Shown here: piece after piece, positions 1 through 64,000 of the stretch
How the letters are laid out: each line of letters begins with the position of its first letter
Numbering within the stretch: position 1 is the first letter of the stretch
From: Desulfosporosinus sp. Sb-LF
Lineage (GTDB): Bacteria; Bacillota; Desulfitobacteriia; Desulfitobacteriales; Desulfitobacteriaceae
Length of the DNA: 64,000 nt
NCBI RefSeq assembly: GCF_004766055.1
Contig: NZ_SPQR01000006.1
Coordinates: forward strand, 186,001 to 250,000
Direction of reading: 5' to 3'
Translations under genes and position numbers: made by a program
Notes under the pieces: model-generated
Seen by the model: the letters and a program-made list of their open reading frames with translations, nothing else
What the model was told of the DNA's origin: nothing
Database searches by the model: none

Positions 1-2
1 GT

Positions 3-224
3 TGGGCTTTGTTACCCTGGGGGGTTCCGTTCTATATCCCTATTCTCGGTTACATTTTCCTGGTCTGCGTGTTTTTACCCATTCGTATCCGCGATATTCG
101 TCGTATTGGGGGGCATTACTTACCCTTTTTGTGGGTACCCGGTATTATAACGAGTGGTTTGCTAGTCTGGGTTTCTTATCACTTTGCGGATTGGGTTTAT
201 CTTTGGCATATGGTGAGGCGTTAG
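3..224 (+). CDS. C-terminal end of an integral membrane protein (5' partial)
   Basis: The frame is open from the window edge and ends in TAG at 222-224, so only about 73 C-terminal residues are visible. They are strongly hydrophobic. One probable membrane span (IPILGYIFLVCVFLPI) is followed by a basic loop (RIRDIRRIGG), then a second span (LWVPGIITSGLLVWVSY) and a short basic tail ending MVRR. Basic loops between spans suit a multi-pass membrane protein. I do not recognise the family, and the start lies outside the window. A dispersed repeat begins 2 bp after the stop. An overlapping frame with a later stop has a less membrane-like composition and was not chosen. Confidence 0.55.
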   Translation, partial: WALLPWGVPFYIPILGYIFLVCVFLPIRIRDIRRIGGHYLPFLWVPGIITSGLLVWVSYHFADWVYLWHMVRR

Positions 225-226
225 GG

Positions 227-470
227 GAGGAAGTGTCTTAGCATCCTACGGCGGTATGTGTTCGTTTTAGGTAAGCGCCTTCGGCGATAGTCTCCACCGG
301 AGACTATCGTGTTCGCACACGCTGCATCGCTATTCGCTTGACGCCGAGGCTAAACCGCAAAACCTCTGGGTTGTTCTGCATGTGAACCGTTGCGTTTCTT
401 AACGCCTTGTCGTCTGCGCTCATTGACGCGATTCCGCTAAAGTGCTCTCTAAGCTAAGAAACTTCCTCTG
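227..470 (+). repeat. Dispersed intergenic repeat, long form (copy A)
   Basis: This element is bounded by terminal inverted repeats: GAGGAAGTGTCTTAGC at the left and GCTAAGAAACTTCCTC at the right, which pair over 16 bp with one mismatch. Inside, 286-308 is a perfect hairpin with arms GATAGTCTCC/GGAGACTATC and a 3-nt loop. Related copies lie at 3006-3440, 13344-13650 and 51742-52003. The tail to about 640 holds further repeat-derived pieces, such as a second CGCTTGACGCGATTCCG and a CTTGGCACCGCGG motif also present in the 13.5-kb copy. No coding potential or clear promoter is seen in the 450-bp gap. A MITE-like or REP-like element is the best description. Confidence 0.75.
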
Positions 471-674
471 AACTGGGGTCGCTATTCGCTTGACGCGATT
501 CCGATAAAGTGCTGTTTGTGTCTTTGACGCAATAGCGCTGGGGAGAGTGAGGGGTTGTTCGGGTCGTAGCGCCATTCTTGGCACCGCGGTATGGAGATAA
601 GGCTTGTGACACTGTGCAAAGCAAACGGCGTTTGTTCCCAAAATTTAAGAATTAGTCATGGAAAGAGGTAAGTT

Positions 675-1748
675 ATGCAAAACGAAGGTTTTAAACCATG
701 TTTTTTGACGACTGGGGTTGGGAGTATGCCCCAAGTTAATGGTGAAGATGCTTTAGAATTGATATGGAAGAATGTTCCTCGGGCACCACATTGGCCTCAA
801 CTTCCGGGTCTAGGGGCAGAGAGCTCCTTTGTTGGGCAATATCTTAATGCTTTGGTCGAGACTGGAGTTATAGAAGATCTCAAATCTCCTAAATTCCAAA
901 TCGAAGCGCCTGATTGGATGGAGCGGATGACGGCCTTCTATACGCTTTATCTAGAGGCGCTCGAGGGGGATGAACAAGCTCTGGAACGCTTTGGATTTAG
1001 TGCCCAAGGGGGTGAAGGATTTGAACTATTTTGTCGTGATCTTGAACGGTTCGGTACACGGGGAGCTGTGCTTCTGAAGGGACAACTCAGTGGTTCGTTG
1101 ACGCTGGGAATGCAGATCACGGATAAAAACAGACGGTCGAGTTATTATGATGATACCCTGAGGGATATGTTAGTTAAAACCCTTGCTTTACATGCGGAGT
1201 GGCAGACTAAACGGCTCCGACAATTTGGGTTACCTATTCTGATGACGATTGACGATCCAGGGCTTTATGCCTTTGGTGCCTCAACTCATGTTACTCTGAA
1301 CAGAGAACAACTTATTGAAGAATTGAATGCAATTGCAGAGGGGATTCTTCGTCAAGGCGGAATTCCTGGTGTTCATGTTTGTGCAGGGATGGATTGGACC
1401 CTTGTATTTAACTCAAAGGTTCAGGTCGTGAATTTTGATGCTTACGATTATATGCAGAGTATGATGGTCTTAGCTGAGCCTATAAATCAATTCTTATCTC
1501 GTGGAGGGATTCTTTCTTGGGGTATTATTCCTACGAATCCAGTCGCATGGGAGGAAACCTCTCAGAGCCTTAAACTGCGCCTGGAAAAGAATATTAGGGA
1601 ACTCGTGACGAGAGGCGTGAATGAATCCCTTCTTCGTCAGCAAAGTATTATAACGCCGAGCTGTGGGACTGGGACGCTGCAAGTGGACTTAGCAGAACAT
1701 ATTTATAAACTATTAAATGAACTAGGATCAAGCTATTATTCTATTTAA
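675..1748 (+). CDS. MetE-like (UROD/MetE superfamily) zinc methyltransferase-type protein
   Basis: This 357-residue protein resembles the stand-alone catalytic barrel of cobalamin-independent methionine synthase. The N-terminus TTGVGSMPQ is typical of MetE-core proteins. The zinc ligands of the family can be read as H234-x-C236 (GVHVCAGMDW) and C330 (TPSCGTG). It is half the length of full MetE (about 750 aa) and lacks the N-terminal domain that binds the polyglutamate folate. MetE-core proteins in anaerobes often take methyl groups from corrinoid proteins rather than methyl-folate, but no corrinoid protein gene is adjacent here. An AAAGAGGT ribosome binding site precedes the ATG. The exact substrate is unknown. 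Confidence 0.75.
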   Translation: MQNEGFKPCFLTTGVGSMPQVNGEDALELIWKNVPRAPHWPQLPGLGAESSFVGQYLNALVETGVIEDLKSPKFQIEAPDWMERMTAFYTLYLEALEGDEQALERFGFSAQGGEGFELFCRDLERFGTRGAVLLKGQLSGSLTLGMQITDKNRRSSYYDDTLRDMLVKTLALHAEWQTKRLRQFGLPILMTIDDPGLYAFGASTHVTLNREQLIEELNAIAEGILRQGGIPGVHVCAGMDWTLVFNSKVQVVNFDAYDYMQSMMVLAEPINQFLSRGGILSWGIIPTNPVAWEETSQSLKLRLEKNIRELVTRGVNESLLRQQSIITPSCGTGTLQVDLAEHIYKLLNELGSSYYSI

Positions 1749-1827
1749 TATCTTGCATAATTGATCAAGGGTACGGACATCGGATATCTGAACAATGAAC
1801 TTCGTACCTAGCATCCTGATTCACGGG

Positions 1828-1856
1828 TTGCTTATCCGAGTGTTTTGCTTTATAAT
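1828..1856 (+). promoter_or_regulatory. Candidate sigma-A promoter for the DUF1858 gene
   Basis: TTGCTT at 1828-1833 and a perfect TATAAT at 1851-1856 are separated by 17 bp. Transcription would start near 1863, about 40 nt before the ATG at 1903 and upstream of its strong ribosome binding site. Confidence 0.5.
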
Positions 1857-1902
1857 AAAACCTAGTGTTTCACTATGGAATCCAAAGGAGGAACTAATTG
1901 TT

Positions 1903-2100
1903 ATGTTAACTAAAGAAATGACTGTTGGCGAAGTCTTGAGAACATATCCTCAAACTGTTCAAGTTTTCCTGGAACTTGGAATGCATTGTTTAGGTTGCCC
2001 GTCTTCCACAATGGAAAGTTTAGAAGGCGCAGCTTTAACCCATGGCAAAAATCCCAATGAACTCGTTGATCAATTAAACAAAGCGATTAAAGTTGTCTAA
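1903..2100 (+). CDS. Small DUF1858 redox-disulfide protein
   Basis: A 65-residue protein starting MLTKEMTVGEVLRTYP and carrying a CxxC motif in HCLGCPSS. This matches the DUF1858 domain, known as the 'hybrid cluster protein-associated redox disulfide domain', which usually occurs as a small free-standing protein in anaerobes. It is probably cytoplasmic, and its partner and reaction are not known from the sequence. The ATG at 1903 was chosen over upstream in-frame starts because AAAGGAGG lies 10 nt before it and the conserved domain begins there. It has its own candidate promoter and a strong terminator, so it seems to be monocistronic. Confidence 0.85.
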   Translation: MLTKEMTVGEVLRTYPQTVQVFLELGMHCLGCPSSTMESLEGAALTHGKNPNELVDQLNKAIKVV

Positions 2101-2132
2101 TTTCCTTTTCCTTAATATCTTAGTTAATTAGT

Positions 2133-2164
2133 AGAGCTGACCTATCAAGGTCAGTTCTTTTTTG
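2133..2164 (+). terminator. Rho-independent terminator after the DUF1858 gene
   Basis: A 10-bp stem (AGAGCTGACC paired with GGTCAGTTCT, one G-U pair) with a 6-nt loop is followed by a run of T. Confidence 0.85.
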
Positions 2165-2328
2165 TGCTTGTCAATAAATCTAAAGAATTAACTGATAATA
2201 TTGATCTACAAGAATTTTTTAAAGTACAAACACAATCTCCTGTGATTACCATATATTGTTAATAACTAAAGGGAAGAAAGTCAGACAAGAAGAAATTAAA
2301 CGTTTGTTATTTGAAGGAGGAAAATAAT

Positions 2329-2910
2329 ATGGAATTACGTTCCGTTGCTTATAATCCAACTCTCACACCTGGAATGGGTGGAATGCCAGGGATGCAACAA
2401 GATATGCAAGGAATGGGCGGAATGCAAGCAATGCCAGGGATGCATCAAGATATGCAAGGAATGGGCGGAATGCAAGCAATGCCAGGGATGCATCAAGATA
2501 TGCAAGGAATGAGTGGAATGCAAGCCATGCCGGGAATGCAACCTGGTATGCAGGGAATGGGTGGAATGCATGGAATGCCCGAAATGGAAAGAATGTTGCA
2601 TGGAATGCATGGTGTCCCTGGTGGGTGTCAATATCAAGAGTATGATCCTTGTTGCCCGATGCCTTGCCCACCGTATAATGAACCCATGCATCACGAGCAC
2701 TATGAGCATCATTGCCCAATGCCCGAACCCACTCCAGCGCATGAAGTTTATGTCGTGAAAAAAGGAGATAGCATTTATAAAATTGCCAAACGTTATGGCA
2801 CAACGATGCAAGCTATAATACTCGCAAACAATTTGCGTAATCCAAATCTTATATATCCAGGACAAATCTTATTTATCCCTGGAGTAGCTACTTCGGAATT
2901 TTATGGCTAA
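2329..2910 (+). CDS. Met-rich repeat protein with C-terminal LysM domain
   Basis: A 193-residue protein in three parts. Residues 21-84 are four 16-residue repeats built on GMHQDMQGMGGMQAMP, so nearly every third residue is methionine. Residues about 100-137 are rich in Cys, His and Pro (CCPMPCPPYNEPMHHEHYEHH). Residues 140-185 form a LysM domain (VKKGDSIYKIAKRYGTT to IYPGQILFIPG), which binds peptidoglycan or chitin-like glycans. No signal peptide is visible. In spore formers, LysM proteins without a signal peptide are often spore cortex or coat proteins such as SafA, so a coat role is possible. The Met and His/Cys stretches could bind copper or another metal. The ATG at 2329 follows AAGGAGG by 8 nt. 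Function is inferred only. Confidence 0.75.
   Translation: MELRSVAYNPTLTPGMGGMPGMQQDMQGMGGMQAMPGMHQDMQGMGGMQAMPGMHQDMQGMSGMQAMPGMQPGMQGMGGMHGMPEMERMLHGMHGVPGGCQYQEYDPCCPMPCPPYNEPMHHEHYEHHCPMPEPTPAHEVYVVKKGDSIYKIAKRYGTTMQAIILANNLRNPNLIYPGQILFIPGVATSEFYG
2389..2580 (+). repeat. Four 48-bp in-frame tandem repeats
   Basis: These encode residues 21-84 of the LysM protein as four 16-residue units. Units 1-3 are nearly identical at the DNA level and unit 4 is diverged, which suggests expansion by slippage or unequal recombination. Confidence 0.9.
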
Positions 2911-2955
2911 GAATGCAGACTAGTGAGATCATATAATCATAACAATTTGAAGATG

Positions 2956-2995
2956 AACCTGAACCTTGAGCGAACGCTCGGGGTCCAGGTTTTTA
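2956..2995 (+). terminator. Terminator after the LysM gene
   Basis: A 16-bp stem (2956-2971 with 2976-2991; one mismatch, two G-U pairs) closes on a GAAC loop and is followed by T residues. Confidence 0.75.
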
Positions 2996-3005
2996 TCGTT
3001 TTGAA

Positions 3006-3440
3006 GAGGAAGTTTCTCCACCCGTTCGCACACGCTGCATTGCTATTCACTTGACGCTGAGGCTAAAACTCAAAACCTCGGGGTTGTTCTGCATGTCAAC
3101 CGTTGAGTTTCTTAACGCCTAAGCGTCTGCGCTCATTGACGCAATTCCGCTAAAGTGCTCTCTAAGTTGAGAAACTTCCTCTGGGCTTGGGTCGACGGGG
3201 GGAGGAAGTTTCTCCACCCGTTCGCACACGCTGCATTGCTATTCACTTGACGCTGAGGCTAAAACTCAAAACCTCGGGGTTGTTCTGCATGTCAACCGTT
3301 GAGTTTCTTAACGCCTAAGCGTCTGCGCTCATTGACGCAATTCCGCTAAAGTGCTCTCTAAGTTGAGAAATTTCCTCTGGGCTTGGGTCGACGGGGGGAG
3401 GTTTCTCCACCCGTTCGCACACGCTACATTGCTATTCGCT
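3006..3440 (+). repeat. Tandem array of the dispersed repeat, short form (196-bp period)
   Basis: Two almost identical 196-bp units start at 3006 and 3202, and a third, starting at 3398 with a GAA deletion, breaks off near 3440. Each full unit has terminal inverted repeats GAGGAAGTTTCTC and GAGAAACTTCCTC (perfect in unit 1, one change in unit 2), then a spacer ending GGGTCGACGGGG. Compared with the long form at 227, these units lack the left module that carries the GATAGTCTCC hairpin. From 3441 to the next gene at 3602 I see nothing distinctive. Confidence 0.85.
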
Positions 3441-3601
3441 TTTCTCTCTGTGTTCGTGTGATTTGATGAGTGCATATGATGAGATAGTGCTGGACATATT
3501 GTCTAGAGTTTATGCGATAAAATCATCGGCGGTAATCAAGCAGGGAAAATGTTGACGTGAGTAGAATTATCGTGTATGGGTATGGAAAGGGGAGAAGGAA
3601 C

Positions 3602-4984
3602 GTGGATTATCAAGTCGGTATTCTTGGTGGAGGGCCTGGTGGTTATGTATGTGCATTGAGAGCTGCCCAGCTTGGCTTATCAGTCGTACTTATTGAGGGT
3701 GAACGCTTGGGCGGTACTTGTTTGAATCGGGGATGTATCCCTACTAAAGCATTGGTGAAGAGCGCGGATCTATGGCGCGAGTTAGGACGTGTTGAGGAGT
3801 TCGGTTTGTTTGTGGGCGAAAAGCGCGTGGATTATGCCGCTGTAGTTGCCCGTAAGAATCAAGTTGTTAATTCGCTTGTTTCCGGTGTGGAGAAGCTGAT
3901 GAAGGCGGCGAACATACGCGTGATCAAAGGATGGGGAGAATTTAAAGAAGCTGGTATGATTTCAGTGACAACAGATCAAGGCGTTGAACAACTCCACGTT
4001 GAAAACGTAGTGTTGGCGACAGGGTCAGTGCCTGTGCGAGTACCAATTCCCGGGGCAAATCTCCCGGGGGTGGGAACTAGTGATGAAATTCTCGAAGAAA
4101 CGGATCTACCAAAACGTCTTGTGGTAATTGGCGGCGGTGTTATTGGTTTAGAATTTGCTTCGATCTATCAGTCGTTTGGAGTCAAAGTTAGTGTAGTGGA
4201 AATGCTTTCAACCTTGTTGCCCACGATTGATGAGGAAATTCCGAAGCGGTTGACCCCTCTACTAAAACGCACAGGGATGGAGATTTTGGCCAAGACGGCT
4301 GTTAAGCAGATTCGACAAGAGGGAGAGAACCTTGTTGTCCAGGTTGAAGATGCGAAAGGGGTAAGAGAGATACCCGCTGACCGTGTTCTACTTTCGACGG
4401 GACGAAGGCCTAATTTGCATGGGATTGATGTGGATAAGCTGGGTTTGGAGACTGAAAGAGGGGCCATTAAAGTCAATGCACAGATGCAAACAAATCTGCC
4501 CAACGTATACGCTATTGGGGATGTGGTCGGGGGAATCATGTTAGCTCATGTAGCTTCTTCTGAAGGGATCATTGCGGTAGAACATATCGGAGGACGTTCA
4601 GTTGCTATGAGTTATAGAGCAATACCAAGCGCAATTTTTACGCATCCTGAGATTGCCGCAGTTGGGTACTCTGAACAGGAACTCAAAGCTTCGGGGAAGG
4701 TCTATCGTGTGAGCAAGTTCCCATTTTCGGCAAATGGTAAGGCTTTGGCTTTGGGCGAGAGCATCGGGTTAGTTAAGATTTTGGCGGACGATGAGGGAGT
4801 AATCCTTGGGGCGAGTATCATGGGTCCTCAGGCTAGTACCTTGATCGCGGAATTGGTGGTTGCTGTTGAGAAAGGTCTTCGAGCAGAAGATATTGCGCGT
4901 ACGATCCATGCACATCCAACATTGCCAGAAACCATCATGGAGGCGGCGCATGGAATTCATGGTAGACCGCTTCATTTGGCATAA
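3602..4984 (+). CDS. lpdA: Dihydrolipoyl dehydrogenase (E3/L protein)
   Basis: A 460-residue FAD flavoprotein that re-oxidises dihydrolipoyl groups with NAD+. The N-terminal FAD motif is GILGGGPGGYV. The redox disulfide is C40/C45 in GGTCLNRGCIPTKAL, the NAD motif is VVIGGGVIGLEFA, the second FAD contact is YAIGDVVGG, and the catalytic His-Glu pair sits in HAHPTLPETIMEA near the C-terminus. The GTG at 3602 was preferred over the GTG at 3557 because the family starts a few residues before the FAD motif and GGGGAG lies 7 nt upstream. It is monocistronic here, 40 kb from the glycine cleavage genes, which lack their own L protein and may use this one. Confidence 0.93.
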   Translation: MDYQVGILGGGPGGYVCALRAAQLGLSVVLIEGERLGGTCLNRGCIPTKALVKSADLWRELGRVEEFGLFVGEKRVDYAAVVARKNQVVNSLVSGVEKLMKAANIRVIKGWGEFKEAGMISVTTDQGVEQLHVENVVLATGSVPVRVPIPGANLPGVGTSDEILEETDLPKRLVVIGGGVIGLEFASIYQSFGVKVSVVEMLSTLLPTIDEEIPKRLTPLLKRTGMEILAKTAVKQIRQEGENLVVQVEDAKGVREIPADRVLLSTGRRPNLHGIDVDKLGLETERGAIKVNAQMQTNLPNVYAIGDVVGGIMLAHVASSEGIIAVEHIGGRSVAMSYRAIPSAIFTHPEIAAVGYSEQELKASGKVYRVSKFPFSANGKALALGESIGLVKILADDEGVILGASIMGPQASTLIAELVVAVEKGLRAEDIARTIHAHPTLPETIMEAAHGIHGRPLHLA

Positions 4985-5083
4985 GCTTTTTGATAATATT
5001 TTAGAGGCGAAGGTCAAACGCAAAGGCAAAGGCAAAGGCACAAAAATATGGGCTATCGTCATAATTAACGAGGTAATCTGTCT

Positions 5084-5130
5084 AAAAGCTCACCGTTTAA
5101 GTTACATTAACTTAAACGGTGAGCTTTTTT
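5084..5130 (+). terminator. Strong terminator after lpdA
   Basis: A perfect 20-bp inverted repeat (5084-5103 with 5109-5128, 5-nt loop) ends in a T run. Its A-rich left edge could also let it work on the minus strand. The rest of the 4985-5321 gap holds a short AAAGGC repeat near 5020 and the mraZ boxes. Confidence 0.9.
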
Positions 5131-5265
5131 AGAAGATCAATTATGTTACGGAGTACTAGGACCATAGTCGAATTGGAACGAATTTTAGGACTATTTTCCT
5201 ATCTTTGGCCTTTCGTAGAAAATAGCAGTTTCTGTAGCAGGATAATCCTTCTGAATGGAGAATAA

Positions 5266-5312
5266 GTGGGGTAATGTGGGGCGAAGTGGGGCAGAGAAGC
5301 ACCGTTGTGGGG
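5266..5312 (+). promoter_or_regulatory. MraZ operator: four GTGGGG boxes
   Basis: GTGGGG occurs at 5266-5271, 5276-5281, 5286-5291 and 5307-5312. The first three have an exact 10-bp period. MraZ is known to bind TGGGN repeats with 5-nt spacers upstream of its own gene, so this is very probably the autoregulatory site of the dcw operon. The fourth box overlaps the presumed ribosome binding region of mraZ. A GATAAT (-10-like) lies at 5241-5246, but I find no good -35 partner. Confidence 0.8.
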
Positions 5313-5321
5313 TGAGACAAC

Positions 5322-5753
5322 ATGTTTATGGGGGAATACATTCATACGATCGATGGAAAAGGCCGGCTGATTATTCCGGCAAAGTTCCGAGAGGCCTTGG
5401 GGGAAAAGTTTATTGTGACCAAAGGCTTAGATCACTGTCTGTTTGTTTATCCTCCTTCAGAATGGAGCACCTTGGAAGAGAAGCTACGCGCTTTGCCATT
5501 TACCCAACCCGATGTTCGTGCTTTCGTCCGTTTCTTTTTTTCTGGGGCGACGGAATGTGATCTGGACAAGCAGGGAAGAATTCTATTGCCGGCTAATTTG
5601 CGTGACTATGCGCAATTGGAGAAAGATCTGGTTCTGGTTGGAGTATCAAGTCGGGTGGAGATTTGGAGCCAGATACTTTGGACAGAATACAGTCGGCAAG
5701 CAGAAAACGCTTATGCCAGTGCTGCTGAGACCCTCGTCCAGCTGGGTATATAG
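5322..5753 (+). CDS. mraZ: Transcriptional regulator MraZ
   Basis: A 143-residue protein with two tandem AbrB-like SpoVT/MraZ half-domains. The first begins [21 protein letters not shown] and the second is around [19 protein letters not shown]. Both carry the DxxGR signature. MraZ forms ring oligomers that bind TGGG repeats and repress the dcw operon. Four such boxes lie directly upstream. It is the first gene of the division and cell-wall cluster and is followed 16 bp later by rsmH, the usual order. Length and start (MFMGEY) are typical of the family. Confidence 0.96.
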
Positions 5754-5769
5754 AAAGGAACGGATTAAC

Positions 5770-6702
5770 TTGGATTTTCATCATGTCACAGTGTTGTTAG
5801 AAGAAACTGTTGATGCAGTTGTTACAAATCCCTCGGGTAGATATGTCGATTGCACATTAGGTGGAGCTGGGCATAGCTCTATGATTTTGGGGAGGCTTGG
5901 TTCGTCTGGAAAATTGATTGGTTTTGACCAAGATGACCAAGCAATTCGTCACGCACAGGAACTTTTTGGCCAAGACGAACGTATCACCTTGGTTAATCGG
6001 AACTTTGAATCATTGGAAGAAACGTTAAAGGAATTAGACCTATTGCCAGTGGATGGTATTTTGTTCGATTTAGGGGTCTCGTCGCCTCAACTGGATGAAG
6101 CCGAACGCGGTTTTAGCTACATGCAAGACGCGCCTCTGGATATGCGTATGGATCCTTCGCGTTCCCTAAATGCCCGCGAAATTGTGAATTCGTGGAGCGA
6201 AGAAGAATTAGCTAAGGTTATTTGGAACTATGGGGAAGAGAAATGGTCGAAACGGATTGCACAATTTATCGTACGAGCTCGCAACGAGCAGCCTTTGGAA
6301 ACAACGGGTGATCTGGTTCAGGTGATCAAAGCAGCGGTGCCGTCTGCAGTTCGACGGAGTGGTCCTCATCCGGCTAAGCGAACGTTTCAGGCAATAAGGA
6401 TTGCGGTAAATGATGAACTAGGTGTCTTAGACCGAGTGCTTGATCAAGCGTTGCGTTGCCTGGATCATGGTGGTCGAATTGGCGTGATCACATTTCACTC
6501 ACTTGAGGATCGTATTGTAAAAGAACGAATGAAGTCTTGGCTCGGGCGTTGCACTTGCCCACCAGAATTACCTATATGTCGATGTGAGGCTAAGGCGATG
6601 GCGAAGGTCTTGACACGAAAACCTATTCTCCCCTCAGAAGAGGAAGTTGAGCAAAACCCCCGTTCTAGAAGTGCAAAATTAAGAGTTGCGGAAAAAATAT
6701 AA
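5770..6702 (+). CDS. rsmH: 16S rRNA (cytosine1402-N4)-methyltransferase RsmH
   Basis: A 310-residue SAM-dependent enzyme that methylates N4 of C1402 in 16S rRNA. The sequence starts MDFHHVTVLLEETVDAV. The SAM motif is DCTLGGAGHS, followed by DGILFDLGVSSPQLD, and RTFQAIRIAVNDEL and GVITFHSLEDRIVK complete the family signature. The TTG at 5770 is chosen because an AAAGGA site precedes it and the conserved N-terminus begins there. A longer in-frame reading would overlap mraZ by 300 bp. Four cysteines (CTCPPELPICRC) lie in the C-terminal part, as is common in Firmicute homologues. Confidence 0.95.
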   Translation: MDFHHVTVLLEETVDAVVTNPSGRYVDCTLGGAGHSSMILGRLGSSGKLIGFDQDDQAIRHAQELFGQDERITLVNRNFESLEETLKELDLLPVDGILFDLGVSSPQLDEAERGFSYMQDAPLDMRMDPSRSLNAREIVNSWSEEELAKVIWNYGEEKWSKRIAQFIVRARNEQPLETTGDLVQVIKAAVPSAVRRSGPHPAKRTFQAIRIAVNDELGVLDRVLDQALRCLDHGGRIGVITFHSLEDRIVKERMKSWLGRCTCPPELPICRCEAKAMAKVLTRKPILPSEEEVEQNPRSRSAKLRVAEKI

Positions 6703-6732
6703 CGGTCTAAAGCAAAAGGAGGAGGAATACCC

Positions 6733-7215
6733 TTGGTAGTGGCGCAGGAAAAAGTAGAATGGCAGGAACCATTAAAGCAAAGATCCATCGAGAGAAAGCC
6801 TCGATCCGCCAAAAGAGAGAAACGGCACGCCAAATTAAAGAGCGTCATGGCATTGGCCTTCATTGTTGGGCTGACGGGTGCAATCGGGGCGGAAACGATT
6901 CAACTGACTGTCGTCGAAGGAGCAAAAGTTCGATCCTTGGAAAAGGAGATTGCTACGATTAAAGCACAGAAAGACCTTCTGCAGATGGAGGCTGACAAAC
7001 TTCGTGCAGTGAGTCGAATTGAGAGTGTAGCAATCTCTATGGGCATGGAAAAACCTACAGGGAAAGTGTATGTGGCAGGTGCAATGCCTGCGGTCAAAAA
7101 TCAAAAGGGGACTCCGCCGACCCAAGTGGCAAACCAACCCACTGTGGCTAAACCTACTGCACTTAATCAATTTTTGCAAACTTTTACTGGCTTTTTTGCT
7201 TCAACACAACGTTAA
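6733..7215 (+). CDS. ftsL: Cell division protein FtsL
   Basis: A 160-residue bitopic membrane protein of the FtsL/DivIC family. A very basic cytoplasmic N-terminus (about residues 11-36) is followed by one membrane span (VMALAFIVGLTGAIGA) and an external coiled coil (AKVRSLEKEIATIKAQKDLLQMEADKL as heptads), then a family-like segment around SRIESVAISMGMEKP. A flexible Gln/Thr/Pro-rich tail ends the protein. FtsL bridges FtsQ/DivIB and DivIC in the divisome. Sequence conservation in this family is weak, so the call rests on topology and on its place between rsmH and the penicillin-binding protein. The TTG start follows AAGGAGGAGG. Confidence 0.85.
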   Translation: MVVAQEKVEWQEPLKQRSIERKPRSAKREKRHAKLKSVMALAFIVGLTGAIGAETIQLTVVEGAKVRSLEKEIATIKAQKDLLQMEADKLRAVSRIESVAISMGMEKPTGKVYVAGAMPAVKNQKGTPPTQVANQPTVAKPTALNQFLQTFTGFFASTQR

Positions 7216-7268
7216 GAGAATGGCGCTTTGGGTACGCGGAGACCCCGAAAAGGTGGGGGTGAGGACTT

Positions 7269-9323
7269 GTGAGTCCTTTTGTTGTCATGCGTAAACGAAT
7301 CGCTTTTCTTTTTTTGTGTGTTTGTCTCTTTTTAGTTGTCTTAATCATTCGATTAGGTTTCGTCCAACTTAGTCAGGGGGCGGATTTGCGTAAGAAGGCG
7401 GATGATTCTCATTTCCGTGGTGTTCCTGTTGCGCCTAAACGTGGAAATATTGAGGATCGACAAGGGAACGTTTTAGCAATGAGCGTAAGTAGCGAAACAG
7501 TTTATGCAATACCGGCAGAGGTTAGGCAGTCCGGTCGAGCCAAAGAGATGGCTCTGACCTTGTCCCAACTTTTAGGGCAACCTGTTGCAGAGGTCGAAGC
7601 ACATATTACGAAACGGACAGCGTTAGAATACGTTCAAAAGCGGGTTAAACCAGAAGTCGCGGCCCAAGTGCGTGCGTTATCCTTACCTGGAATAGGCACA
7701 ACTGAGGACAGTCAACGATATTACCCCAGCGGGACACTTGCAGCACATATAATAGGATATGCTGGAATTGACAATCAGGGTCTGGAAGGGATAGAGTTAA
7801 CCAGGGAATCCGAGCTGAAAGGGATTCCAGGTAGTATCCTCCAAGAATTTGGTGCCAATGGGATTCCTCTTCCTCAAGCAGAGCATCAGTACTTAGCCCC
7901 TAAACAAGGGAACACTGTGCGGCTGACTATTGATAAAAATATCCAAGCTTTTGCCGAACGGGAGTTGCAAAAGTTGATGTCTGGTCAGGGTGTAAACATG
8001 AATGGGCAGGCACCCAAAAATGCGTCTATCCTAGTGATGGATCCCAATACAGGAGAATTGCTTGCACTTGCTTCGGCACCAACGTTTGATCCGAATCGTT
8101 ATCAGGAATCTGATCCCACGACAAGGCGTAATATTGCGATACAGAATGGCTATGAACCAGGGTCCACCTTTAAGATCATTACCCTTGCAGCCGCGCTTGA
8201 GGAAAAGAAAATAAAGCTAACAGAGCACTATTTCGATAAAGGAGCTTATACTGTTCTGGGAAAAAACGTTCGTTGCTGGAAGGCAGGAGGGCATGGTGAC
8301 CAAACATACTTACAAGTTGCCGAAAATTCCTGCAATCCGGGTTTTATCGAAATGGGACAACGCCTCGGGATGGATGCGTTCTATAAATATCTTCGTGATT
8401 TCGGTTTCGGCCAGAAAACAAAAATTGAGATGTCTGGTGAAGCGCTAGGCATTCTGGCAAATAAGAAAAAAGCGACCGCCCTTGATTTGGCGACGATGTC
8501 TATTGGGCAAACGAATAACGTCACTCCTATTCAACTATTGACGGCGGTTTCAGCAGTTGCCAACGGTGGAACTCTCATGAAACCACAATTGGTGAAAGAC
8601 ATTGTCGGCCCTAGCGGAAGGGTTGTTACCCCCTTTGAAAAAGAAGAAATCCGACGCGTCATCAGCGAGGATACCTCAAAATTAGAACGCGAAGTTTTAG
8701 AATCAGTTGTGACCAATGGAACTGGGCGGCGGTCCTTTCTGCCTGGCTATCGTGTGGCTGGAAAAACGGGGACAGCGCAAAAAGTAGTCAATGGAGGGTA
8801 TGTTCAAGGGGAGTATGTCGCTTCATTTGTGGCGTTTGCCCCTGCAGATAAACCACGGCTAGTTACGCTCGCCGTGATTGATGGTGTGCCGTTTTATGGT
8901 GGAGTTGTCGCATGCCCTGTAGTCCAAAGTGTTATGCTCGATTCCTTAAGATACCTCGGTATTAAACCAGATCCTCAGGCGCCAATGATACCAGGAAAAC
9001 CTATGCCTGGTCTGGAATTCCCGCCTATTAAGAAGGCAGCTGCCGTTCCTTCTGTCTTAGGCCTTCCTTTAGCCGAAGCGGAAAAGGTTTTGACTCAAGC
9101 CGGGTTTAAAGGGATTACGGAGGGTCAGGGTGAAGTGGTTCTTGATCAAGTTCCACATGGGGATGCGCAAGTAGAGGCTGGATCAAATGTACTTCTCTAT
9201 CTAGGAAAGGATGCATCCGCTCCGACGCTTGCCCATTGGTGGGAAGATGAGGATGAGGATATTGTAGCGATGCGCAATCTGTCAGGACGTGTTCCGATTT
9301 CTGCAAGCCCACTTGGACGCTAA
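7269..9323 (+). CDS. spoVD: Class B penicillin-binding protein (FtsI/SpoVD type) with PASTA domain
   Basis: A 684-residue D,D-transpeptidase. One N-terminal membrane anchor (IAFLFLCVCLFLVVLIIRL) is followed by the PBP dimerisation domain (RGNIEDRQGNVLA). The transpeptidase domain has S299-T-F-K302, S354-C-N356 and K499-T-G. A single C-terminal PASTA domain (VPSVLGLPLAEAEKVLTQAGF) follows at about residues 590-650, and the chain ends in an acidic tail. One PASTA domain is typical of the sporulation enzyme SpoVD. Because this is the only such gene in the cluster, it may serve both division and spore cortex synthesis. The GTG at 7269 follows GGGGGTGAGG; an ATG at 7287 is possible. Confidence 0.92.
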   Translation: MSPFVVMRKRIAFLFLCVCLFLVVLIIRLGFVQLSQGADLRKKADDSHFRGVPVAPKRGNIEDRQGNVLAMSVSSETVYAIPAEVRQSGRAKEMALTLSQLLGQPVAEVEAHITKRTALEYVQKRVKPEVAAQVRALSLPGIGTTEDSQRYYPSGTLAAHIIGYAGIDNQGLEGIELTRESELKGIPGSILQEFGANGIPLPQAEHQYLAPKQGNTVRLTIDKNIQAFAERELQKLMSGQGVNMNGQAPKNASILVMDPNTGELLALASAPTFDPNRYQESDPTTRRNIAIQNGYEPGSTFKIITLAAALEEKKIKLTEHYFDKGAYTVLGKNVRCWKAGGHGDQTYLQVAENSCNPGFIEMGQRLGMDAFYKYLRDFGFGQKTKIEMSGEALGILANKKKATALDLATMSIGQTNNVTPIQLLTAVSAVANGGTLMKPQLVKDIVGPSGRVVTPFEKEEIRRVISEDTSKLEREVLESVVTNGTGRRSFLPGYRVAGKTGTAQKVVNGGYVQGEYVASFVAFAPADKPRLVTLAVIDGVPFYGGVVACPVVQSVMLDSLRYLGIKPDPQAPMIPGKPMPGLEFPPIKKAAAVPSVLGLPLAEAEKVLTQAGFKGITEGQGEVVLDQVPHGDAQVEAGSNVLLYLGKDASAPTLAHWWEDEDEDIVAMRNLSGRVPISASPLGR

Positions 9324-9423
9324 TCGCTGGTTTAAGTCTGTTAGAGCGGGAATTTGTCAATAATAATTTTAAGTTAAATTATTAAGTTTTTCTTTTTAGA
9401 AAAATTTAGAAAGGATGATAAGG

Positions 9424-10911
9424 ATGCCCACAGCAGCAAAATCACTGTTAGAAATATTAAAAGGAATTGAGGTTCAGTCCTCATCTGGGGACTTTCAAGT
9501 AATGGTTACTGGGATGTCAATGGATTCACGGCAAATTCTGCCAGGTGATCTTTACGCTTGCGTACCAGGATTTCAAGCGGATGGCCATGACTTTGCGGCC
9601 GGTGCAGTCGCATCAGGAGCTGTGGCATTGGTTGTTGAACGGTTTTTGCCACTCGATGTTCCGCAAGTGAAAGTGTCCAATGTGCGCCAAATTATGGGAT
9701 CAATAGCCGCTAATATTTATGACAACCCTTGTGAACAATTGGAATTGGTCGGTGTGACGGGGACGAATGGGAAAACGACGATTACTTATCTTATTGAGAA
9801 AATCGCTTCAAAGCATGGCAAAAAAGTCGGTTTAATCGGAACGTTGGGTTCTAGGATCAATGGACGGGAGATTCCAGGGGAAAGGACTACCCCAGAGGCT
9901 ATTGAAGTTCAAAAGCTTCTGGGAGAGATGGTTGCCGAAGGGGTAAGTCTGGCGGTGATGGAAGTGTCATCACATGCCTTGGATCTAGGACGCGTTGCGG
10001 GCTGTGAATTTGATGTCGGTATTTTTACGAATTTGACACAAGATCATTTGGATTATCATAAGACAATGGAGGACTATCTTTTTGCCAAATCCCAGCTGTT
10101 TTCAAATCTTACAGGAGTAAAGCAGCCCAAGATTAGTATTTTAAATGGGGATGATCCTGCATTTTCAAAACTGAGTCAAGCTTCGTCTGCTCCGGTTGTG
10201 AGTTATGGGATTAATAATGCCGTGGATTATCGGGCTGAGAACGTCGAAGTAACTACAGAGGGTGTGCATTTTCAGGTACACTTTCGAGATGAGGTTCAAA
10301 AGATCTGGTATGCGACGCCAGGGGTTTTTAGCGTCTACAATGCCTTAGCAGCGTTTGTTTGGGGAGTTGAACGCGGGTACGATAAGGCGATTGTCGCGGA
10401 GGCCCTGGCAGAGATCGTTGGGGTACCAGGTCGTTTCGAGAGTGTTCGACTTGGTCAACCCTTCCAAGTTATCGTGGATTATGCTCATACGCCAGATGGC
10501 CTAGAAAATGTTGTGCGAACGGCTCGGGGATTTACCAAAGGAAAGCTTATCACAGTCTTTGGGTGTGGGGGAGACCGAGATCGGAGTAAACGACCGCTGA
10601 TGGGGGAGGTTGCATCACGAGGAAGTGATTTCGTCATAGTGACTTCAGATAATCCCCGGACTGAAGATCCAAATCAAATTTTTAGAGAGATTCACAAGGG
10701 GATTTCTGGAGTGGATTTTGTTATACTGAGAGATCGGCGGGAAGCCATTTGGGGTGCTTGCCGAATGGCGAAATCAGGAGATACGATTCTGATTGCTGGC
10801 AAAGGACATGAAACGTACCAGATCTTCGGTACTGAAGTTCATGCGTTTGATGATAGGGAAGTGGCGCGCGAAGCGTTGAGGGGGTTAGGATATGAGCAAG
10901 TGGACCGTTGA
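9424..10911 (+). CDS. murE: UDP-MurNAc-L-Ala-D-Glu:meso-DAP ligase MurE
   Basis: A 495-residue ATP-dependent amino-acid ligase adding the third residue of the stem peptide. The ATP-binding motif is GVTGTNGKTT, the central-domain motif is TNLTQDHLDYH, and SDNPRTEDP is the DNPR signature of enzymes specific for meso-diaminopimelate. The cell wall is therefore predicted to be of the meso-DAP type. The ATG at 9424 has AAAGGA 9 nt upstream, whereas the ATG at 9415 touches that site, so the later start was chosen. It overlaps murF by 20 bp, consistent with translational coupling. The 100 bp upstream of it are AT-rich, with no clear promoter. Confidence 0.95.
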   Translation: MPTAAKSLLEILKGIEVQSSSGDFQVMVTGMSMDSRQILPGDLYACVPGFQADGHDFAAGAVASGAVALVVERFLPLDVPQVKVSNVRQIMGSIAANIYDNPCEQLELVGVTGTNGKTTITYLIEKIASKHGKKVGLIGTLGSRINGREIPGERTTPEAIEVQKLLGEMVAEGVSLAVMEVSSHALDLGRVAGCEFDVGIFTNLTQDHLDYHKTMEDYLFAKSQLFSNLTGVKQPKISILNGDDPAFSKLSQASSAPVVSYGINNAVDYRAENVEVTTEGVHFQVHFRDEVQKIWYATPGVFSVYNALAAFVWGVERGYDKAIVAEALAEIVGVPGRFESVRLGQPFQVIVDYAHTPDGLENVVRTARGFTKGKLITVFGCGGDRDRSKRPLMGEVASRGSDFVIVTSDNPRTEDPNQIFREIHKGISGVDFVILRDRREAIWGACRMAKSGDTILIAGKGHETYQIFGTEVHAFDDREVAREALRGLGYEQVDR

Positions 10912-12313
10912 AGAGGTAGCTCAGATCGCTCAAGGGAGAATGATCGGAAACCCTAATCTAGAGGTTCAAGGGTGTATTATTGATAGTCGTCAAGCCCAAG
11001 GCGGGGAGATGTTTTTCGCCTTGCCTGGGGAACAGGTTGACGGCCATGATTATATTGAGGCTGCCTGGAGTAAAGGGGCGGTTCTGGTCATTGCAGAAGA
11101 AGCTCACTTTGAGGGTAAGGAAAAGAGTCCTTTCGTTCCGAAGGGTAAGGCGCTTCTGCTCGTCAAGTCAGTGTTTGAGACACTCCAGAAATTAGCGAAA
11201 GCTTGGCGTTTGGAGTTAGGTGCTATGGTGGTTGGAGTCACAGGGAGCAATGGGAAAACTACCACCAAGGACATGATCACTGCAGTCTTGTCACGGCGAT
11301 TTCGCGTTCATCGCAATAGAGAAAACCATAATAACGAATTGGGGCTGCCATTAACGGTCCTCAATGCGCCGCTAGGGACTGAAATCTTGGTTCTCGAGAT
11401 GGGAATGCGGGGCTTGGGTGAGATCAAAGCTTTATGTGAAATCGCAAAGCCCGATATTGGGGTGATCACCAATATCGGGACAACCCATCTAGAACTTTTA
11501 CTGACCCAGGAGCGCATTGCACAGGCTAAGTGGGAGTTAATCGAGGCCCTGCCGGAAGATGGTATCGCCATAATCAACGCTGAAGACTCATATTCAGTTA
11601 AAAAGGCAAGGAACGATTTGCATTCAATTAGTTTCTATGGCATCGAAGGTTCGTTTGCCCTGCCACATATTAAAGGGACTCAGCTTCGACCGTGGGGGGC
11701 TTTAGGGACGACATTTGACGTAAGCTTCCAGACTGAAAAGGCTACTGCTAATCTACCGCTACCTGGTCAACACAATGTATTGGATGCATTAGCAGCACTG
11801 GCCGTGGGCACTGCTTTTGGCGTGTCGCTCGCTGAGGGATGTATTGGACTTGGTGAGTTGGAATTGTCTAAAATGCGGTTGGAGATACGGCAGGGTCTTT
11901 TTGAAACGACCTTGATTAGTGATGTCTATAACGCAAATCCGGTTTCGATGCAGGCTTCATTACGAGTTCTTAAGGAGCGAGCGGGTGGACACAAGACCCT
12001 CGCTATTTTGGGAGATATGTATGAGCTGGGAACTTCGGTGGAGTCGGGACATCGTGAAGTCGGACGAACTTTAGCGAATCTGGAAATCTGTGAATTAATC
12101 ACTGTGGGCAAATTGGCCGAAGAAATTGCCCAAGGGGCTCGGTTAGCAGGATACCCAGAAGATCATATCACGGTGACGGCCACGACTATAGAAGCTGTCG
12201 CGAAAGCCCGGGATTTCCTCGCGCTCTTCGGACCTGAGGTATGGGTCTTGATCAAAGGGTCGCGAGGGATGAAAATGGAAGAGATCACAGTGAAACTTGA
12301 AAGATCAGAGTAA
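10892..12313 (+). CDS. murF: UDP-MurNAc-tripeptide:D-Ala-D-Ala ligase MurF
   Basis: A 473-residue Mur ligase completing the pentapeptide precursor. It has the N-terminal domain (IDSRQAQGGEMFFALPGEQVDGHDY), the P-loop GVTGSNGKTTTKDM, the HNVLDALAALAVG helix and a C-terminal domain starting LISDVYNANPVSM, the family hallmark. It starts inside the end of murE and is followed 15 bp later by mraY, so the three are co-transcribed. The GAGGGGG stretch before the ATG is the likely ribosome binding site. Confidence 0.95.
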   Translation: MSKWTVEEVAQIAQGRMIGNPNLEVQGCIIDSRQAQGGEMFFALPGEQVDGHDYIEAAWSKGAVLVIAEEAHFEGKEKSPFVPKGKALLLVKSVFETLQKLAKAWRLELGAMVVGVTGSNGKTTTKDMITAVLSRRFRVHRNRENHNNELGLPLTVLNAPLGTEILVLEMGMRGLGEIKALCEIAKPDIGVITNIGTTHLELLLTQERIAQAKWELIEALPEDGIAIINAEDSYSVKKARNDLHSISFYGIEGSFALPHIKGTQLRPWGALGTTFDVSFQTEKATANLPLPGQHNVLDALAALAVGTAFGVSLAEGCIGLGELELSKMRLEIRQGLFETTLISDVYNANPVSMQASLRVLKERAGGHKTLAILGDMYELGTSVESGHREVGRTLANLEICELITVGKLAEEIAQGARLAGYPEDHITVTATTIEAVAKARDFLALFGPEVWVLIKGSRGMKMEEITVKLERSE

Positions 12314-12328
12314 AGGATGGAATAACAA

Positions 12329-13336
12329 ATGTCTGAGCGTTTGGTCTTGGCAGCAGGATTAGCCCTTATCATCACGTTGGTCCTGAGCCCTTTTTTGATA
12401 CCGGTCTTAAGGATCCTTAAGTTCGGTCAAACTGTACGCGATGATGGCCCTAAAAGACACTTGAAAAAGGCCGGAACCCCAACAATGGGTGGTATTATTT
12501 TTCTTGTCGGTATTATTGCCAGTGCTTTGATTTCGGCAGAACAACCCACCTCTTTGGAAATGGTAACGTTGGTGGGAATCACGCTAGGTTTTGGTTTAAT
12601 TGGCTTCATTGATGATTTTATAAAAGTAGTGATGCATCGTTCCTTAGGGCTACGAGCTTATCAAAAACTTATTGGGCAGTTTGGCCTGGCCTTTCTTCTC
12701 ATGTGGATTTCCGTCCATTGGCTTGGGAGAGGAACGGATATTGCTATACCGTTCACGTCAATACACTTGGAGCTTAGTTGGTTTTACTATGTTCTAATTT
12801 CGTTTGTGATCGTGGTCATGACCAACGCTGTTAATCTCACCGATGGGTTAGACGGTTTGGCTGCGGGAAGTACTATGTTTGCTGGAATAGGCTATATTGT
12901 TATTGCTCTGCTGGCCGCTATTCAAGGGGGTGGAGTTGCGGTTTTGGCGCATGAGACGGATATGGCTGTATTTGCGGCCGCCTTGGTGGGCGGTTGTCTG
13001 GGATTTTTGCGTTTTAATACGTATCCAGCCCGTGTATTCATGGGAGATACAGGGTCTCTGGCCTTGGGTGGAGCCTTAGCTTGCCTAGCAGTACTCACGA
13101 AAAGCGAATTGGTGCTTATAATAATCGGAGGATTATTCGCGGTGGAGGCACTCTCGGTGATCATTCAGGTTATTTCCTTTCAAACTACAGGGAAACGGGT
13201 CTTTCGGATGAGCCCGCTTCATCATCACTTTGAGCTCGGGGGCTGGGGTGAGTGGAAAGTGGTCCTCGTTTTTTGGGCTGCTGCGCTGGCTTGCGCAGTG
13301 CTTGGGGTTGTTGCATATATGCCGACGTTGGGGTAG
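12329..13336 (+). CDS. mraY: Phospho-MurNAc-pentapeptide transferase MraY
   Basis: A 335-residue polytopic membrane enzyme making lipid I from UDP-MurNAc-pentapeptide and undecaprenyl phosphate. Signatures are [18 protein letters not shown] near the N-terminus, the [13 protein letters not shown] aspartates, [24 protein letters not shown] and the C-terminal [13 protein letters not shown] with its three histidines. About ten hydrophobic spans can be read. A dispersed repeat begins 8 bp after the stop and separates mraY from murD by almost 580 bp, which is unusual in this cluster. Confidence 0.96.
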
Positions 13337-13343
13337 GGCACTG

Positions 13344-13650
13344 GAGGAAGTGCGGAGAAAGTGTCTTAGCATCCTACGGCGGTATGTGTTCGTTTTGGGT
13401 CAGCGCCTTCGGCGATAATCTCCACCGGAGACTATCGTGTTCGCACACGCTCAATCGCTATTCGCTTGCCGATGAGGCTGAAATGCAAAACCTCTGGGCT
13501 TCCTGCATGTTCGCCGCTCCTTGCCATCCTTGGCACCGCGGCATCAGTCCATCCATGGACAAGTCCCGTTGCGGTTCTTAACGCCTAATGGCCTACGTTC
13601 ATTGACGCAATTGCGCTAAAGCCCGCTCTCTAAGTCAAGAAACTTCCTCT
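13344..13650 (+). repeat. Dispersed intergenic repeat, long form (copy C), inside the dcw cluster
   Basis: The copy starts GAGGAAGTGCGGAGAAAG, then joins the shared core GTGTCTTAGCATCCTACGGC and ends AAGAAACTTCCTC near 13650. The hairpin at 13414-13436 has one mismatch. An extra segment of about 70 bp (13500-13570) carries TTGGCACCGCGG, also seen near 580. The spacer GACGGGGG follows. From 13700 to murD at 13915 the DNA is AT-richer and has no feature I can support beyond the GGAGG site of murD. Any murD promoter must lie here or within the repeat. Confidence 0.75.
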
Positions 13651-13914
13651 AGGCTTGGCCGACGGGGGTTGGAACGACTTGGGGGCTGTTTGCGTCTTTG
13701 GGGGAATGGCGGGAACGTGGGAACGGGTCAGTTGCTTGCTTCTTTGGGGTAGGAAATTCCTTGACTCATTCGCAATTACACCAAGAATTGTCCTTATATA
13801 TTATCTATGCATCGGTTTTGGGTAGTATTTTGGTCTTGCAAAGGGAATGAAATTATAAGAGTATGACAATGAGATACGAATAGAGCTAGATTAATTAAGC
13901 GGAGGTTTATTAAC

Positions 13915-15291
13915 GTGAATTGGTTGAATAAACGTGTTTTAGTTATCGGTGCAGGCTTAAGTGGGCAGGCGGCTGTTCAGCAGCTTCGGCGTTTGGGGGC
14001 GGAGGTTTTTCTGACGGATAATAAGGTGCTGGAGCAGCTCACCGGTGTTGAGGGGTTGGGACTTGATCCGGATCATTTGCTTGTTGGCAGGGTGCCGGAA
14101 TTTACGGAGATTAATCCTGAACTTATTGTTTTATCGCCAGGGGTATCTCCAAAGCTTTCTTTGGTTCAGGAGGGGATTTCCCTAAACGTGCCTGTGTGGA
14201 GTGAAGTCGAGCTTGCTATGTATGATTGCCCTGCTCTTTGTATTGGGGTTACTGGTACGAATGGGAAAACGACGACGACGACTTTGATCGGTGAATTGGC
14301 AAAGCTAACGGGCCGCCCCACGACGGTTGCTGGGAATATTGGAGTGGCTTTAAGTGGGCAAGTAGCCGGGATGGATGAGACCGGTATTGCAGTGGCTGAG
14401 CTTTCCAGTTTTCAATTGGAGTTTAGCGATAAACTCCGTGTTCATGTAGCAATTTTGCTAAATCTTACACCAGATCATTTAGATAGACATGGCTCCTTAG
14501 AGAATTACCTTTTTGCTAAAGCCCAAATTTTCAAAAATCAAACGGCAACTGATTTGGCAATTTTGAATTGGGATGACCCTTTAGTGCGTGATTTGGGACC
14601 TAAATTGAAAAGCCGTATTATGTACTTTAGCCCGACCTCTTTTTTACAAGATGGGATTAGTCTCTGGCACGAACAGATTGTTTACGCGGAAAAGGATAAG
14701 AGAACTATGATCCCTATTATTTCCCGCAAAGAACTTCAGCTCCGAGGGGCTCATAATTTGGAAAATGTTATGGCTGCTGCGGCAGCAGCGAGGGCGTTAG
14801 GTCTTTCATGGACTGAGATCGCGGATGGGCTTCGCCAGTTCAAAGGAGTGGAGCATCGAGAGGAAATTGTGGGAATGTTTGAGGGAATTCTCTTTGTGAA
14901 TGATTCCAAAGGGACAAATACGGATGCTGCAACCAAGGCTTTATTGGCTTTTGATGAACCCTTGGTTCTAATTGCTGGGGGAAAGAACAAAGGTCTTGAT
15001 TTTCATGATTTTATGAAAGTTGTTCGTGATAAGGTCAAAAGTCTTGTTTTATTGGGGCAAGCTGCCGATGAGATGGAGCAAGCCGCCCGGGATGAAGGGG
15101 TAAAGACTATTATCAGAGCGACAAGTTTTGGGGATGGAGTAGAGAGAGCGATATCTGAGGCGATAGCTGGTGATGTTGTTTTATTATCTCCTGCCTGTAC
15201 AAGTTGGGATATGTTCAAAAGTTATGAGGAAAGAGGGGAATTGTTTAAGGAGTTAGTGCGTAGGCATTATAGGGAACCCATTCAACTATAA
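13915..15291 (+). CDS. murD: UDP-MurNAc-L-Ala:D-Glu ligase MurD
   Basis: A 458-residue Mur ligase adding D-glutamate. It has the N-terminal Rossmann motif VLVIGAGLSGQAAVQ, the P-loop GVTGTNGKTTTTTL, the central NLTPDHLDRHGS and the C-terminal VNDSKGTNTDAATKAL with IAGGKNKGLD, all MurD hallmarks. The GTG start follows GGAGG by about 8 nt. It is the first gene after the repeat that breaks the cluster, and ftsW follows 14 bp downstream. Confidence 0.95.
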   Translation: MNWLNKRVLVIGAGLSGQAAVQQLRRLGAEVFLTDNKVLEQLTGVEGLGLDPDHLLVGRVPEFTEINPELIVLSPGVSPKLSLVQEGISLNVPVWSEVELAMYDCPALCIGVTGTNGKTTTTTLIGELAKLTGRPTTVAGNIGVALSGQVAGMDETGIAVAELSSFQLEFSDKLRVHVAILLNLTPDHLDRHGSLENYLFAKAQIFKNQTATDLAILNWDDPLVRDLGPKLKSRIMYFSPTSFLQDGISLWHEQIVYAEKDKRTMIPIISRKELQLRGAHNLENVMAAAAAARALGLSWTEIADGLRQFKGVEHREEIVGMFEGILFVNDSKGTNTDAATKALLAFDEPLVLIAGGKNKGLDFHDFMKVVRDKVKSLVLLGQAADEMEQAARDEGVKTIIRATSFGDGVERAISEAIAGDVVLLSPACTSWDMFKSYEERGELFKELVRRHYREPIQL

Positions 15292-15305
15292 AGGGGGAAC
15301 TATAC

Positions 15306-16400
15306 ATGCGAAGGCTTCATCGACCGGATCTGGTCTTGCTTGGAGCGATTTTGGCTCTGTTGGGAATAGGGTTTGTTATGGTTTACAGTTCAAGTGCTGT
15401 CAGAGGGTACATACAGTTTGATGACCCCTATCACTTTCTGAAAATGGAGGTAATGTGGGTTGCTATGGGACTCGTGGCGATGATCTTGAGCTTGTTGGTA
15501 GATTTGCGAATGTTGCGCAGATTTGCCAAGCCTGCCCTTTACATTGCGATTGCCTTACTGATTGCAGTCAAAATCCCGGGAATCGGGCGCAGAGTCAATG
15601 GCGCTGACCGTTGGATCGGTCTGGGGCCGTTGTCGATTCAGCCTTCCGAAGTCATTAAGCTTTCCATGGTGTTGGTGATGGCCCATGTATTAGCTCTTGA
15701 CCCTCATAAAATTCAATCGTTTCGTAAAGGGGTTCTGCCCATTCTCGGCTTGATGGGGGTAATTGCAGGTCTGATAATGCTCCAACCAGACCTTGGAACG
15801 ACTCTAGTCATTGCAGCCACTACTTTTTTTATGTTGATTTCTGCAGGAGCACAGGTTAGACATATTGTCTCTCTTGCGGGGACAGGGCTTGGTTTAGTGG
15901 TGTTAGCGATTGCCGCAGCTCCCTATCGTATGAGACGTATTTTTGCTTTTATGGATCCTTGGTCTGACCCGTTGGGAAATGGATATCAGACCATTCAGGC
16001 GCTCTTAGCCTTGGGACCGGGTGGATTGTTTGGTTTGGGCTTAGGACAAAGCCGCCAGAAGTTTCTTTATTTGCCGGAAAACCATACGGACTTCATCTTT
16101 GCTATGATAGGCGAGGAACTTGGTTTTATTGGTGCGTCTTTGGTTGTGTTACTCTTTTTCCTTTTCGCATGGCGTGGGTTTCGAGTGGCTATGAGGGCCC
16201 CTGATGCCTTTACGGGCTTTCTCGCGGTTGGTTTAACCGCTATGGTGTGTATTCAGGCAATGATTAACATGGGCGTTGTTAGCGGGGTATTGCCGGTGAC
16301 AGGGATCACGTTACCTTTTATAAGTTATGGTGGGACATCGCTTGTCTTTACAATGCTAGGTGTTGGAGTGCTGCTGAACATTTCCCGAGAAGTAAGGTAA
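15306..16400 (+). CDS. spoVE: SEDS peptidoglycan polymerase FtsW/SpoVE
   Basis: A 364-residue SEDS-family membrane glycosyltransferase that polymerises lipid II together with its class B PBP partner. The start is MRRLHRPDLVLLGAILALLGIGFVMVYSSSA. Family signatures are NGADRWIGLGPLSIQPSEVIKLS, LQPDLGTTLV, the ENHTDFIFAMIGEELGF loop and the C-terminal LPVTGITLPFISYGGTS. About ten spans are expected. The family includes FtsW (division), RodA (elongation) and SpoVE (spore cortex). Its place between murD and murG and the nearby SpoVD-type protein fit SpoVE or a dual-role FtsW, and the sequence alone does not decide. Confidence 0.93.
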   Translation: MRRLHRPDLVLLGAILALLGIGFVMVYSSSAVRGYIQFDDPYHFLKMEVMWVAMGLVAMILSLLVDLRMLRRFAKPALYIAIALLIAVKIPGIGRRVNGADRWIGLGPLSIQPSEVIKLSMVLVMAHVLALDPHKIQSFRKGVLPILGLMGVIAGLIMLQPDLGTTLVIAATTFFMLISAGAQVRHIVSLAGTGLGLVVLAIAAAPYRMRRIFAFMDPWSDPLGNGYQTIQALLALGPGGLFGLGLGQSRQKFLYLPENHTDFIFAMIGEELGFIGASLVVLLFFLFAWRGFRVAMRAPDAFTGFLAVGLTAMVCIQAMINMGVVSGVLPVTGITLPFISYGGTSLVFTMLGVGVLLNISREVR

Positions 16401-16416
16401 GAAAGGGGTATATAAA

Positions 16417-17526
16417 GTGCGTGTGATGTTGACGGGTGGTGGAACAGGTGGGCATATTTATCCAGCTTTAGCCATTGCCAAAGGGTTGTTGGCGCGTGAT
16501 GACGAGACTCAAATCCTCTATGTGGGAATTCGGGACGGAATGGAAGCACGTTTGGTGCCAGAGGCGGGTATCGCTTTTGCTGGGATTTCTGGGAAAGGCC
16601 TTCCGCGCCGCTTAAGTTTGGATACTATTAAAGTTTTAGGGCAAAGTGTCAAGGCCTTGTGGGAGACGAAGAAACTTTTGCGTCATTTTCACCCGGATCT
16701 CGTAGTAGGAACTGGGGGATATGTGTCAGGGCCAGTTGTGTTGACCGCTGCCCTGTTTAATATTCCGACGTTACTTCATGAACAGAATGCCTTGCCTGGA
16801 ATCACTAATCGTATTCTTGCGCGGGTTGTACGACGTGTTATGTTAACGTTTCCCGAAAGTATGGAGCATTTTAGTGTCAAAAAGAAGCTGGAGCTCGTAG
16901 GGTTGCCGGTCCGTCCGGAAATAGGAAAGGTATCCCGTGAGGTTGGGGCAAAGCACTTTAAGCTACGACCCAATCGTTTGACCTTGCTTGTGACAGGGGG
17001 AAGCAGAGGGGCACGCACGTTAAATCAGGCTATGATTGGGGTTTTGGAACATCTGGCCCAGCGTTCGGACATTCAGGTGATTTGGGCGACTGGAAAAACG
17101 ACATATATGGAAACTATTGAGGAGTTTAAGAAAAGAGGAATCTCTTGGGAACGTCCAGAGTGGCGGATCCTTGAGTATTTGAACGCTATGCCAGAAGCCT
17201 TAGCCTGTTCGGATATCTGCATTGGTCGGGCTGGGGCGGCATCCTTAGCTGAGATGCAGGTTGCAGGTATTCCGAGCATTCTGATTCCCTATCCATTTGC
17301 TGCAGAAAATCATCAAGAACATAATGCTCAAGCCATGGTGCAAGCGGGCGCAGCTCGAATTATTTTGGATCGTGAATTGGATGGGGAACGCCTGTGGAAG
17401 GAAGTGGAGGGGTTGATTTCTCAACCTAAGCTTCTCGCTAAAATGGGAACTGCTGTCCAGACGCTGGCGCAACCACAAGCTTTGAATAAAATTGTCGACC
17501 TATGTAGAGCTACTGCATGGCACTGA
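16417..17526 (+). CDS. murG: Lipid II synthase MurG (GlcNAc transferase)
   Basis: A 369-residue GT-B glycosyltransferase adding GlcNAc to lipid I. The N-terminal GGGTGGHIYPALAIAKGL motif, ADLH-type loop VVGTGGYVSGPVVL, LLHEQNALPGITNR, VTGGSRGARTLN and the UDP-GlcNAc site GRAGAASLAEMQVAGIPSIL are all present, as is PYPFAAENHQEHNA. GTG start with AAAGGGG upstream. The usual next gene is murC, and here a murC-like remnant lies in that position. Confidence 0.96.
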   Translation: MRVMLTGGGTGGHIYPALAIAKGLLARDDETQILYVGIRDGMEARLVPEAGIAFAGISGKGLPRRLSLDTIKVLGQSVKALWETKKLLRHFHPDLVVGTGGYVSGPVVLTAALFNIPTLLHEQNALPGITNRILARVVRRVMLTFPESMEHFSVKKKLELVGLPVRPEIGKVSREVGAKHFKLRPNRLTLLVTGGSRGARTLNQAMIGVLEHLAQRSDIQVIWATGKTTYMETIEEFKKRGISWERPEWRILEYLNAMPEALACSDICIGRAGAASLAEMQVAGIPSILIPYPFAAENHQEHNAQAMVQAGAARIILDRELDGERLWKEVEGLISQPKLLAKMGTAVQTLAQPQALNKIVDLCRATAWH

Positions 17527-17622
17527 TCTAGTGTAAGATAATCCCTTTTGAACCCACCTGCTCACACCTTTTTACTCCAATGCATAGCATATGGCAGTAG
17601 GCAAATGAAAGGAGTGAGCAGG

Positions 17623-18477
17623 GTGTGGCCGAAGCGAAAAATACAATTGATAGCTTCTTCTGCGGCCCCTGGAATAGACGGAGTTCGGGCCGTGTTAAAA
17701 GAGATTCAGCTGGAATTCCTTGAGATTGACCCAGCAAGGGAGAAGTTTACCTCCGAATTTACAGAAACTTGGCTAGAAAAGCCGATAGATCATGGATTTA
17801 CGGAATCAGGTCCTGCGACAGAATTAGTATTCTGGTCAGAGGGGACTGAATATGAGTACTGGCGAGAAAGGGCAATCGCTCAAGGTTTAAGACAGCAATC
17901 TATTCAATCGTTTATACATACTATTTTGCATGACGAAATCCTTATCAGGATTCCTGAACCGACTGTTTTTATTCAAGAGCGGCCTTTGTTGGGGCATGTT
18001 TTAGATGAGGCAGGGTTTGAACCGACTATACTCTGGCCACAGGCAGATGGAAAATGGCTTTGCGTAAGGAAGCAGGGCTTACATTGGGTGATCCCAGAGT
18101 CCTGGATGGTGGGATTAGAGGAAGAAAGTTCGTTGGGAAGAAAGGCTACACGGGTTGATAATAAGGCAACTTGGAGAGTCCGTGATAATGGAGTTGACTT
18201 TTATCAGGGACAAGAGGGGCAGAAATTTGTGGGCTATTTGCCTCGTTGGCCAGTCCTGAAGGATGAAGAAGTAGCAGCCCAAAACATTGCGCAGTGCATA
18301 GATTTGGGAGTTTCCTGGCTGGATATTAGGTTGGCCCTCAGTTCTAGTTTCAATAACATAATAAAGACGGACAACTTGAGGTGGAACAACGATGATTTTA
18401 GATGGAATGCCAGGGCGTGTGGAGAAAAATTACCCGCTGCACCAATTGACTACGTGGAAGATTGGTGGGCCCGCTGA
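17623..18477 (+). CDS. Degenerate MurC-like protein lacking P-loop and C-terminal domain
   Basis: This 284-residue protein sits where murC is normally found. I see three blocks of MurC-like pattern. Residues 5-100 read as the N-terminal Rossmann domain (IASSAAPGIDGVRAVLKEI, LEIDP, LVFWSEGTEYEYWRERAIAQG). Residues 115-135 (VFIQERPLLGHVLDEAGFEPT) match the segment around the MurC P-loop and its following helix, but the GTHGKT residues are absent. Residues about 180-250 (RVRDNGVDFYQ, EEVAAQNIAQCIDLGVSW, DIRLALSSSF) match the end of the central domain. No C-terminal ligase domain exists, and residues 257-284 overlap murB in another frame. It cannot act as an ATP-dependent ligase. The GTG at 17623 follows AAAGGAG by 8 nt. 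Homology is judged by eye, so an unrelated protein is possible. Confidence 0.6.
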   Translation: MWPKRKIQLIASSAAPGIDGVRAVLKEIQLEFLEIDPAREKFTSEFTETWLEKPIDHGFTESGPATELVFWSEGTEYEYWRERAIAQGLRQQSIQSFIHTILHDEILIRIPEPTVFIQERPLLGHVLDEAGFEPTILWPQADGKWLCVRKQGLHWVIPESWMVGLEEESSLGRKATRVDNKATWRVRDNGVDFYQGQEGQKFVGYLPRWPVLKDEEVAAQNIAQCIDLGVSWLDIRLALSSSFNNIIKTDNLRWNNDDFRWNARACGEKLPAAPIDYVEDWWAR

Positions 18478-19276
18478 GGCTGTGTATTGGCCTAATACAA
18501 CGGATGATATGCTGAGCGTGTGGAAGTGTGCTCAGGAAGCAAAAATACCGGTTTGGTTGATCGGGAAGGGTTCGAATCTGTTGGTATCTGATGAGGGGCT
18601 CCCTGGAATTACGATAGTGACTACATCCCTTCGCGCGATTCAATGGGGGGAGTATTCGGTTCGGGTTGAAGCGGGGTACACTTTAGCACGTTTATCCCAA
18701 GAAGCGGGTGAACGTGGGTGGAGTGGCCTTGAATTTGCTCGAGGAATTCCAGGATCTGTTGGCGGTGCCATTATGATGAACGCTGGTGCCCATGGAGGGG
18801 AAATGGCTCCGCATATTTTGAGTGTCACCGCACTTTGTGCAGATGGGGAAATCAAGAAATTTGAACGATCAGAGCTTGAATTTGCATATCGCTTTTGTTC
18901 TTTGCGTGGTTACGCATGGGTATTGGAAGCTCAACTTGCGTTTTCAGCGGGAAATCGTGAAAAGATTTTAATTGAGATGAGAGAAAACCTTATTAAAAGG
19001 GCCGCCAATCAACCGCTTGAGGACCCTAATGCAGGCAGTGTTTTTCGTAATCCACCTGGTGATTCAGCAGGCAGATTAATTGAAGCAGCGGGGTGGAAAG
19101 GGAAAACCTTTGGAGGTGCTCAAGTTTCGAATAAACATGCCAATTTTATAGTAAATACGGGCAAGGCCAAGTCAACAGATGTGCTGGCTCTAGTGGATGC
19201 CATTCAGAGAGATATTCAGATGAAATTTGGAATCACCTTGCAAACTGAAGTAGAGTATCTTGTGCCAAATTCATAG
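18392..19276 (+). CDS. murB: UDP-N-acetylenolpyruvoylglucosamine reductase MurB
   Basis: A 294-residue FAD enzyme reducing UDP-GlcNAc-enolpyruvate to UDP-MurNAc with NADPH. It shows the FAD-binding TTWKIGGPAEAVYWP, GKGSNLLVSDEGLPG, FARGIPGSVGGAIMMNAGAHGGEM, the catalytic serine segment EDPNAGSVFRNP and the C-terminal LQTEVEYL with the active-site glutamate. It is of the shorter type II form common in Firmicutes. The ATG at 18392 follows AGGTGG and the domain begins soon after, so the 86-bp overlap with the upstream murC-like gene appears real. Confidence 0.95.
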   Translation: MILDGMPGRVEKNYPLHQLTTWKIGGPAEAVYWPNTTDDMLSVWKCAQEAKIPVWLIGKGSNLLVSDEGLPGITIVTTSLRAIQWGEYSVRVEAGYTLARLSQEAGERGWSGLEFARGIPGSVGGAIMMNAGAHGGEMAPHILSVTALCADGEIKKFERSELEFAYRFCSLRGYAWVLEAQLAFSAGNREKILIEMRENLIKRAANQPLEDPNAGSVFRNPPGDSAGRLIEAAGWKGKTFGGAQVSNKHANFIVNTGKAKSTDVLALVDAIQRDIQMKFGITLQTEVEYLVPNS

Positions 19277-19358
19277 ACTTCTTCAAGAAGGTTGAGAATG
19301 AATCTGTAGCTATCAAAGAAAGTAGGAATTATCACATGGGAGAAAAGGGGGTTGCTTT

Positions 19359-20624
19359 ATGGCGATGGATCGCTATGTTATCGCGGGAAAACAACGGTTA
19401 GAAGGAAGTATTCGAGTAAGTGGAGCAAAAAACTCTTCCCTTCCCCTACTGGCAGCAACGTTACTAACGAAAGGAACGTCTTCTTTGATAGAAATTCCTG
19501 CGTTAGCTGATATTAAGCATATGATTGAAGTACTTGAGCACCTGGGCTGTGGGGTAGTACGTCAAAATGGGGCTTTGCTCATTAATGCCGGAGCCATAAC
19601 TTCCTGTGATGTTGATGAAGGACTCATGCGGCAAATGCGTGCTTCTAATCTTATTTTAGGCCCGTTACTAGCACGTTATGGAAAGGTAAAAATATCAAGG
19701 CCAGGCGGGTGTGCTATTGGTTCTCGTCCGATGGATCAACACATCAAAGGACTTGAACAATTAGGGGTTAAGGTTAAAGAAAAACATGGGTATATTGAAG
19801 CCTGGGCGGATCGGTTATACGGCGCTGATGTCTACTTGGATGTTCCTAGTGTAGGGGCTACTGAAAATATCATGATGGCTGCAGTTTTAGCAAAAGGAGT
19901 CACTGTAATCCGCAATGCGGCAAGAGAACCGGAAATTGTTGATTTACAAAACTTCTTAAACAAAATGGGAGCAAGAGTACGTGGAGCGGGAATGGATGTA
20001 CTTCGAATTGACGGGGTAGAGGCGCTCCACCCAGCAGAACATACCGTTATACCAGATCGGATTGAAGCTGGTACGCATATGATTGCCGCGGTCATGACTG
20101 AAGGGGATGTGCTGATTGAGAATGTTGTGCCGGAACATTTGGAACCTGTTATTGCTAAGTTACGTCAGGCAGGTGCACTTATAACTCTTCAGGATGATTC
20201 GGTTCGTGTTCAGCAACGGGGGAGAATTCGCGGTATGGACCTTAAGACAATGCCTTACCCAGGATTTCCTACTGATATGCAACCACAGTTTATGGCGATG
20301 TTATCCTGTGCGGAAGGAACTAGCATTATTACGGAAACGATCTTTGAAAACCGCTTTCAGCACGTGGATGAGTTAAGACGTATGGGAGCGCATATCACAA
20401 TTGAGGGAAGAACGGCCGTCATTCGTGGAGTCGAAACCCTTGAAGGGGCCTTCGTGGAGGCTACAGATCTCCGGGCAGGAGCAGCGCTTTTTCTCGCTGC
20501 ATTAGCAGCGGAGGATGCAAGCGTTCTTGAAAAAGTAGATTACATTGATCGGGGCTATGAAAATTTAGAAGAGAAATATAGCCATTTAGGGGCAAGATTT
20601 CAGCGTGTTACACAAAAGGGGTAG
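19359..20624 (+). CDS. murA: UDP-GlcNAc 1-carboxyvinyltransferase MurA
   Basis: A 421-residue enolpyruvyl transferase that starts peptidoglycan precursor synthesis. N-terminal [16 protein letters not shown], the active-site loop [15 protein letters not shown] with C118 (the residue attacked by fosfomycin), and C-terminal [14 protein letters not shown]-like and [15 protein letters not shown] segments are present. ATG start after GAGAAAAGGGGG. Firmicutes often have two MurA copies, and this is the one in the dcw cluster. About 178 bp separate it from ftsQ, with a candidate promoter in between. Confidence 0.96.
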
Positions 20625-20750
20625 CAAGTCTTGAAAATCAGCATTACAAATAATGGCAGTTGTACAGCTAGAATGAATTAAAGGAGAGTACGTCCTGAGT
20701 ATATAGAGAGATAAGGGGTTATTTTGTCAAAAAAATTCTCTTAAAAAGGC

Positions 20751-20780
20751 ATGACAGAATAGGACTGTATTCGTTATACT
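20751..20780 (+). promoter_or_regulatory. Candidate sigma-A promoter before ftsQ
   Basis: ATGACA (20751-20756) and TATACT (20775-20780) are 18 bp apart, each one base from consensus. The ATG of ftsQ lies 22 bp further on, so the leader would be short. Confidence 0.45.
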
Positions 20781-20802
20781 TGGGACAAGGAGGAAGTGCG
20801 AA

Positions 20803-21528
20803 ATGCAACCCAAGAAAATAAATACGTCCTTTCTCTATGTCGTTGTCTTGACGATTTTGCTTTCACTGGGTTTAGCTCTTTTCTTACGTTCTAGTGCTTT
20901 TGCGGTTGAGCACGTAATGGTACAGGGGCTTAAGCTGATCCCGGAAAACGAAATCTTAAAACTGGCCTACGGGATTCAAGGACAAAACTTGTTTCTACTT
21001 GATCAGCAGGGACTTGGTCATAAGATCTCCTTGCATCCGCTTGTTCAGAGTGTTCAGTTTCAACGGAAACTTCCTCAGACCCTAGTCATTCAGGTAACAG
21101 AACGAACTCCAGTTGCCCTGGTTGTTGTTCCCAAAGGGGTCTTGGAGGTGGATGCACAAGGATTTTTCTTGCGCCGTTTGGAGAGCTGGCCTAAGACAGA
21201 TCATCCTGTCATCACAGGAATTAATCTCACGGATACCGTGGGACCAGGGCAAAATTTAATGAATCCTTCCCTCACTTCCGCATTAAGCCTGCTAGGACAG
21301 GCCCCCCCAGAATTACTTACCCAGATTGGGGAACTTCATTTAAATACTAGCCAACAAATGACGTTGTATTTAAATAGTGGGGTCGAAGTCCGCCTGGGAC
21401 AAGCTAAGGATTGGAAAGATAAATTGAACGCGCTTTTTCAACTTATTAACGATAAAGGGTATAAATCGTTTCAACAGGGGGTACGATACATTGATTTCAC
21501 GGCGGCAAAACCAGTAATAGGCCGCTAA
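20803..21528 (+). CDS. ftsQ: Cell division protein FtsQ/DivIB
   Basis: A 241-residue bitopic membrane protein. A short cytoplasmic N-terminus is followed by one span (FLYVVVLTILLSLGLALFL), then a POTRA domain beginning SSAFAVEHVMVQGLKLIPENEILKLAYGIQGQNLF, a family-like PLVQSVQFQRKLPQTLVIQVTERTPVALV, and the conserved C-terminal part ending GVRYIDFTAAKPVIG. It scaffolds FtsL/DivIC and is needed for division and sporulation septation. It has a strong AAGGAGGAAG ribosome binding site. Confidence 0.93.
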   Translation: MQPKKINTSFLYVVVLTILLSLGLALFLRSSAFAVEHVMVQGLKLIPENEILKLAYGIQGQNLFLLDQQGLGHKISLHPLVQSVQFQRKLPQTLVIQVTERTPVALVVVPKGVLEVDAQGFFLRRLESWPKTDHPVITGINLTDTVGPGQNLMNPSLTSALSLLGQAPPELLTQIGELHLNTSQQMTLYLNSGVEVRLGQAKDWKDKLNALFQLINDKGYKSFQQGVRYIDFTAAKPVIGR

Positions 21529-21546
21529 GCAGGGGGGATTTGGAAG

Positions 21547-21876
21547 ATGTGGTTACCACTCTTGGGATTGGTTTTAGGATTGGCAATTGGGTATGTCAGC
21601 CCTTTTTCAGTCCCGATTGAATATGCTAAATACTTATCTGTGGGGATCCTTGCGGCTTTGGATTCGGTCTTAGGTGGAATACGTTCTGCACAAGAGGATC
21701 ATTTTGATAGTGCGGTGTTTCTGACAGGCTTTTTTAGTAACATGCTCCTAGCAGCTTTCTTGGCATACGTCGGAGACCGTATTGGGGTTGATCTTTACTT
21801 GGCAGCGGTATTGGCATTTGGTGTTCGTCTGTTCCAAAACTTGGGCAGTATACGACGCCATCTAATAAAGAAGTAA
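21547..21876 (+). CDS. sbp: Small basic protein Sbp (DUF1290)
   Basis: A 109-residue membrane protein with three or four spans: residues 1-22, the region around SVGILAALDSVLGG, and VFLTGFFSNMLLAAFLAYVG. It ends in a basic tail (RRHLIKK). The segment ALDSVLGGIRSAQEDHFD is typical of the DUF1290/Sbp family that lies between divIB and ftsZ in many Firmicutes. Its function is unknown. It is spaced 18 bp from ftsQ and should be co-transcribed with it. Confidence 0.85.
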   Translation: MWLPLLGLVLGLAIGYVSPFSVPIEYAKYLSVGILAALDSVLGGIRSAQEDHFDSAVFLTGFFSNMLLAAFLAYVGDRIGVDLYLAAVLAFGVRLFQNLGSIRRHLIKK

Positions 21877-21899
21877 TATGGACTAAATAGATGATTAAG

Positions 21900-21929
21900 T
21901 TGAAGAAATTCCTAGAAAATTTTTATACT
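21900..21929 (+). promoter_or_regulatory. Candidate promoter in the ftsZ upstream region
   Basis: TTGAAG and TATACT are 18 bp apart. The whole 310-bp gap (21877-22186) is very AT-rich and contains two more TATAGT-like -10 boxes (near 21992 and at 22148) without good -35 partners. A long leader before ftsZ with several promoters is plausible, as ftsZ is often strongly and separately expressed. Confidence 0.35.
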
Positions 21930-22186
21930 AAAAAAAAGGGATAAAGCATAAACACATAGAATTCATTATGATGTGTGCATTTAAGGTAAAAAGGTATAGT
22001 TTTGCACGTTAATGGGTAGGTTTTAAAGCGCGATTAGTAGCAGTAGAAAGAAAAAAACTCTAATTGTATAAGTGCAATGATTATTTTTTACTTACGGCGT
22101 TTGAACAGCAGACTCGAATTTAGTTATAACCTGTACTTTATCCAAAGTATAGTAGTTCAGAATGAAGCGAGGGGGTTAAAGCCTAA

Positions 22187-23251
22187 ATGCTAGAATTTGA
22201 TACTGATTTAAACCAATTTGCAGAGATCAAGGTGATCGGTGTTGGTGGTGGGGGAAACAATGCGGTGAACCGTATGATTACCGCTGGCTTACAAGGGGTA
22301 GATTTTGTTACAGTAAATACTGATTCACAGGCTTTACAACTATCACGTGCCGGTCAAAAAGTGCAAATAGGGATTAAGTTAACTAAAGGACTGGGAGCAG
22401 GGGCAAATCCGGAAATCGGAGCTAAGGCGGCAGAAGAAAGCCGTGAAGAAATCGCTAAAGTCTTAAAGGGAGCGGATATGGTCTTCGTCACAGCAGGGAT
22501 GGGGGGCGGAACGGGAACAGGAGGGGCACCTATCGTTGCGGAAGTGGCTAAGGAAATGGGAGCACTCACAGTAGGCGTGGTCACTCGTCCGTTCACTTTT
22601 GAGGGCCGTAAACGGGCCATGCAAGCGGAAAAGGGAATTGCTGAGCTTAAAAGCAAAGTGGATACACTCATAACGATTCCGAATGACCGTTTGCTGCAAG
22701 TGGTGGACAAGCATACTACGATCCATGAAGCTTTTCGCATAGCTGATGATGTCCTGAGACAAGGGGTACAAGGGATTTCAGATTTAATTGCAGTTCCTGG
22801 TCTGATAAATTTGGACTTCGCCGATGTCAAGACCATTATGTCGAATACAGGGTCTGCACTGATGGGTATTGGCCAGGCAACAGGGGAAAATCGTGCAGCA
22901 GATGCCGCTCGTAAAGCAATTTCAAGTCCGTTGCTGGAAACTTCTATTGAAGGTGCTAAAGGAGTGCTTCTCAACATCACTGGTGGAATTAATTTAACTC
23001 TCTTTGAAGTCAACGAGGCTGCAGGCATTATTGCAGAAGCTGCAGATCCAGAAGCGAATATCATCTTTGGTGCAGTTATCGATGAGAACCTAAAGGAAGA
23101 ACTTCGAGTAACTGTCATAGCCACTGGATTTGATCAACAATGGGGCGGCTTTGGGCTGGAACCGGGAAAATCTCAGGAGAACATTATTAAACCTGTAGCA
23201 GCAACAGAAGTCGACATCGATATTCCAGAATTTTTGAGAAGACGTCGTTAA
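22187..23251 (+). CDS. ftsZ: Cell division protein FtsZ
   Basis: A 354-residue tubulin-like GTPase forming the Z ring. Signatures are [21 protein letters not shown], the tubulin loop [23 protein letters not shown] and the catalytic NxxFAD-type region. A very short linker leads to the conserved C-terminal peptide [12 protein letters not shown], which binds FtsA and SepF. SepF is encoded at 37.2 kb in this window; I see no ftsA. AGCGAGGGGG precedes the ATG. Confidence 0.98.
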
Positions 23252-23278
23252 CACGGATAGACCAAGGAAAAATATATA

Positions 23279-23336
23279 AGGAATCACAAAACGACCAAGT
23301 CTTTTGAAAAGACTTGGTCGTTTTTGTGATTCCTTA
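23279..23336. terminator. Bidirectional terminator between ftsZ and the chemoreceptor gene
   Basis: A near-perfect inverted repeat with arms of about 28 bp and one bulged A, and almost no loop. It lies between the convergent ftsZ and mcp genes and contains internal A and T tracts, so it can stop transcription from either side. Confidence 0.85.
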
Positions 23337-23361
23337 GTGCAATTAATAACAGACTGTTATT

Positions 23362-24981
23362 TTACCATTCAAAACGTTGAATAACTTGATGTAAGTGAGC
23401 TGAAGTTTTAGCTAATTCAGAAGAGATAGAGGCGATTTCTTGGGTCGAGACCATTTGTTGCTCCACGGTGGTTGCAGCTTGAGTTGCACCTTCAGCAAAT
23501 TGAGCAGCAATAAATGTGGCCTGCTTTTGTGACTCGACTAAAAGTTGACTTTGTTTTAATAACGTATCGGCATGTTGAAGATTCGCATCAACTTTAATTG
23601 CGGTCGTATTAATCACATCGTCAAGTGAGGTAATCGATCTTCCAGCCTTTTCAATCACTACTTTACCGTGATTTACCTCTTCCATTCCTTGCGCAATATT
23701 TTCTACTGTCGTATGGACCATTGTTTGGACGTTTGAAATAAGATCCAAGATTTGCCCAGAGGAATAACTTGAACTGTCCGCTAATTTCCTGACTTCTTCT
23801 GCAACGACGGCGAAACCTCTGCCATGTTCTCCAGCCCTGGCCGCTTCAATCGCTGCATTAAGGGCCAAAAGATTGGTTTGAGCTGAGATCCCATTGATAA
23901 CTGAAATGATATCCCCGATCTTTTGTGCCTGCTCGGCTAAACCAAGAATAGAATGATTGGCTTGCTCGGTTACTTCATAAATAACGCCCATCTCGCGAAT
24001 AGCTTCTTTAACCGCTAAGCTTCCTTCTTGACTTGTCGTTTTAGCGGATGTAGCCAAGGAAAGAACTTCTTGAGTACTTTTTAAGATACTTTGGGAAGCG
24101 GTTTGTATATCATCCACTTGTTTTTGGGCCATCTTCATTCCTTGAGTTTGTTCCGTAGCACCTGCACTAAATTCTTGTAGAGTAGCCGCTAATGTTTCTT
24201 GATTTTCTGCTGAAGAGTGAGCATGAGAAGCTTGAGTTTGACTCATATCTTGAGCTCGCTTGGAAATGGAAGCCAAATCCATAATAATGGATTTCATGCC
24301 AATAGATACCTTGTTTATTTCATAAGATAAGTTTCCTAATTCATCGTCTGAATGGGCTTTAGCGCTAACTTTTAAATTCCCTTTTGCGATTGCTTTAGTC
24401 ACTTTAAAAGTTTCCTGTAGAGCAGTTGCTAATTTGTTTTTAAGCCAAAAACTATAAAAAAGTTGAATTCCTATAGCGATCACCGAAGAAATTATGGAAA
24501 TTGGTGAGAAGGAGCTTATGGTAATCCAGGTCCCTGAAAGAAAGAGAAGGGGTACTATCCCTGTGTACACTTGTTTTGTGAGTCGAATCTTTTGAAGAGG
24601 AATGCCTAAGCGTAAAGAATAGAGATGCTTCCCTTTTACGAAAATTGGACTTGCAGCATCAAGTAGAACTTCTCCCGTATTACGATGATAAATTTGAGTA
24701 ATCGGTTCAGAACACTGTGCTGCTTTAAGTTCTGTCTCATTATTAAAGTAAAGGCCTTCTCGAAGACGGTTCGAGTGAACTAGTGCTTGCCCTTTAAGAT
24801 CACACAACAATATATACTCATTGTTTTCGAGGTTATGATCGATCGCTTCAGTTAATGGTTTCCTGGCACTTTCCCAATCTCCAGTTTTATCTAGGATTTC
24901 TTCCAATTCTTTGGCAATTCGAGAGATAATTTCTAGACCACTTTTTTTCTGAATGAAGCTAACTTTTATGTTTCTTGCCAT
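23362..24981 (-). CDS. Methyl-accepting chemotaxis protein
   Basis: A 539-residue chemoreceptor. Residues about 1-130 form a sensory region without any N-terminal membrane anchor (with [37 protein letters not shown]). Two adjacent membrane spans follow ([13 protein letters not shown] and [17 protein letters not shown]), then a HAMP-like region ([14 protein letters not shown]) and a long signalling coiled coil. The conserved hairpin tip [41 protein letters not shown] differs little from the family. It signals to CheA/CheW, which are not in this window. The ATG at 24981 is preferred over the GTG nine bases upstream because AGAAGGGG stands 8 nt before it. Confidence 0.9.
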
Positions 24982-25331
24982 ATTATTCACCCCTTCTAAT
25001 TATTATTAACGGCAATATTATTCTATGTACTGTTTTTTCACTCATAGCCCTATTTTGGTGATTAAAGCCTAGCCTAGCCTTTGCGTACGACCTCCTTTGT
25101 TATAATCTAATACAAGAGAGCGCCGAAATAATTATCCAGTCATTGTTTTTCTATGTCTACTTCAAAGGAATTTGTATATTATTCAAATAAATCTGAAAAT
25201 AATATAGCAATATTACATAATATTACAACTTTACAATAACACTACCCTATTGTTTTTACAATACAAGTCTTTCATATAGGAAGGAAATCATTTCAGGAAT
25301 TTAACATTAAATGGAACTTGAATTTTGGGTA

Positions 25332-25360
25332 TTGACATAACTAGAGTTTAACTGTATATT
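25332..25360 (+). promoter_or_regulatory. Sigma-A promoter of the efflux operon
   Basis: A perfect TTGACA (25332-25337) and TATATT (25355-25360) are 17 bp apart. The spacer contains AGTTTAACT, a near-palindrome that could be part of a MarR operator. The remaining 25000-25330 stretch is AT-rich, and apart from TATAAT at 25101 without a -35 partner I see nothing in it. Confidence 0.7.
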
Positions 25361-25423
25361 ACAAGAATGCTTAAAAAAAGTACGCATGCGAACGGTTGCA
25401 GTACTAACATAAGGGGGATTGTA

Positions 25424-26389
25424 ATGAAGAGGATGGCTCTGGTTATATTAGCAACGGTTGTAGTGCTTACAGGTTGTGGTACGACCGCTCAAACAGAAAA
25501 GAACATAAGTACGAATGTGCAAGTAAGTAAACCGGTTTTTGTGATGGCGGGTGTCATCGATGGAAATGAAAAAGCTGCAATTACTTCGAAAATTTCGGCA
25601 AGGGTATTAAGTATCTCTGTGGACAAAGGTTCCGTGGTAAAACAGGGAGACACGATTATTACACTGGATACTAGAGATCTTGAAGCTCAGGTCGCACAGG
25701 CTCAAGCGGCGGTGGATACCGCTCAAGCCAATTTAATGAAGTCGCAGTCTGGAACTCGCCAAGAGCAGATTGCTAAAGATCAAGCGGCGTTGGATAGTGC
25801 TAAAATGAAGTATGCGAATTCAAAGAGCAATTTTGATCGAAATCAACAACTCCTGTCAGCTGGGGCAATATCCCAATCGCAGTTTGAAACTGCTCAGACA
25901 CAGTTAGCGGCTGATCAGGCTGCGTTCGAAACTGCACAAGATCAGTTAGATATGTCAACCAAAGGGGAAACTCAAGAAACTTTAAATGTCCTACAAGCAC
26001 AAGTTAAACAATCTCAGGCAGCGTTAGAGTTAGCAAAAACTCAGCTAGCCAATGGCACCATTGTCTCACCCGTTTCAGGAACAATTAGTGCAAAAAATAT
26101 CAATGTCGGGGAAATGGCCTCTCCCGGTGTTGCTCTGCTTTCGGTCGTAAATGTTGACTCCTTAAATATTAATGCTTCTCTTCCTACTGGATTGATCGGA
26201 AGTGTGAAAGTCGGGCAGGAGGTTGTCGTGAAGGTAACGGAGATCCCCGATAAAGAGTTTAAGGGAGAGGTTTCGGTCGTTGACCCTGTCATAGATCCAC
26301 GGAGTAGAAGTGTTTTGGTAAAAATAAAGCTAAATTCGGATTCCTTATTAAAACCTGGAATGCTGGCAGAAATCGGCCTTAAAAAATAA
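25424..26389 (+). CDS. Membrane fusion lipoprotein of a drug-efflux system (HlyD/AcrA type)
   Basis: A 321-residue lipoprotein. The signal peptide MKRMALVILATVVVLTGC ends in a lipobox LTGC. It has a first lipoyl half (KISARVLSISVDKGSVVKQGD), a long coiled-coil hairpin (QVAQAQAAVDTAQANLMKS to QVKQSQAALELAKTQLANG), a second lipoyl half (GTIVSPVSGTISAKNINVGE) and a beta-barrel domain. It is expected to work on the outer face of the membrane with the transporter encoded two genes downstream. The ATG at 25424 follows AAGGGGGATT. First gene of a four-gene operon. Confidence 0.88.
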   Translation: MKRMALVILATVVVLTGCGTTAQTEKNISTNVQVSKPVFVMAGVIDGNEKAAITSKISARVLSISVDKGSVVKQGDTIITLDTRDLEAQVAQAQAAVDTAQANLMKSQSGTRQEQIAKDQAALDSAKMKYANSKSNFDRNQQLLSAGAISQSQFETAQTQLAADQAAFETAQDQLDMSTKGETQETLNVLQAQVKQSQAALELAKTQLANGTIVSPVSGTISAKNINVGEMASPGVALLSVVNVDSLNINASLPTGLIGSVKVGQEVVVKVTEIPDKEFKGEVSVVDPVIDPRSRSVLVKIKLNSDSLLKPGMLAEIGLKK

Positions 26390-26405
26390 GGACAGGTGAG
26401 AGAAT

Positions 26406-27059
26406 ATGATTGAAAAGCGTAAAAAGTTAATTTATCTAATTATAACTGTCATGGTCGTTGCGTTTGCTAGTATCGGAGTATATTACTGGTATAAAAATGC
26501 TTACTTCGTTTCCACAGAAGATGCCAAGGTTATGGGTGACCTCGTAAGTGTAAGCCCACAGATTTCTGGGAAACTACTGGAATTGAATGTTGAAGAAGGG
26601 GATACCGTTATTAAGGATCAGATCCTGGGACGCCAGGGAGTCAGCAACCCTCAGGAAACCAATATCGACCCGTCGGTTTTTAGGGCACCTATTAGCGGTA
26701 TCGTAATCAAAAAGCAAGGGACTGTTGGAGAGATCGTTTCTCCAGGGCAAACGATTGCAATGCTTATTGACCCCAATAAGCTTTATATCACTGCGAACAT
26801 TGAAGAGACAAAGTTGGCAAATATAAAACAGGGTCAAAAAGTGGATATTACGATTGATCAATTCTCGAATAGGACGTTTTCAGGAAAAGTTAAATATGTT
26901 GGGCAAGCCTCTAATTCCACTTTTGCACTGCTTCCTACATCAACGAGCGGGACTTTTACTAAGGTTATCCAAAAAATACCGGTAAAAATCGAATTTGATA
27001 AAAGCGATAATACATTACTGCCTGGAACGAATGCTATTGTCAATATTCATATAAAGTGA
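26406..27059 (+). CDS. Short membrane fusion protein (EmrA/HlyD type, no coiled-coil hairpin)
   Basis: A 217-residue protein with an N-terminal anchor (LIYLIITVMVVAFASIGVYYW) and the EmrA-like YFVSTEDAKVMGDLVSVSPQISGKL. The first lipoyl half (LNVEEGDTVIKDQ) passes through a short linker directly to the second (FRAPISGIVIKKQGTVGEIV). The alpha-helical hairpin of typical EmrA proteins (about 390 aa) is absent. A beta-barrel follows. It lies 17 bp after the lipoprotein gene and 10 bp before the transporter gene, so it probably belongs to the same pump. Confidence 0.85.
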   Translation: MIEKRKKLIYLIITVMVVAFASIGVYYWYKNAYFVSTEDAKVMGDLVSVSPQISGKLLELNVEEGDTVIKDQILGRQGVSNPQETNIDPSVFRAPISGIVIKKQGTVGEIVSPGQTIAMLIDPNKLYITANIEETKLANIKQGQKVDITIDQFSNRTFSGKVKYVGQASNSTFALLPTSTSGTFTKVIQKIPVKIEFDKSDNTLLPGTNAIVNIHIK

Positions 27060-27068
27060 TGAGGTGAA

Positions 27069-28700
27069 ATGAGTATGACAGCACATGGCCTTCAGGAAAG
27101 CGCAGATGACAGTTCATATAAGTGGGCTGCGTTGTTTGTTGTTGTGGTAGGGACGTTCATGGTCATGCTGGACAGCAGTATTGTAAATATCGCGATTCCC
27201 AAAATGATGAACGTTTTCGGATCTGACTTGGAAGCGGCAAAATGGATATTAACTGGCTACACTCTGGCGATGGGTGCTGTAGTACCTATAACAGGGTTTT
27301 TGAGTGATACATTTGGAGTTAAAAAACTATTCATCTTTGCCTTGGGCTTTTTCACCATAGGGTCGTTCTTGTGCGGCTTTTCTTGGAGTAATAATGCTAT
27401 GGTTGTTTTCCGAGTCATCCAGGCGATAGGTGGCGGTGCCATTATGCCGGTCGGAATGGGCTATATTATGCAAACGTTTCCTATTCAGGAACGTGGTAAA
27501 GCTTTAGGCTTTTGGGGGATCGCTGCAATGGCGGCGCCTGCAATTGGTCCAACCTTAGGTGGATATATTATACAATATATGGATTGGCGTTTCATATTTT
27601 ATGTTAATGTGCCAATTGGAGTCTTTGGAGTAATTCTGGCAGGTATTTTATTGAGAGAAACACCGCTGAAGCCCTATAAAGGAAATTTTGATTACATTGG
27701 GTTCCTTTCCTCAATTGCTGGGATTGTCAGTCTGTTATACGTCCTCGGTGAAGGCAATAATATTGATTGGGGAAATGTAAAATATCCGCTTTTACTAGCT
27801 TTCGGTAGTTTTTGTCTCCTCATATTTGTCGTCAACGAATTGATGCATCCAGATCCCTTGCTAGAATTACGGGTATTCAAAATATATAATTTTTCTCTAG
27901 CTCAAATCATATCAGGTGTAACTACTTTGGCTATGATGGGTGGTATCTATGTTCTGCCTCTGTTTTTGCAAAATCTAAGAGGATACACGGCTATGGAAAC
28001 AGGGTTGATTCTTTTTCCGTCAGCCATTGCTTCCGGATTAATGATGCCCATCAGTGGCGCGATTTTTGACAAGTTTGGGGCAAAGGTCGTGACTGTCCCC
28101 GGACTAATGATTCTAGCCCTTGCCACCTATATAATGTCTCAATTTACCATGGATACACCAGCGATAACTATTACTGTGATTGCTTCTCTCAGGGGGATTG
28201 GACTTGGGCTTGCCATGATGCCGGTCAATACGGCCTCGATGAACGCCGTTCCGAGACATCTGTTTGGGAAGGCAACGGCACTGTCAACAACAGTTCGTAA
28301 TATCATGAGCGCCGTAGCAATTACGTTTATGACTACAATCATATCCAATAAATCAAGTTATAACTATGCTAGACTAACCGAACAGATTACTCCGTTTAAT
28401 CAAACTTCAAACTATCTTGCCAAGGTCTTGCAAGGGGTCTATATGAAATCTGGGTTATCTCAACAAGTTGCTCAAGGATCTGCATTTTCCACACTTGGAA
28501 AGCTAATCTATGCTCAGGCTTATCTTGATGCTATGAATTATGCTGTGGCAATAACAGTTCCTGCTGTCTTTTTAGCTATTGTTTTGGTTATAATGATGCG
28601 TAGTAACCAAAAGACAAAGAAAATTGAGCCAGACAAGAGCTTAACAAAGGAGACGATTCCGGATGGATCAGATGTCGGAGTTGCCGCGTGTGTGGAATGA
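27069..28700 (+). CDS. DHA2-family MFS multidrug exporter (EmrB/QacA type)
   Basis: A 543-residue transporter with 14 predicted spans. Signatures are FMVMLDSSIVNIAIPKM in span 1 with its acidic residue, WILTGYTLAMGAVVPITGFLSD, the antiporter motif C region APAIGPTLGGYI and DWRFIFYVNVPIG. These are characteristic of proton-driven DHA2 drug exporters. A loop between the last spans (about residues 430-480) is long and hydrophilic, as in EmrB. The C-terminal tail overlaps the start of the MarR gene by 38 bp. Confidence 0.92.
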   Translation: MSMTAHGLQESADDSSYKWAALFVVVVGTFMVMLDSSIVNIAIPKMMNVFGSDLEAAKWILTGYTLAMGAVVPITGFLSDTFGVKKLFIFALGFFTIGSFLCGFSWSNNAMVVFRVIQAIGGGAIMPVGMGYIMQTFPIQERGKALGFWGIAAMAAPAIGPTLGGYIIQYMDWRFIFYVNVPIGVFGVILAGILLRETPLKPYKGNFDYIGFLSSIAGIVSLLYVLGEGNNIDWGNVKYPLLLAFGSFCLLIFVVNELMHPDPLLELRVFKIYNFSLAQIISGVTTLAMMGGIYVLPLFLQNLRGYTAMETGLILFPSAIASGLMMPISGAIFDKFGAKVVTVPGLMILALATYIMSQFTMDTPAITITVIASLRGIGLGLAMMPVNTASMNAVPRHLFGKATALSTTVRNIMSAVAITFMTTIISNKSSYNYARLTEQITPFNQTSNYLAKVLQGVYMKSGLSQQVAQGSAFSTLGKLIYAQAYLDAMNYAVAITVPAVFLAIVLVIMMRSNQKTKKIEPDKSLTKETIPDGSDVGVAACVE

Positions 28701-29154
28701 CCCGGCTGAGAGAGTTGTATTTCTCTTTAAGTCTATTCAAAAGATATATAGAGATCAACTTTACCAAAAATCTAGACAGCACGGTTTTACTGGACCTCAA
28801 ATTGGCCTAATAATAGGATTGCATAAAAACCCTTTTTCAACTTTGAATGATATGAGTGAATGGTTAGGCTTGTCTAAGAGTACGGTTTCAGGGATTGTGG
28901 ATCGGTTAGTTAAGCAGGGAGTTGTCATCAGAGAGGTTCCAGAAGGTAATCGCAGAATTGTACAACTATCACTATCACCAGAGTTCCAAAATAATAATGT
29001 TATTAAAGATTTTATGAACGAATTTATCACTAATATTTTTAAGGATGTTAGAAAAGAAGATTTGGAAAAAATAACGATTGGCTTAGAGTTGTTACTCACA
29101 TTAGTGGAAAAAAATCAAAAAGACTTTCGCCCCATTTGGAATAGCATGCTTTAA
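28663..29154 (+). CDS. MarR-family transcriptional regulator
   Basis: A 163-residue winged-helix regulator. The helix-turn-helix is around NDMSEWLGLSKSTVSGIVDRLVKQGVVIREVPEGNRRIVQLSL, the MarR family pattern. It is the last gene of the efflux operon and overlaps the transporter gene by 38 bp. A MarR protein encoded with a pump usually represses the operon until a ligand binds, so the promoter at 25332 is its likely target. The initiation region carries a weak GGAG site. Confidence 0.9.
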   Translation: MDQMSELPRVWNDPAERVVFLFKSIQKIYRDQLYQKSRQHGFTGPQIGLIIGLHKNPFSTLNDMSEWLGLSKSTVSGIVDRLVKQGVVIREVPEGNRRIVQLSLSPEFQNNNVIKDFMNEFITNIFKDVRKEDLEKITIGLELLLTLVEKNQKDFRPIWNSML

Positions 29155-29176
29155 TGTCATGAAATTTTGATTTATC

Positions 29177-29222
29177 GACCTGTCGAGAATAGACAATCAG
29201 TCTATTCTCGACAGGTCTTTAT
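29177..29222 (+). terminator. Terminator after the efflux operon
   Basis: A perfect 18-bp inverted repeat (29177-29194 with 29200-29217) with a 5-nt loop and a T-rich tail. Confidence 0.9.
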
Positions 29223-29272
29223 TTACTTAAATACGAGCTTTAAAGGGGCATCTCCTGTGTAAATTTGCACAC

Positions 29273-29389
29273 TTTGTCGACGATTACAATTTTTGCAAAT
29301 AAATCTACACCACTCGCACTTGTCTTCCTAAAAAATCCCATTCTGACCCACGGAAAGCGACAGGTTTTATCACCTACTTTAGATATAAT
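29273..29389 (+). promoter_or_regulatory. Putative Spo0A-controlled promoter of spoIIGA
   Basis: TTTGTCGAC at 29273-29281 matches the 0A box TTTGTCGAA in 8 of 9 positions. GCGACA at 29357-29362 overlaps an inverted TGTCG core and lies 21 bp before a perfect TATAAT at 29384-29389. The spoIIG promoter of B. subtilis is known for sigma-A elements spaced 22 bp apart with Spo0A boxes at the -35. The arrangement here is similar. The promoter would give a leader of about 25 nt before the ATG at 29421. Confidence 0.45.
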
Positions 29390-29420
29390 TTTTAGAGAAG
29401 CGTATGGAAAGGATGCACAG

Positions 29421-30335
29421 ATGACCGTAGTAGAGACTTATCTCGATCTGGATATTCTTATTAACGGAGGAATGGATGCATTTATTCTCGTGGTTTTAGC
29501 CCGACTCATTCGCCTCCCAGTACGGCCAGGCCTAATTCTGGTGGCGGCTTTGCTGGGCGAAATTCCAGTCATATTAGCCTGCTATTCCGCACCGCCGTGG
29601 ACCACGTTAAGTAAATGGATTATCCCGTTTCTTATGGTTGGGGCCGCTTTCCCGACTCGGAGATTGAGAACCTATATGAAATCATTGGTTGGTTTTTGGT
29701 TGCTTTCGGCAGGACTAGGCGGATTTGTGTATGCCATTTGGGGTTGGGTGCAATTTGATAGTGGGTTAGGTACTGAACTTTTTTCGCTGGCTTTAAACAA
29801 CCTTTGGATTCTCCCGTTGGGTGGATTTATGTGGTGGTTCTTACAGCATCTTTGGCAGCGCTGGCAAGCAAAACACTCTGTCTTGGAGCAAGTTATTTAC
29901 GATATAGAAATTGATTTTGGCGCTGAAGAACAAAAGGTTGTTAATGTAAAGGCGATGCTGGACACAGGGAATCATTTGAAAGATCCCATGACAGGATTTC
30001 CTGTTATTCTGTTAGAAGAGGAGGTTGCGGCTACATCATTACCAGATGATGTACGGTCATTTCTAACTATTCCTTGGAAAGATTACGCAGACCCGTGGCC
30101 GTTACTTTGGAGGTTTAGCCCAAGTTTAGTAAAGCACCTTGTTTTTATCCCTTTTCAAGCGATTGATCGTCAGAGCTGGCTTCTTGGGATAAGGCCTGAA
30201 CGTGTGACATGTTATGACAAAAGTGGAAGTCAGCAAATTCAAGCAACGGTAGCACTAGTCAAGCAAGTATTAAGTTCAGAGGGTGAATACCAAGCGTTAC
30301 TACACCCGGAACATTTACAGAAAGGTGGAGATTGA
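29421..30335 (+). CDS. spoIIGA: Sporulation sigma-E processing peptidase SpoIIGA
   Basis: A 304-residue membrane aspartic protease that cleaves pro-sigma-E in the mother cell. The N-terminal half has five hydrophobic spans (starting DILINGGMDAFILVVLARLI). The soluble C-terminal half carries the catalytic D181-T-G motif in KAMLDTGNHLKDP, and GIRPERV is a further family match. The ATG at 29421 has AAAGGA 7 nt upstream; earlier in-frame starts run through the promoter region. The gene is 3 bp from sigE, as usual. Confidence 0.94.
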   Translation: MTVVETYLDLDILINGGMDAFILVVLARLIRLPVRPGLILVAALLGEIPVILACYSAPPWTTLSKWIIPFLMVGAAFPTRRLRTYMKSLVGFWLLSAGLGGFVYAIWGWVQFDSGLGTELFSLALNNLWILPLGGFMWWFLQHLWQRWQAKHSVLEQVIYDIEIDFGAEEQKVVNVKAMLDTGNHLKDPMTGFPVILLEEEVAATSLPDDVRSFLTIPWKDYADPWPLLWRFSPSLVKHLVFIPFQAIDRQSWLLGIRPERVTCYDKSGSQQIQATVALVKQVLSSEGEYQALLHPEHLQKGGD

Positions 30336-30338
30336 TAA

Positions 30339-31064
30339 ATGAAGTGGTGGAGTAATGCTCTTGATAAGGTTAAATTTCTATGGGTTAAACTTCTTCAGAG
30401 AATTCTCGGAGTTAGTGAAATTTATTATGTCGGAAGTAGTGAAGCACTTCCGCCACCACTTAACTCGGATGAAGAAGGGGTTCTCTTAGAACGATTGGAA
30501 ATGGGGGACTCTTCCATTCGGGATATTTTAATCGAACGTAACTTGCGCCTGGTGGTGTATATTGCACGCAAATTCGAAAATACAGGGATAGGGATTGAGG
30601 ATCTCGTTTCAATTGGAACCATTGGGTTGATTAAAGCGGTCAATACGTTCGACCCCCAGAAGAAAATCAAATTAGCCACTTACGCTTCTCGATGTATCGA
30701 AAATGAAATACTAATGTATCTTAGACGTAATAACAAAACCCGTTCGGAAGTATCGTTTGATGAACCTCTTAATATTGACTGGGATGGAAACGAATTACTG
30801 TTGTCCGATGTTTTGGGTACGGAAAATGACATTATCTCTAAGCCCATCGAAGAGCAGGTGGATCGGCAGTTATTACAGTTGGCGATGGGGAGGCTGACAA
30901 ATAGAGAGAAGGTGATCATGGAATTAAGGTTTGGGCTGGATAATGGGGTTGAGAAAACACAAAAAGAAGTTGCAGATCGATTGGGAATCTCACAGTCTTA
31001 CATTTCTCGGCTCGAGAAAAGGATTATTCGCAGATTACGCAAAGAATTTTGCCGATTGGAATAA
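30339..31064 (+). CDS. sigE: RNA polymerase sporulation sigma factor E (pro-form)
   Basis: A 241-residue sigma-70-family factor, early mother-cell specific. The amphipathic N-terminal pro-sequence (about residues 1-28) precedes the conserved [13 protein letters not shown], with the expected SpoIIGA cleavage just before or within it. Region 2 ([37 protein letters not shown]) and region 4 ([30 protein letters not shown]) follow. Its partner gene spoIIGA is directly upstream and sigG 57 bp downstream. Confidence 0.97.
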
Positions 31065-31121
31065 CCTAAACGGTGTTAGGGCATACTTCAGTACAGAATT
31101 GGCTGGGGAGGTGCTCTTGGT

Positions 31122-31895
31122 TTGGCATTAAATAAAGTTGAGATCTGCGGAGTGAACACCTCGAAGTTGCCTGTATTATCCAGTGTAAAAATGAAGGAAT
31201 TGTTCGTGATTTATCAAGCTGGAGATCGCAGCGCCCGAGACAAACTTATTCATGGAAATCTCCGTCTAGTTCTCAGTGTGATTCAGAGGTTCACGAATCG
31301 AGGAGAGTACGTTGATGACCTTTTTCAGGTTGGCTGTATTGGATTAATGAAAGCAATTGACAATTTTGACCTTGGACAAAATGTAAAGTTTTCTACGTAT
31401 GCCGTTCCCATGATCATTGGAGAAATTCGTCGATATTTAAGAGACAACAATCCTATTCGGGTTAGCCGTTCGCTACGGGATATTGCCTATAAGGCACTTC
31501 AAGTAAGAGATCAGTTGGTCTGTGAGTGTTCACGTGAACCAACCGTAGCGGAGATTGCTGGTAAACTTTCTCTTCCACGAGAAGATGTTATTTTCGCCTT
31601 GGATGCCATCCAGGAACCAATCTCTCTATTTGAACCGATTTATCATGATGGTGGAGATCCTATCTTTGTCATGGACCAAATTGGAGATGATAAGCAATCG
31701 GACAATGGTTGGATTGAAGGACTTGCCGTACGAGAAGCTTTACGGCGTCTTAGTGAACGAGAAAAGCTCATTTTGTCTTTGCGTTTTTTCAATGGTAAAA
31801 CTCAGATGGAGGTTGCTGATGAGATTGGAATCTCTCAGGCTCAGGTATCTCGTCTTGAAAAAGCAGCTATGCAACATATGCGCAAGTATGTGTAA
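31122..31895 (+). CDS. sigG: RNA polymerase sporulation sigma factor G
   Basis: A 257-residue late forespore sigma factor. The N-terminus NKVEICGVNTSKLPVLSS is diagnostic of SigG. Region 2 reads LRLVLSVIQRFTNRGEYVDDLFQVGCIGLMKAIDNFD, region 3 includes VSRSLRDIAYKALQVRDQL, and region 4 ends MEVADEIGISQAQVSRLEKAAMQHMRKY. TTG start after GGGGAGGTG. In B. subtilis it can be read from spoIIG and from its own forespore promoter; I could not confirm a forespore promoter in the 57-bp gap. Confidence 0.96.
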   Translation: MALNKVEICGVNTSKLPVLSSVKMKELFVIYQAGDRSARDKLIHGNLRLVLSVIQRFTNRGEYVDDLFQVGCIGLMKAIDNFDLGQNVKFSTYAVPMIIGEIRRYLRDNNPIRVSRSLRDIAYKALQVRDQLVCECSREPTVAEIAGKLSLPREDVIFALDAIQEPISLFEPIYHDGGDPIFVMDQIGDDKQSDNGWIEGLAVREALRRLSEREKLILSLRFFNGKTQMEVADEIGISQAQVSRLEKAAMQHMRKYV

Positions 31896-32010
31896 CCATG
31901 AAGTACGATGCACATTGTCTGAAGCAATTGCTTAGATATGCAAAAATATCTCAACTGTAGGCTATTTCAAGTCTCTCCCTCATATGATGATATATAGGAA
32001 ACTGACTTAT

Positions 32011-32048
32011 CTCGAGGTTAGCGCGATGGACGATATTAGAACCTCGAG
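32011..32048 (+). repeat. Inverted repeat upstream of ylmC
   Basis: CTCGAGGTT (32011-32019) and AACCTCGAG (32040-32048) form a perfect 9-bp inverted repeat with a 20-nt loop, without a following T run. It may be a protein-binding site or a leader hairpin. Its role is unknown. Confidence 0.5.
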
Positions 32049-32074
32049 CCTCGATTAGGGGGGAGGGCCTTGGA

Positions 32075-32350
32075 ATGAGGATCTCAGATTTGAGATTATT
32101 GGATGTAGTGAATGTTAAGGATGGACGCAGGTTAGGGCCAATCAAAGATCTAGATTTGGATCTCGAACGGGGCGTTGTCAAAGGGATTATTGTGCCAGGG
32201 CCCCCAAGAAGTTGGGGATTTTTTGGCGGCGGCAAGACGGAGGATTATATTATCCCGTGGGACCGAGTCAAAAAAATAGGGATAGACGTTATCTTAGTGG
32301 ATGCCAATGATCTGCCTGAGTTTAATACGGAGAATGATAACAATCGGTAA
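32075..32350 (+). CDS. ylmC: PRC-barrel protein YlmC/YmxH family
   Basis: A 91-residue protein with one PRC-barrel fold: RISDLRLLDVVNVKDGRRLGPIKDLDLDLERG, then IIVPGPPRSWGFFGGGKTEDYIIPWDRVKKIGIDVILVD. It matches the YlmC/YmxH sporulation-associated family, found after sigG in many spore formers. The molecular role is not known. AGGGGGGAGGG lies upstream, and a terminator follows, so it may be read alone or from sigG. Confidence 0.85.
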   Translation: MRISDLRLLDVVNVKDGRRLGPIKDLDLDLERGVVKGIIVPGPPRSWGFFGGGKTEDYIIPWDRVKKIGIDVILVDANDLPEFNTENDNNR

Positions 32351-32366
32351 TCGTAATAAGAATTTG

Positions 32367-32423
32367 AACTAGCGTAGGCCCCCTGTTTATTATACAGGAA
32401 CATGGGCCTACGCTAGTTTTATT
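32367..32423 (+). terminator. Terminator after ylmC
   Basis: A 15-bp outer stem (AACTAGCGTAGGCCC with its complement at 32404-32418) encloses a small inner hairpin CCTGT/ACAGG and is followed by TTTATT. Confidence 0.85.
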
Positions 32424-32461
32424 AACGAGGCGCAGACTACTTGACTAGGACTTAGGCAGGA

Positions 32462-32490
32462 TTGTCCTTAAGGATATTAAATGGTATATT
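32462..32490 (+). promoter_or_regulatory. Candidate promoter of the pgeF-ylm operon
   Basis: TTGTCC (32462-32467) and TATATT (32485-32490) are separated by 17 bp, between a strong terminator and the start of pgeF. Confidence 0.45.
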
Positions 32491-32526
32491 AAAAGGAAAT
32501 CAAAGGAAATAAAAGGGGCTGGAGAG

Positions 32527-33348
32527 ATGAGCTGGAAGTGGCAGAAAAGAGGAAGCTTAACCTATCTAACCATTCCAAAATGGCAAGATAAAGGCATAGA
32601 CTTAGGTTTCTCCACTCGGGTAGGGGGAGCAAGTCGGGTTCCCTATGGTACTTTAAATTTAGGGCTTCATGTGGGTGATGATCCCACTTCAGTTTTAGAT
32701 AACCGAAAGCAATGGTTGGATCAATGGGGGGCTGTCTGGTCAGAGGTAGCGGTGGGCGAACAGGTGCATGGCACAAACGTTATATGGATCAAGGAGGAAG
32801 ATGGGGGTCGGGGGATTCGTGAATTGGAGACGGCAATCCCCGCGGTGGATGGATTATTGACACAAAGTAATGTTGGACTGATGGCCTTTTATGCAGATTG
32901 TGTTCCGCTTTTTTTCTATTTCCCAGACCTAGGGGCAATAGGAATTGCTCACGCTGGTTGGAAAGGGACTGTCGATAAGATTGGGCAAAAGGTCCTGGAA
33001 TGTTTTGAAGAAGCTGGAGGGCATATAGAGAACGCTTGGGTTGCGATTGGACCAAGTATTGGGCCTTGTTGTTATGCAGTGAATGAAAGTGTGGCAGTAC
33101 AGTTTCGGGCAAACTACCGTGAGACACCATTTCTGCACGCTCAAGAAGGTGGACATTACCACCTTGATTTGTGGGAGGCTAATAAATCCGTGCTTTTAGA
33201 AAAAGGGGTTCGCTCGGAAAATATAGATGTAGCATCGATCTGTACTGCAGACAATCCTGAATGGTTTTTTTCCCATCGCCGTGATGGTGCCCTAACCGGA
33301 CGAATGGCTGGGTGGATACGACAAAAGGACAATGAGAGGAGGGTTTAG
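32527..33348 (+). CDS. pgeF: Peptidoglycan editing factor PgeF / multicopper polyphenol oxidase family (YlmD)
   Basis: A 273-residue protein of the YfiH/YlmD family. Members are variously described as laccase-like enzymes, purine nucleoside phosphorylases, or editors that remove wrong amino acids from UDP-MurNAc precursors. Metal or catalytic motifs are EQVHGTNVI (His), ADCVPLFFY (Cys) and IGIAHAGWKGTV (His), with GPSIGPCCYAV near residue 180. Its place in the ylm division cluster matches the B. subtilis order. The family call is firm, but the substrate is not decided by the sequence. Confidence 0.9.
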   Translation: MSWKWQKRGSLTYLTIPKWQDKGIDLGFSTRVGGASRVPYGTLNLGLHVGDDPTSVLDNRKQWLDQWGAVWSEVAVGEQVHGTNVIWIKEEDGGRGIRELETAIPAVDGLLTQSNVGLMAFYADCVPLFFYFPDLGAIGIAHAGWKGTVDKIGQKVLECFEEAGGHIENAWVAIGPSIGPCCYAVNESVAVQFRANYRETPFLHAQEGGHYHLDLWEANKSVLLEKGVRSENIDVASICTADNPEWFFSHRRDGALTGRMAGWIRQKDNERRV

Positions 33349-33353
33349 GATAA

Positions 33354-34040
33354 GTGACGACAATTTTAGTAGTTGATGATGAAGAACCTATTCAAGAACT
33401 CCTCAGGTTTAATATGGAAAAGGAAGGTTACCTGGTTTGGGTGGCGAAGGATGGGCCGGAGGCCTTAAGGTTTGTGGAAAAGGAACAGCCTGACCTTGTC
33501 GTGTTGGATGTCATGCTTCCAGGGATGAATGGCTTAGAGGTTTGTCGCAAACTTCGTTCAAACCCCAAATTTCAGCAAATTCCTATTATCATGCTAACGG
33601 CTAAAGGTGAAGAGATCGACAAGATTTTAGGATTGGAGCTTGGTGCAGACGACTACATGACCAAACCGTTTAGTCCGCGTGAATTGTTAGCAAGGATTAA
33701 AGCTCGTCTGCGGCGTCTGAATTTGCCCGAGGGAGAGAATGCTCAGATACTGCGGGGAGAGTTGCGGATTGACTTGACAGGTTTTCGTGTCCATGTTCGG
33801 GGAGAGGAGATCGAATTAACGCCCAAAGAATTCGAACTTCTTCGCGTTTTAATAACATATCCTGGTAAGGTCTACTCTCGGGATGAATTACTTGAACGCA
33901 TTTGGGGGTATGAATATGACGGAGATACTAGAACGGTTGATGTTCATGTGCGCCATCTGCGGTTGAAAGTGGAAAGGGACCCGTCACGCCCTGAGTACAT
34001 TGAAACATTACGAGGGGTAGGCTATCGTTTTAATGGGTAA
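33354..34040 (+). CDS. OmpR/PhoB-family response regulator
   Basis: A 228-residue two-domain regulator. The receiver domain has the acidic pocket D8/D9, the phospho-acceptor D52 (VVLDVMLPG), a conserved Thr (IIMLTAKGEE) and Lys (DDYMTKPFSPREL). The DNA-binding winged helix (about residues 125-228) contains ELTPKEFELLRVL and TRTVDVHVRHLRLKVE. It is closest in pattern to PhoP/PhoB. GTG start 5 bp after pgeF, kinase gene 6 bp downstream. It is not part of the usual ylm cluster. Confidence 0.92.
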   Translation: MTTILVVDDEEPIQELLRFNMEKEGYLVWVAKDGPEALRFVEKEQPDLVVLDVMLPGMNGLEVCRKLRSNPKFQQIPIIMLTAKGEEIDKILGLELGADDYMTKPFSPRELLARIKARLRRLNLPEGENAQILRGELRIDLTGFRVHVRGEEIELTPKEFELLRVLITYPGKVYSRDELLERIWGYEYDGDTRTVDVHVRHLRLKVERDPSRPEYIETLRGVGYRFNG

Positions 34041-34046
34041 TAGAGT

Positions 34047-35417
34047 ATGAGAATTAAATGGAGGATTACCGGACTTTTCTTTGCAATGACAGGGCTTTCT
34101 CTACTCCTGTTTTGGGTAGGAGAGAGCACGAAACTAGGATCTGCAGGGCAGCCTCCTAACTTTGGGGTTGCATCACTGGCGTTGTGTCTTCCTGCAGGGG
34201 TTGTTTACTTCTACTCTAGCCAACTATCACGTCGCATGGAAAAGCTTCACATTGCGACTCAACGAATTGCTAGGGGAGATTTTGAGCCCACTCATCTATC
34301 GGATTCAACCGATGAACTTGGACAGTTCACTGCTGAACTAAACAGTCTTTCGCGTCATGTCGAGAGGATGGTTGAAAATGGAACACAGGAAGCACACAAG
34401 ATGGAAGCAATTTTGGCAGGGATGCAAGAAGGAGTTGTGGCTGTCGATCATGTAGGACGGGTTGTTTTAGTTAATGCTGCTGCCGAAAGAATTTTTGAAC
34501 GTCAACGTACGGATGGAGAATTGGAATATCTATTAGAATTGACCTATGATCCGGAATTAGAGCGTTTAATGCGTAAGGTGCTTTCTGGTCAGCCCTCAGC
34601 TACAAGGGAAACTCATATTGCCCAAAGGACAGTGCAGAGCCACATTAACCCTATTCATAGTGAACGCGACCAGCCCCGAGGAGCGGTCATTGTTATTCAT
34701 GATGTTACAGAGCTTCGGAGACTAGAACAAATGCGGACGGAATTTGTCGCTAATGTTTCTCATGAATTAAGAACTCCTCTGACCTCCATTAAAGGGTTTG
34801 TGGAAACACTTCTAGAGGGGGCGGTGGACGATCCCTCTCTGCGCGATCGGTTCCTCAAGATAATCCAAGCAGAGACGTTGCGCTTGCAGCGCCTTATCGA
34901 AGATCTTCTGACCCTGGCCCATATTGAGGGACGAGAAAATCGTGCTGGGATGAGTTCCAATAAAACTAGTTACGTTCAGCAAGCTTATGAAAAAATAAAA
35001 CCAGTGATTCTGAGCTTTGCTGAGATCAAAGGAATAGAGGTGGAGGTTGAACTCCCGGAAGATTTGCCCCCGATTTTAATAGGAGAAGATTTGCTAAGTC
35101 AACTTCTTCTTAATTTGTTAGAGAATGCGGTTAAATATACTGCAGAAGGGCGCGTCTGGCTGCATGCGCAGGTAGATTCCCAAGAAATTCGTCTTGAATT
35201 TGGAGATACGGGCTGTGGGATTCCAGAGGAAATGTTGCCACGAATTTTCGAGCGTTTTTATCGAGTGGATAAAGCTCGTTCTCGAGAACAAGGGGGAACT
35301 GGACTCGGACTTAGTATTGTAAAACATATGGTGGAAGACCTTGGTGGCAAAGTTAACGTCGCTTCTCAGCTTGGGATTGGAACCGTCTTTACATGTGAAT
35401 TGCCAAGGGCTGAATAA
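34047..35417 (+). CDS. PhoR-like sensor histidine kinase
   Basis: A 456-residue membrane kinase. Two spans near the N-terminus (ITGLFFAMTGLSLLLFWVG and FGVASLALCLPAGVVYFY) enclose only about 20 external residues, so a large extracellular sensor is absent. A HAMP domain, a PAS domain (EAILAGMQEGVVAVDHVGRVVLVNAAAERIF), the H-box with H239 (NVSHELRTPLTSIKGFVET), N-box (LLNLLENAVKYT), and G-boxes (GDTGCGIPEEM, GGTGLGLSIVKHMVE) follow. It should phosphorylate the adjacent regulator. With little external sequence it may sense the membrane, an internal ligand or a partner protein. Confidence 0.92.
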   Translation: MRIKWRITGLFFAMTGLSLLLFWVGESTKLGSAGQPPNFGVASLALCLPAGVVYFYSSQLSRRMEKLHIATQRIARGDFEPTHLSDSTDELGQFTAELNSLSRHVERMVENGTQEAHKMEAILAGMQEGVVAVDHVGRVVLVNAAAERIFERQRTDGELEYLLELTYDPELERLMRKVLSGQPSATRETHIAQRTVQSHINPIHSERDQPRGAVIVIHDVTELRRLEQMRTEFVANVSHELRTPLTSIKGFVETLLEGAVDDPSLRDRFLKIIQAETLRLQRLIEDLLTLAHIEGRENRAGMSSNKTSYVQQAYEKIKPVILSFAEIKGIEVEVELPEDLPPILIGEDLLSQLLLNLLENAVKYTAEGRVWLHAQVDSQEIRLEFGDTGCGIPEEMLPRIFERFYRVDKARSREQGGTGLGLSIVKHMVEDLGGKVNVASQLGIGTVFTCELPRAE

Positions 35418-35431
35418 CCAGGGAGGGCGTT

Positions 35432-36367
35432 ATGAAAGAAAAAAAGTTTAAACTAAGATATTGGTTTTGGGGTAGTTTGCTCATTGTTCTGGTCGCAGGA
35501 ATTTTGTGGTCCTATCGCTCCAGTCTTATGGCTGGAACGATAAAATCGGCCTTAGCCCAAACTGGAACGATTATCCATCAGCGAAAAGTTGCGGCAACAT
35601 TTGCCAATCAGGAGTGGCCAATACTTGCCCCATTTTCAGGAAAGGTTCAATTTGTAGGTGAAGATGGACAGCGCTTTAGACGTGGGGAAACGGTGGCAAC
35701 CCTCCAACCAGAAGGTGCGGCTCCTGGAACTAAACAGGAATATGTGATGAACCAAGCTATTTTGGCAGCAAATGGGGGGCTGTTCTTTCGCCAAAGTGAT
35801 GGCTTAGAATCCACTATGACCAGTGAAAATCTGAGCTCGATGGACTTGGGTAAGTTATTGGCCCAGACTGTCAATGTAAAAACCGCAGGAGCAACGGCGC
35901 AGGCGGGAGAAGTTGTGGGCAAAATTGTGAATAACCTTATTCCAACTGTGGCATTTTTAGAACTGCCCAGTATTGATGGGCTCATTGTTGGAAAAACGAT
36001 ACGCTTAACGGCTGGGGATCAAACGGTGAGTGCCAAAATCACACGAAAATCAGATAAACCGCTAGGTGTCGTTGTTCAGTTTCCCAATTATGTTGATGGG
36101 TCAGCGATCAATAGACGACAAGAGGTGACTTGGATCTACCAATCGCCGACAAATGGAGTTCTCGTTCCAAGGAGCGCACTTTGGACACAGGGAGAGGAGC
36201 TCGGAGTATTCCTGTGGAGCGAGGGAGTTGTGCACTTTAAGAAGGTGAAGGTCCTCGATGAAGATGACAATCAAGCCTGCATTGAAAATCTGCAAAGTGG
36301 TGTTCCTGTTGTGATCAACCCCCGCGACGGACTAGAAGGGTTAGTAGCCAACGTAAAAAATATTTAG
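35432..36367 (+). CDS. HlyD-like membrane fusion protein without a coiled-coil hairpin
   Basis: A 311-residue protein with an N-terminal anchor (FWGSLLIVLVAGILWSY), a lipoyl-like half (APFSGKVQFVGEDGQRFRRGETVATLQPEG), a central stretch without a clear helical hairpin, and a later region of beta-barrel type with TNGVLVPRSALWTQGEE and VINPRDGLEGLVANV near the end. No transporter gene lies next to it. It follows the kinase gene by 14 bp and precedes yggS, so it is in the division operon. It may be a partner or sensor accessory of the two-component system, but this is inference. Confidence 0.7.
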   Translation: MKEKKFKLRYWFWGSLLIVLVAGILWSYRSSLMAGTIKSALAQTGTIIHQRKVAATFANQEWPILAPFSGKVQFVGEDGQRFRRGETVATLQPEGAAPGTKQEYVMNQAILAANGGLFFRQSDGLESTMTSENLSSMDLGKLLAQTVNVKTAGATAQAGEVVGKIVNNLIPTVAFLELPSIDGLIVGKTIRLTAGDQTVSAKITRKSDKPLGVVVQFPNYVDGSAINRRQEVTWIYQSPTNGVLVPRSALWTQGEELGVFLWSEGVVHFKKVKVLDEDDNQACIENLQSGVPVVINPRDGLEGLVANVKNI

Positions 36368-36431
36368 GTTTGGGCTTCACAAGCAGGAAACGACGAAAGG
36401 GCGTAGAATTCATTGCGAAGGAGATATTCTA

Positions 36432-37130
36432 ATGTTGACAAATACGGGTGTTGAGCAAAACTTAGTCGAGGTTCGTCAGCGGATAGACCAAGCCATAGCG
36501 CGGAGTAAGAGGGACCCCCGTACTGTTCGATTATTGGCTGTGTCGAAGACCCAACCAGTATTACGTTTAGAGGAGGCTTATCAAGCTGGACAACGTGCCT
36601 TTGCTGAGAATCGTGTTCAAGAGTGGATGGAGAAAGCTCCAGTTCTTCCGAACGATTGCGAATGGCACCTGGTGGGAAGGCTACAGACAAACAAAGTGAA
36701 GTTTTTAGACCAAAATATTGCTATGATTCATTCGCTCGATCGGTATTCGTTATTGGAGGCACTTAACAAGCATGGCGAACGGTGTGCTAAGACCTGGACG
36801 ACACTTGTACAAGTAAATATTGCTCGGGACCCTGCAAAGGCAGGGCTCTTGCCTGAAGAAGTGCCAGACTTTTTAACTTCAATTAGGGATTACCCCCATA
36901 TCTTAGTTCGAGGGTTTATGACCATCGGGGCGTTGGAAGCCAGCTCGCTGGAAACTCAAGGCTTTTTCCAACAGCTTCGGGAACTTCGCGATACGTTGCA
37001 GTCCCGAAAATGGCCTGGAGTCGATTTGCGCGAGCTTTCAATGGGAATGAGTAGAGACTTCGAATTGGCGATCGAAGAAGGGGCAACTCTTGTCCGTGTA
37101 GGACGTCAGATTTTTGGAGAACGTAATTAA
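36432..37130 (+). CDS. ylmE: Pyridoxal-phosphate homeostasis protein YggS/YlmE
   Basis: A 232-residue PLP-binding protein of the alanine racemase fold without a second domain. The Schiff-base lysine is K39 in LLAVSKTQP, and family motifs are [31 protein letters not shown] and [28 protein letters not shown]. It manages free PLP levels and amino-acid homeostasis. It precedes sepF as in B. subtilis, 27 bp apart. Confidence 0.95.
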
Positions 37131-37157
37131 TGTACCTGGAAAGGGAGGAACAATAAA

Positions 37158-37595
37158 TTGGCTAAGTTAATTGACAAAGTGATTGGGATTATGGGGTTCG
37201 CGGATGAAGAACCCGAAGAAGACATTTTTCAAGAAAATGATAGAGAAAAAAACGAGCAAGAAGAGGTGCGCACTAGCCGTAGGAATGCCCAGGTCGTAAG
37301 TATACACACTCAGAAACAAATGCGTGTGGTGGTGATGGAACCGAATTCCTTTGAAGAAGCTCAGAACATTGCGGATCAGCTGAAATCGCGCCGACCGGTT
37401 ATTGTTAATCTCGAGAATGCAGAAAAAATGTTAGCAAAACGGATCGTTGATTTTATTAGTGGGACAACCTATGCGTTAAATGGCAACATGCAAAAAGTAG
37501 GGAATGGAATATTCTTATTTGTACCAAATAACGTCGATATTTCTGGTGAGATGCGCGATGAACTGAAAGACAAAGGATTGTTTTGGCCGAAATAG
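37158..37595 (+). CDS. sepF: Cell division protein SepF
   Basis: A 145-residue protein with an N-terminal amphipathic helix (MAKLIDKVIGIMGF, membrane-binding), an acidic linker, and the SepF core (VVVMEPNSFEEAQNIADQLKSRRPVIVNLENAEKMLAKRIVDFISGTTYALNGNMQKVGNGIFLFVP). It anchors FtsZ to the membrane by binding the FtsZ C-terminal peptide. As no ftsA is visible in this window, SepF may be the main anchor. TTG start after GGGAGGAAC. Confidence 0.95.
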   Translation: MAKLIDKVIGIMGFADEEPEEDIFQENDREKNEQEEVRTSRRNAQVVSIHTQKQMRVVVMEPNSFEEAQNIADQLKSRRPVIVNLENAEKMLAKRIVDFISGTTYALNGNMQKVGNGIFLFVPNNVDISGEMRDELKDKGLFWPK

Positions 37596-37610
37596 GGAGG
37601 GATTCTAAAC

Positions 37611-37874
37611 GTGATTTCACTAATTGCTCAAATTGTTGATAAAGTGATAACTATCCTCATTTATGCGATCGTAATTCGAACGTTTCTTTCCTTCGTACCC
37701 CAATTGAAGTCCAACTATTTGATTAGCCTCCTCTATGATGTGACAGACCCCCTTCTAAAGCCGTTTCAACGGTTTCAGATCGGCGGACCAGCTATGGCGG
37801 TCGATTTTTCTCCGATCATTTCAATTATTGCGCTGAACCTGATTCAATCTTGGATTGTAAGGCCCTTTTTCTAA
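37611..37874 (+). CDS. ylmG: YggT-family membrane protein (YlmG)
   Basis: An 87-residue membrane protein with two spans (ISLIAQIVDKVITILIYAIVI and IISIIALNLIQSWIV) around the family motif YDVTDPLLKPFQRFQ. YggT/YlmG proteins cluster with sepF and are implicated in membrane organisation or division; the mechanism is unknown. GTG start after GGGAGGG. Its stop codon abuts the next start. Confidence 0.9.
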   Translation: MISLIAQIVDKVITILIYAIVIRTFLSFVPQLKSNYLISLLYDVTDPLLKPFQRFQIGGPAMAVDFSPIISIIALNLIQSWIVRPFF

Positions 37875-38672
37875 ATGAAACATTTAATGGATCGTAATGG
37901 GCTCGGATTTTGGAGCGAAAAAGAAGTGCGTTTAGAAGCTGCCCATCTATTAGACCAAGCCGATGCGGTGGTTCATGAGAGATCTAAACAAGTCACTCCT
38001 TTTTTGAGTTTTAGTATGCGGGAATGGATTGAAACCGTTCTTAGCAAGGAACATCTTGCTATAAAGGCGGAGGGAGGCTTTCCGGAGGCAGAGCGGGTTC
38101 GAATTCTTATAGGCCCTCAAGGGGAGCCTTTGAAGTCTGAGGATGCAAATGTCTCGCTTTTATGGGTCCTTCCAACGGATTCGCGTGTTCAGCTTGAACA
38201 TAGGCAGATATTAGGTTCCCTCATGGGTATGGGCTTCAAGAGGGATGTTTTTGGGGACATTCAAGCAGGGCAAAAGGGTCAATATATTGCAACCGCAACA
38301 GAGATTGTTCCTTTTTTATTGGGCCATTGGACACAAGCTGGGCGAGAGAAACTAAAAGTCTCACTATGTGGAGAGATTCCAGACCTGTATCCTGATTCGG
38401 GTGAAGAGCGTCGTATTACGGTTAATTCTTCTCGCATCGATGCGGTAATTGCCAACGCTTTTGGGGTTTCGAGGTCTAATGCGCTGGAATGGGTTACCCG
38501 AGGCAAGGTAAGCCGAAATGGACTTAGGGTAAGTAAAGCGGATACAGAAGTTCAGCCGGGGGATACCATCTCTTGCCGGGGGCAGGGGCGTATTAAGTTT
38601 TTGGAATGTTCTCAAACCCGTAAGGATCGAACTGCTTGGCAAATTGTACTTTTCCGGTCAAAACGGCCTTAG
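37875..38672 (+). CDS. ylmH: S4-domain RNA-binding protein YlmH
   Basis: A 265-residue protein of the YlmH family. The N-terminal part contains MDRNGLGFWSEKEVRLEAAHLLDQAD and a central domain with LLWVLPTDSRVQLEHRQILGSLMGMGFKRDVFGDI. The C-terminal S4 domain is at residues about 180-245 (INSSRIDAVIANAFGVSRSNALEWVTRGKVSRNGL). In Firmicutes YlmH binds ribosomes or tRNA on stalled 50S subunits, supporting ribosome quality control. The ATG at 37875 touches the previous stop and lacks a clear ribosome binding site, so coupling or a start at 37887 is possible. Confidence 0.93.
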   Translation: MKHLMDRNGLGFWSEKEVRLEAAHLLDQADAVVHERSKQVTPFLSFSMREWIETVLSKEHLAIKAEGGFPEAERVRILIGPQGEPLKSEDANVSLLWVLPTDSRVQLEHRQILGSLMGMGFKRDVFGDIQAGQKGQYIATATEIVPFLLGHWTQAGREKLKVSLCGEIPDLYPDSGEERRITVNSSRIDAVIANAFGVSRSNALEWVTRGKVSRNGLRVSKADTEVQPGDTISCRGQGRIKFLECSQTRKDRTAWQIVLFRSKRP

Positions 38673-38683
38673 GAGGGAATACG

Positions 38684-39145
38684 ATGCAAATGACTCCTCT
38701 TGATATACGCAATAAAACCTTCCGCAAAGGGGTACGAGGTTATCAGTGCGGGGAAGTGGAGAAGTTTCTTGAAACCGTGAGTCAGGAATTTGAATCTGCG
38801 TATGCGGAGAACTTCGAACTTCGCGAAAAGACAAAAGGGTTAGAATCGGAGGTCAGCCATTATCGTCAGATAGAGAACACCTTGCAACAAACTCTAGTCC
38901 TAGCTCAACAAACGGCAGAAGAGGTTAAGCAGGCCGCACGTCATGAAGCTGAACTTTTGTTGAGGGAAGCAGAACAGAAAAAATTGATCAAGGTGTCTGA
39001 GGCTGAAAAAAAATATGAAGAAATTCAAGAGCAAATTCTGGAACTATCGCGGAATCGTGATTTGCTCCGAACTCAACTCAAGTCTTTTCTGCTTACCCAC
39101 CTAGATTTGGCAAATTCACAGGATCGAAAAGAAGGCATAGCTTGA
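38684..39145 (+). CDS. divIVA: Cell-pole and division protein DivIVA
   Basis: A 153-residue coiled-coil protein. The N-terminal membrane-binding domain reads MTPLDIRNKTFRKGVRGYQCGEVEKFLE, with the Phe-Arg pair used to insert into curved membranes. Two coiled coils follow (about residues 30-75 and 85-145). DivIVA recruits Min proteins and organises the pole during sporulation. The ATG at 38684 follows AGGAGGG and was chosen over an earlier in-frame start inside ylmH. Confidence 0.95.
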   Translation: MQMTPLDIRNKTFRKGVRGYQCGEVEKFLETVSQEFESAYAENFELREKTKGLESEVSHYRQIENTLQQTLVLAQQTAEEVKQAARHEAELLLREAEQKKLIKVSEAEKKYEEIQEQILELSRNRDLLRTQLKSFLLTHLDLANSQDRKEGIA

Positions 39146-39164
39146 GAGCTCAGAGTGCCTGAGG

Positions 39165-39194
39165 TTGCGAATCAGCTTGGTTTCGTGGTAAAAT
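39165..39194 (+). promoter_or_regulatory. Candidate promoter for the gene at 39233
   Basis: TTGCGA and TAAAAT are separated by 18 bp, about 40 bp before the next start codon. The -35 is weak. Confidence 0.35.
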
Positions 39195-39232
39195 GATAAA
39201 TAGATAACTTTGAAGGAGAAGGATTGTCATCA

Positions 39233-39706
39233 ATGAATAGATTAATTAGTGAGATACCTCCCGACTTTCTCATTCAAGGATTTGGGTTGCATCAGGATGA
39301 GAATAATGTTTACGTTGGGAAGGTAGGAGGACAAGAAGTTCAACTTTTATCTTCAATCAACGATTTGCCGGTAGATACAAAGGATGAAAAAATTTTTACT
39401 GTTGGATTTGCCGAAGCAAGCCATCATTTTCGCCCAGGGGATGTCTTGATGACTGGAAGCGATGATTTACTTGATCGTGCATTTCAGGCCATGGATGAAA
39501 TGGAGCAACGTGGCGTTGTCGTCAGTTTAACGCCCTCTCAAGATTCCACGCACTTATACTTTTCTAAGGAACATATGGATCCCTTTGTTCAGGAATGGAA
39601 GAGCCAGAAAATTTCATTTCTGTGTCTGTGGATGGTAGATCCGATTGAATCGGAAGGACGAGCGAAGCTTGTCACTATCTTACGAAGGGTTATCTTTAAA
39701 GGATAA
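39233..39706 (+). CDS. Conserved-looking hypothetical protein between divIVA and ileS
   Basis: A 157-residue soluble protein that I do not recognise. It is mixed alpha/beta with no membrane span or signal peptide. It opens LISEIPPDFLIQGFGLHQD, includes RPGDVLMTGSDDLLDRAFQAMDEMEQRGVVVSLTP, and closes FLCLWMVDPIESEGRAKLVTILRR. It has one Cys and no obvious catalytic motif. AGAAGGA lies 9 nt before the ATG; a TTG at 39224 is an alternative start. It stands 88 bp after divIVA and 30 bp before the ileS leader, and may be a late addition to this segment. Confidence 0.7.
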   Translation: MNRLISEIPPDFLIQGFGLHQDENNVYVGKVGGQEVQLLSSINDLPVDTKDEKIFTVGFAEASHHFRPGDVLMTGSDDLLDRAFQAMDEMEQRGVVVSLTPSQDSTHLYFSKEHMDPFVQEWKSQKISFLCLWMVDPIESEGRAKLVTILRRVIFKG

Positions 39707-39736
39707 AACTAGCGACAAGAATTAAATTTCGTAGAA

Positions 39737-39958
39737 CACATTGAAAAGGACAGTCTTTGTCAAACGCTTCAACAGCGAGCGGGAAATGGTGTGAACCCGT
39801 GAGGTGTGACTGAGAAAATCCCCTTGGAGTGAAGGGCTGAAATCAGAGTAGGCTGCTTTCGGTTTGTCCCCGTTATCAGACTTCCAAGTGGCTAGTTATG
39901 GCGACAAGGGTGGTACTGCGAGTGATCTCGTCCCTTTTTATGAGGGACGAGATTTTTG
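39737..39958 (+). promoter_or_regulatory. T-box leader controlling ileS
   Basis: The T-box sequence AGGGTGGTACTGCG occurs near 39907-39920, followed by a terminator hairpin of 11 bp (39925-39935 with 39943-39953) and a T run. Upstream stem I contains GAAATCAGAGTAGG, in which ATC (39842-39844) is the likely specifier codon for isoleucine. Uncharged tRNA-Ile would stabilise the antiterminator and allow ileS transcription. Confidence 0.9.
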
Positions 39959-40068
39959 ATATTTATTGAACTAACCTATTCCTCAACGTGTGAATATCGC
40001 ACATTTAGTTATGGATAAGGTAGTTGTCTTTACCTGTGTTTTTGGTTAATCAAAGGAGGAAATTATAA

Positions 40069-42831
40069 ATGGACTATCGCAATACACTGAATTTACCCGA
40101 AACAGATTTCCCAATGCGGGGAAATCTTCCCCAAAGGGAACCGGAAATCTTGAAATCATGGGAAGAAGAGAAACTTTACGCAAAGGTTCAAAAAGCACGT
40201 GCAGGACGACCAAAATTTATTCTTCATGACGGTCCACCATATGCTAATGGGGATATACATCTTGGACATGCCATCAATAAGGTATTGAAGGATGTTATCA
40301 TCAAATACAAGACCATGATGGGTTTTGATGCGCCTTATGTGCCAGGATGGGATACCCATGGACTTCCTATCGAGCAACAAGTCATTAAGAAATTAGGCGT
40401 AAACCGTCATGCGGTATCTGCACTGGAATTCCGACAGAAATGTAAGGACTATGCTGAGAAATATGTAGGGATTCAGCGTGAGGAATTCAAACGGCTTGGA
40501 GTACGCGGAGATTGGGAACATCCTTACCTCACCTTGCAAAAGGAGTATGAGGCAGCTCAAATTGGGGTTTTTGGTGATATGACCAAAAAAGGCTATATTT
40601 ATAAAGGGTTAAAACCTGTCTACTGGTGCCCTTCCTGTGAGACAGCATTAGCTGAAGCGGAAATTGAATATGCGGATAAGCCCGCCACGGCGATTTATGT
40701 TAAATTTGCGGTACGTGATGGGTTGAACGTGCTTGCCGAAGAGAATACTTTCGTGGTCATTTGGACCACAACTCCTTGGACCCTTCCAGCGAACCTAGCG
40801 ATCAGTGTACACCCAGAGTTAACGTATGTCGTTGTCACTGCCCAACAAGAACATTGGGTCGTCGCTGAGGGGATGTTGGAGTCCTTACGCTCCCTCTGGA
40901 AGCTAGAACTTCCAGTTGAAAAGACACTCTCTGGTAAAGAACTTGAAGGTGTGATTTGTCGAAATCCGCTCATTGACCGAGACTCCGTGGTGATTTGCGG
41001 GGAACATGTTACCTTAGAAGCCGGCACAGGCTGTGTTCATACCGCGCCAGGCCATGGAGAAGATGACTTTTTGGTTGGGAAGAACTATGGGTTACCTGTC
41101 TTATGTCCAGTTGACCATCAAGGAAAATTCACGTCAGAAGGCGGAGTGTATGTTGGTCTTAAAACTGGAAAAGCAAATCCTGTGATTGTAGAGGACCTCA
41201 AGAAAACCGGAGATCTTGTGCTTGAGGAAACAATTGAGCACAGTTATCCTCATTGTTGGCGTTGCAAGAGCCCGATCATTTTCCGAGCAACAGAACAATG
41301 GTTTGCCTCCATTGATGGATTTCGCCAAGTAGCACTAGATGAGATTGAGAAGGTTCGCTGGATTCCCGCTTGGGGAAGAGATCGGATCTATAACATGATA
41401 GCAGACCGGGGAGACTGGTGTATTTCCCGGCAAAGGACTTGGGGGGTTCCTATTCCCATCTTCTACTGTGAGGATTGTGGAAAAGTGTTGGTGAATGACC
41501 AAACCATCGCAAAAGTTCAGGACTTTTTCCGTCAAGAAGGATCGGATGCTTGGTTCGCCCATTCTGCTAATGAATTGTTGCCAGAAGGGACCGCTTGTGA
41601 TTGTGGTAGTACCAAATTCCGTAAAGAGACGGATATCATGGACGTTTGGTTTGATTCCGGTACAAGCCATGCTGGCGTCTTGAAGCAGCGGAGTGAACTT
41701 TCTTGGCCAGCAGATCTCTACCTAGAAGGTTCAGATCAGCACCGCGGTTGGTTCAATTCTTCTCTATCAACGTCAGTGGCCGCTTTTGGTCAAGCTCCCT
41801 ATCGTAGCGTACTAACCCACGGCTTTGTGGTCGATGAGCAGGGGCGCAAGATGTCTAAATCGCTGGGCAATGGGGTTGATCCTCTTAAGGTTGTACAAGA
41901 ATTAGGCGCAGACATTTTGAGGCTTTGGGTTAGTTCTGTGGATTATAAGAATGACGTGGCTGCTTCTCCGCGTATTATGAAGCAAATGTCTGAAGCCTAT
42001 CGTAAAATCCGAAATACCCTGCGTTTCTTGTTGAGTAACCTCAATGATTTCGATCCTGCTAAAGACAAGGTGACTTATCAAGAACTTCAGGAAATTGATC
42101 GGTGGGCTTTGCTTAAACTTTCTAAAGTGGTTGAACGCGTGCTCCAGGGGTATGAGACTTATGAATTCCACTGGGTTTACCATACGATTCATAATTTCTG
42201 TACCATTGAATTAAGCGCCGTTTATCTGGATATTGTTAAGGACAGACTTTATGTAGAAGGAAAAACATCACTCCTTCGTCGCTCTGCCCAGACAGTTTTA
42301 TACGAAGTCCTTGATGCTTTGGTTCGCCTTTTAGCTCCGGTCTTGTCGTTCATGACTGAAGAAATCTGGCCGTATATTCCTGGAGATAAGAACGCAGAAA
42401 ATGTTCAAATAGCTGAAATGCCAAAGGTAAATTCGGAATGGATGAATGAAAAGATCGCTGACCTTTGGGATCAGATCTTGGAGTTACGGGCCGATGTTTC
42501 CAAAGTCTTGGAAAAAGCGCGTCAGGAAAAATTAATTAATCATCCGTTAACTGCACAAGTGGATCTTTATCCGACTGAAGTTCAATATGAATTCCTGCAA
42601 AAAGTCCCGAATCTTGCAGAAATCTTTATTGTTTCCAATCTAACTGTCCATGGGCCTCAGGAAGAAAGGCCAGAAGGTGTACAACCTGCGGAAGGTCACG
42701 AGGGTTTGGGGATTCTAGTACAGCCAGCCAAAGGGGAAAAATGTGAGCGTTGCTGGATGTTTCACGAGGAAGTTGGAAAGAATTTAGAGCATCCCACGAT
42801 CTGTCCGCGTTGTAGTACTGTAGTTAGGTAA
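40069..42831 (+). CDS. ileS: Isoleucyl-tRNA synthetase
   Basis: A 920-residue class I synthetase charging tRNA-Ile. It has the HIGH motif H64-LGH67 ([12 protein letters not shown]), the CP1 editing domain ([28 protein letters not shown]), the [14 protein letters not shown] segment, KMSKS at 594-598 ([14 protein letters not shown]) and C-terminal zinc fingers [12 protein letters not shown] and CPRC. The lengths and the C-terminal zinc domain are typical of bacterial type 1 IleRS. It is preceded by its T-box. Confidence 0.98.
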
Positions 42832-42963
42832 GTTTAAGGATTGTCTGATACCAATACGGAAATTCCATTAGTTTTCGTCAGATCATTGAAGCCTTCATTG
42901 CTTATACGCCCATTAGTGATTAGCTTTTGTAATAATCTTGGAAAATTTAGAAGAAGAAGTTAC

Positions 42964-42992
42964 TAGACTAATTAAGGGAAAAGGCATATTAT
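42964..42992 (+). promoter_or_regulatory. Candidate promoter of the glycine cleavage operon
   Basis: TAGACT and TATTAT are separated by 17 bp and would start transcription near 42999, about 30 nt before the riboswitch. I see nothing else in the 42832-43020 stretch. Confidence 0.35.
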
Positions 42993-43031
42993 ATTGAATA
43001 ATAGCTAAATAATTAATATCGGATGATTCTA

Positions 43032-43244
43032 GTGGGAGAGAGCTGGGAGAACCAGTCGCCGAAGGAGAAAATCCCTTGAAATCGCTTTTCAGGGGGGGAA
43101 ACTCTCAGGCAAACGTACTGCTAGATGACGATACTCTGGAGAGTTTCTCTTTATAGAGAACACCAAAGGGGAAGCCGGAGACGGCGAATCTCTCAGGTTC
43201 AAGGACAGAGGAAGTGCGATAATGCACCTCCTCTGTCCTTTTTT
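43032..43244 (+). promoter_or_regulatory. Tandem glycine riboswitch with terminator
   Basis: Two glycine aptamers follow each other. The first is about 43032-43143 (GGGAGAGAGCTGGGAGA, GCCGAAGGAGAAAAT, AAACTCTCAGGCAAA, ending CTCTGGAGAG). The second is about 43150-43200 (CACCAAAGGGGAAGCCGG, GGCGAATCTCTCAGG). A hairpin GGACAGAGG/CCTCTGTCC (43203-43238) with an inner GTGC/GCAC stem and a T run ends it. Glycine is expected to disrupt this terminator and switch on gcvT-gcvPB. Confidence 0.93.
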
Positions 43245-43357
43245 AGTGTATTAAGATGACAGCTGACTCATTGTGAAAGCCCTATGGGAGTTTTTAGTTG
43301 CCAACTATTACTTACTGAGTACTAACCAGGTGACAAAGTTGAGGAGGTTATAACAAA

Positions 43358-44452
43358 ATGATTGAAACGAAACGAACTCCTCTTTATGAGGAACATCTGG
43401 CAGCAAAGGCCAAACTAATCGACTTTGGTGGATGGGAGATGCCTGTCCAATATGTTGGCGTTATTGATGAACACCATGCGGTTCGTACAAAAGCAGGGCT
43501 TTTCGATGTTTCACATATGGGAGAGGTCGATGTTCGCGGTAAAGAAGCACTGGCTTATGTACAAAAGTTGATTACCAATGATGTAAGTAAGCTCCAAGAT
43601 GGCAAAATTCTCTATTCTCCTATGTGCTATCCAAACGGCGGAATCGTCGATGATTTACTTGTTTATTGTTATAATCGAGAACATTTCTTTATCGTCGTTA
43701 ATGCTTCTAACACAGATAAGGATTACGAATGGATGGTGGAGCAAACTAAAGAATACGACGTGGTTGTTGAAAACGTTTCCGATCAGTATGCCCAACTTGC
43801 TTTACAAGGGCCTTTAGCTGAAACTATTTTGCAACGTATTACAAACGTCAATTTGGCACAAATTAAATACTATGGGTTTACACATGGAGATGTTAATGGT
43901 GTGCCATGCTTGATTTCACGCACCGGTTATACTGGCGAGGATGGATTTGAAATCTATGTTTCTCCCGAATTGGGAAGAGGATTATGGCAGAAGATTCTAG
44001 AAATTGGTGCTCCGGAAGGTGTGCAGCCGATTGGCTTGGGAGCCCGTGACACATTGCGTTTTGAAGCTCGTCTTCCTCTGTATGGCAATGAGTTAGGAGC
44101 GGAAATCTCTCCGTTGGAAGCAGGGCTTGGTGTCTTTGTTAAATTAGATAAAGCGGATTTTATCGGAAGGGACGCACTTCTAGCCCAAAAGGAACAAGGG
44201 GTATCTCGTAAGTTGGTAGGTCTTGAAATGATCGGTCGAGGAATTGCCCGCTCCCATTACCCACTTCAAAAAAACGGTGAAGAAATCGGATTTGTTACTT
44301 CAGGCTCTTTTTCGCCAACCCTTAACAAAAACATTGCTTTGGGCCTCGTCCACTCGGATTTAGCGGTTCAGGGCGAGATTTTAGACGTCATGATTCGTGG
44401 GAAAGCCGTGCAAGCCAAGATTATTCCCTCTTTGTTTTATAAACGAGGGTAA
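43358..44452 (+). CDS. gcvT: Glycine cleavage system T protein (aminomethyltransferase)
   Basis: A 364-residue folate enzyme that moves the methylene group from the lipoyl arm of H protein to tetrahydrofolate, releasing ammonia. Motifs are [55 protein letters not shown] and [21 protein letters not shown]. The start follows GAGGAGG. First of four structural genes behind the riboswitch. Confidence 0.97.
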
Positions 44453-44518
44453 AAACGGAAAATGACTGTTATGCATTAAAAACTAGGTAAAAATAAAAAT
44501 TTTAGGAGGATGATTTTA

Positions 44519-44905
44519 ATGAATCCAGTAGAATTGAGCTATAGCAAAGACCATGAATATGCGAAAGTAGAAGGAAACGTCGTTGAGTTTGGGATTACAG
44601 ATCACGCACAGGAAAGTCTTGGGGATGTTGTATTTGTCGAGCTTCCTGATGTTGGCGCGACGGTGACTGCCGGGAAGTCCTATGGAACGGTGGAATCGGT
44701 GAAAGCAGTTTCTGATATCTTGGCTTCTGTCAGTGGAAAAGTGGTTGAAGTCAATACTCTTGTCTTGGATACACCCGAATTGCTAAACAGTGATCCCTAC
44801 GGTGAAGGCTGGTTAATTAAGGTCGAAGCTGAGGATTTGTCTCCTCTCAAAAGTATGATGACGGCTGAAGAATACGAAGCATTTTTAGCAGAGGAGGAAC
44901 ATTAG
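44519..44905 (+). CDS. gcvH: Glycine cleavage system H protein
   Basis: A 128-residue lipoyl carrier that shuttles the aminomethyl group between P, T and L proteins. The lipoylated lysine is K62 in [11 protein letters not shown]-terminal [39 protein letters not shown] and C-terminal [26 protein letters not shown] are typical. The ATG at 44519 follows AGGAGGATGA. It is 1 bp from gcvPA. Confidence 0.97.
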
Positions 44906-44906
44906 A

Positions 44907-46247
44907 ATGAATTTCGTACCGAATACGGACAGCCAACAGGCACGGCTCTTAGCCCGTATCGGGGTTAAGTCGGTGGAAGATCTTTTTGTCGATATTCCGA
45001 AAGAAATTCGTTTAAGACGCCCTCTTGCTATTCACGGAGGAATGTCTGAGCAGGAATTAGTTAAGCATGTCAAGAAATTGGCGAATCAAAATACGACGGT
45101 CGAGGACTTCAGTTCTTATCTTGGTGCAGGAGCTTATGAGCATTATATTCCAAGTTTTGTGGATCAATTGTTGCTTCGCTCCGAGTTTTACACTGCTTAT
45201 ACACCCTACCAACCAGAAATTAGTCAGGGGACGCTTCAAGCCATTTATGAATATCAAACCTTAGTTTGTGAATTGACAGGGATGGATGTGGCTAATGCCT
45301 CTATGTATGATGGGGCATCCGCTTTGGCAGAAGCTGCTCTCATGACCTGCGATGCGACACGACGGGATAAGGTACTTGTGTTACAAACTGTGCATCCGGA
45401 ATATCGCGATGTTCTAAAGACCTACTTGCCGCCACGGGGTGTAGAACTTGTGGAAATTCCCTTTAAGGATGGTGTAATGGATCGATCCGTTCTTGAGGCG
45501 GCGCTTCAAGAGGATATTGCAGGTGTCCTCGTTCAAAATCCCAACTTTTTTGGACGGATTGAAATGGCGGAAGAAATCGTTGAGCTTGCTCATGCCAAAG
45601 GAGCTCTTGTGGTTATGACAGTAAATCCCGTTTCTTTGGGGTTACTGAAGTCCCCAGGAGAATGTGGTGCTGATATTGTAGTTGGTGAAGGGCAACCCTT
45701 TGGTAATTCCCTTAATTTCGGAGGACCTTATTTAGGGTTTCTTGCAGTACGAGACAAATTTGTCCGACGGATGCCAGGACGGATTGTTGGGGCAACCATG
45801 GACAAAAGTGGGAAAAAAGGCTATGTTTTAACTCTTCAGGCCCGCGAACAGCATATTCGACGTGAAAAGGCCACGTCCAATATCTGCTCCAATGAAGCGC
45901 TTTGTGCGTTAGCTTTCACGATGCATCTGAGTGCACTCGGAAAAACAGGGGTTAAAGAATTGGCGTACCTGAATTTGCAAAACGCTCACTATGCTGCACA
46001 GGAGATTGCCAAACTTCCAGGGATGAAGTTGGCCTTCACAGGGCCGTTCTTCCATGAATTTGTAGTTGAGACGAAGATCGAACCGGCTAAAGTTAATGCT
46101 GCACTACTTAAAAATCGGATTATCGGAGGACTCGATCTTGCTCGTTTCTACCCAGAGTTCGATCATCATCTCCTCTTTTGTGTAACTGAAACGAAATGTA
46201 AAGCAGATATCGACAGGCTTGTAGGCAGATTGGGGGAGATCCAATGA
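44907..46247 (+). CDS. gcvPA: Glycine dehydrogenase (decarboxylating) subunit 1
   Basis: A 446-residue N-terminal half of the split P protein. It has the PLP fold without the cofactor lysine. Motifs are [12 protein letters not shown]-like [60 protein letters not shown], and [14 protein letters not shown]-type [17 protein letters not shown]. Its stop overlaps the start of gcvPB by 4 bp. Confidence 0.96.
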
Positions 46248-47707
46248 AAGCATTAGAACCACTTATTTTCGAACTCAGCGCCAATGGACGAAGTGCAGTT
46301 AGCTTACCCTCGTGTGATGTACCGGAAGTTTCACTGGATACGATGATCCCAGCTAATATGTTACGCGAGCAGGAACCAAATCTCCCAGAACTTTCGGAAG
46401 TGGATGTGGTTCGTCACTTTACACATCTTTCTACTTTCAATTACGGTGTGGACACCGGGTTTTATCCACTAGGCTCTTGTACAATGAAATACAATCCTAA
46501 GGTTAATGAAATGTTAGCACGTCTCTCTGGCTTTACTACCCTCCACCCTTACCAACCTGAAGCTTTGACTCAAGGGGCTTTGCAACTCATGGCAGAACTT
46601 CAGGAAGATCTCTGTGAATTAGCGGGAATGGATGCCTTTACTCTTCAACCGGCTGCGGGTGCTCACGGGGAAATGACTGGTATGCTGATTATTAAGGGCT
46701 ATCATGATCATCGTGGTGATAAAAAGCGTAAAAAAGTAATTGTCCCTGATTCAGCTCATGGGACGAATCCTGCGACCGCGGCAATGGCTGGATATGAAAT
46801 CATTCAGGTTCCATCGAATGATCGCGGTGGGGTTGATCTTGAGGCCTTGAAAAAGGTCGTTAACGACGAAGTAGCTGCATTAATGCTGACGAATCCCAAC
46901 ACAGTGGGCCTCTTTGATGAAAATATCTTAGAGATCACAAAGCTGGTTCATGACGTGGGAGGGTTATTGTACTACGATGGGGCAAATACCAATGCGATTA
47001 TGGGTCTTGCGCGCCCGGGAGATATGGGTTTTGACGTTGTACATCTCAACTTGCACAAAACATTCGCTACGCCTCACGGGGGTGGCGGACCTGGAGCTGG
47101 ACCAGTGGGGGTTAAGAAATTCTTGGCGCCTTTCCTGCCAAAGCCTATGGTTGTTCGTTGTGAAGATGGAACCTTTATACTTGAGGAAAATTTGCCACTA
47201 TCGATTGGCAGGGTACGCTCGTTTTATGCAAACTTCTCTGTGCTTGTAAAGGCCTATGCCTATATACGTAGCCTAGGTGGGGCAGGATTGAAGGCGGCAT
47301 CGGAAAACGCGGTGTTAAATGCTAATTATTTAATGAGTCTTCTTAAAGACCATTATTTTCTGCCGTTTGAACGTGTTTGTCAACACGAATTTGTTATTAC
47401 ACCGAAATACCTAAAATCCACTGGGGTGCATACTTTAGATATTGCCAAGCGTTTGTTGGACTATGGTTATCATCCACCGACCATTTATTTCCCGATGATC
47501 GTTGAAGAAGCCATGATGATCGAGCCAACGGAAACAGAAAGCATCGAAACTCTGGATGAATTTGCAAAGGTACTTATCCAGATTGCAGAGGAAGCTCGAA
47601 GTAATTCGGATCTTGTTAAGAATGCACCCTATACCACATTAGTGACGCGGTTAGATGAGGTGGGTGCGGTACGAAAGCCGAACTTGCGTTGGAGGAAGGA
47701 ACTCTAA
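46244..47707 (+). CDS. gcvPB: Glycine dehydrogenase (decarboxylating) subunit 2
   Basis: A 487-residue catalytic half of P protein, which decarboxylates glycine and loads the aminomethyl group on H protein. The PLP lysine is K272 in [18 protein letters not shown]. Motifs [28 protein letters not shown] and [17 protein letters not shown] match the family. Two-subunit P protein is usual in Gram-positive anaerobes. Last gene of the operon. Confidence 0.97.
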
Positions 47708-47828
47708 TAGTTATTGATAGAAATTCACTATCTTCATCTGCATAAATTTATGAGCTAATTGCTATTTTATATTAATGATGCGCTGATAAAGCAGCGCCTT
47801 GTTGAAGACTATAGAATTGTTTAATAAA

Positions 47829-47880
47829 AGGGATACATTAATTCATAGTATTTGTGAATTAATGTATCCTTAATTTTTTA
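47829..47880 (+). terminator. Terminator after the gcv operon
   Basis: A perfect 15-bp stem (47831-47845 with 47855-47869) with a 9-nt loop and a T-rich tail. The rest of the 378-bp gap is AT-rich. A TATACT at 48012 could be a -10 box for pduL, but no good -35 is seen. Confidence 0.85.
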
Positions 47881-48085
47881 ACTGTTGTGGTTTTTATTGC
47901 TGTAGGGCTCTTTAGATCCTTGAAATAATATTTTAAATATTTGTAATAGGTAAAGGTAATGCCAAGTATGAATTTGGAAAAAATTAGATGTCGTTTTAAG
48001 GCGAAATAGAGTATACTAAGAGAAATAGAAATTTTTTCAGTTATGTTTCGGTAGGCTTAGTTCGAACAAGGAGGTTGAAGAAATT

Positions 48086-48664
48086 ATGGCAAGTTTTAAA
48101 GTTCCCGTAGGTATTTCTAATCGACACATTCACTTGTCCCAAGAACATATTGAAGCTCTTTTTGGGCAAGGACACTCTTTAACTAAAACAAAAGATCTGA
48201 GCCAACCCGGCCAGTTTGCCTGTGAAGAGACGGTAACCCTAATTGGGCCAAAGGGCACTATGTCTGGGGTTCGAGTTTTAGGACCGGCTAGGAAAGCTTC
48301 ACAGGTGGAGCTTTCAGCAACAGATACCTTTAAGATAGGGGTAAGACCACCAGTACGGGATTCTGGAATGCTCGAAGGAACTCCAGGTATTGATGTCCAA
48401 GGGCCTTTGGGCCAGGTTCATCTTGATCAAGGCGTAATTATTGCAGCCCGTCATATTCATATGACCCCTAGTGAAGGGACGAAATTTTCTTTGAAAGACG
48501 GAGATCATGTCCGTGTTGCGGTTCCTGGTAGCCGAGGTGGGGTTTTTGAGCATGTGCTCGTTCGTATAGGCCCCAATTATGCTTTGGATTTACATGTGGA
48601 TACTGACGAAGGCAATGCACTCAGCCTGTCCAATGGGCAAGAACTAGATGTTTTGTGCGATTAG
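48086..48664 (+). CDS. pduL: PduL-type phosphate acyltransferase (PTAC)
   Basis: A 192-residue protein of the PduL family, which converts acyl-CoA and phosphate to acyl-phosphate and CoA. The paired metal-binding motifs SNRHIHLSQEHIE and AARHIHMTPSEG, and VRPPVRDSGMLEGTPG, are family hallmarks. No encapsulation peptide or microcompartment shell gene is nearby, so this appears to be a cytoplasmic phosphotransacetylase, probably for acetyl-CoA/acetate metabolism. The ATG follows AAGGAGG. Confidence 0.93.
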   Translation: MASFKVPVGISNRHIHLSQEHIEALFGQGHSLTKTKDLSQPGQFACEETVTLIGPKGTMSGVRVLGPARKASQVELSATDTFKIGVRPPVRDSGMLEGTPGIDVQGPLGQVHLDQGVIIAARHIHMTPSEGTKFSLKDGDHVRVAVPGSRGGVFEHVLVRIGPNYALDLHVDTDEGNALSLSNGQELDVLCD

Positions 48665-48716
48665 GTTTAGGAAACTTTACGATATAAAATTCATAAGAGC
48701 GTTAAAGCAACATCTT

Positions 48717-48755
48717 AGAAAACCAGGAATATTTATTCCTGGTTTTCTGTTTTTG
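48717..48755 (+). terminator. Terminator after pduL
   Basis: A perfect 14-bp stem (AGAAAACCAGGAAT with its complement at 48735-48748), small loop, then GTTTTTG. The following 48756-48967 stretch shows no supported feature apart from a short CATCGCCTTCGC motif that may be repeat debris. Confidence 0.85.
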
Positions 48756-48967
48756 TACCAAACAGAGCTTGATTTTGGGTTGAAAAAGTATAACTAAGGC
48801 ATCGCCTTCGCAAAGGTTTGACGCTAACCAAGGTTTTCTTATTTCATTAGGCTTAATTTGTGCCTAAACTGCTTTTCAGGGCTTGTTGAAGTTTGTAGAG
48901 TTCTGTGTAAATTTCAAAGACGTGGGAACACTAAATTTGGTGGTTTAACGTGAGGTGAATAAAAAAG

Positions 48968-49318
48968 ATGGACGTTTCCAACGATAAGAATAAATCGCCA
49001 ATATCACGTTTGTCATGTAAAGAAGATGCCGGTCTCTTGAACATGCAAGAGTGGGTCGACGTGAGGCACCAAGTCACATTATTGGCAGAGACTCTAGAAA
49101 AAATGAGATTGGCGGAATATATTGCGTATCTGAATCGTCCAGGACGCATGCTCTGGTTTAATTTCGTCGTCGGCCTTTTGCGGGGATTGGGTACTGCGCT
49201 GGGAGCGGGACTTCTCGCAGGGGTTGCCTATTTTCTATTGAAACGTATTGTCGTGCTTAATTTGCCGGTTATTGGCGGGCTTATTGCTGAACTGAGTAAG
49301 TACGTTCATCAGCCTTAG
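48968..49318 (+). CDS. DUF5665-like small membrane protein
   Basis: A 116-residue protein with a hydrophilic N-terminus, an amphipathic stretch (VTLLAETLEKMRLAEYIAYLNRPGRMLWFNFVVGLLRGLG) and one or two membrane spans (TALGAGLLAGVAYFLL). The ...YIAYLNRPGRMLWFNFVVGLLRG... pattern fits the DUF5665 family of spore formers. Function unknown. It is followed 90 bp later by the yteA-like gene. GTGAGGTG precedes the ATG. Confidence 0.75.
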   Translation: MDVSNDKNKSPISRLSCKEDAGLLNMQEWVDVRHQVTLLAETLEKMRLAEYIAYLNRPGRMLWFNFVVGLLRGLGTALGAGLLAGVAYFLLKRIVVLNLPVIGGLIAELSKYVHQP

Positions 49319-49408
49319 GATAAATGTGAGGATGACAGGTCCTAATGTGAAGCACCAATAATGAGTAAGATAATGAGAGAATCTTAGCTTTGTGAGGGAG
49401 GTTTATTT

Positions 49409-50086
49409 ATGGAAGAAAAGACGAGGTACACGAAACTGATCGATACACTTCATGAAGAGAAACAAGATTCAATGGAAACCGCCACAGAACTAATTAATGG
49501 AGATATGAGAGAGTCATTGGGCGAATTGTCGGTTATAGACAATCACCCTGCTGATATTGGCACAGAGGTTTATCAAAGGTCTCAAGATGTCGCAGAACAC
49601 GACCGCTTGATACACAGAGTCGAAGCGATTGACGCTGCTTTAGAACGCTTTAAAAAGGGTGAGTATGGAATTTGTGAACATTGTGGCGGCGAGATACCGT
49701 ACGATCGACTAGAGATCTTACCTCATACGACGGTATGTGCTGAATGTAGTCGCGAAGAGGAGAAGGAAGAGCAACACTCCTTTCACCGTGATCCCGTTGA
49801 GAACGAAATCTTGAATCGTCCTTTTTCGCGGACCTTTAACGATGGCACAGACCGCGTAGAGTTTGATGGAGAAGATTCTTGGCAGGCAGTGGCCCGTTAT
49901 GGTACCTCGGATTCTGGCCAGGATTTGGGGACCAATCGAGATGTCGCGGATCCAAATGACGGATATGAAGATGCGGATGAGGTTATTGGGGCGGTCCAAT
50001 ATATTGAAACGATTGAAACTGAACGGGAACCGGAAGGGCGGGGTAATACGATTCACTATAGTAAGGAGCATGGAAGGACGCATTAA
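49409..50086 (+). CDS. yteA: DksA/TraR-type zinc-finger protein, YteA family
   Basis: A 225-residue protein. The N-terminal coiled coil (about residues 1-75) leads to the zinc finger CEHCGGEIPYDRLEILPHTTVCAEC (C-x2-C...C-x2-C). A polar, acidic tail with RPFSRTFNDGTDRVEFDGEDSWQAVARYGTSDS is typical of the sporulation-associated YteA family of Bacilli and Clostridia. Its role is uncertain. GGGAGG lies upstream. It is followed 75 bp later by lspA. Confidence 0.88.
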   Translation: MEEKTRYTKLIDTLHEEKQDSMETATELINGDMRESLGELSVIDNHPADIGTEVYQRSQDVAEHDRLIHRVEAIDAALERFKKGEYGICEHCGGEIPYDRLEILPHTTVCAECSREEEKEEQHSFHRDPVENEILNRPFSRTFNDGTDRVEFDGEDSWQAVARYGTSDSGQDLGTNRDVADPNDGYEDADEVIGAVQYIETIETEREPEGRGNTIHYSKEHGRTH

Positions 50087-50161
50087 GAGGAGAGAAACGA
50101 ATAGTTTGCCCTGGTTCGTGCCCTGTGTTAAGATGGGGAAAAGAGCGGGGGGGTTAGTCGG

Positions 50162-50641
50162 TTGTTGGTTTGGCTTGCTATGATCGGGGTATGGATAATT
50201 GATCGTTTATTTAAGGTTTTGGTGCAATCAAATTTTATTCCAGGTGAGACGCTGAAAGTCATTCCTAAAGTATTTCATCTGACGTATGTCTTAAATCCAG
50301 GCGCGGCGTTTGGCTTGATGGCCGGTCGGACCTGGATTTTTGTTGTTACTGCGCTTTTAGTTGTGGGCGGGGTGATTTATGGGCAGTTTCGTATTTCGCA
50401 CGGTGAAGTGCTCACCCGCCTGTCCTTGGGTATGATCGGAGGAGGGGCATTAGGAAACCTGTATGATAGACTCGTTATTGGGCGTGTGGTAGATTATTTG
50501 GATTTCCAGATTTGGCCGTTTGTCTTTAATTTTGCGGATAGTATGATTGTTATAGGGGTAGGATTGCTTGTTTTTTGCTTATATCAGCAAGAGAGGGCTC
50601 AACAAGCTAAGGTTGAATCTATATCTCAGAATGAGAAATAG
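50162..50641 (+). CDS. lspA: Lipoprotein signal peptidase LspA
   Basis: A 159-residue membrane aspartic protease removing signal peptides from prolipoproteins. Four spans are predicted. The catalytic aspartates are in RVVDYLDF and FNFADSMI, and NPGAAFGL and GGALGNLYDRL are the conserved loops. TTG start with a G-rich site upstream. A client in this window is the efflux lipoprotein encoded at 25.4 kb. Confidence 0.94.
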   Translation: MLVWLAMIGVWIIDRLFKVLVQSNFIPGETLKVIPKVFHLTYVLNPGAAFGLMAGRTWIFVVTALLVVGGVIYGQFRISHGEVLTRLSLGMIGGGALGNLYDRLVIGRVVDYLDFQIWPFVFNFADSMIVIGVGLLVFCLYQQERAQQAKVESISQNEK

Positions 50642-50752
50642 GAGTATAAACAAGGCTACTTATAGCAACTAATAGAGTTATTTAATGATTACGAGAAGGT
50701 TCATATTTAGTGTTGCGTTATCGCGATATATAAGAATTTGCGGGGTTAGAGA

Positions 50753-51757
50753 ATGGAAAAAATGATAAGTGAAGTTGTGCTGGAGGATTTTGAATTGGAC
50801 GAACAAGTTTCTGACGAGGAAAACTTGTTTGGAGGTATTGACTTATCGGTCGAAAAGGATACGTTTGAACTTCCCCAAGGAATTCGCTTAGACGTTGGGC
50901 TGACGGATGTTTTGGGCAAGAGTCGGTCTTTCGTTCAAGGACTCATAGAGCAAGAATGTGTAACAGTTAATGGCTTAGTTAAAAAAGCGAATTACAAGGT
51001 GCGCCAGGGTGATAAGATTGAGGTCGAGTTTCCTACCCCACGTGAATCTACAGCCGAACCTGAAAATATCCCGATTGAAATCCTTTATGAGGATGAGGAT
51101 GTTTTGGTTGTGAATAAGCCCCAGGGGATGGTTGTTCATCCGGCTCCGGGCGCATGGACGGGAACCTTGGTTAATGCATTGTTATATCACTGTCAGAATC
51201 TTTCTGGCATTAATGGGGTATTACGTCCGGGAATTGTACATCGTATTGACAAAGATACGTCAGGGATTTTGGTGGTGGCTAAGAATGATATCGCTCATCA
51301 AGGGCTCGCAGCTCAACTTAAAGCACATACTATGGATCGGAAATATTTGGCGTTAGTTCATGGGGTGGTTTTAGAGCCTTCTGGTACGGTCGACGCACCT
51401 ATTGGACGTGATCCAGCTGATCGTAAGCGGATGGCTGTGGTTATGCACCATTCGAAACTGGCTGTGTCGCATTACACTGTGTTAGAGAGGTTTAGTGAAA
51501 GTACTTATGTGGAAGTGCGTTTAGAGACTGGAAGAACCCATCAGATCCGGGTCCATATGCGCTATATTAAGCATCCCGTTCTTGGAGACCCAGTGTATGG
51601 ACCAAAAAAGAATCAATTTGGGGTACAGGGACAAATGCTTCATGCAGCGCACTTAGGATTTGAGCATCCGAGAAGTGGGTTATGGATGAAATTTGAGGCT
51701 CCTGTGCCTAAAAAGTTTGCAAAATTAATGGAGAAGTTAAGGAAGGAAGTGTCTTAG
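50753..51757 (+). CDS. rluD: RluD-type large-subunit pseudouridine synthase
   Basis: A 334-residue enzyme of the RluA/RluD family. An acidic N-terminal extension of about 35 residues precedes an S4 domain (LDVGLTDVLGKSRSFVQGLIEQECVTVNGL). The catalytic domain has D166 in GIVHRIDKDTSGILVVAKND and GRTHQIRVHMRYIKHPVLGDPVYG. It converts uridines in 23S rRNA to pseudouridine. Its last codons (KEVS) and stop lie in the left inverted repeat of the dispersed element, so the native C-terminus may have been replaced. As usual in Gram-positives, it follows lspA. Confidence 0.93.
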   Translation: MEKMISEVVLEDFELDEQVSDEENLFGGIDLSVEKDTFELPQGIRLDVGLTDVLGKSRSFVQGLIEQECVTVNGLVKKANYKVRQGDKIEVEFPTPRESTAEPENIPIEILYEDEDVLVVNKPQGMVVHPAPGAWTGTLVNALLYHCQNLSGINGVLRPGIVHRIDKDTSGILVVAKNDIAHQGLAAQLKAHTMDRKYLALVHGVVLEPSGTVDAPIGRDPADRKRMAVVMHHSKLAVSHYTVLERFSESTYVEVRLETGRTHQIRVHMRYIKHPVLGDPVYGPKKNQFGVQGQMLHAAHLGFEHPRSGLWMKFEAPVPKKFAKLMEKLRKEVS

Positions 51758-52003
51758 AAGGAGTCAGTGTCTTAGCATCCTACGGCGATATGTATTCGTT
51801 GTGGGACAGCGCCTCCGGCGATAGTCTCCACTGGAGACTATCGTGTTCGCACACGCTCCATCGCTATTCGCTTGATGCCGCGGCTAAAACGCAAAACCTC
51901 AGGGATATTCTGCATGTTAACCGTTGCGTTTCTTCACGCCGTGTCATCTGCGCTCATTGACGCGATTCCGCTAAAGCGCTTCACTAAGCTAAGAAACTTC
52001 CTC
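51742..52003 (+). repeat. Dispersed intergenic repeat, long form (copy D)
   Basis: The left end GAAGGAAGTGTCTTAG contains the stop of the rluD-type gene. After a short duplication of GTGTCTTAG the core follows, including a perfect hairpin at 51820-51842 and the right end GCTAAGAAACTTCCTC (51988-52003). The tail to about 52100 has TCGACGGGGG and GGGGGCTGTTTACGTCTTTGACGC, like the other long copies. Short open frames here are not coding. Right after it comes the pyr promoter. Confidence 0.8.
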
Positions 52004-52145
52004 GGGTTTGTGGGTCGACGGGGGTGTCGGAAGGGCTTCGGGGGCTGTTTACGTCTTTGACGCAAAGGCGCTCTGAAAGCAGGAGGAACGCAGTTGCGGG
52101 CTGTTGGGGAAGGAAGTGTGTGGTGGTTCGCATAACTTTTCGTGG

Positions 52146-52174
52146 TTGACATTTAGGGGGACCTGCAGTACACT
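52146..52174 (+). promoter_or_regulatory. Sigma-A promoter of the pyr operon
   Basis: A perfect TTGACA (52146-52151) and TACACT (52169-52174) are 17 bp apart. Transcription would start near 52181, just before the first PyrR site. Confidence 0.7.
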
Positions 52175-52201
52175 TAGTGACAGTTATATAGCCTTTAATG
52201 A

Positions 52202-52269
52202 AGTCCTGAGAGGCTTGGGAAGGCAGACGGAAGTGATTGAGGACTGTCTGCTATTCAGACAGTTTTTTT
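52202..52269 (+). promoter_or_regulatory. PyrR attenuator 1 (leader of pyrR)
   Basis: AGTCCTGAGAGGCTT (52202-52216) matches the PyrR-binding anti-antiterminator. A terminator follows: ACTGTCTG (52243-52250), 5-nt loop, CAGACAGT (52256-52263) and seven T. With UMP bound, PyrR should stabilise the first structure and favour termination. Confidence 0.9.
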
Positions 52270-52311
52270 GTACATTTCGATCTAATCTGCGGACCGAAAG
52301 ATAAGCCCTAG

Positions 52312-52893
<582 letters not shown>

Positions 52894-52917
52894 ATAAGAC
52901 TTAACCCTTTAAATGCT

Positions 52918-52999
52918 ATCCTGAGAGATGGCCAAGGGCGAGTAGGATATAGGCTTATGTCTATTTGAAGTCCTCTCCCTCTAGGGAAGAGGATTTTTT
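52918..52999 (+). promoter_or_regulatory. PyrR attenuator 2 (between pyrR and pyrB)
   Basis: ATCCTGAGAGATGGCCAAGG (52918-52937) carries the CCTGAGAG core of the PyrR site. A terminator follows: TCCTCTCCCT with AGGG-A-AGAGGA (52971-52993) and six T. I find no third attenuator in the operon, unlike B. subtilis, which has one before pyrR, pyrP and pyrB. Confidence 0.88.
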
Positions 53000-53070
53000 G
53001 ATACCCACTTTAGGATTAAGCATAAAATCATAAGAGATAATAAGAGTTAACGAAGTTAGGGAGGTTTACT

Positions 53071-54006
53071 ATGAAATGGCAGCGTAAGGATATTTTAGCG
53101 ATAGAGGATATGAGCGTGGAGGAAATTCGTCATATTCTGCAGACTGCAAAAGCGATGAAGGGAATTTTGATGCGCCCGATCAAGAAATTGCCTACGTTAA
53201 AAGGAAAATCCGTCGTTAATCTTTTCTATGAAGCAAGTACTAGAACTCGAACCTCCTTTGAAATGGCTGGAAAAGTATTAGGGGCCGACACAACGAGTAT
53301 TGCCGTTGCCCAGAGTAGTGTGAGCAAAGGGGAGAGCTTATATGATACCGCTAAGACGATTCAGGCGATGCGTGCAGACCTGGTAATCCTTAGGCATCCC
53401 AGCTCGGGTTCTGCGAATTTTTTGGCAGACATTCTTGATTCCTCCGTCATTAATGCGGGAGACGGTCAGCATGAGCATCCAACTCAAGCTTTACTGGATA
53501 TTTTCACAATGGAGGAGCGCCTAGGAACACTTGAAGGTAAGAAAGTAGTCATCGTTGGAGACGTTTTGCACTCTAGGGTTGCTCGGAGCAACGCTTGGTG
53601 TCTCAGCAAAATGGGTGTTGATGTCACCTTTGTAGGCCCTCCGACGTTGGTTCCTGTTGAAATGGAGGGCGTGGGTGTTAAATTGACCCATGATCTAGAT
53701 GGGGCTTTACCAGGGGCGGATGTAGTAATGGCTTTACGCCTTCAACTTGAACGCCAGAAAAGTGGGCTCTTCCCGAGTCTTCGCGAGTATAGCCATCTTT
53801 ATGGCCTCACGGTAGATCGCCTAAAGAAAACTGGAAAACAGAGTATCGTATTACATCCTGGGCCAATGAATAGGGGCGTGGAGATCTCGGATGACGTGGC
53901 TGATGGTGTAGACGCATTAATCGAGCGACAGGTTACGAACGGTGTGGCCATTCGCATGGCTCTTATATATCTACTGATAGGAGGATCTAGCAATGTGGTG
54001 GCTTAA
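53071..54006 (+). CDS. pyrB: Aspartate carbamoyltransferase catalytic subunit
   Basis: A 311-residue enzyme forming carbamoyl-aspartate. Carbamoyl-phosphate motif STRTRTSFE in NLFYEASTRTRTSFEMAGKVLGAD, HPTQALLDIFTMEE and HPGPMNRGVEI are diagnostic. No pyrI regulatory subunit is present, so it is expected to be unregulated by nucleotides at the enzyme level. The ATG follows GGGAGG and its end overlaps pyrC by 14 bp. Confidence 0.97.
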   Translation: MKWQRKDILAIEDMSVEEIRHILQTAKAMKGILMRPIKKLPTLKGKSVVNLFYEASTRTRTSFEMAGKVLGADTTSIAVAQSSVSKGESLYDTAKTIQAMRADLVILRHPSSGSANFLADILDSSVINAGDGQHEHPTQALLDIFTMEERLGTLEGKKVVIVGDVLHSRVARSNAWCLSKMGVDVTFVGPPTLVPVEMEGVGVKLTHDLDGALPGADVVMALRLQLERQKSGLFPSLREYSHLYGLTVDRLKKTGKQSIVLHPGPMNRGVEISDDVADGVDALIERQVTNGVAIRMALIYLLIGGSSNVVA

Positions 54007-55303
54007 AGAAGTACGGGTCATTGACCCGAGTCAAATGATTTCGTCCGCCCGGGATGTTTTGATTAAAAACGGGAAGGTGTTAGAAATCTCTTCCTCAATG
54101 ACAGAAGCAGAGGTTTTGGCAAAAGCACAAGGTGAACCAGTGGAAGCCATCGAGGGAAAAGGGAAATTTCTCTTTCCCGGGCTAATCGATGTACACACTC
54201 ATCTGCGTGAGCCGGGACAAGAGGATAAAGAAGATATTTTAAGTGGCTCACGTGCCGCAGTGCGCGGAGGATTTACGACTATTTTGGCGATGGCTAACAC
54301 TCTGCCCGTGATCGATAACCGAGCTTTGGTTGAATTTGTACGATTACAGGGGGAACGTGCAGGATATGCTCGAGTGCTACCAATTGGGACGGTTACTAAA
54401 GGGATGAAAGGTGAAGAACTGGCCGAAATGGCAGATATGAAAGAGGGGGGAGCAGCGGCCTTTTCGGATGATGGTAAAAACATTCAAAATGCTGAAGTGA
54501 TGCGGCTTGCTCTAGAATATGCCAAATTGACCGGATTACCCATTATTAGTCATTGTGAGGATAAGAATTTAGCCGGAGAAGGTTTGATGCGTCGCGGTCT
54601 GGCGTCTGGTCGGATGGGATTAAGAGGGATTCCTGCGAGTGCTGAAAGTGTCATTGTTGCTCGAGATTTGCTCTTGGCCGAGGAAACGGGTGGAAAACTC
54701 CATCTTGCTCATATTTCTACCGCGGAGAGTGTTGACTTGATTCGAAGAGCTAAAGCACGGGGTGTTAATGTCACGGCTGAAGTAAATCCTCACCACTTAA
54801 TTTTTTGCGATGAAGAGATAACTCTTACAGATACGGTGCTAAAGGTGAATCCTCCTTTGGGTTCCCGAGAGGATAGAGATGCACTTATTGAGGGACTCCG
54901 AGATGGTACGATCGATATGATCGCGACGGACCATGCTCCCCACACCCAGGCCGAAAAGGCGCGACCTTTTGCGGAGGCTCCGTTTGGCATAGCAAGTCTT
55001 GAGACCGCACTGAGCGCAGTTTGGCAGTATTTGGTGTTGCCAGGGCGGTTGTCTATGGATCGGGTGATCGAGGCCTGGAGTGTTGCTCCAGCACAGCGGT
55101 TTGGTTTGAGTGGAGGTTCGCTTAAAGCGGGAGCAGTCGCAGATATGGTACTCTTTGACCCGGATTTCCATGAGGAGATTGTTCCAGCTAAGCTGGTTTC
55201 GAAAGCGCGGAATACACCGTTTTTAGGTAAGACCTTACAAGGTTTTCCCGTCATGGTATGGGTGGAAGGCAGACTTGTGCAGAGAAATCGCACCGTAATA
55301 TAA
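53993..55303 (+). CDS. pyrC: Dihydroorotase
   Basis: A 436-residue zinc amidohydrolase, type I. The metal motif is DVHTHLREPGQEDKED, followed by SGSRAAVRGGFTTILAMANT, histidines in SHCEDKNL and HLAHIST, and the catalytic Asp in IATDHAPHT. It cyclises carbamoyl-aspartate to dihydroorotate. It overlaps pyrB by 14 bp and AGGAGGATC inside pyrB serves as ribosome binding site. The 176-bp gap to carA contains an ATTGATA/TATCAAT inverted repeat (55321-55342) but no attenuator. Confidence 0.96.
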   Translation: MWWLKEVRVIDPSQMISSARDVLIKNGKVLEISSSMTEAEVLAKAQGEPVEAIEGKGKFLFPGLIDVHTHLREPGQEDKEDILSGSRAAVRGGFTTILAMANTLPVIDNRALVEFVRLQGERAGYARVLPIGTVTKGMKGEELAEMADMKEGGAAAFSDDGKNIQNAEVMRLALEYAKLTGLPIISHCEDKNLAGEGLMRRGLASGRMGLRGIPASAESVIVARDLLLAEETGGKLHLAHISTAESVDLIRRAKARGVNVTAEVNPHHLIFCDEEITLTDTVLKVNPPLGSREDRDALIEGLRDGTIDMIATDHAPHTQAEKARPFAEAPFGIASLETALSAVWQYLVLPGRLSMDRVIEAWSVAPAQRFGLSGGSLKAGAVADMVLFDPDFHEEIVPAKLVSKARNTPFLGKTLQGFPVMVWVEGRLVQRNRTVI

Positions 55304-55488
55304 CGTAATTTTAAGTAAATATTGATAGAAATAGGTATCAATATTAGTTGGCCTTTATAAGGCAAGATTAATGAACAAAATCAAGGGCCAGTTACAAAAA
55401 TACTGAAACCTATATTAATAGGCTTATAGCATCTCTTGATTGAAGGATTTAATGGGTTGAATAGAGGATTAGAGAGGAAGTGCCGAAG

Positions 55489-56604
55489 GTGGCTTATCTC
55501 GTATTTAAGGATGGGACAACCTTTGAGGGGGAAGAGTTTGGGGCGTGGTTGAAGGGTTTAAACTCAGTGACTGAGCAAGAAGTGGTCTTTAATACGTCCA
55601 TGAGTGGCTATCAGGAAATGGTCACTGATTTGTCCTATGCGGGGCAGATTCTCGTCCTGACTCAACCGCAAATCGGAAATTATGGCTGGCATCACGAAGA
55701 AAATGAAGCAGATAAAACTCGTCTACAGGGACTCATCGTGAGGGAGCTTTCTGATGGAGAGGGTAGTTTACATGCTGAGGGATCGTTGGAGGACTATTGC
55801 CAGCAGCATGGAGTGAAGGGTTTAAAGGGAGTCGATACACGGGCTTTAACACGGTATTTGAGAGAATTTGGAACATTGCCTGGCGTACTTGTTCATACCC
55901 GGGAGATTGGTTTGGAGTTCTGGGCAAATTTTCAGGAGCATGATAAAGCAAAGGAAAAGAGCGAACACTGGGTTTACCGGTCAACGGTTAAGGAAGCTTA
56001 CGAAATTCCAGGATTGGGCTCTTTAATTGCTGTTTTAGACTTTGGGGCTAAACGAAATATTGTCCGGCATCTTCAAAAACGAGGGTTCAGGATCATGGTG
56101 TTTCCGGCCGGATCGACGCCTGAAGAGATTTTGAGGCATCGTCCCAGCGGAATAGTTTTAAGCAATGGTCCCGGAGATCCTGAAGAGTTGCCGGAATGTG
56201 TAGCCACAGTGCGCGGATTATATGATAAGTTGCCAGTCTTAGGTATCTGTTTAGGACATCAACTTTTGGCTTTGGCAGCAGGTGGAGAGACGTATAAACT
56301 CCCTTATGGGCATCGCGGTGGTAATCATCCGGTCCTTGATGTTCGGACGGAAAAAGCGACCATGACTGCTCAAAACCACGGGTATGCCGTGCAGGAAGCC
56401 TCTTTGGCGGGTTCAGGCTTTGAAGTGACGTTGCGCAATCTCAACGACGGAACGGTAGAGGGGATGGAGCATGACACTTATCCAATCCTATCGGTACAGT
56501 TTCATCCTGAGGGTGCGCCGGGACCAGAGGAGAACGCTGAGATTTTCGATCGGTTTAAAGAATTAGTGGAAAGCAGCAGCTTAATCAGAAAGGGGAGAAA
56601 CTAA
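55489..56604 (+). CDS. carA: Carbamoyl-phosphate synthase small subunit
   Basis: A 371-residue glutamine amidotransferase. The N-terminal domain begins [17 protein letters not shown] and includes [24 protein letters not shown]. The class I GATase domain has C254 in [17 protein letters not shown] and the His-Glu pair in [14 protein letters not shown]. It feeds ammonia to CarB. The GTG at 55489 has GAGGAA 9 nt upstream; a GTG at 55480 is too close to it. carB follows 2 bp after the stop. Confidence 0.95.
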
Positions 56605-56606
56605 CG

Positions 56607-59600
56607 ATGCCCAAGAAGGAATGGAAAAAGGTTTTGGTGATCGGGTCAGGTCCCATTGTGATTGGGCAGGCTGCTGAGTTTGACTATGCAGGTACCCAAG
56701 CCTGTCGTGCTATACGCGAAGAAGGGGTAGAAGTTATTCTCGTCAACTCCAACCCTGCAACGATTATGACAGATCGAGAAACGGCAGATCGAGTGTACAT
56801 TGAGCCTTTGACCGTAGAATCTGTGGAACGGATTATTGAGCGGGAGAGGCCAGATGGACTGATCCCTACTATGGGAGGGCAAACCGGCTTGAACCTGGCT
56901 TATCAGCTTGCAAAACGGGGAGTTTTGGATCGCTGCGAGGTCACTTTAATGGGCACCTCTCTTCAAAGTATTGATCAAGCGGAAGATCGGGAAAGCTTCC
57001 GGTCCTTGATGAAGGAACTTGGGGAACCCATTCCTGAAAGTAAAATTGTGTCCAAAGTTGAAGATGCACTTGATTTCGCGAAGGAAACAGGCTACCCACT
57101 CATTGTGCGCCCAGCTTTTACCTTGGGAGGAACCGGGGGAGGGATTGTGCAGAGCGCTGAGGAACTGAAGCTGATTTCAGAGAGTGGATTACAGGCAAGT
57201 CTCATTGGACAGATTTTAGTGGAGCGCAGTGTAGCGGGCTGGAAAGAAGTCGAATTTGAAGTCTTACGCGATGGAGTCGGCAATTGCATAACGATTTGCC
57301 ATATGGAAAATATGGATCCAGTGGGAGTACATACAGGGGATAGTATCGTCGTGGCGCCCTGCCTAACCTTGACAGATCGGGAAGTTCAGATGTTACGCAG
57401 CTCTTCACGGAAGATCGTAAATGGACTGGGAATTGAAGGGGGATGCAATGTCCAGTTTGCCTTGCATCCTTCAAGCATGGAATATGTAGTGATTGAGGTT
57501 AACCCCCGTCTAAGCCGTTCTAGTGCCCTCGCCTCTAAGGCTACTGGGTATCCGATCGCCAAGGTCGCGGCCAAAATAGCCTTGGGTTATGCCCTGACAG
57601 AAATCAAAAATGCTGTAACAGGAAAAACCTCGGCTTGTTTCGAACCAGCCTTAGACTATGTCGTGGTTAAAATTCCACGCTGGCCTTTTGATAAATTCAC
57701 AGAGGCAGATCGGCGCTTAGGCACCCAGATGAAGGCAACCGGAGAAGTCATGGGTATCGGTCGTAATTTGGAAACTGCCTTACTCAAAGCCGTTCGTTCT
57801 CTCGATATAAAGGTGTACGGAGTTCGATTACGAGAGCTTGAGGGATTATCAGATACTGAACTCAAAACCTCGTGCCTTCAGCCCGATGACCGACAATTGT
57901 TTGTTCTTGCCGAGGCTTTGAAGCGCGGTTGGACGGTGGATTGGTTAGCAGAGTTGACGGGCTGGAATCGTTATTTTCTGGTTATTCTTAACCGTCTGGT
58001 GGACAACATGGTTTTACTGGAACAAGCACCTTGGGATAAGGAGATCATGCTTCGTGCTAAACGGCTTGGGTTTGCGGATTTAGAAATTGCAGCCCTTTGG
58101 AATAGTACAGAAGATGAGGTATATAGATTCAGGCAAGAGTCGGGTCTTCGACCTGTTTTTAAAATGGTTGATACTTGTGCCGGGGAGTTTGAGGCCACAA
58201 CGCCGTACTTTTATTCTAGCTATGATGTTGAAGATGAAGGGGAAGTCCATAAGGTACCCAAGGTGGTCGTCTTAGGATCGGGCTCCATTCGGATCGGGCA
58301 AGGGATTGAATTTGACTATTGTTCCGTACATGCGGTTTTGGCACTGCGAAAAGCAGGCTTTGAAAGTATTATTATCAATAACAATCCCGAGACAGTCTCA
58401 ACGGACTTTGACACAGCGGATCGACTGTATTTCGAGCCCTTGACCTTGGAAGATGTCTCTGCGATTTTAGACAAAGAACAGCCCGATGGTGTGGTGGTTC
58501 AGTTCGGAGGGCAAACAGCCATTGGCTTGGCCAGCGGATTAGCGCGGCGCGGATATAAAGTTTTGGGTACGACAGTGGAGGATATTGACCGAGCTGAGGA
58601 GCGGGGAACCTTCGATCGTGTACTTCATGACCTGGGGGCCAAACGGCCTCGCGGGGGCGGGGCCACGAATATGGAGCAAGTGCAACGTGTGGCCCAAGAG
58701 ATAGGATTCCCCTTGGTGGTTCGGCCATCCTATGTCTTAGGTGGACGGGCCATGGATATTGTCTATGAAGAAACGGAACTAGAAGCTGTCGTCAAACGTG
58801 CTCTATTGGCATCCTCGGATCAGGAGATCTGGATGGATCAATATCTCCTGGGAACTGAGGTGGAAGTCGATGCAATCTCAGATGGAGAAAATGTCTTCAT
58901 CCCGGGAATCATGGAACATTTAGAGCGGGCAGGGGTCCATTCTGGGGATTCTATAGCGGTCTATCCGCCGCAAACACTGGACTTAGATATGCAAGGGCGG
59001 ATCATAGCTTTAACGGAATCGTTAGCCCGGTCATTAAAGATTAAAGGATTACTAAACATCCAGTATGTCATTTATCAGAAAGAACTCTTTGTCCTTGAAG
59101 TGAATCCTCGATCGAGTCGCACCGTTCCTTTCCTGAGTAAAGTTACTGGGGTCCCCATTGTAGACTGGGCGACCCAAGTCATCCTAGGAAGAGATTGGAA
59201 AGATATAAAGATCCCGCACGGCCTCTGGCCAATAGGGGATCGGGTAGCTGTCAAAGCACCTGTGTTCTCTTTCTCGAAACTTCAACGGGTCGAGCCATCA
59301 TTAGGCCCAGAAATGAAATCTACGGGTGAAGTCATGGGAATGGATAGAACGTATGAAAAGGCCCTCTATAAAGCGCTTCTTGGTGCAGGGCTGTCATTTA
59401 CGACATATGGTTCTGTGTTTGTTACCTTGGCAGACCGTGATAAAGCAGAAGGGGTTGCCCTCGCTCGGAGGTTTGCAGAACTTGGGTTTAGAATCTTAGC
59501 CACGGAGGGAACAACGCTTTACTTAAAGAATCAGGGGTTAAGAGTGGAACAGATTGCGAAATTGCACGATGGCTCCAACGAAATTATCGATGGAATTCGG

Positions 59601-59780
59601 AAACAAAAAATTCAATGTGTCGTTAATACTACAACCCATGGTCGTGTACAAGAAAGTGATGGGTTTGCGATCCGAAGAGCGGCTGTGGAACATGGAATCC
59701 CTTGCTTCACGAGCTTAGATACCGCCGGAGCATTGCTCCAAGTTCTGGAAAGTATTTCGCCAGGTCTCTTGCCACTTTAA
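56607..59780 (+). CDS. carB: Carbamoyl-phosphate synthase large subunit
   Basis: A 1057-residue enzyme made of two ATP-grasp halves. The first starts [27 protein letters not shown], with [12 protein letters not shown], and the second [28 protein letters not shown], with [13 protein letters not shown]-terminal allosteric MGS-like domain starts near residue 930 ([17 protein letters not shown]). In this family the final domain binds UMP or PRPP. With carA it supplies carbamoyl phosphate for pyrimidines, and within this operon that is its clear role. Confidence 0.97.
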
Positions 59781-59865
59781 GTAGCTCCATCTCTAGATTA
59801 TTGAACTTATTTAGGATTGTGATATTCTATATTTCGAATTACGAACCAGGAGAGGAGGGGATGCC

Positions 59866-60783
59866 ATGCTTACGGAAGGACAAGTAGTTGTTCATGAACG
59901 CATTGGAGATGAAGACCAAAGGCTTAGGCGATTGGTTCTAAAGGGACCGATTGCCCAAGTCGCGAAGGCTGGACAATTCGTCGCAATCCAGGTTCAGGAT
60001 CCAGCGCTTTCGTCATTTGATCCGTTATTGCGACGGCCTATTAGCATTGCAGGTATTTCTCCCGAACGCGACGAGATTACCTTGCTTTATCGAATTATGG
60101 GTCGGGGAACTGAAATCTTAGCACGAGCTCGATGCGGAGAGCGGCTTAGTATTATGGGACCCTTGGGAAACGGTTTTTCGTTTCCCAAACAAGAAGGGGA
60201 ATTGTGGCTGGTTGCAGGGGGAATCGGTGTATTCCCCCTATATGCTCTGGCTCAAAGCGCGCTTGCTCGGGGCCTTAAAGTGCGTTTGTTTTGGGGAGGC
60301 GAAAGTCACTCTTTTCTCGATAGTGCGGGGCTTTCCTCATGGCAAGCTTTGGGGCTTCCCATACATCTGAGTACGCTTGACGGAAGTATAGGGCAAAAGG
60401 GTTTTGTAACTGAGCAGGTACAGGAGCATTTATCACGGTTATCAGGGCAAGTGGTCTTGGCCGGACAGATGGAACAGGAAAATCAGGAGAGCCAAGGGAG
60501 TCAGGTTAAAACCGAACATACAAAACTAATATCAACTAGCGGTAGCATCATCGTGGCGACTTGTGGTCCAAAAAAGATGATGCAGGCTGTTACGGAACTG
60601 TGCATGAATTTTGGAGTTTCCGTAGAAGTTTCTCTGGAAGAACGTATGGGCTGTGCCGTAGGTGCTTGCTTAGGATGTGTATGTACGCTTAGGGATGAAG
60701 CGGGGAATCTGATTCATAAGAAAGTTTGTCAGGATGGACCAGTGTTTCGGGGTGAGGAGGTTGTCTGGGATGAGTCTTGTTGA
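59866..60783 (+). CDS. pyrK: Dihydroorotate dehydrogenase electron transfer subunit PyrK
   Basis: A 305-residue FAD/[2Fe-2S] protein passing electrons from PyrD to NAD+. The FAD domain has FDPLLRRPISIAGIS, the NAD domain GELWLVAGGIGVFPLYALAQSALARG, and the iron-sulfur ligands lie in MGCAVGACLGCVC and, 12 residues later, KVCQDGPVF. It is longer than usual PyrK (about 250-270 aa) because of a Gln/Glu/Ser-rich insert at about residues 201-228, just before IIVATCGPKKMM. The ATG follows GGAGAGGAGGGG. Its end overlaps pyrD by 14 bp. Confidence 0.95.
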   Translation: MLTEGQVVVHERIGDEDQRLRRLVLKGPIAQVAKAGQFVAIQVQDPALSSFDPLLRRPISIAGISPERDEITLLYRIMGRGTEILARARCGERLSIMGPLGNGFSFPKQEGELWLVAGGIGVFPLYALAQSALARGLKVRLFWGGESHSFLDSAGLSSWQALGLPIHLSTLDGSIGQKGFVTEQVQEHLSRLSGQVVLAGQMEQENQESQGSQVKTEHTKLISTSGSIIVATCGPKKMMQAVTELCMNFGVSVEVSLEERMGCAVGACLGCVCTLRDEAGNLIHKKVCQDGPVFRGEEVVWDESC

Positions 60784-61690
60784 CCTAACAACACAGTTTG
60801 CAGGTATCAATTTAAGGAATCCGGTCCTCACCTCGTCAGGAACTTATGGATTTGGAGAGGAGTATGCCGCCTATTGTCCCGTCGAAGCTTTAGGGGGAAT
60901 AACCTTAAAGGGGCTTACCCCATTGCCCAGACTGGGAAATCCAGTTCCTCGGCTAGCTGAAACTCCAGCAGGCTTACTAAACGCGGTAGGTCTTGAGAAT
61001 CCGGGTCTTGAGGAATTTTTAAAATCCTATCTTCCCAAGGTACGCAAATTGCCCACAGCGGTGATTGCCAATATCTCTGGATTTTCGTTAGAGGATTATG
61101 TACAGATGGCCCAGGCGTTGAAAAAGGATTCTGGATTAGCTGCGCTTGAAGTGAATATTTCCTGCCCCAATGTTAAACATGGCGGGATGCATTTTGGAAC
61201 AGATCCAGGGAGTGCAGAGGAAGTCATTGCGGCCGTGAAGGCTGTAACGGATCTCCCGATTATCGCCAAGCTTTCACCCAATGTCACAGATATTGTTGGA
61301 ATGGCACGAGCGGTTCAGCGCGGAGGAGCAGATGCACTATCACTCATTAATACACTTTTGGGAATGCGTATTGACATTGATCAACAACGTCCCGTGTTAG
61401 CCAACACGTTTGGAGGGCTCTCTGGACCAGCGATTCGACCGGTTGCTGTCCGTATGGTTTGGCAAGTTTCTCAGGCCATAGATTTACCTATCATAGGTAT
61501 GGGCGGAATCACCACTTGGCAGGATGCTGTGGAATTCCTTTTGGCTGGGGCGACGGCCGTAAGTATCGGCACGGGGAACTTTGTGAATCCTCAGGCTCCA
61601 TTGGATATCCTAAGGGGAATCCAAGACTACTGCGAAAAACACGGACTGACTTCAGTGAGCGAATTAATAGGATTGGCACATAAGGCTTAG
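60770..61690 (+). CDS. pyrD: Dihydroorotate dehydrogenase, class 1B catalytic subunit
   Basis: A 306-residue FMN barrel that oxidises dihydroorotate. N-terminal LRNPVLTSSGTYGFGEEY, GLENPG, the catalytic cysteine in EVNISCPNVKHGG, and FMN-phosphate contacts PIIGMGGITTWQDAVEFLLAGATAVSIGTGNF are diagnostic of class 1B, which needs PyrK. The ATG at 60770 follows GGTGAGGAGG; a reading from further upstream would extend 36 bp into pyrK without homology. Confidence 0.96.
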   Translation: MSLVDLTTQFAGINLRNPVLTSSGTYGFGEEYAAYCPVEALGGITLKGLTPLPRLGNPVPRLAETPAGLLNAVGLENPGLEEFLKSYLPKVRKLPTAVIANISGFSLEDYVQMAQALKKDSGLAALEVNISCPNVKHGGMHFGTDPGSAEEVIAAVKAVTDLPIIAKLSPNVTDIVGMARAVQRGGADALSLINTLLGMRIDIDQQRPVLANTFGGLSGPAIRPVAVRMVWQVSQAIDLPIIGMGGITTWQDAVEFLLAGATAVSIGTGNFVNPQAPLDILRGIQDYCEKHGLTSVSELIGLAHKA

Positions 61691-61762
61691 TGGGAAGTGC
61701 ATGCCTAAATCATAGAATATTTCTCAACAAGTCCAAACCAGGAGAAACGGAGGGTTATCGTT

Positions 61763-62476
61763 TTGGATGAAACATCAAAAAATCAACGGGTCATGGTGGC
61801 TCTCGACGTGCAAGGGCGCGAAGAAGCATTAGTCCTTGCGAAAGCACTTCAAGGCAGTGGATGCTGGCTTAAAGTGGGGTTAGAGCTGTATGCATATACA
61901 GGTCCAGCGATGATTCAAGAACTGAAAGCTCTGGGATTTCCCATCTTCCTGGACTTAAAGCTTCACGACATTCCTACAACGGTGGAACGGGCGATTCGTG
62001 GATTCGTCCAGTGCGGTGTGGACATGATCAATGTTCATTGCAGTGGCGGGTATGATATGATGGCAAGGGCTGCGCACGCTGTGCGGGAAGCAGGGAGTAC
62101 ATTAGAGCGTGTACCGAAAGTTATTGGAGTTACGGTCCTCACAAGTATGTCAGAAGATCAATTTAGACAAGAGATGGGGGTTGAACGGAAACTCCAGGAG
62201 CATGTGGTGGAACTCGCGAAACTGGCAGAAAAGGCTGGATTAGACGGAGTTGTTGCTTCGGCTAGAGAAGCGAGGGAGATAAGGCGGAGCACCGAATCAG
62301 GTTTTCTGATTGTCACTCCGGGGATCCGTCCAACATGGAGTGAGGCGCAGGACCAGTCACGTGTCCTAACTCCCCATGAGGCCTTGGAAGCTGGAAGCTC
62401 GTATCTTGTGGTCGGGAGGCCGATTACACGTGCTGAAGATCCACGTCAAGCTTTGGAAAAACTTTGGGTACGGTAG
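61763..62476 (+). CDS. pyrF: Orotidine 5'-phosphate decarboxylase
   Basis: A 237-residue TIM-barrel enzyme making UMP from OMP. MVALDVQGREEALVLAKAL, the catalytic D-x-K-x-x-D in FLDLKLHDIPTTVERA, and the phosphate-binding ends IVTPGIRPTWSEAQDQSRV and SYLVVGRPITRAEDP are diagnostic of the type 1 family. TTG start after GGAGGG, about 70 bp behind pyrD. Confidence 0.96.
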   Translation: MDETSKNQRVMVALDVQGREEALVLAKALQGSGCWLKVGLELYAYTGPAMIQELKALGFPIFLDLKLHDIPTTVERAIRGFVQCGVDMINVHCSGGYDMMARAAHAVREAGSTLERVPKVIGVTVLTSMSEDQFRQEMGVERKLQEHVVELAKLAEKAGLDGVVASAREAREIRRSTESGFLIVTPGIRPTWSEAQDQSRVLTPHEALEAGSSYLVVGRPITRAEDPRQALEKLWVR

Positions 62477-62494
62477 GAAAAGGAGAGAAAAATA

Positions 62495-63100
62495 ATGGAT
62501 AAGCAATCGAATATAAATAGAACCCCACTCACGTCCGATGAATATCTTGACTTGTTCAGAAAAAGCGAAGCTTTGTTGGACGGGCATTTTCTGTTAACTT
62601 CAGGAAAACATAGTGCTCAGTACATGCAATGTGCTCAAGTACTGCAATACCCAGATAGAGCAGCCGTACTCGCAGAGGGACTCGCCGCATCATTCCGCGA
62701 CAATGACATTCAAACCGTCATCGGTCCCGCCATGGGAGGGATTTTGGTGGCCCATGAAGTCGCCAAAGCCTTAGGGGTTCGAGCCTTATTCACAGAACGA
62801 GAAAATGGAATCATGCGTTTGCGCAGAGGGTTTACTCTTTCCCCGGGAGAACGCGTGTTAGTTGTGGAGGACGTAATCACGACGGGTGGATCCGTTCGTG
62901 AGGTGCTTTCTGCGGTTCGTGAATTCGGAGCCATTCCGGTGGGTGTCGGCGTGCTTGTTGATCGAACAGGCGGAAAGGTGGATTTTGGTCTGCCACAAAG
63001 CTCAATCATCCAGCTTAACATTCAGGCCTTTGAAGCGGAGGAATGTCCGCTATGTGCTCAAGGGATTCCTGCTATTAAACCTGGAAGCCGGAAAGTCTAA
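62495..63100 (+). CDS. pyrE: Orotate phosphoribosyltransferase
   Basis: A 201-residue PRPP-dependent enzyme making OMP. GHFLLTSGKHSAQYMQCAQVLQYP, GPAMGGILVAHEVAKALG, FTERENG and the PRPP loop VLVVEDVITTGGSVREVL are diagnostic of the longer Clostridia/thermophile PyrE form, with a C-terminal CPLCAQGIPAIKPGSR. Last gene of the pyr operon. No clear terminator for the plus strand is seen after it. Confidence 0.96.
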   Translation: MDKQSNINRTPLTSDEYLDLFRKSEALLDGHFLLTSGKHSAQYMQCAQVLQYPDRAAVLAEGLAASFRDNDIQTVIGPAMGGILVAHEVAKALGVRALFTERENGIMRLRRGFTLSPGERVLVVEDVITTGGSVREVLSAVREFGAIPVGVGVLVDRTGGKVDFGLPQSSIIQLNIQAFEAEECPLCAQGIPAIKPGSRKV

Positions 63101-63136
63101 GAAATGGTTTTATCGCTTATGAATGTAGTAATAAAA

Positions 63137-63168
63137 TAAAAAAACACGCTCTTTAAGTACGAGCGTGT
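63137..63168 (-). terminator. Terminator of the FlxA-like gene
   Basis: Arms ACACGCTC (63144-63151) and GAGCGTGT (63161-63168) with a 9-nt loop. On the minus strand the hairpin is followed by a run of T, so it ends transcription from the gene at 63187-63495. Confidence 0.75.
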
Positions 63169-63186
63169 AAAAGAATAAGATCTAGG

Positions 63187-63495
63187 TTAAGCTTGAATAT
63201 CAATTTTGTAGTTGTTGGAAACAGAAGCAGTTGAAGGCTGAGTTACTTGTTGATTACTTCCAGCCTGATCAGATTTTTTGGCTTGTAGCTGTTGTATTTG
63301 CATTTCAAGTTGTGCTATTTGTGTTTGCAGTAATTGGACTTTCGACTCTTTTGTTTTAGCATCATCTTTGCTTTGACCCTCCGTTGTTACTTGCTTCTGG
63401 AGATTTTTGATTTGATTTTGGAGTTGCTTTACCTCACTACCATTCCCCGATGAATATGAGGTACTCGATGAAGAAGAAATTGATGAAATATGCAT
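63187..63495 (-). CDS. FlxA-like small coiled-coil protein
   Basis: A 102-residue polar protein. The N-terminus is Ser-rich (SSISSSSSTSYSSGNG). Residues about 20-72 form a coiled coil rich in Gln (EVKQLQNQIKNLQKQV and KVQLLQTQIAQLEMQIQQLQAKK). The tail is Gln/Ser/Thr-rich and disordered. This pattern fits the FlxA-like family, named from an E. coli flagellar-regulon gene of unknown function. AAGGAGG precedes the ATG on the minus strand. Confidence 0.75.
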   Translation of the reverse strand: MHISSISSSSSTSYSSGNGSEVKQLQNQIKNLQKQVTTEGQSKDDAKTKESKVQLLQTQIAQLEMQIQQLQAKKSDQAGSNQQVTQPSTASVSNNYKIDIQA

Positions 63496-63634
63496 AGCTG
63501 TAGCCTCCTTGTTAAATAGATTTGAGGTTGAAACGATCTCGAATTTACTTAGTCTATCGAAATAAACTCTTGGAAATATCTGTAGTTTAATTAACTTTTA
63601 CCAATCAATAACATTTATATAGTTAGTATATTCC

Positions 63635-63673
63635 AAGAGACCCGATGAATACAACTACTTCATCGGGTCTCTT
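63635..63673. terminator. Terminator-like hairpin between divergent genes
   Basis: A perfect 15-bp stem (63635-63649 with 63659-63673) with a 9-nt loop. It lies upstream of both flanking genes and before the promoter at 63697, so no transcript that it would end is visible. The T run is short. It may be a relic or a DNA-level signal. Confidence 0.6.
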
Positions 63674-63696
63674 TGTGTTGAAGTCTGAATCAAATC

Positions 63697-63724
63697 GTGA
63701 CAATAGATAAATATTTGATATAAT
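63697..63724 (+). promoter_or_regulatory. Sigma-A promoter of the last gene
   Basis: GTGACA (63697-63702) and a perfect TATAAT (63719-63724) are 16 bp apart, placing the start about 27 nt before the ATG at 63758. Confidence 0.65.
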
Positions 63725-63757
63725 TAACCAAATAAGGTAGCGAGAAGGGAGCGAATC

Positions 63758-64000
63758 ATGAAAAAGGTAATTCTATTTGTGATCGACTCACTTCATCCGG
63801 CAGTCTTGCGGAGGATCCTTTCGGAGGGGAATGCTCCGGCACTTGCCTTTCTAGCTAAACACGGAACCTATTTTGATCGCGTTGTCTCCTCTTTTCCAAC
63901 CATGACCCCAGTAGCCACGAGTTCTATGATCACGGGAACTTGGCCTGATCGGCACAGGGTTCCTGGATTTATCTGGTATAACGAAGAAATTCGAAAGATC
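63758..64000 (+). CDS. Alkaline-phosphatase-superfamily protein (3' partial)
   Basis: The first 81 residues of a protein of the type I phosphodiesterase/nucleotide pyrophosphatase branch. KKVILFVIDSLHPAVLRRIL provides the first metal-binding Asp, and SSFPTMTPVATSSMITGTWPDRHRVPGFIWYN matches the segment holding the catalytic Thr/Ser in the family. There is no signal peptide in the visible part, so it may be cytoplasmic. GAAGGGAG precedes the ATG. The gene continues beyond the window. Confidence 0.88.
   Translation, partial: MKKVILFVIDSLHPAVLRRILSEGNAPALAFLAKHGTYFDRVVSSFPTMTPVATSSMITGTWPDRHRVPGFIWYNEEIRKI

Follow-up and report, generated by a model that had tools for sequence, protein, structure and literature searches.

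In the cell-wall gene cluster of Desulfosporosinus sp. Sb-LF, the place between murG and murB is taken by an open gene, here called X, which probably is a remnant of the ancestral dcw murC, kept throughout the spore-forming family Desulfitobacteriaceae as a pseudoenzyme. The term pseudoenzyme is used because a homologue of the active type is encoded elsewhere in the genome and because X is under purifying selection. X lies in the window, by which we mean the whole stretch of 64,000 nucleotides that was analysed.

Gene X and its neighbours

X (17623..18477, forward strand) begins with GTG and runs through 284 codons plus a stop in an open frame. An AGGAG ribosome binding site (17610..17614, +) is located 8 nt 5′ of the GTG, and an SD-like site precedes the X start in 41 of 42 relatives. 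The upstream neighbour murG (16417..17526, +) and the downstream neighbour murB (18392..19276, +) matched the NCBIfam models TIGR01133 (E 1e-91) and PRK13905 (E 1.6e-103), respectively. The unbroken 284-codon gene between murG and murB and its good ribosome binding site, as described in the original prediction made from the sequence alone, were thus both confirmed. Within the X region, no RNA family was found, nor any convincing promoter or terminator. Farther along the same cluster (window 20803–23251), the interval between ftsQ and ftsZ is without ftsA and holds a small membrane-protein ORF instead (21547–21876), which resembles the DUF1290 type.

The product of X matched no Pfam or NCBIfam model even at E 10, and it was not among the own-genome matches to the MurC model TIGR01082 (cut-off 335.1 bits). 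A sequence search against the PDB returned no MurC; the sole match was Fanconi protein C with an E value of 1.1, which is not significant. Because X fails these sequence-defining tests of MurC, we do not call it MurC.

Predicted fold of X

The structure of X was predicted with AlphaFold2 from 23 family members, without templates and without any MurC sequence in the input. In the resulting model (pTM 0.70), residues 2–243 (17626..18351, +) were mostly well modelled, and confidence was low at residues 41–62 and 247–284, with pLDDT below 50 across the latter. The model and the alignment divide this part into an N-terminal Rossmann-like domain (about residues 5–104) and a shortened central domain (about 105–243). 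When the model was compared with the PDB by Foldseek, ranks 1–26 were all MurC (best E 3.0e-7), followed by Mpl at rank 27, MurC again at rank 28 and then mainly MurD. VIA-align superposed residues 2–242 of the model on residues 17–321 of a MurC chain with a Z of 12.1 and an rmsd of 4.1 over 211 residues. A second model, built for a relative that shares 35% identity with X, likewise placed MurC at Foldseek ranks 1–16 (best E 1.5e-4). According to these predicted models, X has the fold of the N-terminal and central domains of MurC. Structure prediction had been named as a check of the MurC assignment, and it returned MurC as the best PDB match and no clear unrelated fold.

Sequence-level comparison with Mur ligases

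In profile–profile comparison, X scored 33–38 against MurC and MurD, 16–18 against MurE and MurF and 10–25 against four unrelated families. The hhalign match to the MurC of its own genus was weak because that profile is shallow; deeper MurC profiles improved the comparison, with probabilities against MurC profiles still at 15–40%, and because these are low the homology claim is carried by the fold. When the X profiles were block-shuffled, the score against dcw-type MurC was reached in 2 of 60 runs and those against Bacillus-like MurC and MurD in 0 of 60. In view of this outcome, sequence comparison alone is insufficient to settle the identity of X. Global hhalign against Bacillus-like MurC gave no usable alignment.

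The alignment of X with MurC is collinear, and in it AGFEPT of X falls on G[LF]DPT of MurC. Aligned together with 20 dcw-type and 59 Bacillus-like MurC, X showed about equal identity to the two types (15.8% and 13.8%, respectively). When the HMM of the X family was run on whole genomes outside the family, six weak matches were obtained; five lay collinearly within MurC genes. Across 398 genomes of the phylum, the X profile gave four matches outside the family, three of which fell within MurC genes, and in the sister family f3 two more genes were matched, both within the MurC match of their genome. A match in genome G105 contains stop codons and was judged to be due to chance. The profile scores and family-HMM matches agree with the two predicted models, in which MurC ranks first, and the earlier description of X as a truncated MurC homologue is upheld.

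Catalytic parts lost or replaced

The place of the MurC P-loop (GTHGKTTT) is occupied in X by PEPTVFIQERP (residues 111–121; 17953..17985, +), which has no Walker A motif, and none of 24 aligned X family sequences has GKT at the P-loop columns. The P-loop residues had been described as gone; the motif is indeed absent, but the segment has been replaced and not deleted. The N-terminal UDP-MurNAc loop GxGGxGM(S) was not found in X either. ASSAAPGIDG stands there, the GxGGxG pattern is lost and only two glycines of this region are nearly invariant.

The central part of X has about 63 residues fewer than that of MurC (241 versus 305 by VIA-align, 168 versus 230 in the profile alignment), so that the predicted loss of 60–100 central residues is real and lies at the low end of that range. 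The segment corresponding to the Mg and histidine motifs of MurC is shortened. The C-terminal domain, which binds the amino acid and contains the DDYAHHP region, is absent, as predicted: residues 247–284 of X are unmodelled, and from residue 257 they are encoded by murB DNA. A protein without these Mur ligase motifs should be unable to ligate L-alanine. From its sequence, then, we infer that X lacks L-alanine ligase activity.

A complete murC elsewhere and the history of the slot

A single full-length MurC is encoded on a different contig of the Desulfosporosinus sp. Sb-LF genome (473 bits with TIGR01082). This complete murC (locus L001, G000:C5:261324-265655) is located apart from other cell-wall genes; it is flanked by a cytochrome b-like ORF on one side and by nucleotidase-like and NAD synthetase-like ORFs on the other, the names being read from their sequences. 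Each of the 30 genus genomes has a complete murC scoring above the curated cut-off, and a complete murC was also present in all 35 further genomes of the family and order, 34 of them over the cut-off. A full murC elsewhere, the search for which had been named as a check, was thus found in every one of these genomes. The distal MurC carries GIKGTGMS and ESCEYRRHF, which we take to be features of Bacillus MurC, and its activity is assumed from the intact motifs.

In the outgroup order of the same class and the other genomes of the phylum examined, MurC has the GIGGxGMS form and murG is upstream in nearly all. The gene order ftsW-murG-murC-murB-murA was seen in the sister order and in most loci examined from the phylum. 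A complete murC at this place in relatives, the absence of which had been named as a ground for refutation, was seen in the form of a normal dcw-type murC in the sister order. In contrast, in two sister families of the same order, f2 and f3, murG is followed directly by murB and the slot is empty. The earlier view of murC as the usual occupant of the slot accordingly holds for the sister order and for most sampled dcw loci of the phylum, but not for these two families.

In a tree of X and both MurC types, the X branch was about 3.2 substitutions per site. The tree is weakly consistent with a placement of X outside the Bacillus-like MurC clade; because the branch is so long, the parent copy is argued from position and not from the tree. 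The simplest course of events would be that the ancestor of the order, before the order diversified, gained a second murC of the Bacillus-like type, which took over catalysis. The dcw murC, now redundant, would then have been deleted in the sister families f2 and f3, and Desulfitobacteriaceae would have kept a version shortened by loss of the 3′ third as far as murB. The deletion of the 3′ end of murC up to murB, which had been proposed earlier, fits the anatomy of X; the event itself is one that we infer, and no intermediate between a full dcw murC and X was found.

Two strong murC matches per genome were observed in G090, G097, G128, G135, G160 and others, which come from several lineages of the phylum; in these, too, murC may have been duplicated or replaced.

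Conservation of X and selection on it

In a single-protein search, 44 of the 46 family genomes had an orthologue of X (27–65% identity), as did each of the 30 genomes of the genus. In the fetched loci murB is just downstream of X in every case and murG just upstream except on one cut-short contig, so that the order murG-X-murB, when looked for in relatives, was seen across the family. An alignment of 24 family members contained invariant positions over residues 1–232. Conservation was strongest at the start of the protein (MWPKRK) and at residues 121–173 (17983..18141, +; PLL..L.EAGFEPS.LW ... W ... G..W..P..W ... GR). The latter block lies where MurC has its ATP/Mg site and contains four of the best-conserved tryptophans of the family, W138, W145, W155 and W161, each of which is present in 96–100% of the sequences.

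We estimated dN/dS by the Nei-Gojobori method, with the murB overlap excluded, for 250 pairs with dS below 2. The values for X were 0.13–0.49 with a median of 0.24, compared with 0.08 for murG and 0.12 for murB, and for each of the ten pairs that yielded an estimate the bootstrap upper limit stayed under 1, in two of them narrowly. X is thus constrained as a protein, less than murG and murB are, and it is under purifying selection. The earlier suggestion that the open frame is kept under selection, for which dN/dS across orthologues had been named as a check, was borne out by these values and by the presence of X in 44 of 46 family genomes.

X can nevertheless be lost and is not universally required, because in one family genome (G044, locus L153) murG is followed directly by murB, with about 100 nt between the two genes and no X, whereas G045 of the same genus has X. 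In the fragmentary genome G021 (L038), two collinear pieces of X were matched and the middle (about residues 147–199) was not, which may reflect an internal deletion or an assembly fault.

Possible role of X

Mur ligases may have a structural role besides catalysis, which is usually hard to test because the enzymes are essential. In Desulfitobacteriaceae evolution appears to have separated the two roles, leaving one MurC that is catalytic and one MurC-shaped protein without the catalytic motifs, the latter family-wide in the cluster. A core cell-wall gene was apparently displaced by its own second version within an ancient, conserved gene cluster.

We tentatively propose that X is kept for binding: it would act as a MurC “place-holder” and touch MurG, MurB or other Mur ligases within the cytoplasmic assembly that makes the precursors. 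X would be made together with MurG and MurB from the same gene cluster, and its conserved tryptophan-rich block would fit a binding surface in place of an active site. MurB-MurC and MurG-MurC fusion proteins exist in some bacteria, and in other bacteria MurG has been proposed to act as a scaffold for Mur ligases (PMC6420597). Given these fusions, the proposed MurG scaffold and the position of X between murG and murB, a non-catalytic partner role seems the likeliest function and the most economical one. Somewhat more speculatively, a Mur ligase stripped of catalysis at its native dcw place may have become a dedicated binding subunit, in which a tryptophan-rich interface has taken the place of the ATP site. 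The dead copy would then fill the MurC position in the cytoplasmic Mur assembly, and the unlinked MurC would catalyse. In the open-access literature we found nothing relevant on MurC or any Mur ligase as a pseudoenzyme, and in the literature on MurC in Desulfitobacterium no description of X; we thus found no published description of X, which would represent a MurC-derived pseudoenzyme family.

A regulator and a structural partner of Mur enzymes had both been raised as possible roles in the original prediction. The main rival to the scaffold role is that X is a regulator, its tryptophan-rich former active site binding a ligand or the distal MurC (e.g., in an inhibitory or stabilising heterodimer) and thereby tuning precursor synthesis. 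The coincidence of the strongest conservation in X with the ATP/Mg site of MurC suggests a new use of the pocket. However, the sister families run the same Bacillus-like MurC without X, so that this MurC needs no X, and the conserved tryptophans may be core packing only. We therefore regard a regulatory role as unlikely.

X might also act mainly as a translated leader that couples translation of murB to that of murG, its protein sequence hardly mattering. The murB ribosome binding site AGGTGG (18379..18384, +) is located inside X, where it encodes the conserved R253-W254, and an SD-like site is found 5′ of murB in 41 of 43 loci. X then overlaps the 5′ end of murB by 86 nt (18392..18477, +) and stops at an out-of-frame TGA in the murB GGPAEA motif. 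Such an overlap of 86 nt is seen in most relatives. Three others have 53 nt and one has 38 nt, and in a few the two genes share 1 nt or none. X ends 28 nt upstream of murB in L021 and L032, which indicates that the overlap is not essential. The dN/dS of 0.13–0.49 outside the overlap and the invariant residues of the folded part need selection at the protein level, and we consider the leader explanation improbable. The sequence of X is variable past residue 243, and because the length of the murB overlap differs among relatives, the tail is outside the conserved protein. The MurC-like pattern had been drawn to about residue 252 with murB in another frame thereafter; the out-of-frame reading of murB, from residue 257, was correct, but the fold ends at about residue 243. 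In L068, L069, L077 and L078, the alignments of MurB to the window MurB are 24–33 residues longer, which points to an insertion.

That X is a functionless relic in decay, open by chance, would agree with an evolutionary rate two to three times that of murG and murB, with the variable length of its tail and with its loss from one family genome. However, the X frame is open in nearly all genomes across nine genera, with identity down to 27% and at least 10 invariant residues, and a neutral frame is not expected to survive such divergence with a dN/dS well below 1. A retained protein is favoured over a decaying relic, for which the chances appear slim. It is very improbable that X is an unrelated Rossmann-like protein resembling MurC by chance or convergence, as the failure of the Pfam, NCBIfam and PDB sequence searches to return MurC and the low hhalign probability might suggest, since MurC is the top-ranked match of both predicted models across the two domains, this two-domain match is an arrangement specific to Mur ligases and X occupies the murC slot.

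Comparison with known systems

Among known proteins, X as a retained, MurC-derived protein is closest to dcw-type MurC (UDP-N-acetylmuramate--L-alanine ligase, TIGR01082), with which it shares the fold of the N-terminal and central domains, the order of secondary structures, the helix after the P-loop followed by AG[FL][ED]P[ST] and the place between murG and murB. Unlike this enzyme, X has no P-loop, no GxGGxGM loop and no C-terminal domain, is about 63 residues shorter centrally and is unrecognised by the MurC model, and its conserved tryptophans are not in MurC. The Mur ligase fold is also shared by Mpl (murein peptide ligase; 3eag, Z 11.6) and MurD (Z up to 8.8). In contrast to X, both are active three-domain ligases, and MurD matches X more weakly than MurC does.

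Among Mur ligase homologues with another job, the nearest precedent is the plant MurE-like PAP11, a plastid RNA polymerase-associated protein in a complex outside the peptidoglycan pathway, the molecular activity of which is listed as unknown (PMC4080259). PAP11 is eukaryotic and derived from MurE, and it is compared with X as a precedent, not as a relative in sequence or function. The MurC part of the MurB-MurC and MurG-MurC fusions differs from X in that it is not described as inactive in PMC6420597 and belongs to other organisms; the fusions resemble the role proposed here for X in that they link MurC physically to MurB or MurG.
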